Source: Actinomadura harenae (GTDB lineage: Bacteria; Actinomycetota; Actinomycetes; Streptosporangiales; Streptosporangiaceae). Taken from it: 64,000 nucleotides of DNA. Positions 1 through 64,000 of this stretch are shown in pieces. The notes under the pieces are model-generated. The model searched no databases. It was not told where the DNA came from and was given only the letters and a program-made list of their open reading frames with translations. A program made the translations under genes and the position numbers. Position 1 is the stretch's first letter; each line of letters begins with the position of its first letter. The stretch is taken from NCBI RefSeq assembly GCF_003696215.1, contig NZ_RFFG01000038.1, positions 1-64,000 on the forward strand, in the 5' to 3' direction.

Positions 1-1420
1 GAGCGTGCGGCGTGGGCGCCGGTCACCGGCCGCGCGCGCCCGGCCGCGCATCGGCGACGGTTGCGCGCAGCTCCCCGGCGAACGGCAGCCCGCGGAGGCG
101 CACCGCCGCCCTCAGCAGGGCAGCGAGGCAGACTGTCCGCATCCCCGGGTCCCGTCCTTTACCGTGCGGGCGACCCCGCCGTTCGGCACAGGCCAGATCA
201 ATCGTCGTGGGCTGGACGAGCTCGAATCAGGGGCTGCACCACCGCCTGAGTCACCAGCGCTCGTCCAGGTGAGCCAGCATGGCGCGGAAGCGGCGAGCAT
301 CACGCCGAGGTAGAACGTGTGCGGCCGCCTCCAAGTAGGACCGCACCGCCCAAGGATCGGTGCAGCACTCCCAGAAACCGCAACCCTCGTATCTCGGGTC
401 GTAGAGCCGGTGGTAGGGATCGTTAAGGACAGCTTCCCAGAGCCGGAGGGCTTGTCCTGTTGTTCCTGGACCTCTTCGACGGAGCTCGAACCGGATCAGC
501 AAGGTCATGCCGCGGGGCGACACCCCGGGGATGCACGCCGCGAGCGCCCGCCCCGCAGGCGGGAGGATTGATAGTTGCGCTTGGCGGAGTTGGCCAGGCC
601 GTCTACGCGGCATAGCCCTTTCGTGTCGACAGCATGCCGCACATCGTGGCATGAACCACTCATCAAGACCATCCCACGGTCAAGGCTGTTGCCGGTTGGG
701 CTGGAAGGGAGCGGGTCTCCCACGACCCCGATCTGACTGCCAGTCATGGTGAGCGACTTCGAACCAAGAGGCTTCACGGCCCGCTGGCCAAGCCGCATGG
801 CCGCATCGATCCATTCGGCCAGCGCCCACAACCCCAGCAGACTGGACAGCTCTCCCAGTGCGACGACGGCGAGCGTGCCCAGGTAGATCCAGCACACCAG
901 GTACGGCCTCACCTGGTGTTCAAACCGGGTGTCGAGCAGCGTGCCGAGGGGAGAGGGGCGGGCGCGTTGGGTGCCGGTCGCGGGAGGGGCCCATCGGGCT
1001 AGATCACCGCAGGTCGTGCACGCAGTCAGTCAGCGACACGGCATCGGCGGCCAGTGCGGATGGGCGGGTCAGGCTTGGTGAAGCGAGCTCGAACCAAGGG
1101 GCTTCGCAGCCCCCTGGACCCCCGCGCACCAGAGCACTCATTCGCGCGCTTCTGTCTGTCAGGGGTTCTCGCCGTCCGCGCGAACGAGCACTCTGGACCG
1201 GTCGCGGCGACTGTGACCCGAGTTGCCGGAATGGCGAGTATTTGGGGCGGGTGTGGAGGCGTGCGCCGAGTTCGCACGAGGGCCCGGCGTTGTCGCAGGC
1301 CAGCACGCCGAGGGGCGTGCAACTAGCGTGCAATTAGGAGGGGTGATCAAGGGGCAGTGGAGGGCAGTTGTGGACCATGGTTCGCCCAGGTCAGGATGCT
1401 GATGTGGGTTGATCCCGCAG
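1..1420. other. Distal end of a probable integrated element
   Basis: No gene of recognisable function lies here apart from one small possible ORF (251-508). The region ends exactly where a tRNA-Ala 3' fragment begins, which is how the far end of a tRNA-integrated element looks. It holds two related degenerate copies of a short sequence (about 747-785 and 1077-1118). It also has a 6-bp hairpin (1098-1113) and an imperfect 18-bp inverted repeat with arms at 1131-1148 and 1178-1195. No integrase or replication gene is visible, so the body of the element would lie to the left of the window. Confidence 0.45.
251..508 (-). CDS. Small hypothetical protein
   Basis: An 85-residue protein starting at the ATG beginning MTLLIRFELRRRG. 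A longer in-frame reading exists, but its first 48 residues look like random high-GC translation, whereas the part from this ATG has ordinary composition: aromatic and acidic residues, a DPYHRLYDPRYEG segment and a C-terminal helix ending HLDERW. No domain is recognised and the ribosome binding site is weak. It lies inside the presumed integrated element, so it may be element cargo. It could also be a gene remnant. Confidence 0.4.
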   Translation of the reverse strand: MTLLIRFELRRRGPGTTGQALRLWEAVLNDPYHRLYDPRYEGCGFWECCTDPWAVRSYLEAAAHVLPRRDARRFRAMLAHLDERW

Positions 1421-1421
1421 A

Positions 1422-1463
1422 TTTGCAAGCCGGGTGTCAGGGGTTCGAATCCCCTAGGCTCCA
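1422..1463 (+). mobile_element. tRNA-Ala(TGC) 3' fragment, attachment-site scar
   Basis: The sequence reads as the 3' part of a tRNA-Ala from the anticodon loop (TTTGCAA, anticodon TGC) onward. It includes a perfect T-arm (AGGGG, TTCGAAT, CCCCT), the 3' acceptor strand AGGCTCC and discriminator A. The 48 bases upstream cannot form the 5' half: no GGAGCCT-like acceptor strand or D-arm is present. This is the expected duplicate left when a site-specific element integrates into a tRNA 3' end. The hairpin immediately downstream would be the original tRNA terminator, so host DNA lies to the right and the element to the left. The intact tRNA would then lie beyond the left edge. Confidence 0.7.
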
Positions 1464-1470
1464 CCCCCAA

Positions 1471-1510
1471 GAAAGCCCAGGTCAGGAACCATTTCCCGAC
1501 CTGGGCTTTC
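1471..1510 (+). terminator. Terminator behind the tRNA-Ala fragment
   Basis: A perfect 13-bp stem (arms 1471-1483 and 1498-1510) with a 14-nt loop, followed by a T-rich stretch, eight bases after the tRNA-like 3' end. It uses the GCCCAGGTC arm also seen at 7123, so it looks like a recurrent host terminator type. Confidence 0.75.
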
Positions 1511-1616
1511 GGCTTTTCAGGGTCGCCGCCTCCGAGAGTGGGGGAATGGTGGAGATCATTTCCGAAGTGGAGGCGTCCGCTCCCTCCCGGCAGGGCGCGG
1601 GCGGCTCGTCCAGGGA

Positions 1617-1676
1617 GAACGCCGGAACGCCGACCTCCCGAGGGCATCAACCAGGGAGGTCGGCATTCCGGCGTTC
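1617..1676. terminator. Long hairpin downstream of ABC permease
   Basis: Arms of 23 nt (1617-1639 and 1654-1676) pair with a single G-T pair around a 14-nt loop. It lies 61 bp after the stop of the minus-strand permease gene and probably ends that transcript. There is no T-run on either side. Confidence 0.6.
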
Positions 1677-1737
1677 TTGCCGCGACGTGTAGTGCCCGGC
1701 ACGCTTTTGCTGCGGCGATCGGCGGCTCTGCTCGGTC

Positions 1738-4146
1738 CTACTCGGTCCGCAGCGCGGTGGCGGTCCGGGTTCGTGCCGCCCAGCCGGCCGGCAGCAGTGC
1801 GCCGAGCAGGGCGATCACGATCCCGCCGGCCAGCAGGGGGATGAGCAGCCCGGCGGTGTAGACGTGGGACACGCTCGGCGGCAGGTGCCGGCCGATCGCG
1901 TTCCCCATCGGGGCCAGCGTCGCCTTCTCCACCGCGACCCCGATGGGGACCCCGATCAGCCCGGCGATCAGGCCGGTGAGCGTCACCGAGGTCAGAACCA
2001 TCGCAACGGTCTGCCTGGGCGTCATCCCGAGGGCCTTGAAGATCCCCAGATCATGAACCCGCTCCCGGGTGTCCTGCATCACCATGCTCAGCACCCCGAG
2101 CGCGGCGACCGCGATCAGCATCAGCGTGAACGTGGCCACCAGGACGCCCATGGTGATCACCACGATGTTCTTGGTCCCGTCGTTGTTCGACTCGACCGAG
2201 GCGTTCAGCGGGGACAGTGCGGCGGCGGCCGAGGTGGACCAGTCCGATCCGTTGACGTTCGAGGCCAGCTCGACGTTGAACTGGTCGATGTGCGGGGTCA
2301 GTCCGGCGGCGGTGAAGGTGGCCGCATCCGTCATGACCGTGTAGTCGCCCTGGTTGGTGTCGAAGTTGATGCCGACGACCTGCAGCGACAGGTGCTTGTT
2401 CTGCTGCATCACGGTGACGTTGTCACCGACGTGGATCCCCACCGCCGAGGCCAGCTTGTCGCCGACCACGGCCTCGCCCGGCGCCGAGTACCAGCGGCCG
2501 GACAGCAGCTCCATGTTCGTCCAGGAGAAGTCGCCGGTGATCGTGAACACCCTCGCCGGTTCGCCGCCGGGCGGGGCGCTGACCATGGTCGCACCGCTGT
2601 CGCCCCAGCCGAACGCGGCCTTCGTGCCCGGGGTCTTGGCGAGCGCGGCGGCCACCTTGGCGGCGTCCAGGTGCGGGTTGCGCGGGTCGTTGGGGCCGTA
2701 GCGATTCCAGGGCACGCCTACGGCGGCCGTGGGTATCACGATCTCCGACGCGACGTTGAAGCCTGAGGTGCTGGTGTCCAGGTACCTGTTGAACCCGGTC
2801 CCCAGCCCCACCGCGAACGTGGCACTCACCACGCCGAACAGCACCGCCACACCGACCAGCACGGTCCGGGCCGGCCGGGCGAACGGCTGGGCCAGACCCA
2901 GCGACATGGCCCGGGGCAGCGGCAGCCGCGAGGCCAGACGCTGTGCCGTCCGGCCGCCCCCGGCCCTGGGGGCGCGGCCGACCACCAGAGCCCGCACCGT
3001 CGGCATCCGGCCGGCTCGCAGTGCCGGGATCGAAGCCGTGACGCCGACGATCAGCAGGGCGCCCAGCGGGACCACGGCGCTGACCCACAGCGGGATCGTG
3101 GCACTGGCCGCGCCGAGCTGCTTGGTGGCCCCGTCCAGGATCGGCACGGCCAGGAGGTTGCCGACGACCGTGCCGAGCACCACGCCGAACGTCGCCGGGA
3201 TCATGGCCTGCGCGGTGTAGGCGCGGGCCACCTGCGCGGGGGTGAAGCCCAACGACTTCAGAATCCCGATGCGCCGGGTTCCCGAGGCCACGGCCCCGCT
3301 GACCACGATCGAGATGATCAGCACCGACATGAACAGCCCGAGGATCCCGAAGGCGATCAGGAACGGCACGTAGGCCTTGGCGTTCCCGGTCGCCTGCTGC
3401 TCCGCGGTCAGGTACGACTGTCCGCCCTCGACCGCGCCGGCCGGCGCGGCGGCGGCCACCGCCTGCTTGCCGGTGGCGATGTCGGCGTCGGTCCCGGCCT
3501 TGGCGAACCGGTAGAGCATCTGCTTGCCGGACTTGGCGCCGGCCGCGGTGAGCCGCGCGAAACCGTCGGCGGTGGCGAAGGCGGTCGCGCTGCTGGTCAC
3601 CGAGCCGCCGAAGCCGACGACCTTGAACGACGGCTTGCCCGGCAGGGAGGAGAACACCACCGAACCGCCGAAGCAGACGGTGGCATAGTGCTGCCACGGC
3701 AGGGCGATCTCGCCCGGGCCGGTCGGCCAGCGCCCCTGGGTCAGCGCCAGCTGGTCCATCCCGGAGGTGCTGCCCAGGTCGGGCCGGGTGGTCACGGTGA
3801 TCGGACCGTTGTCGCGACCGGCGACATCCTTCTTGGGGCAGTCCGTGCCGACGGTCGTGTTCAGGGCGGCGGCGATCGGGTACGGCCCGGACGCCTCGGT
3901 GACGCCGGCGGCGTGCGCGGTGGCGGCGGCCTGCGCGGCCGTGACCTTCGAACCGTTGAACTGGACCGCCAGGTGCGCCCCGTTCCGAGCACTGAAAGCG
4001 TGCTCGAACGGGGCCTGCACGACGGTCAGCAGGCCGAGGGAGAGTACTGACGACGTCACCGCGGCGAACGTTGTCAGGGCCAAGACGAGGGACTGGACCC
4101 GACGCCGGCCCACGCCGGAGCGTACGACCCTGCCCAAGGCGCTCAT
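1738..4146 (-). CDS. FtsX/MacB-type ABC transporter permease
   Basis: An 802-residue integral membrane protein with the double-FtsX architecture. It has an N-terminal membrane helix, an extracytoplasmic MacB-like periplasmic core domain and three helices of a first FtsX domain (around ILGLFMSVLIISIVVSG). A second extracytoplasmic domain and a second FtsX domain close to the C terminus follow. The start is the ATG of MSALGRVVRSG; a longer frame exists but its extension is low-complexity. Its ATPase partner is 82 bp upstream on the same strand, and a two-component system diverges from that. Transporters of this type export or sense antimicrobial peptides, lipids or envelope stress. The substrate cannot be told from sequence. 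Confidence 0.9.
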   Translation of the reverse strand: MSALGRVVRSGVGRRRVQSLVLALTTFAAVTSSVLSLGLLTVVQAPFEHAFSARNGAHLAVQFNGSKVTAAQAAATAHAAGVTEASGPYPIAAALNTTVGTDCPKKDVAGRDNGPITVTTRPDLGSTSGMDQLALTQGRWPTGPGEIALPWQHYATVCFGGSVVFSSLPGKPSFKVVGFGGSVTSSATAFATADGFARLTAAGAKSGKQMLYRFAKAGTDADIATGKQAVAAAAPAGAVEGGQSYLTAEQQATGNAKAYVPFLIAFGILGLFMSVLIISIVVSGAVASGTRRIGILKSLGFTPAQVARAYTAQAMIPATFGVVLGTVVGNLLAVPILDGATKQLGAASATIPLWVSAVVPLGALLIVGVTASIPALRAGRMPTVRALVVGRAPRAGGGRTAQRLASRLPLPRAMSLGLAQPFARPARTVLVGVAVLFGVVSATFAVGLGTGFNRYLDTSTSGFNVASEIVIPTAAVGVPWNRYGPNDPRNPHLDAAKVAAALAKTPGTKAAFGWGDSGATMVSAPPGGEPARVFTITGDFSWTNMELLSGRWYSAPGEAVVGDKLASAVGIHVGDNVTVMQQNKHLSLQVVGINFDTNQGDYTVMTDAATFTAAGLTPHIDQFNVELASNVNGSDWSTSAAAALSPLNASVESNNDGTKNIVVITMGVLVATFTLMLIAVAALGVLSMVMQDTRERVHDLGIFKALGMTPRQTVAMVLTSVTLTGLIAGLIGVPIGVAVEKATLAPMGNAIGRHLPPSVSHVYTAGLLIPLLAGGIVIALLGALLPAGWAARTRTATALRTE

Positions 4147-4228
4147 CGGCTCACCGCCGGCAGCAGGCGGGCCGTGGCAGGGAATTCGACCTCGAAGAGG
4201 CGCCGGGGCATCGGCGGCTGGCGCAGTG

Positions 4229-4975
4229 TCATTCGGCCGCTCCCGCCGGACGCGGCAGCGGCGTGCGGGCGACCATGCCTGCAACGCTGCCGTCGTTGAT
4301 GACGTCCCGCTCGACCGCGCCGTCCACCAGCTCGATCGTGCGGTGCGCGGTGCTCGCGGCCAGCTGCACGTCGTGGGTCACCAGCAAGATGGTCTGGCCC
4401 TCGCTGTTCAGGTCCAGCAGTAGTTGGCGCACGTCCTCGGCCGAGCCCGAGTCCAGCGCGCCGGTGGGCTCGTCGGCCAGCAGCAGCGCCGGCTTGTTCA
4501 TCAGGGCCCTGGCCACCGCCACCCGCTGCCGTTGCCCGCCGGACAGCCGCTGCGGGTAGGCGTTGGCATGCCGGTCGATGCCCAGCGAGCCGAGCAGTGC
4601 GACGGCCCGCCGCTTCGCTTCGCCCTTGCCCATCCCGGCCAGCTGCGCCGGAACCATGACGTTGTCCAGCACGGTCAGGTCGTCGAGCAGATTGAAGAAC
4701 TGGAAGATCATGCCGATCGAGGCCCGGCGGTACTTCGCCGAACCGGTCTCACCGAGCTGGTCGACGCGGGTGCCGGCGACCGTGACACTGCCGCTGGAGG
4801 GCCTGTCCAGGCCGGCGATCAGATTCAGCAGCGTGGACTTCCCGCTGCCGGAATGGCCGAGGATCGCCACGCACTCACCGGACGCCACGGACAAGGTCAC
4901 ACCGGCCAGCGCGGCGGGGCCGTCGTCGTATTTCTTCGTCGCGTCGCGAAGGTCGATCAGCGGTGGATTCGTCAT
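4229..4975 (-). CDS. ABC transporter ATP-binding protein (MacB/LolD type)
   Basis: A 248-residue ATPase with Walker A GHSGSGKST, Q-loop FQFFNLLDDLTV, signature LSGGQRQR, Walker [15 protein letters not shown] and the H-loop VTHD. It energises the neighbouring FtsX-type permease. The start is placed at the ATG of MTNPPLIDLRD; an in-frame upstream extension of 23 residues looks non-coding. It is the first gene of the minus-strand pair, divergent from the sensor kinase at 5117, so both units probably share the 140-bp regulatory region. Confidence 0.92.
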   Translation of the reverse strand: MTNPPLIDLRDATKKYDDGPAALAGVTLSVASGECVAILGHSGSGKSTLLNLIAGLDRPSSGSVTVAGTRVDQLGETGSAKYRRASIGMIFQFFNLLDDLTVLDNVMVPAQLAGMGKGEAKRRAVALLGSLGIDRHANAYPQRLSGGQRQRVAVARALMNKPALLLADEPTGALDSGSAEDVRQLLLDLNSEGQTILLVTHDVQLAASTAHRTIELVDGAVERDVINDGSVAGMVARTPLPRPAGAAE

Positions 4976-5055
4976 GTCCACGAACCTAGGAACAGGACGC
5001 CATCCGTCGCGTCGGCCGGTGGATGTCACCGTTCCCCAGGTCATCGGCCCGGCGG

Positions 5056-5069
5056 TGTACCGGCGTACA
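5056..5069. promoter_or_regulatory. Candidate operator between ABC and kinase genes
   Basis: An inverted repeat TGTAC-CGGC-GTACA lies in the divergent intergenic region, about 80 bp from the ATPase start and 48 bp from the kinase start. It is a plausible site for the response regulator encoded at 6268. This is position-based inference. Confidence 0.35.
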
Positions 5070-5116
5070 TCCCCGGGGCGACGCGCGGAGCCGAACTCGC
5101 TGAATACGATCTCGGT

Positions 5117-6271
5117 ATGGAAGAGCTTCTCCGGCGTCTCTCGACATCCAAGCGCGTGACCTGGCTGATGTCACAGGCCGCGGTGCTGGCCACCGCCAGC
5201 TTCTACGCGGTGATGCTCGTCTGGACGATGCCGGCCTCCCGGACCGGGCTCTTCTTCGCGCTCGCCCTTCCGGTCCTGCTCGTGCGCCGTCTGCCGACGG
5301 TGGCCTTCGCGGTGGTCCTGGGCGAAGCGGTCCTCGGCGACATCTTCGGCGCGCGGCCCTCGGTCGTGTTCGTCCAGCTCGTCGCCTTGGGCGGGTACCT
5401 CGCCTTCCGGCGGCCGAAGGCCGCCGTCGTCGGCTCCGTCGCCGCCGTCGCGGCCGCGTTCGTCAACGTCACCCACATCCCTGGGCAGACCGTCAGCGAC
5501 GCGGCCCAGTTCGCCGTGGGGCTCGCGTTGTGGTTCGCGGTCGCGTGGGTCTTCGGGGGGGTGTACCGCAAACGTCGTGAATACCTCGACGCCCTGGACG
5601 AGCAGAGGGCGGCCCGCGCCGTCCTGACCGAGCGGCTGCGGATCGCCCGCGAACTGCACGACAGCGTCGCGCACAGCATCGGGATCATCACGGTGCTGTC
5701 GGGAGCGGCGGCACGGGTCGTCGAGACCAAGCCCGAGCAGACGCGGCAGGCGCTGACCGGCATCGAGACCACCAGCCGGGAGACGCTGCTCGAGCTGCAG
5801 CGCATGCTCGGGGCGCTACGCCGCGCCGAGTCGGACGACGCCATGCCGCAGGCCGCTCCGCTGGCGCCGGCCAGCAGCCTGGCCGACGTCCCGCAGCTCG
5901 CCGAACGCACGGCCGACGCCGGGGTGCGGGTCCACGTGACCTGGCGGGGCGAGCAGCGTCCGTTGCCGCCGGAGATCGAACTGTCGGCGTTCAGGATCAT
6001 CCAGGAGTCGGTGACGAACGTGGTGCGGCACTCCGGGGCGCGGACGTGCCGGGTCGCGGTCGGATACGAGCCGAAAGGAGTGACGATCGAGGTGGTGGAC
6101 GACGGGGACGACGGTCTCGGCGGGCCGGGCCGTCCGAGGCTCTCCGCGGCCGGCGGGAGCGGCTTCGGCCTGCTCGGCATGCGTGAGCGAGTGACGTTGA
6201 TGTCCGGCCAGTTCAGCGCGGGCCGGCGTCCGGAGGGCGGATTCCGGGTGACGGCGAGGCTCCCGGCATGA
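5117..6271 (+). CDS. NarL-family sensor histidine kinase
   Basis: A 384-residue kinase. Several hydrophobic segments span roughly residues 15-145, with no large outside loop, as in intramembrane-sensing kinases. The HisKA_3 dimerisation/phospho-acceptor domain has ERLRIARELHDSVAHS with phospho-acceptor His181. A HATPase domain carries the N-box region (VTNVVRHSG) and the GFGLLGMRERV G-box. The start is the ATG of MEELLRRLST. The TGA overlaps the ATG of the response regulator, so the two are cotranscribed and form a cognate pair. The divergent ABC genes are the likely target. Confidence 0.92.
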   Translation: MEELLRRLSTSKRVTWLMSQAAVLATASFYAVMLVWTMPASRTGLFFALALPVLLVRRLPTVAFAVVLGEAVLGDIFGARPSVVFVQLVALGGYLAFRRPKAAVVGSVAAVAAAFVNVTHIPGQTVSDAAQFAVGLALWFAVAWVFGGVYRKRREYLDALDEQRAARAVLTERLRIARELHDSVAHSIGIITVLSGAAARVVETKPEQTRQALTGIETTSRETLLELQRMLGALRRAESDDAMPQAAPLAPASSLADVPQLAERTADAGVRVHVTWRGEQRPLPPEIELSAFRIIQESVTNVVRHSGARTCRVAVGYEPKGVTIEVVDDGDDGLGGPGRPRLSAAGGSGFGLLGMRERVTLMSGQFSAGRRPEGGFRVTARLPA

Positions 6272-6951
6272 GCGTGCGGGTGCTGCTGGTCGATGACCAG
6301 CCGTTGTTGCTGGTCGGGCTCGCGATCCTGATCGGCGACACCGACGACCTGGAGGTGGTCGGCGAGGCCGGCGACGGCCGCGAGGCGGTGCGCCTGGCGC
6401 GTGAGCTGCGGCCGGACATCGTGGTGATGGACATCCGGATGCCGGGCATGGACGGGATCGAGGCGACCCGGCGGGTGACCGCCGAGCCGGACCCGCCCAG
6501 GGTGCTGGTGCTGACGACCTTCGACGACGACGAGTACGTCTACGGCGCACTGCGCGCCGGGGCCAGCGGATTCCTGCTCAAGAGCATGGCCCTGGACGCG
6601 ATCCTGGACGCGATCCGCGTGGTGGCGGCCGGCGACGCGCTGATCGCGCCGAGCGTGACCCGGCGGCTGATCGCGGACTTCGCCGGAACGTCCGCCCGCC
6701 CGGCCCCCGAACCGGCCGCCGAGCCCGCCGCGGACCCACGTCTCATCGCGGAGATCACCGACCGGGAGCGCGAGGTGCTGGCACTGGTCGGCCAGGGCCT
6801 GTCGAACACCGAGATAGCCGCGCGGCTGGTGATCAGCGCGGCGACGGCGAAGACTCATGTCGCGCGCCTGTTCGCCAAGCTCGAGGCCCGGGACCGCGTC
6901 CACCTGGCGATCATCGCCTTCGAGACCGGACTCGCACCACGCGGACGGTAG
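6268..6951 (+). CDS. LuxR/NarL-family response regulator
   Basis: A 227-residue regulator. Its receiver domain has the acidic pair D9-D10, phospho-acceptor Asp55 in IVVMDIRMPG and Lys in FLLKS. After an Ala/Pro-rich linker (about residues 148-162) comes a GerE-type HTH (LTDRERE-like start ITDREREVLALVGQGLSNTEIA). It overlaps the kinase gene by 4 bp. It probably controls the divergent ABC transporter in response to the kinase signal. Confidence 0.93.
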   Translation: MSVRVLLVDDQPLLLVGLAILIGDTDDLEVVGEAGDGREAVRLARELRPDIVVMDIRMPGMDGIEATRRVTAEPDPPRVLVLTTFDDDEYVYGALRAGASGFLLKSMALDAILDAIRVVAAGDALIAPSVTRRLIADFAGTSARPAPEPAAEPAADPRLIAEITDREREVLALVGQGLSNTEIAARLVISAATAKTHVARLFAKLEARDRVHLAIIAFETGLAPRGR

Positions 6952-7122
6952 GGCGGGCTGAGAAGAACGATCGCCGACCACGAGTCCGCCGCGTTCGGAG
7001 ATGCGCCGGCTCACCCACCCGGCCGCAGCGGGATTCGAGTCGAGGTCGTTCAGGAAGTCGCGGACCGGTGCGGGTGCCGGTGAAGCGCCGCAGGCCCTCA
7101 CCGAGGCGACGAAGCGGACCCG

Positions 7123-7159
7123 AGCCCAGGTCAGGGGTGGGGTTCTGGCCTGGGCTTTC
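7123..7159. terminator. Bidirectional terminator
   Basis: A hairpin with arms GAGCCCAGGTC and GGCCTGGGCTT lies between the convergent response-regulator and SnoaL-like genes and is followed by T-rich sequence. The left arm matches the terminator at 1471. Confidence 0.55.
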
Positions 7160-7167
7160 GGGTCTTG

Positions 7168-7581
7168 TCAGGCGAAGGCGAGGCGGTGGCCGCGGGCTGT
7201 GTCCATGTATTCGCGGACGCGGTGGATCAGGCCGTTCCGGAGTTCGAAGACGAAGCAGTAGTCGTTCGCGTAGTGGTTGCCGTTGGACAGGGTGGCCGTC
7301 ATGGTCTCCTCCACGGTCACTCGGTCGCCGTCGGCGTGGATTCCGTGGAAGGTGACGGTGACGTCGCTGACGAAGAAGCGGGGGAAGTCCTCGGCGAGGA
7401 AGTGGACGATGGCCTGCTTGCCGATCATGTGGCTGGGGGCGTCCAGGGCGACGGCGGTGGCGTTGCCCTCGGGGGCGAGCCACTCGGCGTCCTCGGTGAA
7501 GACCGCTGCGATCCGGTCGGCGTCGTGGCTGGCGAACGCCTTCCACGCGTCCTGGACGATGGCGCGGCTCTGCTCTGACAT
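7168..7581 (-). CDS. SnoaL-like / NTF2-fold protein
   Basis: A 137-residue protein of the NTF2-like fold: N-terminal helix (VQDAWKAFASHDADRIAAVFTEDAEWLAP), a HMIGKQAI segment, then strands with paired aromatic and charged residues ending in RVREYMDTA. This matches SnoaL-like or ketosteroid-isomerase-like proteins, usually small polar-substrate enzymes or binding proteins. It begins 9 bp after the TetR gene and is probably cotranscribed with it. The ligand is unknown. Confidence 0.8.
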   Translation of the reverse strand: MSEQSRAIVQDAWKAFASHDADRIAAVFTEDAEWLAPEGNATAVALDAPSHMIGKQAIVHFLAEDFPRFFVSDVTVTFHGIHADGDRVTVEETMTATLSNGNHYANDYCFVFELRNGLIHRVREYMDTARGHRLAFA

Positions 7582-7590
7582 GGCGCGACC

Positions 7591-8196
7591 CTAGTCGGAG
7601 GACGGCAGGGGGGCTGGCGGGATTTCGACATCACCCCCTGGGGGCGTGGTGCGGGTCTGGATGGCTCGCAGGGCCTCGGTCAGGGTTTCGGCGGTGGGGG
7701 CGCGGTCCGGGTCGATGAGGCGCTGCATGATCAGGCCCGTGAGCAGGGTGAGGTAGAAGGCTCCGACGGCGCGGCGTGTGGTCTGGGGCAGTCCGGTCTC
7801 GCCGGGCCAGTCGGACAGTTCCAGGCGGGCGGTCTCCTGGGCGTCGGCCAGTGCCTGCCGGAGGCGTGGGCGGCGTTCGGCCTGGGCGACGACCTCGACG
7901 TTGGCCACGAAGATGGGACGGTGCAGGTCGACCAGTTCGATCGCCCGTCTCCACAGCGTCTCGAACTCCTCGTGTGGCGCGTCGTCCGCCAGGGCCTGGC
8001 GGAGCTTGTCGGCCCAGTCGGTGGTGGCCTCGACCATGGCCTCGACCAGCAGGCCGTCCTTCGAGCCGAAGTGGTAGCCGATGGAGGCCAGGTTCGCGCC
8101 TGAGGCCCGGGCGATGTCCCGCGCCGTCGTGTGCGCGTAGCCGCGTTCCTCCAGGCAGCGCCTGGCGCCGTCGATCAGCTTGTCTCGCTCTCCCAT
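7591..8196 (-). CDS. TetR-family transcriptional regulator
   Basis: A 201-residue repressor with an N-terminal HTH (TTARDIARASGANLASIGYHFGSKDGLLVEAM) and a helical ligand domain. The start is set at the ATG of MGERDKLI, since an upstream in-frame ATG would lie inside the operator region. It is divergent from the desaturase/MFS genes, with an imperfect palindrome between them. It therefore probably represses both itself and the divergent cassette. Confidence 0.9.
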   Translation of the reverse strand: MGERDKLIDGARRCLEERGYAHTTARDIARASGANLASIGYHFGSKDGLLVEAMVEATTDWADKLRQALADDAPHEEFETLWRRAIELVDLHRPIFVANVEVVAQAERRPRLRQALADAQETARLELSDWPGETGLPQTTRRAVGAFYLTLLTGLIMQRLIDPDRAPTAETLTEALRAIQTRTTPPGGDVEIPPAPLPSSD

Positions 8197-8226
8197 GTCC
8201 GCAGACCCTAGCCGAACGCCTGTAAT

Positions 8227-8251
8227 AAACAAATGTTTTGTACGTTTGTTT
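8227..8251. promoter_or_regulatory. TetR operator, 25-bp imperfect palindrome
   Basis: AT-rich half-sites AAACAAA and TTTGTTT frame a 25-bp palindrome with three mismatched pairs around the centre. It is 30 bp from the TetR start and 23 bp from the desaturase start. Its position and symmetry fit the binding site of the adjacent TetR protein. Confidence 0.65.
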
Positions 8252-8274
8252 CAAACCTGTGTATGGTTCGGCGC

Positions 8275-9297
8275 ATGGCAACTGCAACCGCAACGGCCAC
8301 GAGCGACTTCACGCGTCTGTCCAGGCTCATGAAGCAGGCCGGGCTCCTCGGACGCCGTCCGGGCTACTACAGGATTCGGCTCAGCGTGGTGGCCGGCCTC
8401 TACCTGGGAGGCGTCGCGGCGTTCTTCTGGCTCGGCGACTCCTGGTTCCAGCTCGCGCTCGCCGTCGGCTTCGCGATCGTCTTCACCCAGGTCGCCCTCG
8501 TCCTGCACGACCTGGCGCACCGGCAGATCTTCACCGGACGGACGCCGAGCGAGCCCCTCGGACGCGTCGGAGGAAACCTCGGCATCGGCCTCGCCTACGG
8601 CTGGTGGATGAACAAGCACACCCGCCACCACGCCAACCCCAACCACGAGGACCTCGACCCGGACGTCTCCCCCGACGTGCTGGTGTGGTCGCAGGAGCAG
8701 GCGCGCAACAGCAAGGGCCTGGCCCGGCGCATCGGCGGTCGGCAGGCGTTCCTCTTCTATCCGCTGCTCCTGCTGGAGGGGCTCAACCTGCACGTCGCCG
8801 GGGTGCGCGCCCTGCGGCAGCCCTGGATGAAGCACCGCGCGCTGGAGGGCGCGCTTCTGCTCGCCCACTTCGTCCTCTACCTGGGCGCGCTCGCCTGGGT
8901 GCTGTCACCGGGCAAGGCGCTGGCCTTCTTCGCCGTCCACCAGGGACTGTTCGGCATCTACGCGGGCTGCGTCTTCGCGCCCGGCCACAAGGGCATGCCC
9001 ATGGTGAGCGAGGGAACCACCCTGGACTTCCTGCGGAAACAGGTGCTCACCACCCGCAACGTCCGCGGCGGCCGGTTCACCGACATCGCGATGGGCGGCC
9101 TGAACTACCAGATCGAACACCACCTGTTCCCGAGCATGCCCACCCCCAACCTGCGCCTGGCGCGGCCCATCGTGCGCGCCTACTGCCAGGAACTCGGGCT
9201 GCCGTACCACGAGGTCGGATTCGCGGCCTCGCACGCCGAAGCCCTTCGTCACCTGCACCACGCCGGTGCTCCCCTCAGGAAGGAAGCCCGTCCATGA
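8275..9297 (+). CDS. Membrane fatty acid desaturase
   Basis: A 340-residue integral membrane desaturase with the three histidine boxes that hold the di-iron centre: HDLAH, HTRHH and QIEHH. Membrane helices flank them (around residues 50-90 and 175-240). Such enzymes introduce a double bond into acyl chains of lipids or acyl-CoA. The start is the ATG of MATATATATS; an ATG 12 bp upstream is possible. The stop overlaps the ATG of the MFS gene, and the palindrome just upstream suggests TetR control. Substrate and position of desaturation are unknown. Confidence 0.9.
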   Translation: MATATATATSDFTRLSRLMKQAGLLGRRPGYYRIRLSVVAGLYLGGVAAFFWLGDSWFQLALAVGFAIVFTQVALVLHDLAHRQIFTGRTPSEPLGRVGGNLGIGLAYGWWMNKHTRHHANPNHEDLDPDVSPDVLVWSQEQARNSKGLARRIGGRQAFLFYPLLLLEGLNLHVAGVRALRQPWMKHRALEGALLLAHFVLYLGALAWVLSPGKALAFFAVHQGLFGIYAGCVFAPGHKGMPMVSEGTTLDFLRKQVLTTRNVRGGRFTDIAMGGLNYQIEHHLFPSMPTPNLRLARPIVRAYCQELGLPYHEVGFAASHAEALRHLHHAGAPLRKEARP

Positions 9298-10811
9298 GAG
9301 CCGGACGCAAGCAATGGATCGGACTGGCGGTCCTGGTCCTGCCGGTGCTGCTGATCTCCGTCGACCTGCACGTGCTGTCGTACGCGCTGCCGTTCATCAG
9401 CGCCGGCCTGGAGCCGAGCGCCTCCCAGCTGCTGTGGATCATCGACATCTACCCGTTCATGCTGGCCGGGCTCCTGCTGCCGATGGGCACGCTGGGGGAC
9501 CGGATCGGACGGCGGCGACTGCTGATGATCGGGGCCGCGGCGTTCGGCGGCGCGTCCGTGATCGCGGCCTTCTCCCCCAGCGCCGACCTGCTCGTCGCGA
9601 CGCGGGCCCTGCTCGGGATGGGCGGCGCCACGCTGATGCCCTCGACGCTGGCGCTGATCCGCAACATGTTCCACGACGACGGCCAGCGCCGCGTCGCCAT
9701 CTCCATCTGGACCGGTGCGTTCGCGGGCGGCGCCATGCTCGGACCGCTGATGGGCGGCGCGCTGCTGGAGCACTTCTGGTGGGGATCGGTTTTCCTGGTC
9801 AACCTGCCGGTGATGGCGTTGCTGCTGGTCCTGGCGCCGCTGCTGCTCCCCGAGTCCCGTGACCCGCGGCCGGGACGGTTCGACCTGGTCAGCCTGATCC
9901 TGTCGCTGGCCGCGATCCTGCCCACGATCTACGGCGTGCAGCACATCGCGCAGGACGGCCTCGGCGTCCTGCCCGTGCTGGCCCTCGTGGCCGGTCCGAT
10001 GCTGGGGGTCGTCTTCGTCCTGCGGCAGCGTTCGATGGCCGATCCGATGCTGGACGTGCGCCTGTTCGGGAGCCGCGCGTTCACGACCGCCATCGGCGCC
10101 AACACCCTCGGCGTCTTCGCCATGGTCGGCTCCAGCCTCTTCACCACCCAGTACCTCCAGATGGTCATGGGCGCCCGGCCGATCGTCGCCGGTCTGTACG
10201 CGCTGCCCTCGGCGGCCATGGCGATGATCTCCGCCGGTCTGGCGCCCGTCCTGGTGCGCAAGGTCGCTCCCGGGGTGGTCGTCGGGATCGGACTCCTCAT
10301 CGGCGCGGGCGGGTTCGCGCTGCTGTCCCGGCTGGACGTGTCGGGGCAGGCCGGTCTGCTGGTCGCCGGGATCATGCTGATGGCCGGTGGCGTCACGCTC
10401 GTGCTGACCGTGTCGTCCGACCTGATCATCGCCACCGCGCCGCCGGAGCGGGCGGGCTCGGTCGCGGGACTGTCGCAGGTGGCCACCGAGTTCGGCGGCG
10501 CGCTCGGCATCGCGCTGCTGGGCAGCATCGGCACCGTCGTCTACCGCGGGCACCTCGAGGACGCGAAGGTCACCGCCTCGGCGACCGACACCCTCGGCGC
10601 CGCGTTGGAGACGGCGAAGGGCCTTCCGGACCCCGCGGGACGCACCCTCGCCGACACCGCGCGCGAGGCCTTCACCGAGGGCCAGCACTACGCCATGGTC
10701 GCGGCGGCCGTCGGCCTGTGCCTGATGGCGGTGCTCGCGCCGATCATGCTGCGGTCCGTCCGGCGGGCGGCCTCACCGGTGCGCTCGGGCGGGCAGCACG
10801 CGACGCGCTGA
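9294..10811 (+). CDS. MFS drug transporter, DHA2/QacA (14-TM) type
   Basis: A 505-residue transporter. It has about 14 hydrophobic helices, the loop 2-3 motif MGTLGDRIGRRR and the motif-C-like GGAMLGPLMGG. Proteins of this family export cationic or lipophilic compounds by proton antiport. A strong AGGAAGGAAG ribosome site lies 7 bp before the ATG, which overlaps the desaturase stop. The pairing with a desaturase and a TetR repressor suggests an inducible response to a membrane-active compound. That is inference. Confidence 0.92.
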   Translation: MRAGRKQWIGLAVLVLPVLLISVDLHVLSYALPFISAGLEPSASQLLWIIDIYPFMLAGLLLPMGTLGDRIGRRRLLMIGAAAFGGASVIAAFSPSADLLVATRALLGMGGATLMPSTLALIRNMFHDDGQRRVAISIWTGAFAGGAMLGPLMGGALLEHFWWGSVFLVNLPVMALLLVLAPLLLPESRDPRPGRFDLVSLILSLAAILPTIYGVQHIAQDGLGVLPVLALVAGPMLGVVFVLRQRSMADPMLDVRLFGSRAFTTAIGANTLGVFAMVGSSLFTTQYLQMVMGARPIVAGLYALPSAAMAMISAGLAPVLVRKVAPGVVVGIGLLIGAGGFALLSRLDVSGQAGLLVAGIMLMAGGVTLVLTVSSDLIIATAPPERAGSVAGLSQVATEFGGALGIALLGSIGTVVYRGHLEDAKVTASATDTLGAALETAKGLPDPAGRTLADTAREAFTEGQHYAMVAAAVGLCLMAVLAPIMLRSVRRAASPVRSGGQHATR

Positions 10812-10907
10812 CGCGGGGAACGAAGCGCGGTGGGCAAGCGGGCGGCGGCAGGCCCGGAGGACGGTCGCCCTCGCGGACGGGGGCCGGCCGGTTCGCGGGC
10901 GGGCGGG

Positions 10908-11444
10908 TCAGCGGGTGGCGGCGTCGGCGACGGACTGGACGCCGGCGATGAGGTCCTGCGCGGTCGGCGCGTTCTCGGGGTCGACGCTCCAGCGCACCAG
11001 CATGCCGATGAGCAGGGTCAGCAGCACCTGGGCGCCCGCCTCGTCCTGCTCCGGGAGGCGTTTGCCCAGCTCGTCGCGGGCGTGGGACTGGGCCTCGGTC
11101 AGCCGCTTCCGAAGTTCGGGGGAGTGCGCGGCCTGCGCCAGCGTGTCCAGGTTGGCCAGCCAGAGCATCGGCTGGCTCTGGAAGGAGAGGACCAGATCGC
11201 TCCAGAACGCCTCGAACCACGGCGTGGAGTCGTCGGGGAGGGCCTTGAGGATCTCCCCGACGGACTCCCCGGTCAGCTCGACCATCGCCTGCGCGAGCAG
11301 GGCGTCCTTGGAGCGGAAGTGGTAGTTGATGGCGGCGAGGTTGCTGCCGGAGACGGCGACGATGTCGCGCACCGTGGTGCGCGCGTACCCACGTTCGGCC
11401 AGGCACTGCTTCGCCGCGGCCAGCAAGTCCTCAGGAACCCCCAC
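10908..11444 (-). CDS. TetR-family transcriptional regulator
   Basis: A 178-residue regulator starting at GTG. Its HTH (TTVRDIVAVSGSNLAAINYHFRSKDALL) closely resembles the TetR at 7591, and both carry a similar C-terminal ligand domain, so they may be paralogues controlling related efflux genes. It is divergent from the thioesterase gene at 11581 and convergent with the MFS gene. The intergenic space contains ACGA-ACAG-TCGT, a weak candidate operator. Confidence 0.88.
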   Translation of the reverse strand: MGVPEDLLAAAKQCLAERGYARTTVRDIVAVSGSNLAAINYHFRSKDALLAQAMVELTGESVGEILKALPDDSTPWFEAFWSDLVLSFQSQPMLWLANLDTLAQAAHSPELRKRLTEAQSHARDELGKRLPEQDEAGAQVLLTLLIGMLVRWSVDPENAPTAQDLIAGVQSVADAATR

Positions 11445-11580
11445 GCGGCGATGGTAGCAGCGGGACGAACAGTCGTTTCAAACGCAGAGGTTGTCGCGTT
11501 GAGGGGTCCGTCGGATGGAATGTCGTCTATGTCGGACTCCGGATGATCGGCTCCGAGGCGGGCCCGGCATCATGTGGGGC

Positions 11581-12408
11581 ATGACTTCGAACGCCGCCCC
11601 CGGCCGGTCCGCCGGGCACCCCTTCGACGCCGCTGTGCGACTCACCCAGGTCGGCGAGGGGCGGTTCGGCGGGCACACGTCGGCGGAGTACGCCAACATG
11701 GTCGGCCCGTTCGGCGGAGTGACGGCCGCGACGCTGCTGCGCGCGGTGCAGGTGGACCCGCGGTGCGCGGGCGATCCGGTAGCGCTGACGGTGAACTACG
11801 CCGGACCGCTCGCGCAGGGCCCCTTCACGGTCGAGGCGGAGCCGGTGCGGACGAACCGGCGGACGCAGCACTGGGCCCTGACGATGCTCCAGGACGACGT
11901 GGTCGCGGCGACCGCGACGGCGATCGTCGGCGCGCGTCCCGAGACCTGGGCGGACACCGAGGCCGTGCCGCCGTCCGCGCCGTCCGCCGACGAGGTGAAG
12001 ATCGCGGACCTGGCGGGCCTGGTGCCGTGGACGGACAACTACGAGTTCCGGTTCGTGGACGGCGCGCCGGACCTCGGGACCGGACCGCACCCGACGTCCG
12101 CGACCACGCTGTGGGTGCGCGACCACCCGGCCCGCCCGCTCGACCACCCCGCCCTGGTGGCGCTGAGCGACGTGTTCATTCCGCGGATCATGATGCGGCG
12201 CGGGGAGTACGTCCCCTCCGGGACGGTCACGCTGACCGTGTACTTCCACGCGGGCCCGGACCTGATCGCGGCCCAGGCGGACAGGCCGATCCTGGCGACC
12301 GCCGGCTCCGACCGGCTCGGCCTGGGATTCGCCGACCAGAGCGTCCGCCTCTGGACGCCCGAGGGCGGGCTTCTCGCGACGAGCCACCAGATGGTCTATT
12401 TCAAGTAG
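11581..12408 (+). CDS. Thioesterase-superfamily protein (TesB/4HBT-like)
   Basis: A 275-residue protein with two hotdog-like halves. The first has EYANMVGPFGGVTAATLLRAV and a GPFTVEAEPVRTNRRTQHW segment. The second covers PLDHPALVALSDVFIPRIMMRRG, with the active-site-region aspartate of TesB-type acyl-CoA thioesterases. It ends QMVYFK. Such enzymes hydrolyse acyl-CoA; the chain preference is unknown. The start is the ATG of MTSNAAPGRS; an alternative ATG lies 9 bp upstream. Confidence 0.8.
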   Translation: MTSNAAPGRSAGHPFDAAVRLTQVGEGRFGGHTSAEYANMVGPFGGVTAATLLRAVQVDPRCAGDPVALTVNYAGPLAQGPFTVEAEPVRTNRRTQHWALTMLQDDVVAATATAIVGARPETWADTEAVPPSAPSADEVKIADLAGLVPWTDNYEFRFVDGAPDLGTGPHPTSATTLWVRDHPARPLDHPALVALSDVFIPRIMMRRGEYVPSGTVTLTVYFHAGPDLIAAQADRPILATAGSDRLGLGFADQSVRLWTPEGGLLATSHQMVYFK

Positions 12409-13092
12409 CCGTCCTGGAACGCCAATGCCGTTCGGTGTCCTTGAGGTGCGCGTCCGGTGATCTGTTACGCGTTCGGTGACGGTTTTCGTGTCGGCGTCCG
12501 TCGCTCGCTCTCACAATCGTTGAAGAAGGCGTGCTGTGAGTATGAATCGGTGCTCCTTCTGCATATAGGGTGCGGATCAAGGAAACGCGCGGTATCGCGG
12601 ATCGAGCCTTCTCGGGAAGTGCTCATCCCTCGCCTGTTCTCGGATCGGTGTCCATTCGGACGGTGATGAGAGTTGAGATTCTCAGGCGATAACCAGGTGC
12701 CCTAACCCGTCAAGGTGGGCGTTCGCAAGCGGAATCGGCGGACGCTGGACGGCCATGCGCGAACGTCGAACATCCCCCGGGCCGGTCGTGTCGGAGCGCC
12801 GGTCGGTGGGTGGCGAGCCCGGTTCGTCCCTCGGCGCCTCTGGCATGTCTTGCCTGGTCAGGAGCGTCAGACTGACGGCGGCGCGGTCCGTTAAGGGGCT
12901 CGAATGGCTCTTCGTCCCGCGTGTCGTGAATGTCGTGTTTGATGATCAACGTGCCTGTAAGGTGGCGCGTCAGCCTGTACGGGGAAATCGCCGAACAGGC
13001 TGACAACACTGACAACTTGCGAACACGTGATCGCTCCCGGAAATGTTGGTGCCACCCCGAGCACGCCCCCCGCCGCATGACCAGGAGATTCG
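12409..13092. other. 684-bp intergenic region before wall-enzyme genes
   Basis: No convincing gene. Short open frames here have random composition. The stretch is less GC-rich than its neighbours, especially 12460-12720, and likely holds the promoter and a long leader for the secreted-enzyme block. I saw no clear riboswitch consensus. CCAGGAGATTCG before the ATG at 13093 is a good ribosome site. Confidence 0.5.
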
Positions 13093-13971
13093 ATGAAGCT
13101 TCCCAAATACGCCGCAGCCGCCACCGCGGCCGTCGCGTTCGTATCGATCGCCGGAGTGACCGCGGTTTCGGCGGCGCAGGCGGACAGCGGCCACAAGGCG
13201 GTCCCTTCGGCCGACGCGGCGGCGCTGCCGAGCGTGAACATGGAAGCGCTCGTCAAGGCCGCGCAGATCGACCCGCGCCGCGCGGACAACAAACTGACGC
13301 CGGGCGCCAAGGCCAGCGTCCTTCTCGTCGAAAAGGCCCTCGCGGACAAGCACCTGCTCGACAAGAAGTGGGTGGACGGCTACTTCGGCACGACGACGAC
13401 CGCCGCCTACACCAAGTACCAGAAGTCCCTCGGCTACAAGGGACTCAGCGCCAACGGCCTTCCCGGCAAGAGCTCGCTCGCCAAGCTCGGCGCCGGCCGC
13501 TTCACCGTCAACCACGTCATCGTGCCGGGCGCGAAGGTGAAGTTCGGCCCCAAGTACGTCGTCGACACCCGCACGCAGAAGATGCTTCTCCAGGCGCAGA
13601 AGGTTCTGCACCGCAAGCTCGTGCTCGACCAGGGTTCCTACAACCCGGGCGGCGACCCCACGTCCGTCGGAACCCATGACGGCGGCGGTGTCGTCGACAT
13701 CAACGTCAAGGGGATGAGCGCCGCCACCCGCACGTCGGTGGCCAAGGCGCTACGCCAGGTCGGGTTCGCCGCCTGGGTCCGCAACCCCAGCCAGGGCGAC
13801 TGGCCGTGGCACATCCACGCGACCGCGATCAACGACACCGACCTGTCCGTTCAGGCCCAGCACCAGATCGGTGACTACTACCTCGGCAAGAACGGTCTCG
13901 CGAACCGTGGCAAGGACGACGGTCCCAAGGTGACCATCCGCACCTGGGAGGAGTACCTGCGCCTCCACTGA
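13093..13971 (+). CDS. Secreted peptidoglycan-binding protein with M15-like zinc peptidase domain
   Basis: A 292-residue protein with a signal peptide (about residues 1-29, cleavage after VSAAQA). A peptidoglycan-binding-like region follows (about 65-140, with DGYFGTTTTAAYTKYQKSLGYKG). The C-terminal domain shows GTHDGGGVVDI (His195, Asp202) and PWHIHA (His240/His242), the zinc-ligand pattern of M15-type DD- or LD-carboxypeptidases. It probably trims peptide stems outside the cell. It is the first of three secreted wall-enzyme genes on the same strand (gaps 77 and 35 bp). The exact bond cleaved is not predictable. Confidence 0.82.
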   Translation: MKLPKYAAAATAAVAFVSIAGVTAVSAAQADSGHKAVPSADAAALPSVNMEALVKAAQIDPRRADNKLTPGAKASVLLVEKALADKHLLDKKWVDGYFGTTTTAAYTKYQKSLGYKGLSANGLPGKSSLAKLGAGRFTVNHVIVPGAKVKFGPKYVVDTRTQKMLLQAQKVLHRKLVLDQGSYNPGGDPTSVGTHDGGGVVDINVKGMSAATRTSVAKALRQVGFAAWVRNPSQGDWPWHIHATAINDTDLSVQAQHQIGDYYLGKNGLANRGKDDGPKVTIRTWEEYLRLH

Positions 13972-14048
13972 TCACGGAGAACACGCCAGGTCCCTCCCCG
14001 GCCCCGTCCGAAACCCCAGCCCCCGCCAGAAATCAAGGAGTACGGCCC

Positions 14049-14948
14049 ATGAAGATGCTCACCAAGGTCCTCACGACGGCGACCGCCGCCGCAGCGATCG
14101 GCGGCGCGGTCGTCGCCACCACGGCTTCCTCCGCTGACGCGGCCGGCCGGAACGGCAAGTGCGACACCGGCGAGTTCTGCCTCTATTACAACAGCAACCA
14201 GAAGGGCTCGGTCTCCGACTTCACCGGGTCCGTCCGGGACTACGGCGCCAAGCAGCCGGGCTGCTACGACTTCAAGAGCGCGGGCGCCGGCAAGGGCAAG
14301 TGCGTCAAGAACGCCACCGCCTCGGTGTGGAACCGGAGCAGCAAGACCGTCCGGGTCTACTTCAACAGCAACTTCGGCGGGCGCTACCAGGACTTCAAGG
14401 CCGGGGCCAAGGGCAACCTCAACTCCGGGCTGAAGAACCAGAACGCCTCGCACGAGTTCGCGCCGGCCAACCGCGTGAACATCTCGTACGGGCTGTACAA
14501 GGCCACCGGCGGACGCATCGCCTGCAAGTTCGACGGCTACACCTCGACCCCCGGCCGCCACGAGGGCACCGACATCTCCCGCCGCATCGGCTCCAAGGTC
14601 TACGCCCTGGTCGCGGGCAAGGTCATCTACGTCCACAAGGGCCAGAACGGCCGGGTCCACAGCAGCGACCTGTCCACGATCGCGATCTACAACGCGTCGC
14701 TGAAGAAGACGGTCATCTACCTGCACTCCGCGCCGTCGTCGACCCTGAAGGCGGGCCAGACGATCAAGAAGGGGCAGTACATCGCGACCGAGGCGTGGCA
14801 CGGCGTGTCCAGCGCCGGCGGCGCGCACACCCACGTCGAGATGCGCCTCGGCTACCAGACGCACGCCGCCATCAGCGTCGGCGACCCGCGCCTGGACAAC
14901 CCGAACCCGATCTCCTTCTGGAACCAGCAGGGCTACAACTACCGCTGA
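14049..14948 (+). CDS. Secreted I36 module fused to M23 peptidase
   Basis: A 299-residue protein. The signal peptide (about 1-32) ends ASSADA. An N-terminal peptidase-inhibitor-I36/beta-gamma-crystallin-type module (about 33-138) carries CDTGEFCLYYN and the paired Cys near 75-90. The C-terminal M23 metallopeptidase domain has RHEGTD (His171, Asp175) and HTHVEM (His260, His262). M23 enzymes cut peptidoglycan cross-bridges or stems. I36 domains are known as metalloprotease inhibitors, so the module could inhibit, regulate or anchor the enzyme. The next gene carries a near-identical copy of the module. Confidence 0.88.
   Translation: MKMLTKVLTTATAAAAIGGAVVATTASSADAAGRNGKCDTGEFCLYYNSNQKGSVSDFTGSVRDYGAKQPGCYDFKSAGAGKGKCVKNATASVWNRSSKTVRVYFNSNFGGRYQDFKAGAKGNLNSGLKNQNASHEFAPANRVNISYGLYKATGGRIACKFDGYTSTPGRHEGTDISRRIGSKVYALVAGKVIYVHKGQNGRVHSSDLSTIAIYNASLKKTVIYLHSAPSSTLKAGQTIKKGQYIATEAWHGVSSAGGAHTHVEMRLGYQTHAAISVGDPRLDNPNPISFWNQQGYNYR
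14322..14453 (+). repeat. 132-nt exact direct repeat, copy 1
   Basis: Identical base for base to 15263-15394, 941 bp downstream. It encodes the second half of the I36 module, from SVWNRSS to NQNASH. The identity extends through synonymous positions, so recent duplication or gene conversion is more likely than selection on protein alone. Confidence 0.92.
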
Positions 14949-14983
14949 CCCACCGCGGCCACTGACCCAAGGAGAGGATGACC

Positions 14984-15928
14984 ATGACCACACGGAAGAT
15001 GGTCGCTCGGGCCACCGCGGTGACCGCGGCGATGACGCTCGGCGGAGCGGCGCTGGTCGCGAGCACGGGTGTTGCCGATGCCGCCGGACGTAACGGCAAG
15101 TGCGACACCGGCGAGTTCTGCCTGTACTTCAACAGCAACCAGAAGGGCTCGCTGTCGGACTTCACCGGATCGGTGAGGGACTACGGCGCGAAGCAGCCGG
15201 GCTGCTACGACTTCAAGAGCGCGGGCGCCGGCAAGGGCGTGTGCGTCAAGAACCACACCGCGTCGGTGTGGAACCGGAGCAGCAAGACCGTCCGGGTCTA
15301 CTTCAACAGCAACTTCGGCGGGCGCTACCAGGACTTCAAGGCCGGGGCCAAGGGCAACCTCAACTCCGGGCTGAAGAACCAGAACGCCTCGCACCAGTTC
15401 AGCCCGTCCAGCACGCCGGCGCCGACCGGGTGCAAGACCGACGGCACGAACACGAAGGCGCCGTCGACCATCCTCGTGTACCGCGTCCGCAAGGGCACGG
15501 TCGAGCGGGTCAACTTCAAGTACTACGTGAAGAACGTCCTGCCGAAGGAATGGATCGTCAGCTGGAAGCAGGAGTCCCTGAAGTCGGGGGCGATGGCCGT
15601 CAAGAGCTACGCCTGGTGGTGGGCGCTGCACTCGACGCGCAAGGTCAACGGCCACTGCTACGACGTTCGTGACGACACGGGCAGCCAGGTGTACGTCCCG
15701 GGTTCCGCCACGAACGCCACCAACTCCGCGGTGGACGCCACGTGGGGCCACCGCATGACCCGCGGCGGCAAGATCTTCATGGCGCAGTACTGCGCGACCA
15801 CCACCGCGTGCGGCGCCTGGAAGACGGGCGACTGGATGTCGCAGTACGGCTCGCAGGACAAGGCCAAGGCGGGCTGGAGCTACACCCGGATCCTGAAGTA
15901 CTACTACAGCGGACTCACCATCTCCTAA
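14984..15928 (+). CDS. Secreted I36 module fused to SpoIID/LytB domain
   Basis: A 314-residue protein. Of two in-frame ATGs (14978, 14984) the second is chosen because AGGAGAGG ends immediately before the first. A signal peptide (about 1-33) is followed by an I36 module nearly identical to that of the preceding protein. After a Ser/Pro-rich linker comes a SpoIID/LytB domain: VLPKEW (putative catalytic Glu), SLKSGAMAVKSYAWW and WMSQYGSQDKAKAGWSYTRIL. SpoIID proteins are lytic transglycosylases acting on denuded glycan. Together with the two upstream genes this makes a set for peptide and glycan cleavage. Confidence 0.87.
   Translation: MTTRKMVARATAVTAAMTLGGAALVASTGVADAAGRNGKCDTGEFCLYFNSNQKGSLSDFTGSVRDYGAKQPGCYDFKSAGAGKGVCVKNHTASVWNRSSKTVRVYFNSNFGGRYQDFKAGAKGNLNSGLKNQNASHQFSPSSTPAPTGCKTDGTNTKAPSTILVYRVRKGTVERVNFKYYVKNVLPKEWIVSWKQESLKSGAMAVKSYAWWWALHSTRKVNGHCYDVRDDTGSQVYVPGSATNATNSAVDATWGHRMTRGGKIFMAQYCATTTACGAWKTGDWMSQYGSQDKAKAGWSYTRILKYYYSGLTIS
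15263..15394 (+). repeat. 132-nt exact direct repeat, copy 2
   Basis: The second copy of the block at 14322-14453, in the SpoIID-fusion gene. Homology outside the exact block continues upstream to the start of the module but with scattered differences. Confidence 0.92.
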
Positions 15929-15952
15929 GCATCAGGAGACCCTCTGACCTCT

Positions 15953-15984
15953 GGTTCCCCGCCGTGCTCCCACGGCGGGGAGCC
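15953..15984. terminator. Terminator after wall-enzyme block
   Basis: A 14-bp stem (15953-15966 with 15971-15984, one G-T pair) and 4-nt loop, 24 bp after the SpoIID gene stop. It also lies downstream of the convergent HTH gene, so it may serve both. Confidence 0.75.
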
Positions 15985-16063
15985 ATTGGTCGTTGTGGCC
16001 GCCGGGCGCGCGGCCGTCGGCTACGCGCGGCCGTCGGCGTCCTCGGCTTTTGAGCGGGTGCGT

Positions 16064-17392
16064 TCAGTGGCCGCGGACGACGAGCTGGAAGTTGACCGGA
16101 CGGTTCCCGGAGAAGGCGACGCGTCCGGCGGTGTCCAGCATCTTGAAGCGCGCGAGGCAGAAGCCCGGCTTCCTCGGCGTGGTGATCTCGACATGGATGT
16201 CCACCGTGTCGCCGGGACGCGTGGTGTTGATGGGCACGCGGGTCTTGGTCCGGCAGTCGTCCGGCCTCAGCGGCAGGTCGAGGCGGCGCAGCGAATAGCC
16301 GCGCCAGTACAGCGCGCCGGTGTTCCGGATCCGCCACACCTTGACGACGGTCGTGTTGGTGCCGACCAGGGTGCAGTCACGCAGGGTGATGTCGTCGACG
16401 AACGCGGCCGCGTCCCCCTTGTGCAAGGGCGGGGCCCACGCGGGCTGGCTCGGCTTCACCGGGCATCCGACCGCCGCGGCGGCCGCGGACGGACGGTCGG
16501 ACGGGGAGGGGACGTTCTCCTGGGGCTTGGATCCGCCGGTGGACTCGACCACGGTGTAGATCACCGCTCCCACCCCGGTCGCCAAGATCGCGGACGCGGC
16601 CAGGTAGGTGATCCGCATCCGCTTCTTGGAGCGCTTCGCGGGGAGCGGGGGCGTGACCTGCTGTTCTCCCCCGGCCGCACCGCGAAGGTCGCCGCCGAGA
16701 ACGGCGGGCGGCTGCGATGCCGGTCCGCCGGGAAGCTCATGCAGGGGAGTGACGGACGGCGCGGCGACGCCGGAAGCCTGCGCCGACACGGGAGCCGGCC
16801 CCGTGAGCTGCCCGGATGGTTGCGGCGGGGCTGCGGAGTGGACGGGCGGGGGCGGCGTCGCCGAGGTCTCGTTCGGGGGGAAGGGGGACGCGGCAGGCTC
16901 GTCGGACACCGGCTGCGCCTGCGATCCGACGACCATGTGAACGGACGGACGCTCCCCGGCGTCCACGGCGGAGGCCGCGGCCTCACCGGGCGGACGGACC
17001 GCCGCGGCGTTCGCGGCGTTCGCCTGGGCCGGGACGCTCGGCGTACCCGCGACGTTCGCTTGACCTGCGATGCTCGGCTGAGCCGGGGCGTTCGCGTTGC
17101 CTACGGCGTTCGGGGGAAGGGACGCGCTCGGGCCTCGGACGATGAGGTTCGCCTGTTCCCAGCGTTCGCGGTAGTCCTCGGGGTCTCCGCCGCAGGCCTT
17201 GACGAACTCGGCGGTGGTGCCCCAGCTCGGGAGCCGGTTCCCCTTGGTGGCCTCGTGCAGGGTTGTGTGTGAGATTGCCCCAGATCGTCCGGACATCTCC
17301 CGGAATGACGGGTTGCCGACCGAGTTTCGGAGTTCTCGTAGAACCTCCGCGAAGCCCTCGATCGCCTCCGCGCGTGCACGCCTCTCGTCCAC
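16064..17392 (-). CDS. Membrane-anchored HTH protein with NBR1-like Ig domain
   Basis: A 442-residue protein starting at GTG. The N-terminal XRE-type HTH (about 15-70; FREMSGRSGAISHTTLHEATKG) is followed by a long Ala/Pro/Ser-rich linker (about 85-245). Next come a basic stop-transfer KRSKKRMR and a single membrane helix (about 260-280). The C-terminal extracytoplasmic domain has CTLVGTNTTVVKVWRIRNTGALYW, the pattern of NBR1-type Ig-like domains. The topology puts a DNA-binding-like domain inside and a ligand-binding-like domain outside. It could couple envelope state to transcription, or the HTH could be a protein-interaction domain. It is monocistronic and convergent with the wall-enzyme block. 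Confidence 0.85.
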   Translation of the reverse strand: MDERRARAEAIEGFAEVLRELRNSVGNPSFREMSGRSGAISHTTLHEATKGNRLPSWGTTAEFVKACGGDPEDYRERWEQANLIVRGPSASLPPNAVGNANAPAQPSIAGQANVAGTPSVPAQANAANAAAVRPPGEAAASAVDAGERPSVHMVVGSQAQPVSDEPAASPFPPNETSATPPPPVHSAAPPQPSGQLTGPAPVSAQASGVAAPSVTPLHELPGGPASQPPAVLGGDLRGAAGGEQQVTPPLPAKRSKKRMRITYLAASAILATGVGAVIYTVVESTGGSKPQENVPSPSDRPSAAAAAVGCPVKPSQPAWAPPLHKGDAAAFVDDITLRDCTLVGTNTTVVKVWRIRNTGALYWRGYSLRRLDLPLRPDDCRTKTRVPINTTRPGDTVDIHVEITTPRKPGFCLARFKMLDTAGRVAFSGNRPVNFQLVVRGH

Positions 17393-17863
17393 CGGGCGAA
17401 GCTAGCAGCGCTCACGGTAATCACTCAAGGCGTAACCCGTATTGCGGACGACCCTACAAACCACATCTGTCCTAGACCTTTCGTTGTCACTCGAAGCGGG
17501 TCCTCTACCAGCCCCGAGGTCCCGCGCCGCGTCGCCGGGATTCGGCGCCGACTGGAGCATGATCCGATATCCCCTGATCAGAGCCTTCGGTATCGGTGGC
17601 CGAAGGGTTCCCTCCCCACCGGGGCGGTGGTCGTGGCAGCGGTCCCCGCCGCACGCCACGGAGTGCGGGACGCCTGTGGGGGAAGGGTTCCCCGCCCTTT
17701 CCCGCCCGTCCGACGCCGTGGCGAACATCACTGAGCGTGATGAAGGCCGCACGCCCCATCGCGGGCACCGGCGACGTCCGCGAGTGATCATTTCAGGATG
17801 GCGGGACGAGGGTGTCCTGTTTCCCGAAGCGAGGAGAATCCGCTCCGCCCGTCGGACGGAGGG
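17393..17863. other. 470-bp intergenic region
   Basis: No supported gene. On the minus strand the motif GGGAACCCTTC occurs twice (near 17604 and 17687), so it could be a repeated protein-binding site. An 87-residue open frame at 17505-17768 has Arg/Pro-rich random composition. The region holds the upstream sequence of the membrane-anchored HTH gene. Confidence 0.4.
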
Positions 17864-18523
17864 TCAGGAGCGCAGAAAGGCCAGGACGGCGAGGACGCGG
17901 CGGTGGACGTCGGCGTCCGGCGGGAGGTCGAGCTTCGCCAGGATGCCGTTGATGTGCTTGCCGACGGCCGCGGCCGAGACGGTGAGGTCCTGCGCGATCG
18001 AGGCGTTGGAGCGGCCCTGGGCCATGAGCGCCAGCACCTCGCGCTCGCGCGGGGTGAGACGGTCGAGCGGGTCACGGCGGCGGCTCAGCAGGTGGCGGAT
18101 CACCTCGGGGTCGATCACCGTCCCGCCGTCGGCGACCCGCCGGACGGCGTCGGCGAAGTCCGTGACGTCGATGACGCGGTCCTTCAGCAGGTAGCCGACC
18201 GCGCGCGCCTCGGTGGAGTCGAGCAGCTCACCGGCCGACGCGGTCTCGATGTACTGGCTGATCACGAGCACGGGCAGCCGGGGATCGCGCTCGCGCAGCG
18301 CGATCGCGGCCCGCAGGCCGTCGTCGGTCAGCGTCGGCGGCATGCGGACGTCGGTGACCACGATGTCCGGCTTGTGGGTCTCGACGGCGGCGACGAGGGA
18401 CGGCGCGTCCCCGACGGCCTCGACGACCTCGTGCCCGAACCGGGTGAGCACGGCGGTCACGCCGTCGCGCATCAGGGCTCCGTCCTCGGCGAGGACGACG
18501 CGGAGGGGACGGGCTTCGGACAC
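17864..18523 (-). CDS. LuxR/NarL-family response regulator
   Basis: A 219-residue regulator starting at GTG. The receiver domain has phospho-acceptor Asp58 (KPDIVVTDVRMPP) and Lys in GYLLKDRV. The C-terminal GerE HTH has LTPREREVLALMAQGRSNASIA. It overlaps the upstream kinase gene by 52 bp, so translation is probably coupled. It is the partner of the kinase at 18472 and a likely regulator of the divergent ABC operon. Confidence 0.93.
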   Translation of the reverse strand: MSEARPLRVVLAEDGALMRDGVTAVLTRFGHEVVEAVGDAPSLVAAVETHKPDIVVTDVRMPPTLTDDGLRAAIALRERDPRLPVLVISQYIETASAGELLDSTEARAVGYLLKDRVIDVTDFADAVRRVADGGTVIDPEVIRHLLSRRRDPLDRLTPREREVLALMAQGRSNASIAQDLTVSAAAVGKHINGILAKLDLPPDADVHRRVLAVLAFLRS

Positions 18524-19767
18524 GGAATCTCCACTCTCAGCAGGGTCGGACCCCCGGACGGGCTGGTCAGCGCGAGGGTTCCGCCGACGACCGCGAGCCG
18601 GTCGGACAGGCCGGTCAGGCCGCTGCCGCCGTCCGGGTCGGCGCCGCCCGCGCCATCATCGCCGATCTCCAGGCGCAGGGTGCCACCGGTGTGCGCGGCG
18701 GTGACCCAGGCGTGGTCCGCGCCGCTGTGCCGGGCGACGTTGGCCAGCGCCTCGCAGACGACGAAGTACCCCGTGGCCTCGACGGCGGCGGGCAGGCGTC
18801 CGGTGACGTCCCAGGTCAGGGCCACCGGGACGGGGGAACGGTCGGCGGTGTCCTGGACGGCCGCGCCCAGGCCGTGCTGGGTCAGCACCTGCGGATGGAT
18901 CCCGTGGATCAGCTCGCGCAGCTCGGTGAGCGCCTCGCGCGCCTCCCGGTGGGCGTGCGCGACCCGGTCGGCGGCGGGGCCGGGCGGCAGGTCGAGCATC
19001 GCCAGGCCGAGGCTGGTCGCGACCGCGACGAGACGCTGCTGCGCGCCGTCGTGCAGGTCGCGTTCGATGCGGCGGCGCTCGGCCTCGAACGCGTTGACCA
19101 GCCGCGCGCGGGACCCGGTGACCTCCGCGAGCAGCCGCGCCGCCTCGTCCGGACGGGGGGCGAGGAGGTGCCGGGTGAACGCGGCGCGTCCGGCCGCGGC
19201 CAGTGTGACCAGGTAGGCGGAGGCCACGAGCAGGACGATCCCGACGGGGAGGGCGATGGCCGCCTGCCCGAAGGTTCTGATCGCGATGCCCGGCGCGAGC
19301 CCGCGCTGTCCGCCGGACAGGACGGGCGTCCAGGCGGTGAGCAGCGCCAGCGGCGGCACGGCGCCGACCAGGGCGACGGCCAGATCGAGTGGCCACAGAA
19401 CCGTGGCCAGCAGGACAGTGAATCCCAGCTCGCGCCAGGTCGCGGACTCGCGGACCCGCGTGGCGAGCCAGCCCCCGACGCCCGGACGGTCCGGCGCGCG
19501 ATGCGGATCGGCGACCGGGTCGGGGTCCACCAGGCGGAGCCGCCACCGCTCGAACGCGGCGACCGGGACGCCCGCGAAGGCCAGCGCCCCCAGTATCGGC
19601 AGCCCGACGAGCACCGACGCCAGCGTCCCGCCGACGAGCAGCACCGCCGCGACGACCGTCAGCACGAGCGCGCCCGGAACCGAGCTGGTCACCAGGTACG
19701 CCAGGCTCCGCCAGGGCCACGCCGATGCCAGGAACCCGCGGCGTCTCAGGGCCGTCGTCGCCTGCAT
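18472..19767 (-). CDS. NarL-family sensor histidine kinase
   Basis: A 431-residue kinase. Hydrophobic segments occupy about residues 20-190 (including the VPGALVLTVVAAVLLVGG stretch and a two-helix sensor-like region). A HisKA_3 domain has ERRRIERDLHDGAQQRL with phospho-acceptor His239. The HATPase domain has CEALANVARHSG and GSGLTGLSDRL. The start is the ATG of MQATTALRRRG. It is cotranscribed with the overlapping response regulator and divergent from the ABC pair at 19902. Confidence 0.92.
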   Translation of the reverse strand: MQATTALRRRGFLASAWPWRSLAYLVTSSVPGALVLTVVAAVLLVGGTLASVLVGLPILGALAFAGVPVAAFERWRLRLVDPDPVADPHRAPDRPGVGGWLATRVRESATWRELGFTVLLATVLWPLDLAVALVGAVPPLALLTAWTPVLSGGQRGLAPGIAIRTFGQAAIALPVGIVLLVASAYLVTLAAAGRAAFTRHLLAPRPDEAARLLAEVTGSRARLVNAFEAERRRIERDLHDGAQQRLVAVATSLGLAMLDLPPGPAADRVAHAHREAREALTELRELIHGIHPQVLTQHGLGAAVQDTADRSPVPVALTWDVTGRLPAAVEATGYFVVCEALANVARHSGADHAWVTAAHTGGTLRLEIGDDGAGGADPDGGSGLTGLSDRLAVVGGTLALTSPSGGPTLLRVEIPCPKPVPSASSSPRTEP

Positions 19768-19790
19768 CGGCCCAGCATATAAGCGGCTTT

Positions 19791-19802
19791 TGGGACGTCC
19801 CA
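19791..19802. promoter_or_regulatory. Palindrome in kinase/ABC divergent promoter
   Basis: A perfect 12-bp palindrome TGGGACGTCCCA lies 24 bp from the kinase start and 100 bp from the ATPase start. It is a candidate site for the NarL-type regulator at 17864, which would give autoregulation and ABC control. This is inferred from position only. Confidence 0.4.
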
Positions 19803-19901
19803 TAGGGCGTGGGAGAGGGGGCGGGGTAAGGCTGGGCATACCCCGCAGACGGTGCTCCGGCTGATCGACCGGGCCTGGTCCCCGGCGCTTGACTTGAGGG
19901 C

Positions 19902-20687
19902 ATGGACATCGTGCGGCTCACCGCGGTGAGCAAGACCCACGGGACGGGATCCGGCGCCGTCACCGCCCTGGACAAGGTCACCCTGGGGTTCCCGGAAGGG
20001 TCGTTCACCGCCGTGATGGGCGCGTCCGGATCGGGCAAGTCGACGCTGCTCCAGTGCGCGGCCGGGCTGGAGCGTCCGACGGCCGGGACCGTGTCGGTCG
20101 CGGGCACGGACCTGTCGCGGCTCCGCGAGTCCGCGCTGACCAGGCTGCGGCGCGAAACGATCGGGTTCATCTTCCAGGCCTACAACCTGCTGCCCGCGCT
20201 GACCGCCGAACAGAACGTCGGCATGCCGCTGCGCCTGGCCGGGCACCGTCCCGACCCGCACGCCGTCCGCGCCGCCCTCGACGCCGTCGGCCTCGCCGAC
20301 CGCGCCCGCCACCGTCCGGCGGAACTCTCCGGTGGCCAGCAGCAACGCGTCGCCATCGCGCGGGCCCTCGTCGCCGCGCCGCGCGTCCTGTTCGCCGACG
20401 AGCCGACCGGCGCGCTGGACAGCGCGTCCTCCCGCACCGTCCTCGGGATCCTGCGCACCCTCGTCACCGGACACGGTCAGACGATCATCATGGTCACCCA
20501 CGACCCCGTCGCCGCCGCCCACGCGGACCGCGTCGTCTTCCTCGCCGACGGCCGCGTCGCCGGAACCCTCGACCACCCCGACGCCTCCACCGTGGCCGCC
20601 CACCTCACCGCCCTCGACCCCGCCACCCCGCCGAGCGCCCAGGCGGGCGGGGCCGCCGCGTTCGCGAAGAAGGAGGCGTCGTGCTGA
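19902..20687 (+). CDS. ABC transporter ATP-binding protein (MacB/LolD type)
   Basis: A 261-residue ATPase with Walker [11 protein letters not shown]-loop [11 protein letters not shown], signature LSGGQQQR, Walker [14 protein letters not shown] and the H-loop VTHD. The TGA overlaps the GTG of the permease gene. It is the second MacB-like ATPase in the window next to a NarL-type two-component system. Confidence 0.93.
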
Positions 20688-23050
20688 GCGTCGCGGTGGC
20701 CGGGCTGCGGGCCCGCTGGGGATCGCTCGCCGGGCCGCTGGCGGCGTTGGCCCTGGGTGTCGCGGTGATCGCGACCATGGCGCTGGTGCTGGGGGCGGCG
20801 TCCGCCGATCCGCATCGGCTGCCGCGGCGGTTCGCGGCCGCTCCGGCCGTGGTGCAGGCCGACCCGAACCTGCGGTTGCGGGACCGCTACGGGACGCCGA
20901 CCGCCGAGCAGCCCGCGCTGCCCGCCTCGGTCGTCGCGCGCTTCCCCGGCGCGGCGCTGGACCGGAGCTTCCCGGTACGGACGCCGGGAGGGCCCGCCGA
21001 CCAGGTCGGACATGGCTGGGCATCGGCCGCTTTCGCTCCCTATGCCCTGGTTTCGGGGCGCGCTCCTGGCCGTCCTGGCGAGATCGTCGCGACCGGCGGG
21101 GCCCGGGTCGGGCAGCGCGTGAGGGTGCATGCCGGCGAAACGGACGGCTCGTACACCGTTGTCGGCGTCGCGCGGCCGGCCGCCCACGCGGCGGACGTCG
21201 AGCGTGCAGTGGGCGTCGAGCACGCGATCTTCTTCACCGATGCCGAGGCGGCACGGTTGTCGCCGTCCGTGGACGCGCTGGTCCCCGCCGACCAGGCGGC
21301 CGCGCGGCAGGCCGCCTCGATTCCGGGTGTGCGGGTCCTGACCGGACGCGATCGCGCGCTGGCCGATCCGGGCGCGCTGAGCGACCGGGCGAACCTGACG
21401 TCCCTGACCTCGTTCCTCGGCGTCGCCGCGCTGCTCTCGGCCTCGGTCTCCCTGTACGTCACCGCGAGCGCGTTCGGGCTGTCGGTCGCGCGCCGGCGGC
21501 GTGAGCTGGCGCTGCTGCGGACGCTCGGCGCGACTCCCGCGCAGGTCGTCAGGGCTGTCGGCACGGAAGCGGTACTGGTCGGCGTGGCCGGATCGATCGC
21601 CGGATGCGTCCTCGGACTGGTCGGCGGTCCGCTGCTCGCACGGTGGCTGGCCGGGCACGACATGGCCCCCGCCTGGTTCACCGTCCCCCGGGACGCCGGG
21701 GCGATCGCCCCGCTGGCGCTCGCGTTCGTGAGCGGAGTCCTGGTCGCGGTCCTGGCCGTGGTCGCCGCTTCGGTGCGCGCCGCGACCGTCCGTCCGGCCG
21801 AGGCTCTGCGCGAGGTGGACGTCGAGCGAGGAGGCTCGGGCCTGCCGCGGCGCCTGCTCGGGCTGGCCGCGTTCGCCTGCGGCATCGGACTCCTGCTGCT
21901 GATCGCGATCGTGATGCCCGACCTGGCACTCGACGCCAAGACCGACGTCGAGCTCGCGCTCCTGGTCGTCGGCGGCGCGGCGCTGCTGGCGCCGACGCTG
22001 CTTCCGTCGCTGGTCGGGCTGCTCACCTGGCCGTTCACACGCGGCGCCGGGCCCGGGGGGCTGCTGGCCCGCGAACGGGTCGCCACGGGGGCGCGCCAGG
22101 CCGCCGGGACGATCGTCCCGCTGGTGATCACTTTGGGGCTCGCGGTGGCCGTCCTCGGCGCGACGGGCATCGCCGAGTCGGTGAAGGAACGCGGCCTGCA
22201 CTCCGAGGCCGCACCCGCTGACCTGGTGGTCCTCCCGTCCGGTGGGGCCGGTGGGTCTGGCGGGTCCGGGTTGTCCGCCGCGCTGGTCGCTCGGGTGCGC
22301 GCCGTGCCGGGTGTGACGGCGTCCGCCATCACGGACACGAGCGTCCTCGCCCATGAGCCCGCGCTGACGCCGTTCCACCTGGAGGCGCCGACGCCGGTGC
22401 CGTTCTCCGCCATCGCCGTCGACTCCCCGGCGGTGCTCGGACTGCGCGTCCGGCAGGGATCCCTGAACGGCCTGAACGACACGACCGTGGCGCTCGACGC
22501 CTCCTGGCACAAGCGCGCCGGACAGGCCATGCGGCTGTGGCTGGCCGACGGAACCCCGGTGTCCTTGCAGGTCACCGCCGTGTTCGATGCCGCACCCGGG
22601 GCTCCGCGCATCGTCCTCGGACCGCATCGCGCCGGCCGCTCCGCCCAGCCCGGCCGCCTCTACCTGCGTGCGACGCCCGCGGCCGAGCCGAAAGTGCGGG
22701 CGGCGCTGGCTTCGCGTGACGCCGCCTTCGGCGAACCCGATGCCAAGGTGGTCACCACGTCCCGATGGACGGCCGCCGTCAGCGACCGCCAGGCGGAGCA
22801 GACGCGCATCGGGTTGCTGGTGATGATCGGCATCGCCGGCGTCTACGGTGCGATCGGCACGGTCGCCACCGCCGCGACCGCGATCTCCGGACGCCGCCGT
22901 GAGCTGGCACTACTCCGCCGTATCGGCACGACCCGCCTCCAAGCGATCCGGTTCGTCTGCCACGAGTACGCCCTGCTCGCGGTCGCGGGCGTGGTCACCG
23001 CCGGAGGCGCCGCGGGCGTCGTCCTGCTCGGCCTGGGCGGCGCGAGCTAG
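20681..23050 (+). CDS. FtsX-type ABC transporter permease
   Basis: A 789-residue membrane protein starting at GTG with an AAGGAGG ribosome site 5 bp upstream. It has an N-terminal helix, an extracytoplasmic domain and an FtsX domain (from about SLTSFLGVAALLSASVSLYV). A further membrane segment pair, a second extracytoplasmic part and a C-terminal FtsX segment with SGRRRELALLRRIGTT follow. It partners the overlapping ATPase and probably handles peptides or lipids sensed by the divergent two-component system. Confidence 0.9.
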   Translation: MLSVAVAGLRARWGSLAGPLAALALGVAVIATMALVLGAASADPHRLPRRFAAAPAVVQADPNLRLRDRYGTPTAEQPALPASVVARFPGAALDRSFPVRTPGGPADQVGHGWASAAFAPYALVSGRAPGRPGEIVATGGARVGQRVRVHAGETDGSYTVVGVARPAAHAADVERAVGVEHAIFFTDAEAARLSPSVDALVPADQAAARQAASIPGVRVLTGRDRALADPGALSDRANLTSLTSFLGVAALLSASVSLYVTASAFGLSVARRRRELALLRTLGATPAQVVRAVGTEAVLVGVAGSIAGCVLGLVGGPLLARWLAGHDMAPAWFTVPRDAGAIAPLALAFVSGVLVAVLAVVAASVRAATVRPAEALREVDVERGGSGLPRRLLGLAAFACGIGLLLLIAIVMPDLALDAKTDVELALLVVGGAALLAPTLLPSLVGLLTWPFTRGAGPGGLLARERVATGARQAAGTIVPLVITLGLAVAVLGATGIAESVKERGLHSEAAPADLVVLPSGGAGGSGGSGLSAALVARVRAVPGVTASAITDTSVLAHEPALTPFHLEAPTPVPFSAIAVDSPAVLGLRVRQGSLNGLNDTTVALDASWHKRAGQAMRLWLADGTPVSLQVTAVFDAAPGAPRIVLGPHRAGRSAQPGRLYLRATPAAEPKVRAALASRDAAFGEPDAKVVTTSRWTAAVSDRQAEQTRIGLLVMIGIAGVYGAIGTVATAATAISGRRRELALLRRIGTTRLQAIRFVCHEYALLAVAGVVTAGGAAGVVLLGLGGAS

Positions 23051-23066
23051 CCGAACGGGGCGAGCC

Positions 23067-23096
23067 AGCCGTCCGGCGCGGGGGCGCCGGACGGCT
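23067..23096. terminator. Bidirectional terminator
   Basis: A perfect 13-bp stem (23067-23079 with 23084-23096) and GGGG loop sits between the convergent permease and alcohol dehydrogenase genes, reaching the dehydrogenase stop. Confidence 0.75.
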
Positions 23097-24109
23097 CAGG
23101 CATGGCTGATGATGATCTTCCCGAAGCCTTCGCCCGACGCGCAGTGGGCGAAGGCGTCGGGAAGTTCCTCAAAGGGGAAGACGCGGTCGATGACAGGACG
23201 AACCCGGTGCAGCTCGACGGCCCGGTTCAGCTCAAGGAAGTGCGCGCGGCTGCCGGTGGCGATGCGATGCAGCGCGGCGCCCGCCATGAACAGCGTGGAC
23301 GGGTCGACGGCCCGGGCCCCCTCGTCGCCGGACAGCCAGTGGCCGACGAAGGCGACCTCGCCGTTCATCGCGACCGACTTCAGCGACCTCTCGAGCGGGC
23401 CGGTCGCGTCCACGACCCGGTCGACACCGTCGCCGCCGGTCAGGGCGCGGACGGCCTCGTCCCAGGCGGGGGTCTCGCGGTAGTCGATCACCTCGTCCGC
23501 GCCGAGCTCCCGGAGCCGCCCGGCCTTGGCGGGGCCGGACGTCGTGACGATCACCCGGGCCCCTGCCAGCTTGGCGAAGCGCAGGACGAACAGCGACACC
23601 GCCCCCGACCCGAGCGTGAGCACGGTCGCCCCCGGCCGGAGGGGGTTCCCACTGGTCAGGGCGTTCCACGCGGTCACCGCGGCCAGTGGGAACGCGGCGG
23701 CCTCCTCGTCGGACAGATGCTCCGGGACGGGCACGACACCGTCCTCGTCCAGCAGCGCGTACTCGGTCAGCATCCCGTCGACCATGGTGCCGAGCTGGAC
23801 GGCGTTCCCGGGCAGGAACGGGCCGTCCAGCCAGCGCGGGAACACGGTGGCGGCCACGCGGTCGCCGACCCGGACACGGCCGACGCCCTCACCGACGGCC
23901 ACGACCTCGCCGACCCCCTCGCAGCCGGGCACGACGCCGGGGCTGATCGGCAGGACGTACGTGTTGGCCAGCACCATCAGGTCGCGGAAGCCGATCGAGC
24001 TCGCGCGGACCCTCACCACGACCTGCCGGCGTCCCGGCTCGGGCTCGTCCTGTTCGTGCAGTGTTAGCCCGGCGAGTCCGTGACCCGGGTCAAGGCGGTA
24101 ACTCTTCAT
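23096..24109 (-). CDS. MDR-type zinc-independent alcohol dehydrogenase/oxidoreductase
   Basis: A 337-residue protein of the medium-chain dehydrogenase family. The GroES-like N-terminal half has GFRDLMVLANTY and PGCEGVGEVVAVGEGV. The Rossmann half has the modified nucleotide motif TLGSGAVSLFVLRFAKLAG. It lacks the structural-zinc Cys cluster and the catalytic Cys/His set of classical alcohol dehydrogenases, so it more likely acts like quinone or enoyl reductases. The start is the ATG of MKSYRL after GAAGGA. It is divergent from an XRE/MmyB-type regulator, the usual partner arrangement for such oxidoreductases. Confidence 0.87.
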   Translation of the reverse strand: MKSYRLDPGHGLAGLTLHEQDEPEPGRRQVVVRVRASSIGFRDLMVLANTYVLPISPGVVPGCEGVGEVVAVGEGVGRVRVGDRVAATVFPRWLDGPFLPGNAVQLGTMVDGMLTEYALLDEDGVVPVPEHLSDEEAAAFPLAAVTAWNALTSGNPLRPGATVLTLGSGAVSLFVLRFAKLAGARVIVTTSGPAKAGRLRELGADEVIDYRETPAWDEAVRALTGGDGVDRVVDATGPLERSLKSVAMNGEVAFVGHWLSGDEGARAVDPSTLFMAGAALHRIATGSRAHFLELNRAVELHRVRPVIDRVFPFEELPDAFAHCASGEGFGKIIISHA

Positions 24110-24140
24110 AACGGTCCTTCGTTCAGGGGCGTTCGGTCGG

Positions 24141-24189
24141 GGACGATCGTCCGCGTGGACGGTGCGCCCGACAATTCCTCCGGAGGAAT
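24141..24189. promoter_or_regulatory. Two palindromes in dehydrogenase/HTH promoter
   Basis: GGACGATCGTCC (24141-24152) and ATTCCTCCGGAGGAAT (24174-24189) are both perfect palindromes in the 115-bp space between the divergent genes. The second lies 36 bp before the HTH gene and is the stronger operator candidate for the adjacent regulator. Confidence 0.5.
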
Positions 24190-24224
24190 CGCCCAGCGGC
24201 CGAGACGGCCGGTAGAACGGGACG

Positions 24225-25043
24225 GTGAGCAGTACGTATGCACAGAAAAGCGTCGGGACGGAGCTGAAGCACTGGCGCGCGGTCCGCCGGGTCAGCCAGC
24301 TCGAGCTGGCCGTCCAGGCGGGAACGACCCAACGGCATCTGAGCTTCATCGAGAGCGGCCGCTCGCGTCCGGGCCGGGCGATCGTGATTCGGCTGGCCGA
24401 ATCCCTCGGCCTGTCCCTGCGGGAGCGGAACGACCTGCTCACGACGGCCGGGTACGCGCCGGTGTTCGCCGAATCCGGGCTGGACGAGGCGGCGCTGCGT
24501 CCCGTCCGCACCGCGCTGGAGCAGATCCTGCACGGCCACCTGCCCTGTCCCGCGCTGGTCATCGCGCCGTACGGCCGGGGCGTCGCGGCCAACGACGCCG
24601 TCGAGCTCTTCACCGAGGACGCGTCCCCCGAGCTGCTCGAACCGCCCGTCAACATGCTGCGCCTCATGCTCCACCCGCAGGGGATGGGCCCCCGGGTGGC
24701 GAACCTGGACGAATGGGGACGACACGTCATCGAGAACCTGCGCGCCCGGGCCCGGCGAAGCCCGGATCCGCGCCTCGACGCCTTCGTCGCCGAGCTCGCC
24801 GGATACGTCCCGCAGAGCCCCGTCGGCCCCGACCACCTGGGCTTCTCCGTCCCGATGCGACTCGCCTCGGCGGACGGCGAACTACGCCTGATCACCACCC
24901 TGACCTCGTTCGCCACCGCGACCGACGTCACCCTCGCCGAACTCCACCTGGAGGCCTTCCTGCCCGCCGACCAGGCCACGGCCGACCTCCTCCGCGTCCG
25001 GGCGGAGCGCCGCAACGCCGCGCCGTCCGGCTCAGACTCCTAA
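24225..25043 (+). CDS. XRE HTH regulator with MmyB-like ligand domain
   Basis: A 272-residue protein starting at GTG. The N-terminal HTH (about 10-68) has VSQLELAVQAGTTQRHLSFIESGRSRPGR. The remainder (about 95-260) matches the MmyB-like (PAS-like) domain of actinobacterial regulators, with NAVELF-like AANDAVELFTEDA and an LHLEAFLPADQATADLLR end. These proteins typically regulate a divergent oxidoreductase, as here. It overlaps the convergent amidohydrolase gene by 4 bp. Confidence 0.87.
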   Translation: MSSTYAQKSVGTELKHWRAVRRVSQLELAVQAGTTQRHLSFIESGRSRPGRAIVIRLAESLGLSLRERNDLLTTAGYAPVFAESGLDEAALRPVRTALEQILHGHLPCPALVIAPYGRGVAANDAVELFTEDASPELLEPPVNMLRLMLHPQGMGPRVANLDEWGRHVIENLRARARRSPDPRLDAFVAELAGYVPQSPVGPDHLGFSVPMRLASADGELRLITTLTSFATATDVTLAELHLEAFLPADQATADLLRVRAERRNAAPSGSDS

Positions 25044-26674
25044 GCGCGAGGCGTCGTGTCCTCGGGGCGGGTCCGCGCGAGGTCGATGTCGTCCAGCTCG
25101 AACCAGCGGCCGGACGCCGGCTGCTCGGCGAGCGGGTCCGTCCAGCGCACGCGGACGCGGTCGGGGCGCACTTCGAGGAGTCGCGCCTCGCGCCAGGACG
25201 GCTCGTCCATCGGTCGCGCCCACCACGGTTCGGCCAGGCTCGACAAGCCGTTCACCTGCAGAATCTCGCGCGCCGCCTCACGGTCGGACGTCTCGCCGAG
25301 CGGGGCGCCGAAGATCGTCATGGCCTGCCAACCGCCCGCGGAAGGCACGATTCGGCCGAGCGGTTCACCGTCTTCCCGCGTGACCGTTTCCGGGGCGGGG
25401 AAGCCGGGCCGGCGTTCGCGCAGAGCCTCGACGATCTTCTCCGTGGTGGCGCGGAGATGGGCTATGCCGTCACGTTCGGCCTGGCTGCCGGGGTAGGCGC
25501 CGGGGGCGACGCGACGTCCGGTGACCCACGTGGCCCGGACGTTCCGGCTGGCCTCGACCGACACGGTCGGATCGCCGTCCACCAGGACGAGGTCGGCGCG
25601 TCGTCCGACCTCCACGCGTCCCCTGTCGGTCAGTCCGAAAACCCGGGCGGGCGCGTCGGTGGCCGCGGTCAGCGCGTCCTCGGGACGGAATCCGGCGGCG
25701 ACCAGATGGCGCAGCTCCCGATGCAGGCTCGCCCCGCACACCAGGCCGGGATTGGGCGCGTCAGTGCCGGCCAGCACCGGCGCACCCGCCTCCCGCAGCG
25801 CCGGCGCGTTACGCCGCGCCGCCGCTCCGTCGGGACGCTGAGGGGGCATCCACCTGCGGGACTGCCGGTCGAGGACCCGCCGCCACCGCGCCGGGAGGTT
25901 CGGTTCGTGCTGCAACGGCAGCCTGCCGTCGGGGCCGGGGAAACCGTCCACGACATCGAGCGTCGCTATCACCGCGCATCCCGCACTCGCGACCGCTGTC
26001 ACCTGACCATCGCTCAGGGAATCGAACGGCGCGTGCGCCAGGACGTCCACGCCGCACCGGGCCATCGTGACCGCGCCGACGGCCGTGGAGACATGCGCCA
26101 CGACCGGCATCCCGAGCTTGTGAGCCTCACGGACGAGCGCTTCGACGGTCGTCGTGTCCAGCGTCGGGATCCGCATGTGCGCGCCCGAGCCGTCGTCGTA
26201 GATGAGCTTCAGATGCGTGGCACCCTCGTGCGCGCGCGCATTGACGAACTCCGCCGCGTCCGCCGGGCCATGGACATAGGGAATCGGCGCATAGGCCAGC
26301 GTGGGGTGACCCCCGGGAGCCGTCGCGCCGATTCCGGAGGTCCGCATGTCAGCGCACACCGGTTCGGACGCGTCGGCGGCCGCCCGCTCCCGCTCGATGA
26401 CCTCGGGCTTACTGAACTGGTCGATCACCGTTGTGACGCCGAAGAGCGCCGCGAGCTGCGTGCAGCCGGGCAGCAGATGGACGTGCGCATCGATGAGACC
26501 GGGGAGCAGCGTCCCACCTCGCCCGGCTACGAGCTCGTCGCCTTCGCGGACGATCTCAGAGCCGCCGAGAGCGTCGACGCGTCCGCCGGCAATGCGCGCG
26601 CACGAGGCGTCGAGGATGACGCGTCCGTCGAAGATGCGCACGTCTGTGATGGTGAAGGGCCGATGTGTGGTCAC
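25040..26674 (-). CDS. Amidohydrolase family protein (imidazolonepropionase-like)
   Basis: A 544-residue metal-dependent hydrolase. It shows LLPGLIDAHVHLLPG (HxH metal ligands), HLKLIYDDG, VVAHVSTA, DVLAHAPF and the metal-binding aspartate in LAGTDAPN. The catalytic barrel ends near residue 400, where NVRATWVTGRRV closes the composite beta-domain. The last 130 residues form an extra C-terminal domain (with PSAGGWQAMTIFGAPLGE), which is not part of the core hydrolase. The substrate is unknown. It is divergent from a MerR/TipA-like regulator only 56 bp away. Confidence 0.85.
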   Translation of the reverse strand: MTTHRPFTITDVRIFDGRVILDASCARIAGGRVDALGGSEIVREGDELVAGRGGTLLPGLIDAHVHLLPGCTQLAALFGVTTVIDQFSKPEVIERERAAADASEPVCADMRTSGIGATAPGGHPTLAYAPIPYVHGPADAAEFVNARAHEGATHLKLIYDDGSGAHMRIPTLDTTTVEALVREAHKLGMPVVAHVSTAVGAVTMARCGVDVLAHAPFDSLSDGQVTAVASAGCAVIATLDVVDGFPGPDGRLPLQHEPNLPARWRRVLDRQSRRWMPPQRPDGAAARRNAPALREAGAPVLAGTDAPNPGLVCGASLHRELRHLVAAGFRPEDALTAATDAPARVFGLTDRGRVEVGRRADLVLVDGDPTVSVEASRNVRATWVTGRRVAPGAYPGSQAERDGIAHLRATTEKIVEALRERRPGFPAPETVTREDGEPLGRIVPSAGGWQAMTIFGAPLGETSDREAAREILQVNGLSSLAEPWWARPMDEPSWREARLLEVRPDRVRVRWTDPLAEQPASGRWFELDDIDLARTRPEDTTPRA

Positions 26675-26691
26675 GGCCGCGACCCTAGAAG

Positions 26692-26723
26692 TTGACGTTA
26701 CGAGAAGGTCCAGCGCTTAGCCT
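26692..26723 (+). promoter_or_regulatory. MerR-type promoter
   Basis: TTGACG is followed after a long 19-20-bp spacer by TTAGCCT. Long spacers are characteristic of promoters that MerR-family proteins untwist. The -10-like TAGCCT ends 7 bases before the ATG at 26731, so the transcript is probably leaderless or nearly so. Confidence 0.5.
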
Positions 26724-26730
26724 GCCGGAC

Positions 26731-27483
26731 ATGGAGCACTCCATCAGCAGGGTCGCCCGGATGGCCGGTGTCTCGGCGCGCACGCTGCGTCACTACCACG
26801 ACATCGGTCTGCTCGTCCCGGCGCGCGTGGCGGACAACGGCTACCGCTACTACGGGCGCCGCGAACTGCTGCGACTCCAGCGCATCCTGCTCATGCGCCG
26901 ACTCGGCATGCCCCTGCCCGACATCGCGACGGCGCTGGACGGCACGTCCGACGAACTCACCGCGCTGCGCCGCCACCGCGAGCAAGTGGCCGCCGAGCGC
27001 GACCGGCTCAACCGCGTGCTGGACACGGTCGACCGCACTATCGCCGGACTCACAGGCGAACGCCTCCTGGACGACGAGGACTTCTTCACCGGCCTCGCCG
27101 AAGCCAAGGACCGCCTCCGACAGGACCTGAACGTCCGCTATGGGCCGGCCGCCGCCGACCGGCTGACCGACGCCGACCACACCACCCACGCCTGGACACG
27201 CGCTGACTACGACCGTGCCGCGGCAAGGGCCGGACTTCTGTATTCGCGCATGTCGGAGGCCAGATCCAGAGGTGTCGCCCCCGGCGCGTCCGAGGTCTTC
27301 GACCTGGTAGCCGAGCACTATCGGGAAGTGCGCAGACTCTGGCCGGCCGATGCCGCCGCCTATCGGGCGCTGGCGGACCTGATCACCGACAACCCCGAAC
27401 AGCGCGCCCCCATCGCCGCCATCGACCAGGACCTGCCCGACTGGCTCGCCGACGCCATCCGCATCCACGCCACGTCTCTGTGA
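26731..27483 (+). CDS. MerR-family regulator with TipAS-like domain
   Basis: A 250-residue regulator. The MerR HTH (about 4-72) has ISRVARMAGVSARTLRHYHDIGLLVP and NGYRYYGRRELLRL. A dimerisation helix (about 80-115) follows, then a C-terminal TipAS-like ligand domain (about 125-245) with HTTHAWTRADYDR and VAEHYREVRRLWP. TipA-type proteins bind thiopeptide or other drugs and activate transcription. The start is the ATG of MEHSISRV. It is divergent from the amidohydrolase, which it may control. Confidence 0.9.
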   Translation: MEHSISRVARMAGVSARTLRHYHDIGLLVPARVADNGYRYYGRRELLRLQRILLMRRLGMPLPDIATALDGTSDELTALRRHREQVAAERDRLNRVLDTVDRTIAGLTGERLLDDEDFFTGLAEAKDRLRQDLNVRYGPAAADRLTDADHTTHAWTRADYDRAAARAGLLYSRMSEARSRGVAPGASEVFDLVAEHYREVRRLWPADAAAYRALADLITDNPEQRAPIAAIDQDLPDWLADAIRIHATSL

Positions 27484-27659
27484 GGCGTACCTGCAAGCCT
27501 TGGTACCGCCTGCCAGGTCCATGCTCGAGCCAGGCCGGCCTCGCCGCACAGCTGTAGTGGTCTGTCCAGGAAGCGCTGGTCATGGGTGTGGGGGAACCGC
27601 CGAAACCCGCCGGGCGTTGGCCACTCCGGACTTGTCCCTCCAGGTCTGAGGAGTTTTCG

Positions 27660-28100
27660 ATGACATGTTTCTTTGACGCTGCGCATGGCCCGGGGATGCA
27701 GAACATCCTCTGGACCCCGCAGTGGGGCGCGGCACGAAACGTGACCGCGTGCCCGGCCTGCGCCCAGCGCTGGGCCGTCTACCAGCAGCAGATGTCCACT
27801 GGTCAGCCCGGCTATCCGGCACCCCAGCCCGGCTACCCCGCCCCGCAGCCCGGATATCCCGTCCAGCCGGGGTACCCGGCCGCCGGGTACCCCCAGCCGG
27901 GCTACGACCACGACTACGACCACCACCACGACCGCCGCCGAGGCCCCGGATGGGCGGGCGTCGCCGCAGCCGGTGCCGCCGGCCTGGTCGGCGGAGCCCT
28001 CATCAACGAGATGCTGGACGACGACGAACCCAAGGAGCAGGTCATCTACGAGGTGACCAACAACGAGTACAACTACGACTCTGACGACGACAACTGGTAA
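27660..28100 (+). CDS. Small protein with PGYP repeats and one membrane helix
   Basis: A 146-residue protein with a good AGGAG site upstream. The N-terminal segment FFDAAHGPGMQNILWTPQWG leads to a CPAC pair. Degenerate GYPAPQP/PGYP repeats span about residues 50-82, and a His/Asp-rich run (DHDYDHHHDRRR) follows. Next come a glycine-rich helix (about 100-122; GWAGVAAAGAAGLVGGALI) and an acidic Tyr/Asn C terminus. Its function is unknown. The layout suggests a membrane-associated protein with a flexible tail, possibly metal-binding through His/Asp. Confidence 0.8.
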   Translation: MTCFFDAAHGPGMQNILWTPQWGAARNVTACPACAQRWAVYQQQMSTGQPGYPAPQPGYPAPQPGYPVQPGYPAAGYPQPGYDHDYDHHHDRRRGPGWAGVAAAGAAGLVGGALINEMLDDDEPKEQVIYEVTNNEYNYDSDDDNW

Positions 28101-28112
28101 CACGAGCTGACC

Positions 28113-28139
28113 CCGTGCCGTCCAAGCCGGACGGCACGG
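28113..28139. terminator. Terminator between convergent genes
   Basis: A perfect 11-bp stem (28113-28123 with 28129-28139) and 5-nt loop, 12 bp after the repeat protein's stop and before the convergent acyl-CoA dehydrogenase gene. Confidence 0.7.
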
Positions 28140-28224
28140 CACCCGCACCCCGGACGGAGGCGGGGCTGGGCGTGCGGGCGCGCACGGGCCTCGCTGAGTG
28201 GCGGGCTCGTGCGCGCGGGACGGG

Positions 28225-29355
28225 TCAGCGGGACAGCGAGCGGGCGATGACGAGGCGCTGGATCTGGTTGGTGCCCTCGAAGATCTGCATGATCTTGGCC
28301 TCGCGCATGAAGCGCTCCACGGGGAAGTCGCGCGTGTAGCCGTTGCCGCCGAGGACCTGGACGGCGTCCGTGGTGACCTTCATGGCGGCGTCGGTGGCCG
28401 TGAGCTTGGCGACGGACGCCTCGCGTGAGTAGGGCAGGCCCAGGTCGCGGCGGCGGGCCGCGTCCAGGTAGGTGGCGCGCGCGGACGTCACGGCGGCGGC
28501 CATGTCGGCCAGCAGGAAGCCGAGGCCCTGGTGGTCGATGATGCGGCGGCCGAAGGTGGTGCGCTCCTTGGCGTAGGCGACCGCGTGGTCGAGCGCGGCC
28601 TGGGCGAGGCCGACCGCGCACGCGGCGATGCCGAGGCGCCCGGAGTCCAGGGCGCTGAACGCGATGCGGAGGCCCTCGCCCTCGGCGCCGATGAGGCGCT
28701 CGTCCTCGATCAGCGCGCCGTCCCAGTTGGCGGTGGTCGTGGGGACGGCGTGTAGCCCCATCTTCTCTTCGGGACGTCCGAAACTGAGCCCCTCGACCTG
28801 ACCGGGTGCGAGGAAGCACGAGATCGAGTCGCCGGTGCGGGCGAACAGCGAGTAGAAGTCGGCGCGTCCGCCGTGGGTGATCCACGCCTTGGTGCCGGTG
28901 ATCCGGTAGCCGCCGTCCGTCCGCTCGGCCTTGCAGGTCAGGGCCGACGCGTCCGATCCCGCCTGCGGCTCGGACAGGCTGTAGCCGCCGATGAGGCTCC
29001 CGCCGAGCATGTCCGGGAGCCAGCGCTGCTTCTGCTCGTCCGTCCCGAACGTGAACAGCGGGAAGACCGAGAGCGTGTGGACGCTGGTGGCGACCGCGAT
29101 GGCCGCCCAGCGGGCCGACAGCTCCTCGATGACCTGCAGGTACACCTCGTAAGGCTGCCCGCCTCCGCCGTACTCCTCCGGGTAGGGCAGGCCGAGCAGA
29201 CCCGCTTCCCCGAGCATCGCGAAGAGACCCTCGGGATAGGTCTCGGCACGCTCGTGCTCGTGCACGCGCGTGAGGAGCTCCTTGTCGGCGAGCTCACGCG
29301 TCAGGGCGATGAGGTCACGCGCTTCATCGCTGGGCAGTAGACGATCGACGGTCAT
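28225..29355 (-). CDS. Acyl-CoA dehydrogenase
   Basis: A 376-residue flavoenzyme with the complete family fold. The N-terminal helical domain has [23 protein letters not shown] middle domain has [15 protein letters not shown] and [10 protein letters not shown]. The C-terminal domain has ERTTFGR and [23 protein letters not shown], with the region of the catalytic Glu and the [15 protein letters not shown] signature. It oxidises acyl-CoA to enoyl-CoA, passing electrons to ETF. The ATG follows a TGGAGGAAG site. The gene behind it on the same strand (29619) is a ferredoxin oxidoreductase 263 bp upstream, so cotranscription is possible but unproven. Confidence 0.95.
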
Positions 29356-29618
29356 TGTCTTCCTCCAGAGGCACCCACAGGCGGTCCCACCTTGCCACGA
29401 AGTTATCCACAGTTCGGGACGTGGCTTTCACCGCGGTCGCCGGCCCGCGACGATGGAGGTCACGGGCCGGTGGCTCGGGCAGGCCGGACGGCTGGTGAGG
29501 GGCGTCCGACCTGGCGGGGGCCTCGTGTTGCTGGGGGCGCCCGACCCGGGCGGACGGTGCGTCCCGGACGGTGCGCCTCCCAGACGCACCGGCCAGGGAC
29601 GGACGGTCAGCGGCCGGG

Positions 29619-32600
29619 TCAGGCGAGCTGATGGGGACGGTCGGTCCGGTTCGCGCCGGCGAGGTCGGCGAGCGTGGCGTGGGCGCGCTCGCGGTACTCG
29701 GCGACGCGGGCGAGCTTGATGTCCTCGTAGCCGCGGACGGTCTCGGGCAGCCGGGCGAGGTCGACCACCGCGGCGACCGTGCCGGGGGTGAGGTGCGTCA
29801 GAGCGTCCCGCACCAGGCCCCGGTACTCCTGCACGAGCTCGCGCTCGATCCGGCGCACCTCGGCGTGGCCGAACAGGTCCAGGGTCGTGCCGCGCAGGCC
29901 GCGCGCGGCGCGCAGGGCCCGGAACGCGACCGGGGCCGTCCGGGTCAGCCGGATCTTTCGCTTCATGCCGAGGGCGCGGAGGATCGGCGGGTGCAGCATG
30001 ACCGAGACCTTGGCGTCCGGGCCGAACTCCTCCTCGCGCTTGGCCCGCTCGACCGGGTCGAGGTGCAGGCGGGCGACCTCGTACTCGTCCTTGTAGGCCA
30101 TGAGCTTGTGGAGGGAGGTGGCATAGGCGAGACCGACGCGACGCGCCGCGTCCTCGTCGACGCGCTCGGCGGCGAGCGCGGTGACGCGCCGGACGTCCTC
30201 GGCGTAGCTGCGCGCGTAGTTCTCGTTCTGGAACTCGATCAGGTCCGCGACCCGGAGGCTCAGGACCTCCTCGAGCTCCGCCCCGCCCTGCGCGGGGGCG
30301 GCCTGCTCGGCGATGGCCCGCGCGACCGGCGTGAGCTCGATCAGCGGACGGGCCGGGGGCTCGACCGCGGCCTGGACGGCCTTGAGGTCCAGCGCGGCGG
30401 CGCGGCCCCAGCGGAAGGCGGCCAGGTTCTTGTCGACGGCCGCGCCGTTGAGCCGGATGGCGTCCTCGATCGCCTCGGCGGCGACCGGCAGGCAGCCGTG
30501 CTGGTAGGCGGCCCCGACCAGGACCATGTTGGCGGGCATGTTGTCGCCGAACAGGGTCTCGGCGAGGCCCTGCGCGTCCAGGTACAGGTTGTCGGCGCGG
30601 CTGGTGACGGACTCGACGCGGGTCAGGGACTCGTCCGGGGAGCCCGGCAGCGCGACGCGGCCGGTGACCATCGCCGCCGTCGGGACGAGCGCGGTGTTGA
30701 CGACCGCGATCGTGCGGCCCGGCTCGGCGGTGGCGAGGTTGCTCTCCGCGGCGGCGCCGAGCAGGTCGAAGCCCAGCAGGACGTCGGCCGTGCCCTGGGT
30801 GGCGCGCAGCGCCCCGGGCACCGGGCGGACGGAGAAGCGCAGGTCGCTGACGACCGGTCCGCCCTTCTGCGCCAGTCCGGTCTGCTCCAGGCCGGCGGCG
30901 TAGGAGCCGTCCAGCCGGGCCGCCATCTGCAGGATCTGCGACACGGTGACGACACCGGTGCCGCCGATGCCGGGCATGCGGAGCAGCACGTCGGCGTCGC
31001 CGAAGCGGCGGACGGGCTCGGTCAGCGCGACCGGCAGCGCGGGCAGCGACCGCTGCCGCCGCGTCCCCGGCTCGACCAGCAGGAACGACGGGCAGTCGCC
31101 CTTGAGGCAGGAAAGGTCGGTGTTACATGACGGCTGGTGAATGCGGGTCTTGCGACCGAACTCGGTCTCCACCGGCTGCACGGAGAGGCAGGTGGACTGC
31201 TCGCCGCAGTCGCCGCAGCCCTCGCACACGCGCTCGTTGATCAGCACCTTCTCGGCGGGCGTCGGGAGCTTGCCGCGCTTGCGCAGGCGGCGCTCCTCGG
31301 CGGCGCACCGGTCGTCGTGGATCAGCACGGTCACGCCGTCCAGCGCGGCCAGCTCGCGGTCCACCTCGGGCAGGTCGTCGCGGTGCCGGACGTGCGCGAT
31401 CGGGTCGAGCGTCACGCCCCGGTAGTCGGCCGGGGAGTCCGTCGTGATCACGACGCGGCGGACGCCTTCCAGCGCCAGCCAGCGGGTGAGCGTCGGGATG
31501 TCCAGCCGGCCTTCGGCCTTCTGCCCGCCGGTCATGGCGACGGCGTCGTTGTACAGCAGCTTGTAGGTCATCGTGACCCCGGCGGCGACGGCGGCGCGGA
31601 TCGCCAGCGAGCCGGAGTGGTGGAACGTGCCGTCACCGAGGTTCTGGACGAAGTGCTTGTCCTTGGTGAACGGCGCGAGCCCGATCCACTGGGTGCCCTC
31701 GCCGCCCATCTGGGTGAGGCCGAGCTGGTTGCCGCGTCCCGCGCCGTCCAGCGCGATCATCACGTGGCAGCCGATGCCCACGCCGACGAGGGTGTCCTCC
31801 GACGCCCGGGTGGACGTGTTGTGCGGGCAGCCCGAGCAGAAGTACGGCGTGCGCGCCGCGACGACCGGCAGTGACAGCCGGCCCTTCTTCTTCGGCTTCC
31901 GCAGCACGACCGCCGCCTTGGGCAGCCGCTCCTCGCCGAACCGCGCGACCAGCGCGCGCACGACGTCCTCGGACCCGACCGTCCCACGGGAGGGCAGCAG
32001 CTCCTTGCCGTCCACCCCGCGACGCCCGACCACCCGGGGCACCCGGACCCCGCCGAGGCTCGTGCCGTCAGCGGCCGAGTCGATCGCTTCGCCGGTGCCG
32101 GTGCCGGTGCCGGTCTCGGTGCCGACGCCCGCGTCCGTGGTCGTGTCCGCGCGGTTCGCGCCGTCGGCCTTCGCGGGACGTGCGGCGGGCGTGTTGGCGT
32201 GGTCGAAGAGGACGGCCTTGAGGTGCTGCTCGAGGAAGGGGACCTTGTCCTCGACGACGAGGACCTCGTCCAGGTCGGCGGTCATGCGGACCAGCTCGGC
32301 GTCGTCGAGCGGGAAGGGCATGCCCAGGCGGATGAGGCGCAGGCCGAGGTCGTTCATGGCGGCCTCGTCCAGGCCCAGGTCGGTCAGGGCGCGCTGAATG
32401 ACGGCGTACTGGGTGCCGGACGCGACGATGCCGAGGGTGGTGTTGTCCGCGCCGAACGTGATGCGGTTGAGTCCCGCCTCGCGGGCGTAGGCGCGGGCGA
32501 TGTCGAGGCGCCGGGTGAGCATGTCGTGCTCGGCGTCCAGGGAGGCCGGGCCGACCAGCGTCGGCGCCTTGCGCTCCTCGCGGACGGGCATCGGGATGGT

Positions 32601-33248
32601 GCGGCGGATCTCCTCGAGGTCCACCACGGCGGACGCGTCGGCGATGTCGGCGACGATCTTCAGCCCGGCCCAGAGGCCGCTGGCGCGGGACAGCGCGACG
32701 GCGTGCAGGCCGAACTCGATGATCTCCGCGACGGTGCCCGGGGCGAGCAGCGGCAGTGAGAGCGACTGCGCCATCGGCTCGCACGAGCTCGGGACGGTCG
32801 AGGACTTGCTGGCGGGGTCGTCCCCGATCCACGCGACCGCGCCTCCGACGGCGGCGGTCCCGGCGAGCTGCGCGTGCCGGATGGCGTCGGCGGCCCGGTC
32901 GAGGCCGGGGTTCTTGCCGTACCAGTACCCGGTCACGCCCTCATGGCGCCGGCCCGGCACCTGGCCGAGCAGCTGGGTTCCGGCGACGGCGGTGGCGGCG
33001 AGCTCCTCGTTGAGTCCCGCCTGGAAGACCACCCCGGCCTCGTCCAGGAACTTCGCGGCGCGGCCCATCTCCAGGTCGACGCCGCCGAGGGGCGAACCCT
33101 GGTAGCCGGAGACGAACGCGCGCGTGCCGATGCCGCGCGCCTCGTCCAGCCAGCGCTGTTCCAGAGTGAGCCGCACCAGGGCCTGGACGCCCGAGATCAG
33201 TACTCGCCCCTCGCGCGCGGTGTACCTGTCGTCAAGCCGGACGCCCAT
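29619..33248 (-). CDS. Indolepyruvate ferredoxin oxidoreductase (single chain)
   Basis: A 1209-residue fused 2-oxoacid:ferredoxin oxidoreductase. The N-terminal pyrimidine-binding-like domain has GYQGSPLGGVD. The TPP-binding part has CSGCPHNTS and GIGCHVMIALDG. A Cys-rich [4Fe-4S] region around residues 690-745 has CEGCGDCGEQSTC and CNTDLSCLKGDCPS. The gamma-type domain has PGIGGTGVVTVSQIL, and a C-terminal extension is present. It oxidatively decarboxylates aryl or branched 2-oxoacids to acyl-CoA. The start is the ATG of MGVRLDDRY after GAGGAGG. An unusual Thr/Gly linker sits near residue 380. It is divergent from an Lrp-family gene. Confidence 0.93.
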   Translation of the reverse strand: MGVRLDDRYTAREGRVLISGVQALVRLTLEQRWLDEARGIGTRAFVSGYQGSPLGGVDLEMGRAAKFLDEAGVVFQAGLNEELAATAVAGTQLLGQVPGRRHEGVTGYWYGKNPGLDRAADAIRHAQLAGTAAVGGAVAWIGDDPASKSSTVPSSCEPMAQSLSLPLLAPGTVAEIIEFGLHAVALSRASGLWAGLKIVADIADASAVVDLEEIRRTIPMPVREERKAPTLVGPASLDAEHDMLTRRLDIARAYAREAGLNRITFGADNTTLGIVASGTQYAVIQRALTDLGLDEAAMNDLGLRLIRLGMPFPLDDAELVRMTADLDEVLVVEDKVPFLEQHLKAVLFDHANTPAARPAKADGANRADTTTDAGVGTETGTGTGTGEAIDSAADGTSLGGVRVPRVVGRRGVDGKELLPSRGTVGSEDVVRALVARFGEERLPKAAVVLRKPKKKGRLSLPVVAARTPYFCSGCPHNTSTRASEDTLVGVGIGCHVMIALDGAGRGNQLGLTQMGGEGTQWIGLAPFTKDKHFVQNLGDGTFHHSGSLAIRAAVAAGVTMTYKLLYNDAVAMTGGQKAEGRLDIPTLTRWLALEGVRRVVITTDSPADYRGVTLDPIAHVRHRDDLPEVDRELAALDGVTVLIHDDRCAAEERRLRKRGKLPTPAEKVLINERVCEGCGDCGEQSTCLSVQPVETEFGRKTRIHQPSCNTDLSCLKGDCPSFLLVEPGTRRQRSLPALPVALTEPVRRFGDADVLLRMPGIGGTGVVTVSQILQMAARLDGSYAAGLEQTGLAQKGGPVVSDLRFSVRPVPGALRATQGTADVLLGFDLLGAAAESNLATAEPGRTIAVVNTALVPTAAMVTGRVALPGSPDESLTRVESVTSRADNLYLDAQGLAETLFGDNMPANMVLVGAAYQHGCLPVAAEAIEDAIRLNGAAVDKNLAAFRWGRAAALDLKAVQAAVEPPARPLIELTPVARAIAEQAAPAQGGAELEEVLSLRVADLIEFQNENYARSYAEDVRRVTALAAERVDEDAARRVGLAYATSLHKLMAYKDEYEVARLHLDPVERAKREEEFGPDAKVSVMLHPPILRALGMKRKIRLTRTAPVAFRALRAARGLRGTTLDLFGHAEVRRIERELVQEYRGLVRDALTHLTPGTVAAVVDLARLPETVRGYEDIKLARVAEYRERAHATLADLAGANRTDRPHQLA

Positions 33249-33394
33249 CGAACCTCCTCGTTCCCGCCCTGTGGCGCGGAGCACATCACCTCGAAACGGT
33301 CAAACGCAAGTAACTGCCGACATACACCCCTCAAGACGCAAAGATTTATACTGGGGACCTGGCATTTCGCCGTGGATGTTGTGTGAGGAGCCCG

Positions 33395-33937
33395 ATGGCC
33401 GAGCTGGACGAGATCGATCACGCGCTGCTGCGCCTGCTCCGCCAGGACGCCCGCCGCACCTTCTCCGAGATGGCCGAGAAGGTCGGCCTCTCCGTCGCCG
33501 CCGTGAAGCGCCGCGTCGACCGCATGCGCGACCTCGGCGTCATCACCGGCTTCACCACCCAGATCGACTACTCCAAGCTCGGCTGGGCGATCGAGGCGTT
33601 CACCGAACTCCGCTACGCCGGCTCCGCCCCGGTCAGTGAGATCATCCGCACCGCCACCGTCGCCCCCGAGGTCCAGGCGATCTACACGACCGCCGGCGAC
33701 CCCGACGCCCTGGTCAGCATCCGCGCCCGCGACATGCGCCACCTCCAGCAGGTCATCGACACCCTCCGCCGCGCGGGCAACGTGACCGGCACCAAGACGC
33801 TGATGATCATGGACGTCTGGACCCGCTCCGACGCGGACCCCGCCACCCCTGTCCGCCCCACCCCGCCCCGCCCGTCCACCCCAGGCCGCGCCTCCAGTCC
33901 GCCGCCCCCGCAAACCCGAGGCCCCGCCCTCCCCTGA
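33395..33937 (+). CDS. Lrp/AsnC-family transcriptional regulator
   Basis: A 180-residue regulator. The AsnC HTH (about 5-55) has DEIDHALLRLLRQDARRTFSEMAEKVGLS, and a RAM effector domain (about 70-145) has IYTTAGDPDALVSIRA. A disordered Pro-rich tail follows residue 150. The ATG follows GAGGAG; an upstream GTG at 33383 is less likely. It is divergent from the ferredoxin oxidoreductase gene, so it probably controls amino-acid-derived 2-oxoacid catabolism. A TATACT element at 33347-33352 fits a -10 for this gene. Confidence 0.9.
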   Translation: MAELDEIDHALLRLLRQDARRTFSEMAEKVGLSVAAVKRRVDRMRDLGVITGFTTQIDYSKLGWAIEAFTELRYAGSAPVSEIIRTATVAPEVQAIYTTAGDPDALVSIRARDMRHLQQVIDTLRRAGNVTGTKTLMIMDVWTRSDADPATPVRPTPPRPSTPGRASSPPPPQTRGPALP

Positions 33938-33950
33938 CCGCACCCCCACC

Positions 33951-34012
33951 TGCGCCCCAACTTCGAGCCCGCTGCCCGCCTGCGCGCCCCTACTTCGAGC
34001 GCGCTGCCCGCC
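33951..34012 (+). repeat. Tandem 30/32-bp direct repeat
   Basis: Two imperfect units (33951-33980 and 33981-34012), each containing CTTCGAGC and CGCTGCCCGCC, with a partial third start. It lies in the 320-bp non-coding stretch after the Lrp gene. That stretch holds no other supported feature and becomes clearly less GC-rich near 34200. Confidence 0.7.
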
Positions 34013-34260
34013 TGCGCGTTCGCGCTGGTTGTCGCCGACGTCGTTGTGCCTTGCTCGGAGCGGGTCGCCGCGCTCTGATCTCGCGTATCCGGACCGGATT
34101 CGCTTGGCGTTCGCCTCGCGTGCCGGCTCATGGCTTGCCGTTCCCGCATTGCCGGTTGTGCTGACGCGCATTGAGGGGTGGGGTGAGGCTTTCTTGTCGC
34201 TGGTGCTGTTCGAGTGGGGATGGTGGTTTTTGGGTGAGGTGAAAAGGCTATATGTCGTAG

Positions 34261-34899
34261 GTGATCTCTAAAGAGCGGTACATCGCGGAGTCTTTGTTTC
34301 TGGAGGCGGAGCGGGGGTTCGATCAGGCGCGGGCGGGGGTTCGTGATGCCGCTCGTTTGTATGAGGGGTGTCGGGAGCAAGGTGCTCTTGGGGTGGGAGA
34401 GGCTCGGGCGGGCTGGGAAAGCGCTGTGACGGATTGGGTCGCGGCGACCGTTCGCTTGGAGGAGGCCTTGGAGAGGGTGCTTCTTCTGGAGCGGGCGGAC
34501 GGGGGCGGGCCGGGGCCGTGTGTAGGGGCGCATGACATGGCCGGGGTCGAGGCGCATTTCGGGGGGACGTTGCCCATGCGGGAGATCGTCAGGAATCTCG
34601 ATCGAGTTCTTGAGGATCGGGTGCATAGGACGGGTGAGGGCTTCGAGAGCGCCACTGAGAAGGTGCGGAAGTGTCGTGCCGTGACGGACCGGGCCTTCGC
34701 GCTCTATAGGGAGAAACGCCTGGTCGTCGGCCCGGAAGAACGGGACGCGCTTCGTGAGGCGTGGAGGTCCACGCTGGTGGTTTGGGCGCAGGCGCTTCGG
34801 GATCGGGAGACGGCGCGGGAAAGGGCGCTCGCGGCTCTTCTGGGGGACGACGGGCAGCGTGGTCCGGCGTCCTCGCTCGGGTCCGAGGCGCCTTTCTGA
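34261..34899 (+). CDS. Orphan helical protein with two similar halves
   Basis: A 212-residue protein starting at GTG with no clear ribosome site. It is almost entirely charged/Ala/Leu helix, likely coiled coil. Two segments align: about residues 20-75 (GFDQARAGVRDAARLYEGC ... W ... RLEEALERVL) and about 120-185 (GFESATEKVRKCRAVTDRA ... W ... RETARERALA). This suggests an internal duplication. Codon use is unlike the neighbours, with many T-ending codons, which points to recent acquisition or relaxed selection. No family is recognised. Confidence 0.65.
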   Translation: MISKERYIAESLFLEAERGFDQARAGVRDAARLYEGCREQGALGVGEARAGWESAVTDWVAATVRLEEALERVLLLERADGGGPGPCVGAHDMAGVEAHFGGTLPMREIVRNLDRVLEDRVHRTGEGFESATEKVRKCRAVTDRAFALYREKRLVVGPEERDALREAWRSTLVVWAQALRDRETARERALAALLGDDGQRGPASSLGSEAPF

Positions 34900-34901
34900 C
34901 G

Positions 34902-35939
34902 TCAGGCCGGAGCGCGGCGGAGGCGGTAAGGACGGACTCGGCCCAGGCCCTGCAGGTGGCGGGGGCGGAGGGGGGTGATGTCGTACCCGGCGGACGCCAG
35001 TTCCGCCGCGAGCGGGGCGTCGATGAGGAGGGTGCCGCGGTGGGCGGCGGCGGTCAGGCGGGCGGCGAGGTTGACGGGGGTGCCGAAGACGTCGCCGAGG
35101 CGGAGGACGACCTCGCCGTACGCGAGGCCCACGCGGACGAGGGGGAAGTCGGGGTCGGCGGTGTGGCGGTCCGCGAGGATGAGGCCGATCTCGGCGACGG
35201 CGCGCGGGTCGGGGGCGACGAAGAAGGCCTCGTCGCCGAGCGTCTTGACGATGCGTCCGCCCAGGTCGGCGACGGTCTCGGAGGTGACGGCCTCGAAGCG
35301 TTCGACGAACTCGGCGAGGGCCGGGCCCTCCATCCGGCGGCTGAGCGAGGTGAAGGAGACGATGTCGGCGAAGCCGACGGCGAGGCGGGCGACGCCGAGG
35401 TCGCCGGACCCGGACGCGTCGCCGCTGGCGGCCGTGACGCGCAGTCCGGCGGCGGCGAGCTGACGGCGCCAGCCCTGGAGCAGCAGCCCCTCGAACCGGG
35501 GACGCAGCTGGTCGGTGAGGCCGAGGATGGACTGGACGGTCTCCGGGCTCATCTCGGCGTCCTCGGGCAGCCGGGCGGCGGCGTTCGGCAGCCAGACGTC
35601 GACGACCCAGCTCGCGAGGCGGCCCATGGTCTGGCCGACGGCGCGGACGAGCTGGAGCATGCCCGCCTCGTCGACCAGGCCGTCCTCGACGAGGCGGTCG
35701 ATCTCGACGAGCGCGCGGACGTCGCCCTCGGTGAAGGCGACCTCGTCGTCGGACGGGGCGGGGAAGCCGAGCGTCTGCCAGATCCGGCGGGCCTTCTCCG
35801 GCGGCATCCCGGCGAGTTCCTCGACCTGGGCCCGGGTGTACTTCAGCCGGTCGGCGAGCAGGGTCTCCTCGATCTCCTGCGCGACCTGCGGATCGATCAC
35901 GGTGTCCACCTCGCGATGTCTCATCCGGCGATGTGCCAA
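34902..35939 (-). CDS. Class III adenylate cyclase with Rv1264-type regulatory domain
   Basis: A 345-residue cytosolic protein. The helical N-terminal half (about 1-160; YTRAQVEELAGMPPEKARRIWQTLGFP) matches the pH-sensing adenylate-cyclase regulatory domain known from Rv1264. The C-terminal catalytic domain has the metal Asp in VGFADIVSFTSLS, Lys and the second metal Asp in VKTLGDEAFF, and the Asp, Asn and Arg in GDVFGTPVNLAARL. All canonical catalytic residues are therefore present and cAMP synthesis is expected. An alternative ATG lies five codons in (35924). It is divergent from a MerR regulator 46 bp away. Confidence 0.9.
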   Translation of the reverse strand: MAHRRMRHREVDTVIDPQVAQEIEETLLADRLKYTRAQVEELAGMPPEKARRIWQTLGFPAPSDDEVAFTEGDVRALVEIDRLVEDGLVDEAGMLQLVRAVGQTMGRLASWVVDVWLPNAAARLPEDAEMSPETVQSILGLTDQLRPRFEGLLLQGWRRQLAAAGLRVTAASGDASGSGDLGVARLAVGFADIVSFTSLSRRMEGPALAEFVERFEAVTSETVADLGGRIVKTLGDEAFFVAPDPRAVAEIGLILADRHTADPDFPLVRVGLAYGEVVLRLGDVFGTPVNLAARLTAAAHRGTLLIDAPLAAELASAGYDITPLRPRHLQGLGRVRPYRLRRAPA

Positions 35940-35985
35940 GGGTGACGCGTAAGATCAAGCGGGGTCAAGCGGCGGAGGCGGGGGC

Positions 35986-36759
35986 ATGACCGGGTACCGG
36001 ATCGACGAGCTCGCGCGGGCGGCGGGGACGACCGTCCGCAACGTCCGCGCGTACCAGGACCGGGGGCTGCTGGCGCCGCCGCGGCTCGAGGGGCGCGTCG
36101 GCTTCTACGACGACAGCCACCTCGCCCGGCTGCGGCTGATCGGCCAGCTGCTCACGCGCGGCTACTCGTCCGCGATCATCAAGGATCTGCTCGGCGCGTG
36201 GGAGACCGGCCGGGACGTCGGCGACGTGCTGGGCCTGGAGCAGGTCCTCACCGATCCGTGGTCGGACGAGATCCCCGGCACCGCCACGCTGGACGAGCTG
36301 ATCGAGACGTTCGGTCCGGCGCGCGACGAGGCGCAGATCGCGGCCGATCTGGAGCGGGCCGTGGAGCTGGGGTTCGTGGAGCCGGACGGCGACCACTTCC
36401 GGGTGCCGTCGCCCCGCCTGCTGCACGTCGGCGCGGAGCTGGTCGCGGCGGGGATCCCGCTGGACGCCGTGTTCGACATCGCGCGGCAGATCCGGGACGA
36501 CTGCGACGTCATCGCCGGGCGGTTCGTCGACCTGGTGCACGAGCACGTCTTCAGCCGCCTGGAGGCCGGCCCGGTCCCGACCGGGGACGACCTCGTGGAG
36601 GTCGCCGAGGTCGTCCGCCGGATGCGTCCGCTGGTGAAGATGGTCGTGGACCCGTTCATCGCGCGGTCGATGGAGACCCACGTCCAGGCGGCCCTCGGCG
36701 AGCGGCTCGAGACGCTCAGCGATCACCTGGTCCGGGCGTCCGCCGCGTCAGAGGAGTGA
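35986..36759 (+). CDS. MerR-family transcriptional regulator
   Basis: A 257-residue regulator. The MerR HTH (about 4-70) has YRIDELARAAGTTVRNVRAYQDRGLLAPPR. A long helical C-terminal domain of unknown ligand specificity follows. A GGCGGAGGCGGGG stretch precedes the ATG. Its promoter contains two TCAAGCGG direct repeats (35955-35962 and 35965-35972). Divergence from the cyclase gene suggests joint regulation. Its last 12 bp overlap the convergent sigma-factor fusion gene. Confidence 0.88.
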   Translation: MTGYRIDELARAAGTTVRNVRAYQDRGLLAPPRLEGRVGFYDDSHLARLRLIGQLLTRGYSSAIIKDLLGAWETGRDVGDVLGLEQVLTDPWSDEIPGTATLDELIETFGPARDEAQIAADLERAVELGFVEPDGDHFRVPSPRLLHVGAELVAAGIPLDAVFDIARQIRDDCDVIAGRFVDLVHEHVFSRLEAGPVPTGDDLVEVAEVVRRMRPLVKMVVDPFIARSMETHVQAALGERLETLSDHLVRASAASEE

Positions 36760-38640
36760 GATCCCCCAGACGACGGTGACCTCCTGCGGGGTTCCGTGCG
36801 GGGCGGTGAAGGTGAGCGTCGCGCGTCCCGGCAGGTTGATGAGGCCGGTGTGCAGGGTGACCATGACGTCCCGCGAGGTGTCGGCGCCCAGGCCGCCGGC
36901 CTGGTCCTGAAGGGTGATCTGCCGGCTGGACGACGCGCCGGTCCAGGTGACGGGGCCGTCCTCGGCCTTGAGGCGGATCGTCCCGGAGCTGCGTCCGAAC
37001 AGTTCGAGGCGCGTGGTCAGGACCTTCAGCGTGCCCGGACGCGGCGTCACGGGCGGCGTGGTGGGGGACGGGGTGGGCGTGGGCGTCGTCGTGGGCGGAC
37101 GCCCGGGGGCCGCGGGGTCGGCCGGAGCCGTCGAGTGGTGGCCGAACTGCGGCGCGGGCGGTTGAGGACCGCCGTTCCCGGCCGGTCCGCGCGCCTGCGG
37201 ATGCCCGTCATGTTCGGAGGAGGCGTGCGGGGACGTCGGCGCGACGGACGGCATCGGACGCCGCGGCCAGTCGAACGTCGGGATGCCCAGCTGCGACCCC
37301 ATGAACACGATCGCGGCGAGCGCGGTGAGGAGCGCGCCGCCCATCCCGCCGGTCGCGAACATCCAGCGCCGCGCGTACGGGGACGCGACGTCCGGCTGCG
37401 TCGGCAGGCCCTCGGGTGTGAGCGCGCCGCCGCGTCCGGCGATGTCGGCGCGGTATCCGGCCAGCTCAGGGTCCGTGGCGGTGTGCAGGACGCGTCGTCG
37501 CAGCGCGTCGCTCGGCGCGGGCGCGGGCGCGAGGACGAGCAGCCCGGCGGCGCGCACCTGGCCGCGCGCCCGGCACGCCGCGCATCCCCGGATGTGTTCG
37601 TCGAGCGCGCTGTCGATGACGTCCGCCGGGCACGCGCCCGACTCGGCGCGCCGTCCGCCGGGTCTGGACGCATCGCCAGACCTGGACGCGTCGCCGGGTC
37701 TGGACGCGTCGCCCGGCCTGGACGCGTCGCCGGGGCCGGACCGCGCGGGCGCCGCGGCCCGCCGTCCTCTGCCCGATCCCGGGTCCGGACGCCTGCCTCC
37801 CGCGCCGCGTCCTGCGAAGCGCGCCGCCGGGCCGTCGAACCGCAGGACCGACCGGCCCCGTCCGCGGACCTGCGCCCGCGTCCGCACCCCGCCCGAACCG
37901 GACGCCCGTGCGCCGCCCTCATCGGCGCTCGACTCATCGAGCGCAGGACGCGGCTCACCATCGGACATCCACACGTCGGCGCGCGCGCCCGGGGACGACG
38001 TGGACGTGCCGTTGGCCCAATCCGTCCGCTGCGAGGACCAGTTCGCGCACGACCCCGCCATCGCCGCTAGGGACTCTTGTAGCGAGGACTCAAGGTCTGC
38101 GCGCGCCGAGCCGGTGAGGACGGCGACGCGGCGGCTGGACAATCCCCACAGCAGGGCGAGTTCCGCAGGGTGCAGCCCATGCCGGACGGTCAGCAGCAGC
38201 AGTTCGCGCTCGTTCGCGTCCAGTCGGCTGACCGCGGATTCCAGAAGCGACAGCAGTTCAGGCATCGGAGGAAGGACGGCGCTGGGACGCGTGTCCGCGC
38301 GCCGGTTGCGCCGAGGGCCGGGATACCGGAACGGACGGTTCGGCTCCCACCGGAGGTCGACGGCGAGGCCGCGCTGAAGGCAGCGCCGCCGGACGGCCCC
38401 GTACAGCCAGATCCGCAGGTTGGCGTGGTCGCGGATGCGCGGCGCGCGGCGCCAGGCGTCCACCAGGGCGTCGTGGACGATGTCGTCGGCGGCCCGGACG
38501 TCGCCGGTCATCGCGGCGGCATAGTCGAACAGTCGCTCAGCGTAGGCGTCGTAGAGCATGGCCAAGGCGTCGGCGTCGCCGTCGTTCAGCCTGCGGACCA
38601 GACGTCGGGCGGCGACGTCGGGCGGTGACCACCTGGGCAT
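36748..38640 (-). CDS. ECF sigma factor fused to zinc-finger anti-sigma-like, membrane and outer domains
   Basis: A 630-residue protein. The sigma-70 region 2 (about 13-92) has DALAMLYDAYAERLFDYA and ADDIVHDALVDAWR. Region 4 (about 126-190) has LDANERELLLLTVRHGLHPAELALLWGLS. A disordered Ser/Gly/Arg linker contains four GDASRP repeats (about 303-328). A putative zinc finger DEHIRGCAAC follows (His349, Cys353, Cys356), then a membrane helix (about 426-448), a Pro/Thr linker and an extracytoplasmic beta-rich domain (about 545-630). The sigma factor is therefore tethered with its own anti-sigma-like part. Similar fusions are known among actinobacterial ECF groups. The start is the ATG of MPRWSPPDV. 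Confidence 0.87.
   Translation of the reverse strand: MPRWSPPDVAARRLVRRLNDGDADALAMLYDAYAERLFDYAAAMTGDVRAADDIVHDALVDAWRRAPRIRDHANLRIWLYGAVRRRCLQRGLAVDLRWEPNRPFRYPGPRRNRRADTRPSAVLPPMPELLSLLESAVSRLDANERELLLLTVRHGLHPAELALLWGLSSRRVAVLTGSARADLESSLQESLAAMAGSCANWSSQRTDWANGTSTSSPGARADVWMSDGEPRPALDESSADEGGARASGSGGVRTRAQVRGRGRSVLRFDGPAARFAGRGAGGRRPDPGSGRGRRAAAPARSGPGDASRPGDASRPGDASRSGDASRPGGRRAESGACPADVIDSALDEHIRGCAACRARGQVRAAGLLVLAPAPAPSDALRRRVLHTATDPELAGYRADIAGRGGALTPEGLPTQPDVASPYARRWMFATGGMGGALLTALAAIVFMGSQLGIPTFDWPRRPMPSVAPTSPHASSEHDGHPQARGPAGNGGPQPPAPQFGHHSTAPADPAAPGRPPTTTPTPTPSPTTPPVTPRPGTLKVLTTRLELFGRSSGTIRLKAEDGPVTWTGASSSRQITLQDQAGGLGADTSRDVMVTLHTGLINLPGRATLTFTAPHGTPQEVTVVWGISLL
37664..37735 (-). 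repeat. Four tandem 18-bp units in sigma fusion gene
   Basis: Units start at 37664, 37682, 37700 and 37718 and encode six residues each (GDASRP-like). They sit in the linker between region 4 and the zinc finger, so unit number can vary without a frameshift. Confidence 0.85.
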
Positions 38641-38875
38641 GTGCGCTCCCGTAGCGAACGGGGCCCCGCACGCCACGGGACGTCCGGACAATAGGGCCCA
38701 CTCTGGATACACCCACGTACCCCTTCAGCACCATTCGAACCTGGGAAGAATCACCGCGCAGGGGTTTCCCTATGCCCCCGAACCCGGCTACTCGGGCGTT
38801 TGGGCTGAACCCAGGCGTCGAACATGGGACAGTGCCCTCGGATCGGCCCGCCGCCACCGACAGGAGGGAGCCGAG

Positions 38876-39799
38876 GTGAGCATCTTCGGCATCGACTACG
38901 CCTGGGGACGTCCCGGCACCAGCGCGCTGAAACGCGCCGGGGTGAGGTTCGTCTGCCGGTATCTCTCGCACGACTCGTCCGGCAAGAGCCTGACCAGGGC
39001 CGAGGCGGACCAGCTGTCGCGCGCCGGGCTGTGGCTGGTCGTGGTGTGGGAGAGCACCGCGTCGCGCGCCCTCGCCGGACGCGCCGCCGGTGTCGCGGAC
39101 GCGACGGAGGCCGCCAGGCAGGCCCGCGCGTGCGGGATGCCCGCGGACCGTCCGATCTACTTCGCGGTCGACTTCGACGCGTCGTCCGCCCAGCAGGCGG
39201 CGATCAACGCCTACCTGGACGGCGCCGCCGCCGTCATCGGGCGCTCGCGCGTCGGCCTGTACGGCGGGTACGCCCCGGTCAAGCGCGCGTTCGACGCCGG
39301 GAAGATCCGCTGGGGCTGGCAGACGTACGCCTGGTCGGGCGGACGCTGGGACGAGCGCGCGCAGCTCCAGCAGTACTCCAACGACCACACGGTCAACGGC
39401 GTCGGCGTCGACTACGACCGCGCCGTCCACGCCGACTACGGCCAGTGGCGCGTCGGGGTGAGCCCGACTCCGCCGACGACCCCGCCGCACCCCCCGACGG
39501 AAGAGGACGACATGCCCTACGGCCGGCTCATCAACGGCGCGAACGCCGTCACCCCGATCGCGTTCCCGACCGGGTTGAAGTCGATCGGCTTCCTCTGCGA
39601 CAACGGCCTTCAGAAGCTCGCCCCCGCGAAGCTGCGCATCGCCGTGCACGACAAGCACGGCTGGTCGATCGACCAGGTGACGGTGGACAGCGCCAAGGCG
39701 AAGGTGGTCGTCCACTTCAAGGACCCGTCGACCACGGACGGCGTGTCCGTGCAGCGCCTGGACGACGGTCAGGTCAACGTCGCCTGGAACGCCTCCTAG
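38876..39799 (+). CDS. DUF1906 glycoside-hydrolase-like protein
   Basis: A 307-residue protein starting at GTG behind an AGGAGGGA site. The first 200 residues match the DUF1906/Rv2525c-like TIM-barrel family: FGIDYAWGRPG, GVRFVCRYLSHDSSGKSLT, PIYFAVDFDAS, VGLYGGYAPV and a QQYSND end. After a Pro/Thr linker a smaller C-terminal beta domain (about 220-307) follows. No typical signal peptide is visible at this start, although such enzymes usually act on the wall; export by another route or a missed upstream start is possible. Confidence 0.85.
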   Translation: MSIFGIDYAWGRPGTSALKRAGVRFVCRYLSHDSSGKSLTRAEADQLSRAGLWLVVVWESTASRALAGRAAGVADATEAARQARACGMPADRPIYFAVDFDASSAQQAAINAYLDGAAAVIGRSRVGLYGGYAPVKRAFDAGKIRWGWQTYAWSGGRWDERAQLQQYSNDHTVNGVGVDYDRAVHADYGQWRVGVSPTPPTTPPHPPTEEDDMPYGRLINGANAVTPIAFPTGLKSIGFLCDNGLQKLAPAKLRIAVHDKHGWSIDQVTVDSAKAKVVVHFKDPSTTDGVSVQRLDDGQVNVAWNAS

Positions 39800-39852
39800 C
39801 CGTCCCGTTCCCGCTGACCGTCCCCGTCCCCGTCCCGGTCGCCAATCCATAC

Positions 39853-39896
39853 GAAGGCCCCCTGCGCGCACGAGGTTCATATGCGCAGGGGGCTTC
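39853..39896 (+). terminator. Terminator after DUF1906 gene
   Basis: Arms 39853-39867 and 39883-39896 pair over 14 bp with one bulged G, followed by CTTTCTTTC. This is a typical intrinsic terminator. Confidence 0.8.
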
Positions 39897-39921
39897 TTTC
39901 TTTCGCGGAGCGGGGCGCGGA

Positions 39922-40071
39922 TCAGCGGGCGCGTTCGACCACGCAGCCGCAGGGCTTCAGAGCCAGCAGGTCGTCCCCGGCGGGTTCGGCCTCGCGGACG
40001 AGGGTTCCGCACATCGGGCAGCAGGACAGGTCGGCGCGCGGCGCGCCGTCAAGATCGCTCGAAACCGTCAC
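39922..40071 (-). CDS. Small Cys-rich protein, probably zinc ribbon
   Basis: A 49-residue protein. A GTG start is favoured because a -10-like TAGGCT lies about 10 bases upstream, as in leaderless actinobacterial transcripts. A 99-residue reading from an earlier start has an Arg-rich non-protein-like extension. CCPMCG and CGC form a possible four-Cys metal site. Its function is unknown. Confidence 0.5.
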   Translation of the reverse strand: MTVSSDLDGAPRADLSCCPMCGTLVREAEPAGDDLLALKPCGCVVERAR

Positions 40072-40384
40072 GACGGCCCAGCCTAGCCCCGGCCGTGTCC
40101 GCGTCCGGCGAGGGGCGCGGCGCTTTACCGACTGCCGACGGCCCGTGGCGTGGAGCGTGGCGTGTCCGTCCCCTCGGGGGACATCAGGGAACGCCGAGGT
40201 GTCAGTTTCGGCCACTTTCATGCAATTCCGGAAAATAAGCGGCGTGACGGGACGATCTACGAAAGGGTGTCAGACTCCGCGAATCACCCGTGGTTCGCGC
40301 CAGCCCCGACGTAATCCCTGCCAGCCACGCGTTCTCACACGCGATATCGCAGGACACCGACATGTCACCGGAGGAAACCGCACC

Positions 40385-40735
40385 GTGAAGCAGCGCAATC
40401 TCTTCGCCGTCTGGCTCGGTCTGCCGATCATCACGCTCGGCATCTACGGACTCGTCTGGATCTTCAAGATCCACGACGAGATGAACCGCTCCTACCCCCA
40501 GAACGGCGCGTCCAGCGCGGGATCGGCCCTGTGCTCGGTGCTGTTCGGCTTCATCACCCTCGGCATCTGGCCGCTGATCGTGGTCATCAAGTTCGGCACC
40601 GGCATCGCCGAGGCGCAGCGCCGCGCCGGCCGCCAGCCCAGCTTCAGCCAGGGCCTCGGCATCCTGCTGCTGATCTTCGGCTTCGGCCCGCTGTACTACC
40701 AGAACGAGCTGAACAAGATCGCCACCCAGCGCTGA
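40385..40735 (+). CDS. DUF4234 membrane protein
   Basis: A 116-residue protein starting at GTG after GGAGGAAA. Three hydrophobic segments (about 8-27, 48-72, 90-107) contain the DUF4234-type pattern LGLPIITLGIYGLVWIFKIHDEMNR and ITLGIWPLIVVIKFG. It is a small integral membrane protein of unknown role. It appears monocistronic, with a strong terminator downstream. Confidence 0.88.
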   Translation: MKQRNLFAVWLGLPIITLGIYGLVWIFKIHDEMNRSYPQNGASSAGSALCSVLFGFITLGIWPLIVVIKFGTGIAEAQRRAGRQPSFSQGLGILLLIFGFGPLYYQNELNKIATQR

Positions 40736-40770
40736 TCGGCGTCCGGCGCGTCCCTGAACGCGCCGTGAGC

Positions 40771-40812
40771 GGGCCGCCGCGGACCCGGGAGACCTCCCGT
40801 CCGCGGCGGCCC
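40771..40812. terminator. Bidirectional terminator
   Basis: A perfect 14-bp stem (40771-40784 with 40799-40812) between the convergent DUF4234 and acyl-CoA ligase genes. Confidence 0.8.
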
Positions 40813-40827
40813 TTCCGCTTCCCGCGC

Positions 40828-42438
<1,611 letters not shown>

Positions 42439-42587
42439 CGTGCTCCACACGGCGCGTCCTCCAGTGTCCGGCTCCAGGTGGTGAACCGGATTCTGTCCGC
42501 TGGACGCCCCGCTTGTCAGTACCCCGGAGTCAACTCGAAGACGCTCCTTACCAGCCCCGATGTCGCTCCTCACGCGCCGACATGACG

Positions 42588-43193
42588 TCAGGCGGATCCG
42601 TCTCCGTCGTCCGGGGCGTCGGTGGAGGGACGGGGGCGCGGGCCGGTGTCGTCCGGGTGCGGTTGGTCGCCGGTGTCGTCGTGGACGTTCGGCTGCGGGA
42701 AGTCGGCCTCCAGGCCCGCGTCGTCGCGGAGCTTGGCCATGGCGCGGGAGACGGTGCTCTTCACGGTGCCGACGCTGATGCCGAGGATCTCCGCGATCTC
42801 GGTCTCGGGCATGTCCTCGTAGTAGCGCAGGACGACGGCGGCGCGCTGCCGGGCGGGCAGGCGGCCGAGCGCGCGGCCGAGGGCGTCCTGCATCTCGCTG
42901 CGCCCGGTGTGGTCGTCCACCGGGCGGTCGGGGAGCTCGTCGGTCGGGTAGACCTCGAACCTCTTCCGCCGCCACCAGGAGATCTGCGTGTTGACCATGG
43001 CCCGCCGGACGTAGCCGTCGACGGCGGCGCGGTCGTGGATCCGGTCCCAGGCGAGGTAGGTCTTGGCGAGGGCGGCCTGAAGCAGGTCCTCGGCCTCGGC
43101 GCGGTCGCCGGTGAGCCGCATCGCGGCGCGCAGCATGACCGGCCCGCGCGCCGCCACGTACGCGCGGAACTCCTCGTGCCGCGTGCTGGTCAC
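42588..43193 (-). CDS. SigE-family (SIG21-type) ECF sigma factor
   Basis: A 201-residue sigma factor starting at GTG. Region 2 has EEFRAYVAARGPVMLRAAMRLTGDRAEAEDLLQAALAKTYLAWDRI. Region 4 has LPARQRAAVVLRYYEDMPETEIAEILGISVGTVKSTVSRAMAKL. A disordered acidic/Pro tail follows. No anti-sigma gene is adjacent; the divergent neighbours are the DPBB-like and MauE-like genes, which could be targets or partners. Confidence 0.9.
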   Translation of the reverse strand: MTSTRHEEFRAYVAARGPVMLRAAMRLTGDRAEAEDLLQAALAKTYLAWDRIHDRAAVDGYVRRAMVNTQISWWRRKRFEVYPTDELPDRPVDDHTGRSEMQDALGRALGRLPARQRAAVVLRYYEDMPETEIAEILGISVGTVKSTVSRAMAKLRDDAGLEADFPQPNVHDDTGDQPHPDDTGPRPRPSTDAPDDGDGSA

Positions 43194-43543
43194 TTCACCA
43201 CCGAGCCACCTCAACACCGGGTCCGTACAACACCGAGTCCGTTCGGAAGCGGGTCTGCTCGACAGCGGGTCGCTTCACGACCGAGCCCGGTCCGGGCGGG
43301 GGCCGGCGCCCGGACGGCCGCGCGCCGCGACCGCCGCCGAAGATCCCGACCCGCTTCGACGATGGCACGGTGATCGTCATTACGGGCCAACAGATTCGGC
43401 ATATTCGGGTCAACCCGGTGGAGGATGATTCCCCCGAGTAGGGGAAAAGCAATGCGCCCAACGACTTATGACGACAAATCCGTCGACAGGGGGACCACAC
43501 CGCGTGAATCTTGACTCCACCGACTGACAGCCGGAGGACACCC
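43194..43543. other. 350-bp divergent regulatory region
   Basis: No gene. It separates the sigma factor from the divergent two-gene unit and is less GC-rich from about 43365 to 43480. It contains a short hairpin CCCCGAGTAGGGG (43434-43446). CCGGAGGAC before 43544 is a good ribosome site. Confidence 0.45.
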
Positions 43544-44554
43544 ATGCCCGCACAGCGCGACCCGTCCGCCCGGCGGCGCTACCGCCGCGCCGTGCTGGGC
43601 GGCGCGCCGCCGCCGTCCGGGCCGGGCGCCTCTCCACTCCGGGTCCTGACCGGGACGGTGCTCGACGCGAGCCCGCACGTCCTGGTGCTGGCCACGGCGA
43701 CGGGGGAGGCCCGGCTGCCGATGACCGCGACCACGGCGGTGTGGCACGGCGGGCGCGGGGGCGCCGCCGCGCTGCGTCCGGGACGGCAGGCGCTGGTCAG
43801 GATGGACGCGGACGGCCTCGCCGCCGACCGCGTCTGGCTCGACATCGGGCGGGTGACCGGAACCCTCCTGTCCGCCCGCCCGGACACGCTGGAGGTGGAC
43901 CTCGGCCCGCATCGGGGCCGGGCCCGGGTCGCCCTCGATCCGCGGTCCTCACAACTCGTCCAGGTGCGGCATCCACGGCTCGAACCGGGCTACCTCGTGG
44001 ACGTGCTGTGCGTCCGCTCGCCCGCCGGGCCGCGCGCGGTCGGGCCCGCGACGTCCCAGCCGGGACACCGCGCCGACGCTCTCGCCTCCCCCGCGCCGGA
44101 CGCGCCCGTGCCCCCGGAGACGCGCGGCACCGCGACCTGGTGGGGCTGGCCCGGCGCGCCGCAGAGCACCGGCATGGGCGACGGCACGACGTTCGCCGCC
44201 GGGCCGGGGGGAGATCCGCCGGGACACGCCGTCGCGTATCCGGCGGTCGAGGGGGAGGACGCGGCCGGGGGGTGCGGGGAGGCGCCGCCCGGCTGCGTCC
44301 CGCTGCCGCTGCTGTCGATCGGCGGCGGCCTGGACGTGGTCAACGACTGCTCCGGACGCGGCGCGACGCTGACCGTGGCCGAGTGCGGATGCGTCGCGGC
44401 CCGGTTCTGCGACCGGTGCGTCGAGTGCGGGACGTCCCCGCGCGGCCGGATCGCCGAGCTCGGACCCGCGGCGTTCGCGGCCCTCGGAGGGGACCTGGAC
44501 GCCGGATGCTTCAACGTGACGGTGCGGTGGGGAGCGGAGGGCCGGGCATGGTGA
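43544..44554 (+). CDS. Cys-rich protein with C-terminal DPBB/RlpA-like domain
   Basis: A 336-residue protein. The N-terminal half (about 30-175) has repeated beta segments with a LTGTVLDASPHVLVLATATGEARLPM core, OB-like in appearance. A Pro/Gly/Ala linker follows. The C-terminal region holds SIGGGLDVVNDCSGRG, ten or so Cys including ECGCVAARFCDRCVECG, and a terminal segment GRIAELGPAAFAALGGDLDAGCFNVTV. That last segment matches the end of RlpA-type double-psi beta barrels. No signal peptide is evident. Its last 7 bp overlap the MauE-like gene, so the two work together or are translationally coupled. Exact function unknown. Confidence 0.7.
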   Translation: MPAQRDPSARRRYRRAVLGGAPPPSGPGASPLRVLTGTVLDASPHVLVLATATGEARLPMTATTAVWHGGRGGAAALRPGRQALVRMDADGLAADRVWLDIGRVTGTLLSARPDTLEVDLGPHRGRARVALDPRSSQLVQVRHPRLEPGYLVDVLCVRSPAGPRAVGPATSQPGHRADALASPAPDAPVPPETRGTATWWGWPGAPQSTGMGDGTTFAAGPGGDPPGHAVAYPAVEGEDAAGGCGEAPPGCVPLPLLSIGGGLDVVNDCSGRGATLTVAECGCVAARFCDRCVECGTSPRGRIAELGPAAFAALGGDLDAGCFNVTVRWGAEGRAW

Positions 44555-45549
44555 CGGTGGTGGAGAACGTCCAGGTCCTGCTGCTGGCGGGAGTCCTGCT
44601 GGCGGCGTGCCTGGCGAAACTGGCGGTGCGCGAACCCGTCGCCGACGTCCCGCACGGGCACGGCGGACTGCGGGTGCACGGCGTCCCGGTCGCGCAGCGG
44701 CCGGCGCGGGCGCTGCTCCTGCTGCGCGGACGGCGGGCCGGTCTCGTCCTGGGCCTGGTCGAGGGGGTGCTCGGACTGGCGCTGCTGCTGTCGTCGCAGT
44801 TCCTGGTGCGGGTCGTCGCGACGATCGGCTTCGCGGGCGCGACCTGGGCGGTCATGGAACTGCGGGCCCACCGTCCCGAGGCGGGCTGCGGCTGCTTCGG
44901 CGGGCTCAGCGTGAAGCGCGTCGGACGGCGCAGCGTGGTCCGTGCGATGCTGTTCACGGCGGCGGCCGTCGTGTCGCTCGGCGCGTCCCGCGCGGGCCTG
45001 GAGGTGCCGCGCCTCGGCACCGGCCGCGTCGCGGGCGTCCTCGCCCTGGAGCTGGCGCTGTTCGCCTCGCTCTCCCCCGAACTGGCCGTCCTCTGCGGAC
45101 GCGGCAGGGGAGACGCCCGCGCTCGCGCCCTCGCCGTCGGACGCCGCGCCCGGCGGGACGTCCCCTGCGAGCGGCGGCACAGCCCGATCGAGGAGACCCT
45201 TGCGACCCTGCACGCCAGCGGCGCCTGGCTCACCTTCGAGAACTCCCTGGTCAGCGCCGCCCCCCTGGACGTCTGGCGCGAGGGATGCCACCGCTTCCTC
45301 GTCTACCGGGCCCGCCTGCGCGACACCGACATGGACCTGGTCTTCGCCGTCTCCACCGCCGCCCGCGCCCGCACCGTCGACCACGCCCTCCTCCCCCTCC
45401 AGGCCACGCCGCCGCCGGTCCCGGCGTCTCCGGCTCCGCCGCCTCCAGCCGTGGTGGTGCCGGCCGCGGTGGTGCCTGCCGTGCTGACGCGCGCTGTGCC
45501 GCCCTCGTCGTCGTCGGCGTTCCCCCTGGCCGCGCCGACTCCGGCGTGA
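44548..45549 (+). CDS. MauE/DoxX-like membrane protein with C-terminal tail
   Basis: A 333-residue protein. Membrane helices lie at about residues 5-25, 68-88, 90-108, 132-150 and 160-180. The CxC motif GCGCFG after the third helix is typical of MauE-type proteins, which act in disulfide or electron transfer to exported Cys-rich partners. A soluble region (about 200-285) and a Pro/Ala-rich tail follow. Overlap with the upstream Cys-rich gene fits a redox partnership. That role is inference. Confidence 0.78.
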   Translation: MVTVVENVQVLLLAGVLLAACLAKLAVREPVADVPHGHGGLRVHGVPVAQRPARALLLLRGRRAGLVLGLVEGVLGLALLLSSQFLVRVVATIGFAGATWAVMELRAHRPEAGCGCFGGLSVKRVGRRSVVRAMLFTAAAVVSLGASRAGLEVPRLGTGRVAGVLALELALFASLSPELAVLCGRGRGDARARALAVGRRARRDVPCERRHSPIEETLATLHASGAWLTFENSLVSAAPLDVWREGCHRFLVYRARLRDTDMDLVFAVSTAARARTVDHALLPLQATPPPVPASPAPPPPAVVVPAAVVPAVLTRAVPPSSSSAFPLAAPTPA

Positions 45550-45639
45550 TGGCGACCCCGGCGGCGGCCTCGAACGCCGCCGCCCGCCTCGCGTCCTGAC
45601 CGGGGGAGGCCGTGGCGAGTTCGGATGTGTTGAGGCTGG

Positions 45640-45895
45640 CCGTGAGTGTTCTCTAAGCCTTTCTTGAGGCAGCGCGAGATGGCCGTAGAGAACGCGATGG
45701 GATGACCCATCGGGAAATCTACGGCTCTCTAGTCCTTACGCTAGACAGCCGGATACTTCACTCGTCAGTGCTTTCTACGCCTCTCTGGTGCTGACACAAG
45801 ACAGCACTAGAGAGCGGTAGGAGTGCGGGGTCGATGTGACCGTCTACCGGGTTCTACCTGCGACGTTAGAGAGTCGTAGAGAGTGCTGACGAGAA
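45640..45895. repeat. Cluster of TAGAGAG-type repeats and hairpins
   Basis: A notably lower-GC stretch after the AAA ATPase gene. TAGAGAG, its complement CTCTCTA or one-base variants recur in both orientations, including a tandem pair near 45866-45885. A 13-bp inverted repeat has arms 45781-45793 and 45802-45814 with one mismatch. The arrangement resembles iterons or binding-site arrays. It could also simply be overlapping terminators. Confidence 0.65.
45713..45725 (+). repeat. 13-bp inverted repeat, left copy
   Basis: GGAAATCTACGGC, matched in reverse complement at 47137-47149. The pair brackets the conserved part of the AAA ATPase gene. Confidence 0.75.
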
Positions 45896-45910
45896 GGCGG
45901 CCCGGGGCGA

Positions 45911-47227
45911 TCAGGCCGGTTGAGAGCGCAGGAAGCCGCCGAAGTGCGGGACGGTGAAGGCCACCAGGCCGCGCTCGGCGCTGTAGATCAGTCCTTTCTT
46001 GATCAGGCCGTCGCGGGCGGGCGAGAGGCTGGACGGCTTGCGGCCCAGCTCCTCGGCGACGGCAGCGGTGGGGACGGGGTCGTCGCCGAGCGCGGCCATG
46101 GCGCGCATGTAGTCGCGCTCGGCGGGCGTCGCGCGCTCGTAGCGGCTGCCGAAGAAGCCGACCGCGAGCTCGCTCTCCGCCTCGGGCGCCGCGACCTTGA
46201 TGTCGTCGACGGTGATCGGGGTGTCGGGGGCGACGTCCCAGGCGACCTTGGCGTAGGCCTGGACGAAGTAGGGGTAGCCGTCGGCCGCGCCGTACAGGGC
46301 GTCGAGGGCGTCCTGGGTGAAGGTGACGTCCTCGCGCTCGGCCGGGGCGAGCAGTGCCACGTCGGCGGACTCGCGGTCGAGCCGGTCGATGCGGGTGTAC
46401 CGGAACAGCCGCTCGGAGTAGGACTTGCTCGCCGACAGGACGGCGGGCAGGTGCGGGAGGCCCGCGCCGACGACGATCAGCGGGCCGCCGCTCTGCGACA
46501 GCTCGTGGCACGCGGCGCACAGCGCGGACACGTCGTCGGCGGGGACGTCCTGCATCTCGTCGACGAACAGGGCGATGCCCGCGCCGACGTCGGTGGCGAC
46601 GGACGCCGCGTCCGCGAGCAGCTCGGTCAGGTCGATCTCGAGGTCGCCGGAGTCGGCGCGGCCGCGTGAGGCGGGCACGTCGATGCCCGGCTGCCAGCGG
46701 TGCACGCGCGCCTTCCCCTTGGCGTCCTCCTCGGGCCCGGCCTGCGCGAAGGCCTTGAGCACGCCGAGAAAGCCCTCGATGCGGTCCGGCGCGCGGTGCC
46801 GGGGCGCCAGCTCGCGGACGGCCATGTGCAGCGCGGACGCGACAGGACGGCGGATCGACTGGTCGGGCCGAGCCTCGATCTTGCCGGTGCCCCACAGTCG
46901 CTGCATGGCCATGGACCGGAAGGTGTTGAGCAGGACGGTCTTGCCGACGCCGCGCAGCCCGGTGATGATCATGCTGCGCTCGGGCCGGCCGCGGGCCACC
47001 CGCTCCAGCACGACCTCGAACTGCTTGAGCTCGCGGTCGCGCCCGGCCAGTTCGGGCGGGCGCTGGCCCGCGCCCGGGGCATAGGGATTGCGCACGGGAT
47101 CCACGGTCTCGGACTCTATGAGCCGATATAGCTGCGGCCGTAGATTTCCATAGAAAGGCGTACGGCGTGTCGCGTGCGTTCGCACCCGCGTCTGCGGATG
47201 CGAGCGGGCGGCCACCGTCGCCACCAT
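45911..47227 (-). CDS. AAA ATPase with C-terminal winged-helix-like domain, SOS-regulated
   Basis: A 438-residue protein. Walker A is GLRGVGKT (residues 90-97) and Walker B is ALFVDEMQDV (about 219-228). A sensor-like VVGAGLPHLP and a C-terminal winged-helix-type segment (about 370-438; PVPTAAVAEELGRKPSSLSPARDGLIKKGLIYS) follow. It resembles STAND/Orc1-like ATPases widespread in actinobacteria. The ATG at 47227 has GGGAGG 5 bp upstream and a SOS box 34 bp upstream, so this start is preferred. A shorter GTG start at 47104 (397 residues) would match the conserved core. Likely role: DNA-damage-linked ATPase, unproven. Confidence 0.85.
   Translation of the reverse strand: MVATVAARSHPQTRVRTHATRRTPFYGNLRPQLYRLIESETVDPVRNPYAPGAGQRPPELAGRDRELKQFEVVLERVARGRPERSMIITGLRGVGKTVLLNTFRSMAMQRLWGTGKIEARPDQSIRRPVASALHMAVRELAPRHRAPDRIEGFLGVLKAFAQAGPEEDAKGKARVHRWQPGIDVPASRGRADSGDLEIDLTELLADAASVATDVGAGIALFVDEMQDVPADDVSALCAACHELSQSGGPLIVVGAGLPHLPAVLSASKSYSERLFRYTRIDRLDRESADVALLAPAEREDVTFTQDALDALYGAADGYPYFVQAYAKVAWDVAPDTPITVDDIKVAAPEAESELAVGFFGSRYERATPAERDYMRAMAALGDDPVPTAAVAEELGRKPSSLSPARDGLIKKGLIYSAERGLVAFTVPHFGGFLRSQPA
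47137..47149 (-). repeat. 13-bp inverted repeat, right copy
   Basis: GCCGTAGATTTCC, the exact reverse complement of 45713-45725. It lies within the N-terminal extension of the ATPase reading frame, in a locally lower-GC patch. Confidence 0.75.
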
Positions 47228-47260
47228 GCGGACCTCCCGGCGGAGCGGGTCGAGGGCTGA

Positions 47261-47276
47261 TCGAACCTGTGTTCGA
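47261..47276. promoter_or_regulatory. LexA (SOS) box upstream of AAA ATPase
   Basis: TCGAAC-CTGT-GTTCGA matches the actinobacterial SOS-box consensus TCGAAC-N4-GTTCGA perfectly. It overlaps a second perfect palindrome at 47268-47292 built from CTGTGTTCGAAC and its complement around one T. It lies 34-49 bp before the ATG. LexA repression and induction by DNA damage are therefore expected. Confidence 0.8.
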
Positions 47277-47330
47277 ACTGTTCGAACACAGTAGCGCACG
47301 CTCGCGACGTCCGTCATCCCGCCGCGCAAA

Positions 47331-47365
47331 GAAACGACCACGCCTCACGAAGGCGTGGTCGTTTC
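47331..47365 (-). terminator. Terminator upstream of the AAA ATPase promoter
   Basis: A perfect 15-bp stem (47331-47345 with 47351-47365) and 5-nt loop, followed on the minus strand by TTTCTTTG. It would stop minus-strand readthrough from the pirin gene. Confidence 0.8.
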
Positions 47366-47667
47366 GCGTGGATTGCCCCGACAATGAGCGCGTTTCCGCT
47401 CGTCCGGCCCCGGATTTCGGCCGTCCGGCACCCCTCCTTCAGGACGTCCTCCGGTGCGCGGAGTTGGGGCGCCGCCCCGGGTGGACGGACGCGGCCGACC
47501 CTCGTTGGCCGCGTGCCGTCGCCCCCGGGACGGCGGGTCGGCGGGTCAGGCGGACTCGAGGACGGCCTGGCCGGTGCGATGGGCGGACCCGGACCCGGAC
47601 CCGGAATCGGACGCGGCGCGGACGTCGCGTCCGGGGAGGGGGAGGGGAGGGATCGGGTGGAGACGCG
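47366..47667. other. 300-bp region without a gene
   Basis: High-GC spacer between the terminator and the pirin gene stop. Open frames here have random composition. I see no repeat or site worth naming. Confidence 0.5.
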
Positions 47668-48678
47668 TTACGAGAGCTTCTCGTCGCGCTCCGAGAGGTG
47701 CGGGATCTTCTCGGCCGGGATGGTCCCCATGCGTCCGGCCTGGAAGTCCTCGAACGCCTGGACGATCTCGTCGCGCGTGTTCATCACGAACGGCCCGTAC
47801 CGGGCGACCGGCTCGCGCAGCGGCATCCCGCCAAGGATCAGCACCTCCCAGCCGTTCCTGCCGGCGGTCGGCTGAGTCTCGGCCGCGTGCAGCATCAGCC
47901 CGTCGGTCTCACCCTGGTGGTGCGAACCGGCGAACGCGGCGAGCCGGCCCTCGTCCAGGGCGACCTCCTCGACGCCCACCGTCCCGCGTCCGGACAGGAC
48001 GTAGGCGATGGCGTTGAAGTCGCGCGGCCACGGCAGCGTGAGCCGCGCGCCCGGGGCGATGGTCGCGTGCAGGTAGGTGATCGGGGTGTGGGTGACGCCC
48101 GGACCGTCGAACCCGCCGACCTGCCCGGCGATCACGCGGACCAGGGACGAGCCGTCGTCGGACGACAGGAGCTTGACGTCCCGCGCGCGGATGTCCTGGT
48201 AGCGGGGCTTGGCCCACTTCTCGGACCGCGGCAGGTTCACCCAGAGCTGGACGCCGTGGAACAGGCCGCCCTTGGTGACCAGCTCCGGCGGCGGCTGCTC
48301 GATGTGCTGGATGCCCGCGCCGGCGGTCATCCACTGGGTCGCGCCGTCCGAGATCAGGCCGCCACCGCCGGTGGTGTCCTGGTGCTGGAAGGCGCCGTCG
48401 AGGATGTAGGTGACGGTCTCGAAGCCGCGGTGCGGGTGCCACGGGGTGCCCTTGGCCTCGCCGGGCGCGTACTCGACCGCGCCCATGTGGTCCAGGAGCA
48501 GGAACGGGTCGGCCATGGCCAGGCTCACGGACGGGAACGGGCGGCGGACCTGGAAGCCCTCGCCCTCCAGGTGCTTCTCGGCGGTGACGACCTTGGCCAC
48601 GCGCCGCCAGTCGGTGCCCTCCCGGCCCAGGCGCGGGAGGCGGGGCAGGGTCATCGGGTCGGCCAGTACGGCGGGCAT
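47668..48678 (-). CDS. Pirin family protein
   Basis: A 336-residue bicupin. The N-terminal pirin domain has the metal-ligand motif HPHRGFETVTYILDGAFQHQD and QWMTAGAGIQHIEQ. The C-terminal domain has ATIAPGARLTLPWP. Pirins bind Fe and act as quercetinase-like dioxygenases or regulators. The start is the ATG of MPAVLADP after GAGGAGA. It is divergent from a MarR gene, with two matching operator copies between them. Confidence 0.93.
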   Translation of the reverse strand: MPAVLADPMTLPRLPRLGREGTDWRRVAKVVTAEKHLEGEGFQVRRPFPSVSLAMADPFLLLDHMGAVEYAPGEAKGTPWHPHRGFETVTYILDGAFQHQDTTGGGGLISDGATQWMTAGAGIQHIEQPPPELVTKGGLFHGVQLWVNLPRSEKWAKPRYQDIRARDVKLLSSDDGSSLVRVIAGQVGGFDGPGVTHTPITYLHATIAPGARLTLPWPRDFNAIAYVLSGRGTVGVEEVALDEGRLAAFAGSHHQGETDGLMLHAAETQPTAGRNGWEVLILGGMPLREPVARYGPFVMNTRDEIVQAFEDFQAGRMGTIPAEKIPHLSERDEKLS

Positions 48679-48740
48679 GGCGTCTCCTCTCGGTCGCGTC
48701 CCGGGCCGTCCGCCCAGGGCTGCTTGTCCACCGGAACACT

Positions 48741-48754
48741 GTTGAAGGTTCAAG
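48741..48754. promoter_or_regulatory. MarR operator, copy 1
   Basis: GTTGAAGGTTCAAG contains the 12-bp inverted repeat TTGAA-GG-TTCAA. It lies 63 bp before the pirin start. Confidence 0.7.
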
Positions 48755-48787
48755 TATTCCGGCCGAGATCCACTGTAGGCGAACTTA

Positions 48788-48801
48788 GTTGAAGATTCAA
48801 C
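48788..48801. promoter_or_regulatory. MarR operator, copy 2
   Basis: GTTGAAGATTCAAC is an almost perfect palindrome related to copy 1, 22 bp before the MarR start. Two sites 47 bp apart, centre to centre, suggest cooperative control of both promoters by the MarR protein. Confidence 0.7.
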
Positions 48802-48822
48802 CTAGGAGCTATACTCCCCCGC

Positions 48823-49281
48823 ATGACTGAACCGCGCTGGCTCGGCGCCGCCCAGCAACGCGACTGGCGGGCCTTCGTGGACGGCAGCGTCCGCCTCACC
48901 GAGATCATGGACCGGGACCTCAAGGCCAAGCACGGGCTGTCGGTCTCGGAGTACGAGATCCTCGTCCGCCTGTCCGAAGCCCCCGAACACCGGCTGCGCA
49001 TGGCCGAGCTCGCCGAGCACGCCAGCCAGTCCCGCAGCCGCCTCTCCCACACCTGCTCACGACTGGAGTCCAAGGGCCTGGTCCGCCGGGACAACTGCCC
49101 CAACGACAAGCGCGGCGTGTACGCGTTCCTCACCGACGAGGGATTCGAGGCCCTCGACCGCGCCGCCCGCGACCACGTCGAGACCGTCCGCGACTACTTC
49201 GTGGACGTCATCGACCCCGCCGACCTCGAGGCGATCGGACGGGCCTTCACCGCCGTCCTCAAACGCATCGACAACGGCTGA
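48823..49281 (+). CDS. MarR-family transcriptional regulator
   Basis: A 152-residue winged-helix regulator: LSVSEYEILVRLSEAPEHRLRMAELAEHASQSRSRLSHTCSRLESKGLVRRDNCPNDKRGVYAFLT includes the recognition helix and the wing with the conserved Asp-Arg region. It is divergent from the pirin gene and probably represses both. Redox-active or phenolic ligands would be typical for a pirin-linked MarR. Confidence 0.92.
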   Translation: MTEPRWLGAAQQRDWRAFVDGSVRLTEIMDRDLKAKHGLSVSEYEILVRLSEAPEHRLRMAELAEHASQSRSRLSHTCSRLESKGLVRRDNCPNDKRGVYAFLTDEGFEALDRAARDHVETVRDYFVDVIDPADLEAIGRAFTAVLKRIDNG

Positions 49282-49292
49282 CCCCCACCACC

Positions 49293-49355
49293 CACCCCGC
49301 ACACCCCACCCCGCACACCCCACCCCGCACACCCCAACCGCGCACACCCCACCGC
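49293..49355 (+). repeat. Tandem 14-bp C-rich repeats
   Basis: Three exact CACCCCGCACACCC units starting at 49293, 49307 and 49321, then diverged copies, directly after the MarR gene. Non-coding. The minus strand has regularly spaced G-runs. The rest of the spacer up to 49468 shows nothing else. Confidence 0.8.
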
Positions 49356-49468
49356 ATCCCGCCAGGCGAGGAACGACCACCGACCGTCGACACCCGCCTG
49401 GCGGCCCGTCCCCTACTCGTCGGCCCCTACCCGCCGGCCCGGACGTGACGTCGATGGTCGGGCGTAGG

Positions 49469-49864
49469 TCAGAAGTCGAGGCCGGTCAGGAAGCCGACGG
49501 AGACCAGGGTCAGGAACGCCCAGCAGACCATCATCCCGAAGCCGAACGGACGCCCCCGTCCCCCGACCTTCCACACCAGCAGCGAGCCGAGCCCGAACGC
49601 GACCACGATCAGCGCGACGAACTGCGGCAGCGTGCTCGGACGCTTCGACATCATCATCGGCCCGTACATCATCACGAGGTCGATGAGCGTGAAGCTCACC
49701 GCGCCCGCCGCGCCCGTCCACAGGTCGTTACGTCCGGGCAGCCGGGGAGGCCGCTCCCAGCGCAGGCGCGGCCGTTCGGTCGGCGGCGGTTTCTCCACCG
49801 TGGCCGCCACCGAGAAGATCTCGTCCTCCAGGCTGGGCACCTGGTCGTCCCGCGGTTGCGTCAT
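49469..49864 (-). CDS. Hypothetical membrane protein (three helices)
   Basis: A 131-residue protein. The soluble acidic/Pro N terminus (about 1-45) is followed by hydrophobic segments at about 50-72, 80-100 and 106-128 (LPQFVALIVVAFGLGSLLVWKV). The start is the ATG of MTQPRDDQVP behind GAGGGGGAG. No family is recognised. Confidence 0.78.
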   Translation of the reverse strand: MTQPRDDQVPSLEDEIFSVAATVEKPPPTERPRLRWERPPRLPGRNDLWTGAAGAVSFTLIDLVMMYGPMMMSKRPSTLPQFVALIVVAFGLGSLLVWKVGGRGRPFGFGMMVCWAFLTLVSVGFLTGLDF

Positions 49865-50060
49865 CGCTCCCCCTCGGACCGGGCGGGGGCCCGCATCCAC
49901 GGCGTGTCCGCACCGGACCGGTCGTTCGCTGGACGGATTCGGGTCGTCCACCACCCGGAATCCGGTCGTCCGTCGGCCGCCCGCGAGGGCACGCCCTTCA
50001 TCGCACGGTAGCGAATCCAAGGTCCCACGCGAAGGCCGTTCACCGTGCCATCCTGCTGGA

Positions 50061-50918
50061 ATGCCGTTGCACCGGACTCCCAGCTCCCGGATCCGTGCCG
50101 TCCGCGGCGACGCCGCCGGACCGGTCCGCCGCTCGTACGCGCGCGTCCCCGCACCAGCCCGGACGGCCCGTCGCGCCGCCGCGTTCACCGTCACGCTCGC
50201 GCTCGCGTCGGCGGCCGCGACCGGATGCGGCCATGGGGAATCGAAGCCCGCGTCGAGCTCGTCACCCGCCACGCCGCCCGTCGCGCCGGGCTCACCGACC
50301 GGGACCGTCGGCACCGCCACCGCCACGGCGTCCCCGACGCAGGACCTCAACCGGTTCCAGGCGCAGGTCAACAAGGTGACCGCGAAGGACCTGGCGCACT
50401 CGTGGCACTCGGGCTGCCCGGTCCCGCCGTCCGGGCTCCGGATGATCGTCATGAACTACTGGGGCATGGACTCCCGCCCGCACGCGGACGGCAGGCTCGT
50501 CGTCAACGCGTCCGCCGCGAACAAGCTGACCGGCGTGTTCCGCAAGCTTTTCGAGAACAAATACCCGATCCACAAGATGGTGCCGGTCGACGCCTACAAG
50601 GGCAGCGACTTCGACTCCATCGAGGACGACAACACCTCGGCGTTCAACTGCCGCAACGCGACCGGATCGGGCAGCTGGTCGCAGCACGCCTACGGGCTCG
50701 CGATCGACATCAACCCCTGCGAGAACCCGTACGTCACGGCGTCCGGGCACATCGACCACCCGCGCTGCGTGAAGTTCGGCGACCGCTCGCGCCGCGACCC
50801 GGGACTGATCCACGCGGGGGACTCGACGGTCAAGGCGTTCGCCTCGATCGGCTGGGGCTGGGGCGGCTCGTGGGTCGGCACCCGCGACTACCAGCACTTC
50901 TCCAGCAACGGCCGCTGA
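50061..50918 (+). CDS. M15-family D-alanyl-D-alanine carboxypeptidase-like lipoprotein
   Basis: A 285-residue protein. A basic N terminus and hydrophobic stretch lead to the lipobox LASAAATGC, so it should be lipid-anchored outside. The catalytic domain has SGSWSQHAYGLAIDINPCENPY (zinc His and Asp) and the C-terminal GWGWGGSW then DYQHFS (zinc His), typical of VanY/M15C peptidases. Cys pairs may form disulfides. It would trim the terminal D-Ala or cleave stem peptides. Its ribosome site is weak. Confidence 0.85.
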   Translation: MPLHRTPSSRIRAVRGDAAGPVRRSYARVPAPARTARRAAAFTVTLALASAAATGCGHGESKPASSSSPATPPVAPGSPTGTVGTATATASPTQDLNRFQAQVNKVTAKDLAHSWHSGCPVPPSGLRMIVMNYWGMDSRPHADGRLVVNASAANKLTGVFRKLFENKYPIHKMVPVDAYKGSDFDSIEDDNTSAFNCRNATGSGSWSQHAYGLAIDINPCENPYVTASGHIDHPRCVKFGDRSRRDPGLIHAGDSTVKAFASIGWGWGGSWVGTRDYQHFSSNGR

Positions 50919-50953
50919 CGGCGGGGAGTGGGGACGCCGGGGGACGCTTCCGG

Positions 50954-51136
50954 CTACATCATCGTGACGAGCGCGACCGCCAGCGCGGCGACGACGACCA
51001 CCACGGCGACGATCCCGACGATGAGCCCGACGTTGCCGCCGGACACCTTCGGCTCGGCCTGCTGCTGAGCCTGCGCCACGAAATTCTCGAACTGGTGCGT
51101 CGTTCCGGCCGGATCATTCGGCATCTGCTGAGACAT
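50954..51136 (-). CDS. Small single-pass membrane protein
   Basis: A 60-residue protein with a polar Gln-rich N terminus (MSQQMPNDPAGTTHQFENF) and one C-terminal helix (about 35-60; VGLIVGIVAVVVVVAALAVAL). It is tail-anchored in appearance. Function unknown. Confidence 0.78.
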   Translation of the reverse strand: MSQQMPNDPAGTTHQFENFVAQAQQQAEPKVSGGNVGLIVGIVAVVVVVAALAVALVTMM

Positions 51137-51169
51137 GCGGTGAAGAGTAACGGAAGCCTTCTGTGCGTT

Positions 51170-52039
51170 TCATGCCGTTTCGACTCTTGTCTCGACGACC
51201 AGTTCGTCCCCGGATTCCGAGAGTTCCAGCCGGACACGCGCGTCGGACAGTTCGCCCGTCCGCCGCAGATGAGTGCCGCCGCACGGCAGGGACGCGGTGC
51301 CTTCCGGCAGGTCGCAGCGCCAGACGCGGCGCGCCGCGAGATCCGCGGACGGCACCCCGATCCGCACCGGCGCGTCCGCCGCGATCCACCCCGCGAGCCG
51401 CGCGTCGACCGACGCCGTGATGCCGTCGAGCTCCTCGCGCAGACCGTCCGCGGTGAACCCCTTCTTCCGCAGCGACTTCCCGATCCGGTAGGTGTCGACG
51501 CTGCCGTCCGGGACGATCCGGGACGCGGTGATCGCGAGCTGGTCGAAATCGGGGCGGCCCAGGCCGTCGGTGCGCGGCGCGTCCCTGCGCCACCGCTCCG
51601 CGAGCGCCTCGTTCAGCGCGAGCGCCATCAGGTGGCAGGCGGTGTGCCCGGCCGACAGCGCCCGCCGCCGCACCGGCTCGACGTCCAGCTCGACCAGCTC
51701 GTCCTCCGGGACGCGCCGCTCCAGCACGTGCACGACCAGCCAGGCCCAGTCCGGGTCACCGCGCCGGACCGGGATGTCCTCCCCGGTCAGCAGCGCGCCG
51801 CCGGACAGCGGGACCGCCCCCGTCACGCAGTCGGCGACCCGCAGCTCCAGCTCGTCCCAGCGCAGCACACCGGTGTCGCCGGGCTGGTCGGGCCAGGTGG
51901 CGTCCAGCGGATGGAACGGCGTCTCCACCACGATCACGCCGTAGCCGCCGTCCACGGGCGCGGCCGCGACCACCCGCGACCGGCCGCTGACCTCGCCCAC
52001 CGGGAAGGTCACCGCGGTCGACTCCTTGATGTCCCCCAT
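51170..52039 (-). CDS. AlaX-like alanyl-tRNA editing protein
   Basis: A 289-residue protein. It has an N-terminal beta-barrel domain like that of AlaRS/AlaX, HTACHLMALALNEAL (the HxxxH zinc ligands) and LPCGGTHLRRTGEL (the CxxxH ligands). These proteins deacylate mischarged Ser- or Gly-tRNA(Ala) in trans. It lies just upstream of tRNA-Ser on the opposite strand. Confidence 0.87.
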   Translation of the reverse strand: MGDIKESTAVTFPVGEVSGRSRVVAAAPVDGGYGVIVVETPFHPLDATWPDQPGDTGVLRWDELELRVADCVTGAVPLSGGALLTGEDIPVRRGDPDWAWLVVHVLERRVPEDELVELDVEPVRRRALSAGHTACHLMALALNEALAERWRRDAPRTDGLGRPDFDQLAITASRIVPDGSVDTYRIGKSLRKKGFTADGLREELDGITASVDARLAGWIAADAPVRIGVPSADLAARRVWRCDLPEGTASLPCGGTHLRRTGELSDARVRLELSESGDELVVETRVETA

Positions 52040-52115
52040 CTTGTGAAGCTACCAATCGGGCCCGTCCGCCCCGGACGTCGCCCTCATTCCGCACGCTAAG
52101 GTTGGGGATGCCCCA

Positions 52116-52205
52116 GGAGGCTTCGCCTAGTGGACGAGGGCAACGGTCTTGAAAACCGTCGAGCCGGCACCGCCGGTTCCGTGGGTTCGAATCCCACAGC
52201 CTCCG
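52116..52205 (+). tRNA. tRNA-Ser(TGA)
   Basis: A 90-nt class II tRNA. The acceptor stem is GGAGGCT/AGCCTCC with discriminator G. The anticodon loop TTGAAAA gives anticodon TGA, with a long variable arm (GCCGGCACCGCCGGTT region) and a T-arm GTGGG-TTCGAAT-CCCAC. CCA is not encoded. Confidence 0.95.
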
Positions 52206-52210
52206 CGTAC

Positions 52211-52242
52211 AGAACTCCCGACGACGCCGGGGGTTCTCTTTT
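52211..52242 (+). terminator. tRNA-Ser terminator
   Basis: Arms AGAACTCCC (52211-52219) and GGGGGTTCT (52229-52237) pair with one G-T, followed by CTTTTAT. Confidence 0.8.
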
Positions 52243-52314
52243 ATCCGGCGTCCTCGGACGACCCTTTGCCCCTTGTTGGCGGGCGGCTTGTGGCGGCTCC
52301 GAAATCATCGAACG

Positions 52315-52965
52315 GTGCCGAAGCCGAGCAAAGGGACGTCCGAGGCCAACGCGCTGGCGCTCGGCGGCCTGCTCTTCCTGCTGCTGCGGCTGCTCGCCGT
52401 CGCGCACTACGACTGGGACGTGGCGTTCTCGCTCGCCGACAGCGTCAACTTCAACGACGTGATCGGCGTGGTCGTCGGCACGTTCCTCGGCGCGGGCAGC
52501 CTCACCGCGATCATCCTGGCCCTGATCCTGCCGGTCGCGTTCCTGCACCACTACAAGCGGCTGCGCGACCGGGACTGGCGTCCGCACCACCTGGTCATGC
52601 TGGCCGTCCTGGTCGGCGTGTTCGTCGCCGCCGTGATCACCCTCCGGGACTGGGCGACGCTGCTGGTCGTCCTGGTGATCAGCACCGCGTTCATGATCGT
52701 CGTCCTGCGCGACGGCCCGGGGCGTCCCTGGCTGGAGAAGGCGTCCTCGCACCTGGGCGTCACCGTCTGGCTCGGCCTGTTCGCGCTGGCCGGACTCACC
52801 GACACGGTCTGGGTGCCCGAGGCGATCCTCACCCTGAGGGACGGCGGGACGGTCAGCGGCTACATCATCGACGTCCACAGCCCGTACACCGAGGTGCTGA
52901 CCGCGCACGGCCGGCAGATCCGCGTCGTGATGAGCCAGGACGTCGTGTCGCGCGCCGAGAAGTAG
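52315..52965 (+). CDS. Hypothetical membrane protein with soluble C-terminal domain
   Basis: A 216-residue protein starting at GTG. Four to five hydrophobic segments (about 12-30, 46-75, 88-106, 108-125 and 142-160) are followed by a cytosolic-looking end, GYIIDVHSPYTEVLTAHGRQIRVVMSQDVVSR. That end resembles a small beta domain. No family is recognised. Confidence 0.78.
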   Translation: MPKPSKGTSEANALALGGLLFLLLRLLAVAHYDWDVAFSLADSVNFNDVIGVVVGTFLGAGSLTAIILALILPVAFLHHYKRLRDRDWRPHHLVMLAVLVGVFVAAVITLRDWATLLVVLVISTAFMIVVLRDGPGRPWLEKASSHLGVTVWLGLFALAGLTDTVWVPEAILTLRDGGTVSGYIIDVHSPYTEVLTAHGRQIRVVMSQDVVSRAEK

Positions 52966-52967
52966 CC

Positions 52968-53354
52968 CTACGCGTGCGGGACGGCGAACCCGGGGATCGA
53001 CGGCCACCGGACGGTCAGCACCGTCGACGCCTCCTCGGCCTCCCACGAGTGGTCGACCTTGTCCCAGACGACATAGTCCCCCCGCTCGGCGAGGACCACG
53101 TCCCGCCCGGGGAACTCCATCCGGAACCGCCCGCTGACCAGCACCAGCAGGGCCGTCCGCTCATCACCGGTGGCCCACTGCGCCCGCCGCTCACCGGCCG
53201 GATGCACGCCCCACTTGATCTCGACGGCCGCACTGTGCCGGAGATCCCCCTCGGGCTTGAAGTGCCCGAGCAGCCACCCCCGGTCGCCCGCCGCGTCGAC
53301 AGGCGCCCGCCCCACATAGATCCCGTCCCCCACAATCCCCGACCCTAGCCCCAC
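52968..53354 (-). CDS. Cupin-domain protein
   Basis: A 128-residue protein starting at GTG; a second GTG at 53333 is equally possible. The single cupin barrel has KWGVHPAGERRAQWATGDERTALLVLVSGRFRMEFPGRDVVLAERGDYVVW. His is present but the complete four-residue metal set is not obvious. It begins with IYVGRAP in the alternative frame start region. Function unknown. Confidence 0.75.
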   Translation of the reverse strand: MGLGSGIVGDGIYVGRAPVDAAGDRGWLLGHFKPEGDLRHSAAVEIKWGVHPAGERRAQWATGDERTALLVLVSGRFRMEFPGRDVVLAERGDYVVWDKVDHSWEAEEASTVLTVRWPSIPGFAVPHA

Positions 53355-53365
53355 ACCGCACAGCG

Positions 53366-53394
53366 TGGGGTGGGGTGGGGTGGGGTGGGTGGGG
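53366..53394 (+). repeat. G-run tract (TGGGG repeats)
   Basis: Five consecutive T-plus-G-run units with a TGGG step, non-coding, between two minus-strand genes. It could form a G-quadruplex on the plus strand. Confidence 0.75.
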
Positions 53395-53401
53395 CCCGGG
53401 G

Positions 53402-55792
53402 TCAGGTCGCGTTCGGGCGCTGCCAGGCGAAACCGTCGCCGACCACGGCCGCGAGGTGCAGGTACGCCTCGCGGGTGGCGGGGGCGAGCGCCTCGAGCTC
53501 CAGCTCCGCGCCCTCCTCCAGGTGGTCGTCGTAGGGAATGCGGACGACGGCGCGGCAGCGCGACTCGAAGTGCGCCTGGAGCTTGTCCAGATCGACCTGG
53601 CTGCGGGTGCGGTTGCGGACCATCGACAGCACCACCACGCCGTTGCGGACCAGGTGGCCGTGGTCGTGCGCCTCCAGCCAGTCGAGCGTCGCGCTCGCCG
53701 AACGCGCGCCGTCCACCGACGGCGAACTCACCAGGACGAGCTGGTCGGCGAGCGCCAGGACGCCCGCCATCGCGCTGTGCAGCAGGCCGGTGCCGCAGTC
53801 GGTGATGCAGACCGAGTAGTACTGCTCCAGGACGACCGCGACGGCGGAGTAGTCCTCGGCGCTGAACGCCTCGCTGACCGCCGGGTCGCGGTCGGACGCC
53901 AGGATCTCCAGCCGCGCCTCGTTCTGCGACGTGAACGCGCGGACGTCGGCGTACCGGTGCACCCGGTCACGGCTGTTCAGCAGGTCGCGGACCGTCGCGG
54001 CCGTCTCCAGCCGGACCTTGTCGCTCAGCGTCCCGCGGTCCGGGTTGGCGTCCACCGCGATCACGCGGTCGCCGCGCAGCGACGACAGCATCGAACCGAG
54101 CCCGGTCGTGGTGGTCGTCTTGCCGACGCCGCCCTTCAGCGACATCACCGCGACCCGGTGGTGCCCGCCCGCGACCATCGTCCGGGCGCGCGCGACCAGG
54201 TCCTTGCGGCGCAGCTCGGACGACGACTCGCCCGGGTGGACGTTGCCCGCGGTCGCCTTGTACACCGCGCGCCGCCACCCGCCGGACGGCGCGATCTTGC
54301 GCTCGCCGAGCAGGTTCTCCGAGCTCAGGCTCTCAGGAGCCTGCGGCTGCGGCGGATACCCCGGCTGCGCGGGCTGCCCGGGCTGCGGCGCGTACCCCGG
54401 TCCGGCGGGAGCGCCGTGCGCCCCGGGCGGCGGGACGACCATCCCGGGATGCCCGCCCTGCGCGTCCGCGGGCGGAATCGGGATCCCCTGCGGCCCCATG
54501 TCGGCCGGGAACCCGCCGTCCGGTCCGGGCATGAACCCTCCGGACACGGGCCCACCCGCGGGTCCGGGGCCCCCGGGCATGAACCCGCCGTCCGGCGCGG
54601 ACGACGGGAACCGTCCTCCAGGCGCGGACGAGAAACCACCATCGACCCCAGGAACCCCAGGCGCGAACCCACCGTCGGGGCCAGGCGCGAAACCGCCCTC
54701 GGGGGCAGGCATGAAGCCGCCCTCGGGGCCGGGGCCTGCGCCGGGCGCGAAGCCGCCGTCCGGTCCGGACGTCGGGAAGCGTCCGTCGGGCGCGGGCGGG
54801 AAGCCTTCATCGGAGCCGGGCGCACCCGGGGCTCCAGGCGCGCCAGGCGCGAAGCCGGCGTCCGGTCCGGGGACGAGGCCGCCGTCAGGGCCGGGCGTGA
54901 AGCCGCCCTCGGGAACGGCGTTCGTGTCCGGGACGGGTGGGCCCGCGGGGTCGGCGGACGGGGGACGCTCGCCGAGCGCGGCCGGGTACGCCGGGAAGGC
55001 TCCCGGGTCGCCGAACTGGTCGGGGCCGGGAGGCGGCGGGACGGGGGCGTTGCCGGGCGGGTACGGCGCGTCCATCGGGGGCGGGCCCCAGCCCGCGCCG
55101 GGGTCGCCCGCCGGGTAGGGCGGAGGCGGGACGGCCGGGACGCCGAAGGGCGGCGGGACCTGCCCGTCCGGTCCGGGCATGCCGGGGCCGGGGCCGGGGG
55201 CGCCGGGGAAGCCGGGACCGCCGTTGGGTCCGGGCGCGCCCGGGTACGGCACCGGCGGGACGGGCGTGGACTCGTAAGGCTGGGGGCCGCCCGCGAACGG
55301 CGGCGGGGTGGTCGCGTAGGGCGGGGGCGAGGGAAGGTCGCCGTAGGGCATGTCGCCGTAGGGGACGGGCGGCGCCGGAGGGCCGTCCAGCGGGGGCGGC
55401 GGGGTCAGCCACGGGTTCGCGTCGTCCGGCCCGGACGGCTGCGGGCCGCCGATCGGCCCGGGCGCGGGCCCGATGGGGCCGGGAGCAGCGCCCATGGGGC
55501 CAGGGCCGGGGCCGGGGCCGGGGCCGATGGGCCCGGGAGCGGGGCCGATCGGGCCGGGGGCGGGGCCGATGGGTCCGGGCGCCGGATAGGAGTCGGTGCC
55601 GGGCTGAGGGGCGGGCGCGGGCATGGGCGGGTCGAAGGTCGTCGCGTCGGCGTCCGTCTCGGGCTTCGGCTCGCCGGGCCTCTCGGCCGAGGGGGAGGGC
55701 GGACGATCTCCGTCGGCGGGTTCGCCGCTCATCGCGTCCAGGGAGGCGAGGCGCTCCTCCAGCGAAGGACCGTCATGATCGTTCCGTGCCAC
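53402..55792 (-). CDS. MinD/ParA-like ATPase with long Pro/Gly-rich leader
   Basis: A 796-residue protein. Residues about 30-500 are almost entirely Pro/Gly/Ala with repeats such as PAPGPIG and GPDGGFAPG. From about 530 a conserved segment leads into a MinD-like ATPase: VMSLKGGVGKTTTTTGLGSM (deviant Walker A), AVDANPDRGTL and a DCGTGLLHSAM switch II-like region. It resembles SCO5717-type proteins linked to type VII/ESX secretion loci, but no ESX gene is present here. The start is the GTG of VARNDHDG, 6 bp after GAGGGGAG. Confidence 0.85.
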   Translation of the reverse strand: MARNDHDGPSLEERLASLDAMSGEPADGDRPPSPSAERPGEPKPETDADATTFDPPMPAPAPQPGTDSYPAPGPIGPAPGPIGPAPGPIGPGPGPGPGPMGAAPGPIGPAPGPIGGPQPSGPDDANPWLTPPPPLDGPPAPPVPYGDMPYGDLPSPPPYATTPPPFAGGPQPYESTPVPPVPYPGAPGPNGGPGFPGAPGPGPGMPGPDGQVPPPFGVPAVPPPPYPAGDPGAGWGPPPMDAPYPPGNAPVPPPPGPDQFGDPGAFPAYPAALGERPPSADPAGPPVPDTNAVPEGGFTPGPDGGLVPGPDAGFAPGAPGAPGAPGSDEGFPPAPDGRFPTSGPDGGFAPGAGPGPEGGFMPAPEGGFAPGPDGGFAPGVPGVDGGFSSAPGGRFPSSAPDGGFMPGGPGPAGGPVSGGFMPGPDGGFPADMGPQGIPIPPADAQGGHPGMVVPPPGAHGAPAGPGYAPQPGQPAQPGYPPQPQAPESLSSENLLGERKIAPSGGWRRAVYKATAGNVHPGESSSELRRKDLVARARTMVAGGHHRVAVMSLKGGVGKTTTTTGLGSMLSSLRGDRVIAVDANPDRGTLSDKVRLETAATVRDLLNSRDRVHRYADVRAFTSQNEARLEILASDRDPAVSEAFSAEDYSAVAVVLEQYYSVCITDCGTGLLHSAMAGVLALADQLVLVSSPSVDGARSASATLDWLEAHDHGHLVRNGVVVLSMVRNRTRSQVDLDKLQAHFESRCRAVVRIPYDDHLEEGAELELEALAPATREAYLHLAAVVGDGFAWQRPNAT

Positions 55793-55963
55793 CGTCACTC
55801 CCCTCGGCGCTGCCATTAAACGATCTTTTACCGACATGGGGCGACGGCAACGACCAAGAGCAGGATACCGACGCTTCTTACCGCATATCACGGCTGTTGC
55901 GCGCCTTTTCCCGGTGGGCGGGAGGCCGTTCCGGGCGGTTCGCCGCCCGGTAGCGTGAGCTTC

Positions 55964-56926
55964 ATGCACGCCATCGTGATCCGCGAGCCCGGAGACCCCG
56001 ACGTCCTCCAGTGGGACGAGGTGCCCGATCCCGCTCCCGGCCCCGGCGAGGTCTTGGTCGACGTCGCCGCGAGCGCCGTGAACCGCGCGGACGTGCTGCA
56101 GCGGCTGGGCTTCTACGAGCCTCCGCCCGGCGCGTCCCGGTATCCCGGGCTGGAGGCGTCCGGCCGGATCGCGGCGCTCGGCGAGGGCGTGACCGGCTGG
56201 AACGTCGGCGACGAGGTGTGCGCGCTGCTCGCGGGCGGCGGCTACGCCGAGAAGGTCACGGTCCCCGAGGGGCAGCTCCTGCCCGTCCCGAAGGGCGTCG
56301 ACCTGGTCGAGGCGGCCGGGCTGCCCGAAGTCGTGTCCACGGTGTGGTCCAACGTCTATATGCTCGCGGACCTGCGTCCGGGCGAGCGGTTCCTGGTGCA
56401 CGGCGGAGGCAGCGGCATCGGGACGATGGCGATCCAGCTCGCGCACGCCCTCGGATCCGCGGTCGCCTGCACCGTCGGCGGCGACGAGAAGGCCGCACGG
56501 TGCCGCGAACTCGGCGCGGACGAGGTGATCAACTACCGCGAGGACGATTTCGTCCAGCACGGCCCGTTCGACGTCATCCTCGACAACATGGGCGCGAAAT
56601 ACCTGGCCCGCAACGTGAACGCGCTCGCGGTGAACGGACGGCTCGCCGTCATCGGCCTCCAGGGCGGCGCCCGCGCCGAGCTCGATCTGGGCGAACTGCT
56701 GCGGAAACGGGGCGCTGTGCACGCAACCTCCCTGCGCGCCCGTCCGTTGGACGAGAAGGCCGAGATCGTGCGGAGCGTCCGCGAGCACGTGTGGCCGCTG
56801 CTCGAATCGGGAAGGGTCCGTCCGATCGTGGATCGGACCGTCCCGATGGCCGAGGCCGCGCACGCCCACCGCCTGCTGGAGGACGGCGCGCACGTCGGCA
56901 AGATCCTGCTGACCCTGGAAAAATGA
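55964..56926 (+). CDS. NAD(P)H:quinone oxidoreductase, PIG3-type
   Basis: A 320-residue MDR-family protein. It has VNRADVLQRLGFYEPPPGASRYPGLEASGRI, the Rossmann motif VHGGGSGIGTMAIQLA, and INYREDDF and ILDNMGAKYL. This matches the PIG3/QorB-like zinc-free quinone oxidoreductases. The preferred start is the ATG of MHAIVIREPG; a GTG lies three codons upstream. The next gene (Bpa) starts 10 bp downstream, so the two are cotranscribed. Confidence 0.9.
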   Translation: MHAIVIREPGDPDVLQWDEVPDPAPGPGEVLVDVAASAVNRADVLQRLGFYEPPPGASRYPGLEASGRIAALGEGVTGWNVGDEVCALLAGGGYAEKVTVPEGQLLPVPKGVDLVEAAGLPEVVSTVWSNVYMLADLRPGERFLVHGGGSGIGTMAIQLAHALGSAVACTVGGDEKAARCRELGADEVINYREDDFVQHGPFDVILDNMGAKYLARNVNALAVNGRLAVIGLQGGARAELDLGELLRKRGAVHATSLRARPLDEKAEIVRSVREHVWPLLESGRVRPIVDRTVPMAEAAHAHRLLEDGAHVGKILLTLEK

Positions 56927-56936
56927 GGTGTGTGAG

Positions 56937-57467
56937 ATGACGGAGCCTTCGCAGAACCGGCCGGAGCAGGAGCCGCAGGTCCTGGTGGTCGGCCCCAACG
57001 GGATCGCGCTCGAGGGCGCCCCGGGCGACCCCGACAAGGACGAGAAGTCGGTCGCCGAGATGGTCGAGCAGCCCGCGAAGGTCATGCGGATCGGCGGGAT
57101 GATCCGGCAGCTTCTGGACGAGGTCAAGGCCGCCCCGCTGGACGAGGCGAGCCGGGCCCGGCTGCGGGAGATCCACAAGGCGTCGATAAAGGAACTCGAG
57201 GACGGCCTGGCGCCCGAGCTGGTCGCGGAGCTGGAGCGCCTGTCGCTCCCCTTCACCGAGGGCAACGTCCCCAGCGAGAGCGAGCTGCGGATCGCGCAGG
57301 CGCAGCTGGTCGGCTGGCTGGAGGGCCTCTTCCACGGCATCCAGACCACGTTGTTCGCGCAGCAGATGGCCGCGCGCGCCCAGCTGGAGCAGATGCGCCG
57401 CGCCCTCCCGGCGGGCGTCGTCCAGGAGGAGCACGACAGCCACCACCAGTCCGGGCCCTACCTGTAG
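56937..57467 (+). CDS. bpa: Bacterial proteasome activator (Bpa/PafE-like)
   Basis: A 176-residue protein matching the ATP-independent proteasome activator family: a disordered acidic N terminus, a four-helix core from about residue 35 (KSVAEMVEQPAKVMRIGGMIRQLLDEVKAAPLDE) to about 155, and a short C-terminal docking tail. Family members dock on the 20S core through a C-terminal GQYL. This one ends SGPYL, so the Gln is replaced. The ring would deliver unfolded clients to the proteasome, implying a proteasome-bearing actinomycete. It is cotranscribed with the quinone oxidoreductase. Confidence 0.9.
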   Translation: MTEPSQNRPEQEPQVLVVGPNGIALEGAPGDPDKDEKSVAEMVEQPAKVMRIGGMIRQLLDEVKAAPLDEASRARLREIHKASIKELEDGLAPELVAELERLSLPFTEGNVPSESELRIAQAQLVGWLEGLFHGIQTTLFAQQMAARAQLEQMRRALPAGVVQEEHDSHHQSGPYL

Positions 57468-57474
57468 CGGCGGG

Positions 57475-58284
57475 TCAGACCTCGGGGAAGAGGCGTTCGA
57501 GGACGCGCGCCACGCCGTCCTCGTCGTTGCTCCCGGTGGTGTCGGTGACGGCCCGCAGAACGTCCGGGTGCGCGTTGGCCACCCCGAACGAACGGCCTGC
57601 CCAGGTCAGCATGGGCAGGTCGTTCGGCATGTCCCCGAAGGCGACGATCTCCCGGGCGTCCAGCCCGAGGTCGCCCGCCAGCTCCGCGAGCGCGGTCGCC
57701 TTGGTGACGCCGTGCGCGCTCATCTCCAGCAGCCCCCGCCCGGACGAGTGGGTCACGGTGACCAGGTCGCCGACCGCCCGCTCGGCCCGCCGCGCCAGGC
57801 CGTCCGGCTCGCTGTCCGGATGGAAGGCCAGCAGCTTGATGCCGGGACGCGCGATGAGCTCCTCGCCGTCCACCGGGCGTCCCTCGATCGCGTCGGCGTC
57901 CCAGCGGCCCAGGTTGTAGCGCGCCTCGAACACGAACCCGTCCGGGTACTCGACCGCGAACCGCAGCTCGGGATCGGCGGCCCGCAGCCGCTCGACGACC
58001 TTCGCGATGACCTCCGGCGTGATCACCGTCGCCCGCAGCACCGCCTCGGTGTGCAGGTCGTACCGGACGGCCCCGTTCGCGCAGATCGCGACGCCCCGGT
58101 GCCCGACCGCCTCGGCGATCTCGGTCATCCACCGCGGCGGACGCCCCGTCACCATCACCAGGGTCGCCCCGGCGCGCTCCACGCGCCCGAGGGCCTCGAC
58201 CGTGCGCGCCGACACCGTCCCGTCGGACCGCACGATCGTGCCGTCCAGGTCGGTCGCGATCAACCGGGGCGTACGAACGGCCAT
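57475..58284 (-). CDS. Cof-type HAD hydrolase
   Basis: A 269-residue phosphatase. The HAD motif I is ATDLDGTIVRSDG, the Thr motif is MVTGRPPRWM, a C2-type cap covers about 85-190, and the final motif is IVAFGDMPNDLPML. Cof-type enzymes dephosphorylate sugar or cofactor phosphates. The start is the ATG of MAVRTPRLI with GGAAGG upstream. It is convergent with bpa, 7 bp apart. Confidence 0.92.
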   Translation of the reverse strand: MAVRTPRLIATDLDGTIVRSDGTVSARTVEALGRVERAGATLVMVTGRPPRWMTEIAEAVGHRGVAICANGAVRYDLHTEAVLRATVITPEVIAKVVERLRAADPELRFAVEYPDGFVFEARYNLGRWDADAIEGRPVDGEELIARPGIKLLAFHPDSEPDGLARRAERAVGDLVTVTHSSGRGLLEMSAHGVTKATALAELAGDLGLDAREIVAFGDMPNDLPMLTWAGRSFGVANAHPDVLRAVTDTTGSNDEDGVARVLERLFPEV

Positions 58285-58393
58285 GTCACCTTCCACGATC
58301 AATCCCGCGGCAAGATCCTCCCCCACGGACCCCCGAGCTTAAGCGACCCACCCCCCACTCCCGCCACCGCCGTCCCCGCGTCCGGAAAGCGAA

Positions 58394-58428
58394 GAAGCCC
58401 GCCCCCTGTGCTGAAGGAGCGGGCTTCT
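58394..58428 (-). terminator. Terminator of serS
   Basis: Arms AGAAGCCCGC (58394-58403) and GCGGGCTTCT (58419-58428) form a 10-bp perfect stem, just after the serS stop on the minus strand, followed there by TTCGCTTT. Confidence 0.75.
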
Positions 58429-58437
58429 GGTGGTTTG

Positions 58438-59697
58438 TTAGCGCTTGGTGGGTTCGAGGACCTCAAGGCCGATGAACTTCTGGAGGGCCTTCGGGACGCG
58501 GACGGAGCCGTCGGCCTGCTGGTGGTTCTCGAGGATGGAGACCATCCAGCGGGTGGTGGCGAGGGTGCCGTTCAGCGTCGCGACCGGGCCGCTCTTGCCG
58601 TCCTCGTCGCGGTACCGGACCGACAGGCGGCGGGCCTGGAACTCGGTGCAGTTGGACGTCGAGGTGACCTCGCGGTACCGGCCCTGCGACGGGACCCACG
58701 CCTCGCAGTCGTACTTGCGGGCCGCGCTGGTGCCGAGGTCGCCGGCCGCCACGTCGATCACCCGGTACGGGATCTCGACCTTGGCGAGCATCTGCTTCTC
58801 CCAGTCGAGCAGGCGCAGGTGCTCCTGGTGCGCGTCCGCCGGGTCGCAGTAGGAGAACATCTCGACCTTGTCGAACTGGTGCACCCGGATGATGCCGCGG
58901 GTGTCCTTGCCGTAGGAACCGGCCTCACGGCGGAAACAGGACGACCAGGCCGCGTAGCGCCGCGGCAGCGCGTCGATGATCTCGTTCATGTGGTACGCGG
59001 CCAGCGGCACCTCGGACGTCCCGACCAGGAACAGGTCGTCCTCGGGGAGCTGGTAGACCTCGGCGGCGTGCGCGCCCAGGAAGCCGGTGCCCTCCATGGC
59101 CTCCGGCTTCACCAGAACCGGCGGGTACATGGGGACGAAGCCGTTCTCGACGGCCTGCTCCATCGCCAGGTTCAGAAGCGCGTACTGGAGCCGCGCGCCG
59201 ACGCCGGTGAGGTAGTAGAACCGCGCGCCGGACACCTTCGCGCCGCGCTCCATGTCGATCGCGCCGAGCGACTCGCCGAGCTCGAGGTGGTCCTTCGGCT
59301 CGAAGTCGAACGCCGGCACCTCGCCCACGTGCTCGAGGACGACGAAGTCGTCCTCGCCGCCCGCGGGCGCGCCCTCCTCGACGAGGTTCGGGACGACGCG
59401 GAGCACGTCGTTCAGCTCGCCGCCGAGCCGGTCGGCCTCGGCCTCGGCGTCCTTGACCTGCTGGGCCAGCTCCTTCGCGCGGGTCAGCAGCTCCTGCCGC
59501 TCCTCGCCCTGCGCCCTGGAGACGGACTTGCCGAAACTCTTCTGCTCCGCCCGCAGCCGCTCGAACGAGGACTGCGCCGAACGGCGGCGCTCGTCCAGGT
59601 CGAGCAGGGTGTCGACGACGGTCTCATCCTCGCCGCGGGCGCGCTGGGACACGCGCAGCCGCTCGGGATCCTCTCGAAGAGCTCGCAGGTCAATCAC
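58438..59697 (-). CDS. serS: Seryl-tRNA synthetase
   Basis: A 419-residue class II synthetase starting at GTG ([14 protein letters not shown]). The N-terminal coiled-coil arm (about 25-105) binds the long variable arm of tRNA-Ser. Motif 2 ([30 protein letters not shown]) and motif 3 ([17 protein letters not shown]) belong to the catalytic domain. It charges tRNA-Ser, one of which is encoded at 52116. Confidence 0.97.
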
Positions 59698-59756
59698 AAC
59701 CCCGAGGCTACCGGGCCCGGCGCGTCCGCCGCGCGGCAATATGCCCCCAAGGACGA

Positions 59757-60563
59757 TCAGCGCGTGCCGGTGGCGAGGAGGGCGTTGGCGGGAAGGGCCA
59801 CGCGGCCTCCGGACGTGGCGTAGCGGGTGGCGAGGCGATCGTAGGCGGTCTTGATCCTGGTGACGGTGGGGGCGTCCTGGCGGGAGACGATGACGCCGTT
59901 GGTGCCGATGCGGGCGAGGGCGCCGGTCGTCCACCAGTCCTCGGCGTCGACCTCGTGCAGCCAGCGGAGTTCGGACGCCTCGCCGTCGGCGAAGCCCGCG
60001 TCGCGGAGCAGGGCGCCGAAGGGGGCCGGGCGTCCGAGATCGGCGAACGGGGGCGTCGGGATGTCGTCCGGGACGGCGACGCCGGCCTCCTCGATGGCCT
60101 CGGCGACCAGGGACAGCGCCCCGGACGGAGGCATCTCCCAGCAGGTCAGGGCCAGTCTCCCGGCCGGACGCAGGACCCGCGCGAACTGCCGAACGGCCTC
60201 GTCCGGACGGCTCACGTGGTTGATCGCGAAGTTGCCGACGACGGCGTCGAACGACGCGTCCGGGAGGGGAAGATCGGGAAGGATCGCCTCGCGGACGTCC
60301 AGGCCGGGGACGTTGGCGCGGGCCGTGGCGGCCATGCCGGGATCGGCGTCCAGCGCGATCACGTCCGCGCCCCGGCGCATCGCCTCCCGGGACACGATGC
60401 CGGGCCCGGTGCCGACGTCCAGGACACGCGTCCCGGACGTGACGCCCGCCGCGTCCAGGAGAGGGCCGACCGACCACGCGGTCATCCTGGCGAAACCGCG
60501 CTGGTAGGCGTCGGCCCGTCCGTCCCACAGGTCTCGTTCGTAAGTGTCGAAGTCCACGGACAC
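59757..60563 (-). CDS. SAM-dependent methyltransferase (class I)
   Basis: A 268-residue protein starting at GTG. Motif I is [18 protein letters not shown], followed by [10 protein letters not shown], the acidic [16 protein letters not shown] and the [13 protein letters not shown] motif. It matches the Methyltransf_11/25 type found in small-molecule or ubiquinone-like methylation. The C-terminal half has a substrate domain with [14 protein letters not shown]. Substrate unknown. It is 59 bp upstream of serS on the same strand. Confidence 0.9.
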
Positions 60564-60626
60564 ACCGTAGAACGCGGCGAAGACTTTGCCCGCAGACGGT
60601 CGAACGAGGACGAACCATCACCTTCA

Positions 60627-61904
60627 GTGGAAAGCGTGAGGAGCGTGGTCAGCTCCCGGACGCGAGTGGCGACGCTGGACGCCGTCCGGCTGACGGTCAT
60701 CGCGGTGATGGCGTATGCGCTGGCGCGGTGGCTGCAGCCGCGTGGCGCGCCGTTGCCGCTGCTCGCGCCGCTGACGGCACTCCTCGTCGTCCAGGTCTCG
60801 GCCCTCCGGACGCTCCACTCGGTGTGGCAGCGCGTCCTCGCCGTGGCGTTCGGCGTCCTGACGGCCGTGGCCCTCGCGCAGTGGCTGGGCTTCTCCTGGT
60901 GGAGCCTCGGCCTGGCGATCCTCGCCGGACTGCTCATCGGCTTCGGGCTGCGCCTGGGCGACCAGGCCCTCGAGGTCCCGATCAGCGCGATGCTGATCTT
61001 CTCCCTCGGCGCCGCCAACGAGGGCGCCGCCTGGGACCGCATCCTCGAGACCCTGATCGGCGCCGCGGTCGGCCTGACCGCCGGACTCGCCTGGCCGCCC
61101 GTCCGGATCGGCGCGGGCCGCGAGGCGCTCGCCGACGTCGGGCACAGGCTCGGGCACACCGTCGACCGCATGGCCTCCGATCTCCGCGGAGACCCGGGTG
61201 TGGACCACGCCGAGAACTGGCTCTCCGACACCAAGCAGATGCTCCGCGAGATGACCCGGACCGACGAGGCCATCGGCCAGGCCGAGGAGAGCGTCCGCCT
61301 GAACCCGCGCGCCCTCACCCTGATCGACGCCGGCGTCGCCCTCCGCGACGGCCTGGAGATGCTGGAGCACTTCGACGTCTCCCTGCGCACCCTGACCCGC
61401 GCGATCGTGGACAGCGTCCGCACCGAGGAGGAGGACGACCACGTCCTGTCCGACCCGTCCGTCCGGACCCGCCTCGCGGACGTCCTGGACGAACTGGCCG
61501 AGGGCGTCCGCGTCTACACCGCCCTCGCCGTCGCCGACCTCACCCGCGACGCGGCGCCCCGCGACCTCGAACGCCGCCTCGACGCCCTCGTCGCGTCCGC
61601 CGGCGAGGACCGGCACCGCCTCGCGGAGCTGCTCACCGAACGGGACCGCGGCGTCCGCCAGCGCACCCTGTACGGCGAGATCCTCATGCACATCGACCGG
61701 CTGATCAACTACCTGCACCCCGAACACCGCGAACGCGCCCGCCGCCGCTGGCGCAACCGCGACCTCGCCGCCCGCCACCTCCCCGAACGCCCCGCCGACC
61801 TCGTCCGCAAGACCCGCCGCGGCGTCCGCCAGGCCTCCGCGTCCGCCGGCAAGGCCGCCCGCGACAACGCCGCCACCTTCGACGACGAGGACCCTCAGAA
61901 GTGA
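60627..61904 (+). CDS. FUSC-family membrane protein
   Basis: A 425-residue protein. Six hydrophobic segments cover about residues 20-160 ([45 protein letters not shown]), a FUSC/ArAE_1-type membrane half. A long charged helical cytosolic region (about 165-425) rich in Arg and Asp follows. FUSC proteins export aromatic acids or other anions. The start is the GTG at 60627; a GTG at 60645 close behind GAGGAG is possible. Confidence 0.85.
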
Positions 61905-61912
61905 CCCGCCCC

Positions 61913-62128
61913 TCAGCCCTCGCCGAACACCTCGCCCAGCGTCTCCGCCTGAACCGCCCGCGCCGCCCAGAGTTCCAACGTCTCCATGTTGGTGCATGCG
62001 GTGACGCGCTCCCGCACGGCGTCGGTCACCTGGAACCCCCGCGCCTCAAGAATGATGAGCAGCGCCCGCTGCCCACCGTCGGCGCGGATCTCCTGGAAGA
62101 GTCTGTTGTTCTTGATGATCGTGCTCAC
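61913..62128 (-). CDS. Small orphan resembling the tail of Rpn-type proteins
   Basis: A 71-residue protein starting at GTG after GGAGGCAG. Its body (RALLIILEARGFQVTDAVRERVTACTNMETLELWAARAV) looks like the conserved C-terminal helical segment of Rpn/PD-(D/E)XK-type transposase-associated proteins, without the nuclease part. It could be a genuine small protein or a fragment of a degraded gene. Confidence 0.6.
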   Translation of the reverse strand: MSTIIKNNRLFQEIRADGGQRALLIILEARGFQVTDAVRERVTACTNMETLELWAARAVQAETLGEVFGEG

Positions 62129-62269
62129 AATCTGCCTCCAGGGCGATCCCTACGGGACTGACCACGCGACAAGTTACCGAGCAAGGTCGAGCGATTACTT
62201 AAGGTTCGAGATTTGGGTGTGCGAAGGTGCGTTCTGTTCGAACAGGAGTGTCCGCTCAGTAACGGCAGC

Positions 62270-62306
62270 GGCCGGGAAGGTGGCGTGAAACGCCACCTTC
62301 CCGGCC
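62270..62306. terminator. Long perfect hairpin after Ig-repeat gene
   Basis: A 16-bp perfect stem (62270-62285 with 62291-62306) and 5-nt loop, 13 bp after the Ig-repeat gene stop on the minus strand. No T-run follows. Confidence 0.8.
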
Positions 62307-62319
62307 GTGGGAACGGTGA

Positions 62320-64000
62320 TCAGCGGACGTCGACGTAGTCGCCCGCGCTCCAGATTCCCAGGTAGGTCGAGCTGCCTGCGTAGGCCGCGGCCCAGGTGCC
62401 GTCGGCGGACGCCTTGAAGGCCTTGGTGAAGCGGCCGTTGCGGTCGGACTTGGTGGTTCCCATGGCCTTCCACTTGGTGGAGCCCTTGGGCTTGAAGTAG
62501 ATCGTCAGCGCCGCGCCCGCGGCGGGCTGCCAGGCCCCGGTGAATTTGGTGATCTTCCCCTTCACCGTGAGGGTGCGGCCCTTCTTCACGGGCTCCGGTG
62601 ACGCGTCGAACGACGTGATCGCCGTCTTGTACTTGGTGTCCACGTAGAAGGACGCCGTGGTCGACGGGTCGTCCCAGGAGCCGTGCGACGGGGTGTTCCC
62701 CTCGAACCGGGCGCGCCAGTGGCCGTCGGCGGACGCCAGGCCGGAGACCCTGAACCGGCCGTTCGCGTCGGTGCTGGCGTCGCCCTTGTTGACCCAGTTC
62801 TTGCCGTCGGCGGAGAACTGGAGGTGGACGAAGCCATTGCGGACCGGAACCTGCGCGGACGGGGCGTTCCTGCGGACGACCTGCCCGGTCATCGTGACGG
62901 ACGAGCGGTAGGCGGCCGGGCTCGCAGGCTTGCCCACCGCGAGGATCTGCGTGGCGAAGTCCGCCCGGATGTCGGTCCGGGCTGAACTGTCCCAGTAGTC
63001 GGGGTCGATGAGAGCGGGGTTGAACCGGGCGATCCAGGTTCCGTTACCGGGAACGGTGGCGTTCACGCTGTAGCGGCCGTTCGCGTCGGTGACGGCCGAC
63101 CCGGCGGGAATCTCCTTGCCGGGGACGGCTCCGTCCCAGAAGAAGAGGGAGACGGTGCGGCCCGGGAACGGCCGCCACCCGGCGAGATCGGCGACGTCCA
63201 ACTGGCCGGACAGCTTGATCGTGTCGCCGGCGTGCGCCTTCGCCGTGCTCGCGGTGATGATCATCCGCGTGTTGACCGGACGCCGCTCCACGGCGAGCTG
63301 CGCGCTCGCCTCGGCGTAGTCGCCGTGCTCGAGGGCGACGACCCCGACGTGGTCCTGGGTGGCCTTCACGTTGAGGGAGAACGTGCCGTCCTCAGCGGTG
63401 GTGGTGCGCGGGGCGCCGCTGCCGACCGTCACTCCGGACAGCGGCTGCCCGGCGGGGTCCACGACCCGGCCGGTGATCGTCGCGTCCGGGTGGTTCACGT
63501 CGGTCCAGGTCGGGTCGGACCGGAGGTCCACGAGCCGCTGGACCAGCTTCCGGCTGATGACGCTGGTTCGCGTGGTCCTGACGTCCCCCTGCTCGTCCCA
63601 GGCGGAGATCGCGACCTCATAGTCGCCTACGGGTGGGTCGAAGGCGGCGGCATAGTCCGAGCGGGTGTAGGTCGAGTACTTCAGGGTGGAGCGCAGGGTC
63701 GGGACGACGTCCTCACCGACCTGCTCGGCCGTCCCGCGTCGGTAGAGCCGGGCGACGATCTTGCTGACGGGCCCGGAGTGCGCCACGACCGTCGTGATGG
63801 TGAACGCCGAGGTCACGGTCCTGACACCCAACCCGCTGACCGTGAAGACCCCGGCCGGGGAGTCGATGAAGGCGGCCTGGGGAACGTCGAGGCGGCCGCC
63901 TGACGGATCGCTCACGGTCAGGTCCAGGTAGGTGCGCCCCGGCTTCAGGTCCGTCGGGCTCTGCCGTGCCCAGACGGCCCCCTGACCAGGGATTCCGTAG
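62320..64000 (-). CDS. Secreted multi-Ig-like repeat protein (5' end beyond window)
   Basis: The reading frame stays open to the window edge, so the N terminus lies outside; about 560 residues are visible. A beta-rich region is followed by a carboxypeptidase-regulatory-like domain (ITGRVVDPAGQPLSGVTVGSG). Three similar Ig/Big-like repeats follow, each ending with the pattern DxNGRF or DANGRY and GxWxARF-like segments. Signal peptide and any catalytic domain would be in the missing part. Possible roles are adhesion or a secreted-enzyme tail. Confidence 0.88.
   Translation of the reverse strand, partial: YGIPGQGAVWARQSPTDLKPGRTYLDLTVSDPSGGRLDVPQAAFIDSPAGVFTVSGLGVRTVTSAFTITTVVAHSGPVSKIVARLYRRGTAEQVGEDVVPTLRSTLKYSTYTRSDYAAAFDPPVGDYEVAISAWDEQGDVRTTRTSVISRKLVQRLVDLRSDPTWTDVNHPDATITGRVVDPAGQPLSGVTVGSGAPRTTTAEDGTFSLNVKATQDHVGVVALEHGDYAEASAQLAVERRPVNTRMIITASTAKAHAGDTIKLSGQLDVADLAGWRPFPGRTVSLFFWDGAVPGKEIPAGSAVTDANGRYSVNATVPGNGTWIARFNPALIDPDYWDSSARTDIRADFATQILAVGKPASPAAYRSSVTMTGQVVRRNAPSAQVPVRNGFVHLQFSADGKNWVNKGDASTDANGRFRVSGLASADGHWRARFEGNTPSHGSWDDPSTTASFYVDTKYKTAITSFDASPEPVKKGRTLTVKGKITKFTGAWQPAAGAALTIYFKPKGSTKWKAMGTTKSDRNGRFTKAFKASADGTWAAAYAGSSTYLGIWSAGDYVDVR

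Follow-up and report, generated by a model that had tools for sequence, protein, structure and literature searches.

Actinomadura harenae carries a cassette of three consecutive genes for predicted secreted wall enzymes, two of which share a nearly identical N-terminal I36 betagamma-crystallin module, and the cassette is linked to a gene for a membrane-spanning helix-turn-helix protein and preceded by a conserved sequence element. We rate it an even chance that the cassette is an operon of an actinomycete wall-remodelling regulon under the control of this adjacent protein, acting as a membrane one-component receptor, with I36 serving as a shared docking module. The window comprises positions 1 to 64,000 (64,000 nucleotides) of the forward strand of contig NZ_RFFG01000038.1 (assembly GCF_003696215.1) and contains the following features.

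12969-13004, no strand: 10-bp inverted repeat GTCAGCCTGT (12969-12978) / ACAGGCTGAC (12995-13004) in the promoter region of gene 1.
12995-13019, plus strand: conserved element ACAGGCTGACAAC-N8-CTTG with its CTGACAAC core at 13000-13007 (upstream-region and genome scans).
13093-15928, plus strand: three-gene cassette encoding three predicted secreted proteins.
13093-13971, plus strand: gene 1, secreted peptidoglycan-binding-like protein with an M15-like zinc motif HxxxxxxD...HxH (open reading frame, motif scan, alignment).
14049-14948, plus strand: gene 2, secreted fusion of I36 and M23 (Pfam, zinc motifs).
14142-14390, plus strand: I36 betagamma-crystallin module of gene 2 (PF03995).
14322-14453, plus strand: 132-bp tract identical to 15263-15394 by base comparison, probably a trace of recent gene conversion.
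14978-15928, plus strand: gene 3, secreted fusion of I36 and SpoIID/LytB (Pfam, alignment).
15083-15331, plus strand: I36 betagamma-crystallin module of gene 3 (PF03995).
15422-15925, plus strand: SpoIID domain of gene 3, including an invariant Glu (62 of 62 alignment rows).
16064-17392, minus strand: XRE-type HTH_31, membrane helix (residues 264-282) and NBR1/FW Ig domain; candidate one-component regulator in the membrane (Pfam, linkage).

The initial annotation had recognised three consecutive secreted genes, and the open reading frames agree with it exactly; gaps of 77 and 29 bases separate gene 1 from gene 2 and gene 2 from gene 3, respectively, and by eye all three translations begin with a signal-peptide-like N-terminus. 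All three kinds of gene occur together in 66 of the 84 loci read, and the complete cassette is found in four gene orders. This recurrence rules out a local rearrangement as the origin of the fusions, which the initial annotation had named as a possible objection. The cassette is a conserved set in soil actinomycetes. The scan of named relatives covered the best 80 of 114 and the sample is therefore weighted towards close relatives; among 246 genomes drawn evenly from the phylum, a full-length match to the I36-SpoIID protein (E<=1e-30) was present in the genome of A. harenae itself and in one other, three more matched the SpoIID part only, and the distribution across the phylum is patchy. Searches with the gene 3 protein led us to reject a phage or plasmid origin: phage records yielded four matches, none at 80% cover (the best, with 34% cover and 50% identity, lay over the I36 part), and four records of a plasmid collection matched, one of them at 80% cover, an 11.85-Mb Nonomuraea gerenzanensis record that bears no annotation beneath the match. 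Neither I36-M23 fusions, I36-SpoIID fusions nor the cassette were recognised in any paper within our literature search, most subscription journals lying outside its range.

The protein encoded at 16064-17392 combines an XRE-type helix-turn-helix with an FW (NBR1) domain, as XRE-FW proteins do. The N_BRCA1_IG profile scored 41.5 bits (cut-off 28), and HTH_31 matched with an E-value of 0.00035 but, at 21.3 bits, below its cut-off of 27. The portion of PMC3357945 considered here describes such proteins, with FW near the C-terminus and actinobacteria among their holders; in its examples FW follows the helix-turn-helix directly, and that portion gives no target. The A. harenae protein differs from these in the long stretch and membrane helix that separate the two domains and in the linkage of its gene to a wall-enzyme cassette. 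In 72 of 83 loci a relative of the regulator accompanies the cassette, with several arrangements of the genes, and 68 of 70 contain a membrane segment; of the 29 regulator-family loci read in Actinomadura, 10 lack a cassette in the surrounding 1.5 kb or so. Both this gene and the promoter element had been passed over in the initial annotation, as had the close match between the two I36 modules.

CTGACAAC was present in the upstream regions of 53 of the 68 gene 1 genes used, all on the plus strand and matched over a sufficient length, against 2.6 expected; the left arm of the inverted repeat (12969-12978) is absent from the consensus of relatives. In 65 Actinomadura genomes the two-part element gave 26 matches and the reversed control none; 21 of these lie ahead of gene 1, four ahead of unlinked I36-CHAP genes and one elsewhere (loci read for element matches, 30 of 32 and 26 of 26). 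The genome of A. harenae contains two exact copies of ACAGGCTGACAACAC, one ahead of the cassette and one ahead of a lone I36-CHAP gene. Allowing up to two mismatches added four 15-mer matches without an adjoining cassette domain, against three for the reversed control, and one (L075) of the four lone I36-CHAP genes read first is without the 8-mer. No known RNA element was matched in 12300-16200 (Rfam, E<=1).

The regulator accompanies every one of the 53 cassettes that carry the element, and the seven cassettes without the regulator all lack the element; as the gene 1 tree offers no more than two independent regulator changes, kinship may underlie this co-occurrence. We infer that the helix-turn-helix protein may bind the element. 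An unlikely alternative is that CTGACAAC belongs to a promoter of an alternative sigma factor, the HTH-FW protein being a mere neighbour or controlling something else. The element lies about 90 bases upstream of the gene 1 start, its CTGACA differs by eye in one letter from a -35 TTGACA, the exact 8-mer is missing from 15 of the 68 upstream regions, eight of which do have the regulator, and other branches of the regulator family are located elsewhere. Against this stand the co-occurrence just described, a linkage of regulator and cassette that survives several gene arrangements, and a search of 12400-16100 in which no sigma-70-type promoter was detected.

In gene 2, Inhibitor_I36 (E 1.4e-12) and Peptidase_M23 (E 9.4e-9; 35.8 bits, cut-off 28.7) both exceed their curated cut-offs, and the zinc motifs HEGTD at residue 171 and HTH at residue 260 place the enzyme in M23 together with the profile. 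A regular expression recovered these motifs in 47 of 51 gene 2 rows; three of the misses read HTHIE by eye and the fourth (L133) is another M23 type. In gene 3, Inhibitor_I36 (E 2e-11) and SpoIID (E 2.7e-12) are likewise above their curated cut-offs, and profile, fold and the conserved Glu assign it to SpoIID/LytB. The two fusions reported initially are confirmed by the presence of both domains in 51 of 51 gene 2 rows and 62 of 62 gene 3 rows, counts that are not a frequency because the rows were picked for having both domains. Like enzymes of the lysostaphin type, gene 2 encodes a predicted M23/LytM endopeptidase with a separate extra domain; instead of their wall-binding domain, however, it has an I36/betagamma-crystallin domain, at the N-terminus. 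Gene 3 differs from SpoIID, and from the part of SleC that resembles it, in being secreted, in carrying a crystallin module, in occurring in organisms that do not form endospores and in having gene 2 as its partner instead of SpoIIP/SpoIIM.

Gene 1 had been described as M15-like with a peptidoglycan-binding-like region; M15-like zinc motifs were present, and profile searches did not place it in the family. HxxxxxxD (residues 195-202) and HIH (residues 240-242) fall on residues that are invariant in a 34-row alignment (A5), and a pattern scan found both motifs in 68 of 68 relatives (short gene 1 pieces of locus L085 were omitted from the motif and cassette count). No M15 model matched the protein at E<=1 or any of 34 members of the gene 1 alignment at E<=0.1, hhalign returned no alignment with the M15_4 protein of the same genome, and PF08291 had no match in that genome; PG_binding_1 matched weakly (E 0.05), below its cut-off. 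The sole PDB match of the gene 1 profile, weak (E 0.21) and limited to the binding part, was 1lbu, the muramoyl-pentapeptide carboxypeptidase (M15) of Streptomyces albus G. Gene 1 resembles it in having a peptidoglycan-binding part ahead of a zinc-motif part, yet matches no M15 profile.

The same enzymes could form a secreted weapon or feeding tool, whose module would target the walls of other bacteria, or of fungi, and whose regulator would sense prey or foreign wall fragments. The three products look secreted and show no anchor by eye, the hosts are soil actinomycetes, and the fold matches include lytic M23 enzymes such as lysostaphin and LasA; nothing points to a foreign target, however, the cassette is a chromosomal set with a regulator in many species, and no immunity gene was noticed beside it. 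We judge such a use improbable.

The N-terminal module is I36, as proposed initially: the two copies score 47.8 and 44.1 bits (curated cut-off 21.1) and adopt the betagamma-crystallin fold in predicted models. PF03995, peptidase inhibitor family I36, whose type member is SMI of Streptomyces, is found here as an N-terminal module on larger secreted enzymes of several kinds, unlike the family type. The middle enzyme of the cassette differs between lineages, being M23, CHAP or NlpC/P60-like, whereas I36, SpoIID and gene 1 are constant. Because the module persists while the middle enzyme changes, the data speak more for common use in docking than for inhibition of a metallopeptidase, and of the two roles considered initially, wall targeting and latency, it is the former that gains support. 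That I36 covers the active site of the enzyme it is joined to, and does so until clipping or contact with its target, making the products secreted zymogens, appears quite improbable. The family is named for peptidase inhibition and one copy sits on a metallopeptidase; moreover, the fold matches include a latent M23 (LytM, 1qwy), and for the other model SleC, in its zymogen structure 9h68, ranks among the top matches. The module is also attached, however, to CHAP, NlpC/P60-like and SpoIID domains, whose active sites are unrelated.

Within the cassette the two I36 modules agree at 308 of 336 bases. In the 70 cassettes with two usable modules, the difference at 4-fold sites was 0.209 within cassettes and 0.416 between them (0 of 2000 permutations). 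In Actinomadura and Nonomuraea, the two copies within a cassette resemble each other much more closely than copies taken from different cassettes, which indicates concerted evolution there. Micromonospora cassettes gave no such signal (545 of 2000 permutations as low). A one-clade tree was rejected (AU p 0.0001; 54 M23-type cassettes, 110 columns), in a test set after an earlier I36 tree, which omitted one row (L078), had been seen. Concerted evolution is limited to the non-catalytic I36 module, and the attached catalytic domains differ. Such likeness is expected if both modules bind the same ligand. The two near-copies and the frequency of tandem duplication in large actinomycete genomes might suggest duplicated wall-hydrolase genes lying side by side by chance without shared control, which is very hard to reconcile with the same set in 66 of 84 loci, complete in four orders, and with unlinked I36-CHAP genes that bear the same element.

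Taken together, a regulated wall-remodelling set can be outlined as follows. The outer NBR1 (FW) Ig domain would sense a wall or envelope signal, and the inner XRE-type helix-turn-helix would act on CTGACAAC ahead of gene 1 and ahead of the unlinked I36-CHAP gene. The gene 1 product would dock on the wall via its peptidoglycan-binding part, and those of genes 2 and 3 and of the I36-CHAP gene via the common I36 module. Cutting may then proceed in turn from the gene 1 peptide trimmer to an enzyme that opens cross-links (M23, replaced in other lineages by CHAP/NlpC-like domains) and the SpoIID lytic transglycosylase. Gene conversion would preserve the likeness of the two I36 modules in most sampled lineages. 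More tentatively still, we suggest that bacterial NBR1/FW serves a membrane-spanning transcription factor as its external sensor, and that this factor reads wall state and directly controls a regulon of four wall-remodelling enzymes, three of which share a crystallin-type address module kept uniform by gene conversion and joined to interchangeable catalytic domains.

If this is correct, bacterial XRE-FW proteins would gain a first function and the I36 fold a role in wall targeting. The proposal joins loose annotations (peptidase inhibitor I36, SpoIID, M23, HTH/NBR1) in one testable system, and offers the I36 crystallin fold a job beyond inhibition and FW-domain regulators of bacteria, whose role the portion of PMC3357945 considered leaves open, a candidate set of target genes. 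The conserved element may allow the regulon to be mapped by sequence in actinomycetes with large genomes.

The three-gene cassette sits where the initial annotation had placed it, and the gene that follows is on the opposite strand:
13093-13971, plus strand, gene 1, predicted secreted protein
14049-14948, plus strand, gene 2, predicted secreted I36+M23 fusion
14978-15928, plus strand, gene 3, predicted secreted I36+SpoIID fusion
16064-17392, minus strand, next after the cassette, linked gene with HTH_31, a proline/alanine-rich stretch, a membrane helix and an NBR1/FW Ig domain

Pfam matches over the curated cut-offs confirmed Inhibitor_I36 and Peptidase_M23 in gene 2 and Inhibitor_I36 and SpoIID in gene 3. 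Gene 1 yielded a weak peptidoglycan-binding match (Pfam E 0.05) and a match to the NCBIfam model PG_bind_siph under that model's cut-off; PG_bind_siph was listed for 34/34 gene 1 relatives (E<=0.1). The description of gene 1 as M15-like holds for its zinc motif, HxxxxxxD ... HIH, and not for family membership: none of the M15 models matches and a profile comparison with the genome's own M15_4 protein found nothing, so the term denotes motif resemblance. That true M15_4 (D-alanyl-D-alanine carboxypeptidase) protein is encoded at 50301-50915 of the window and is the sole PF13539 match in the genome.

The fusions and their tandem arrangement recur in relatives. PF03995 (I36) matches (E<=1e-6) were found in 36 of the 59 genomes searched, often paired ∼820-960 bases apart, and reading of the loci revealed the order gene 1, I36-X, I36-SpoIID, where X is the middle enzyme domain. 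All three gene kinds were present at 66 of 84 loci read by one procedure, namely the window, three own-genome loci and 80 named loci (the best 80 of 114 relatives); the count includes L141, where gene 1 is part of a second set 5 kb off. Ten of the 18 incomplete loci start at a contig end, and the Thermocrispum cassette has a different gene order. The named loci span 15 genera, seven families and five orders, with complete sets in four of the orders (the locus from Jatrophihabitans is truncated); across the phylum the distribution is patchy. The 9.35 Mb genome itself contains two more cassettes and a lone I36-CHAP gene. Downstream of the cassette, at 17864-20687, we read histidine-kinase-like, LuxR-type response-regulator-like and ABC-transporter ATPase-like ORFs, and close relatives of these ORFs also accompany the cassettes of A. 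logoneensis (L080) and A. rupiterrae (L081), which marks those two as the orthologous loci. MT837995.1, a phage-collection contig from human faeces that bears a phage label but no annotation, encodes at 3090-3410 an I36-like module with 50% identity to the one in gene 3.

The middle enzyme is swapped while the I36 module is kept. X is M23 in most cassettes, a second kind of M23 in Thermocrispum, CHAP in others (E 9e-16 and 9e-15 for the two scanned), and NlpC/P60- or CHAP-like, below Pfam cut-offs in the five scanned, in some Micromonospora, Asanoa and Actinoplanes, one Phycicoccus and one Actinomadura. A module acting solely as an M23 inhibitor would have no reason to join cysteine-peptidase-type and glycosidase-type domains, and its presence on both disfavours that role.

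The two I36 modules of the window are identical at 308 of 336 bases, including a run of 132, as against 43/90 in the signal-peptide part and 41/126 after the module. Over 70 cassettes, the difference at 4-fold sites was 0.209 for own-cassette pairs versus 0.416 for different-cassette pairs, a value reached in 0 of 2000 permutations; in 26 of the 70, both modules were nearer to their partner than to every same-position relative. A tree placing the M23-type modules in one clade was rejected (AU p 0.0001, log-likelihood 656 lower) in a test on a short alignment, chosen after an earlier tree was seen; in the same analysis, modules of 25/54 cassettes formed sister pairs. Micromonospora is the exception (11 cassettes, 545/2000 permutations as low). 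Recurrent gene conversion is the simplest account of this concerted evolution, since the enzyme domains joined to the modules share no homology and stay in position.

The protein encoded by 16064-17392 has an HTH_31 match (E 0.00035) below cut-off, a membrane helix at residues 264-282 and a C-terminal NBR1/FW Ig domain, as well as a long stretch rich in proline and alanine. A relative of the Ig domain was found at 72/83 loci, and 68 of 70 proteins having both HTH and Ig carry a hydrophobic segment between them; the other two come from two contigs of strain CNU-125 and gave identical values. At most Streptosporangiales loci, the gene lies behind the cassette and is convergent with it. Where the two are codirectional, the gene precedes the cassette in Micromonospora, Asanoa, Actinoplanes and four Actinomadura and follows it in Phycicoccus, Jatrophihabitans, Metallococcus and Rugosimonospora. 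Persistence of linkage through these arrangements speaks for a functional tie. The genome has just two PF16158 matches (E<=0.001), both adjoining cassettes; within the genus, 46/65 genomes have a match, and 19 of 29 loci read have cassette genes within ∼1.5 kb. Since ten do not, the family probably includes branches directed at different targets. A second XRE-FW gene set in the genus (L198-L205, L207, L219) has no cassette genes within ∼1.5 kb, and several of its loci have conserved neighbours in common.

Upstream of gene 1, CTGACAAC occurs in 53 of 68 regions, where random stretches drawn from those loci predict 2.6, with carriers in Streptosporangiales, Micromonosporales and Micrococcales; the consensus of 37 Streptosporangiales regions is ACAGGCTGACAACAccGaTcttCTtG. 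The genome has two exact copies of ACAGGCTGACAACAC, one preceding this cassette and the other preceding the unlinked I36-CHAP gene. A search of 65 Actinomadura genomes with GRACARSCTGACAACA gave 32 matches, spread over 32 genomes, and none with the reversed control. Among the 30 of these loci that were read, the element lies within 500 bases upstream of gene 1 in 27 and ahead of a split gene 1 in another; the remaining two lack any cassette gene in the stretch examined, and by eye one of them abuts a TnpB-like insertion and the other precedes another secreted-looking protein. At L176, ∼1400-1520, an element copy has what by eye resembles a TnpB-type insertion where gene 1 would be. The two-part form gave 26 matches in 23 of the 65 genomes (control, 0): 21 before gene 1, four before I36-CHAP genes and one elsewhere, before a small secreted-looking protein of unknown kind (L260, ∼1051-1500, minus strand) that is a possible further regulon member. 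As the I36-CHAP genes are unlinked to the cassette, the element alone is predictive of module-bearing enzymes, and a regulon shared by cassette and I36-CHAP genes is therefore likely.

Whenever the exact element is present, so is the putative regulator (53/53 cassettes), and the exact element is absent from all seven regulator-less cassettes; eight have the regulator without it. This association (Fisher p 7e-6) is only suggestive of control because kinship leaves just two independent changes; instead of an HTH-FW operator, the element could be a sigma-factor promoter. In six CHAP-type Actinomadura cassettes (L044, L120, L150, L154, L156, L158), the HTH-FW gene and exact CTGACAAC are both absent, and these may thus be under different control.

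The component domains are all already known. SpoIID is taken here as the lytic transglycosylase of the SpoIIP-SpoIID pair. SleC is called a lytic transglycosylase in the 9h68 record, but a review (PMC7985256) describes paired hydrolysis with the activities of SpoIIP and SpoIID assigned the opposite way. XRE-FW proteins are described in PMC3357945, which speculates on dimerisation or ligand binding. In the literature searched, which takes in few subscription journals, we found no report of one module joined to interchangeable enzymes, of I36 concerted evolution, or of a cassette tied to a transmembrane XRE-FW protein and a conserved element. We favour the HTH-FW protein as a membrane one-component switch, whose outer FW domain would meet a given wall state and thereby raise or release expression of the wall enzymes. 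These would dock through their common module and cut peptide, then glycan, in turn, a cooperation that may be likened to that of SpoIIP and SpoIID in endospore formers.
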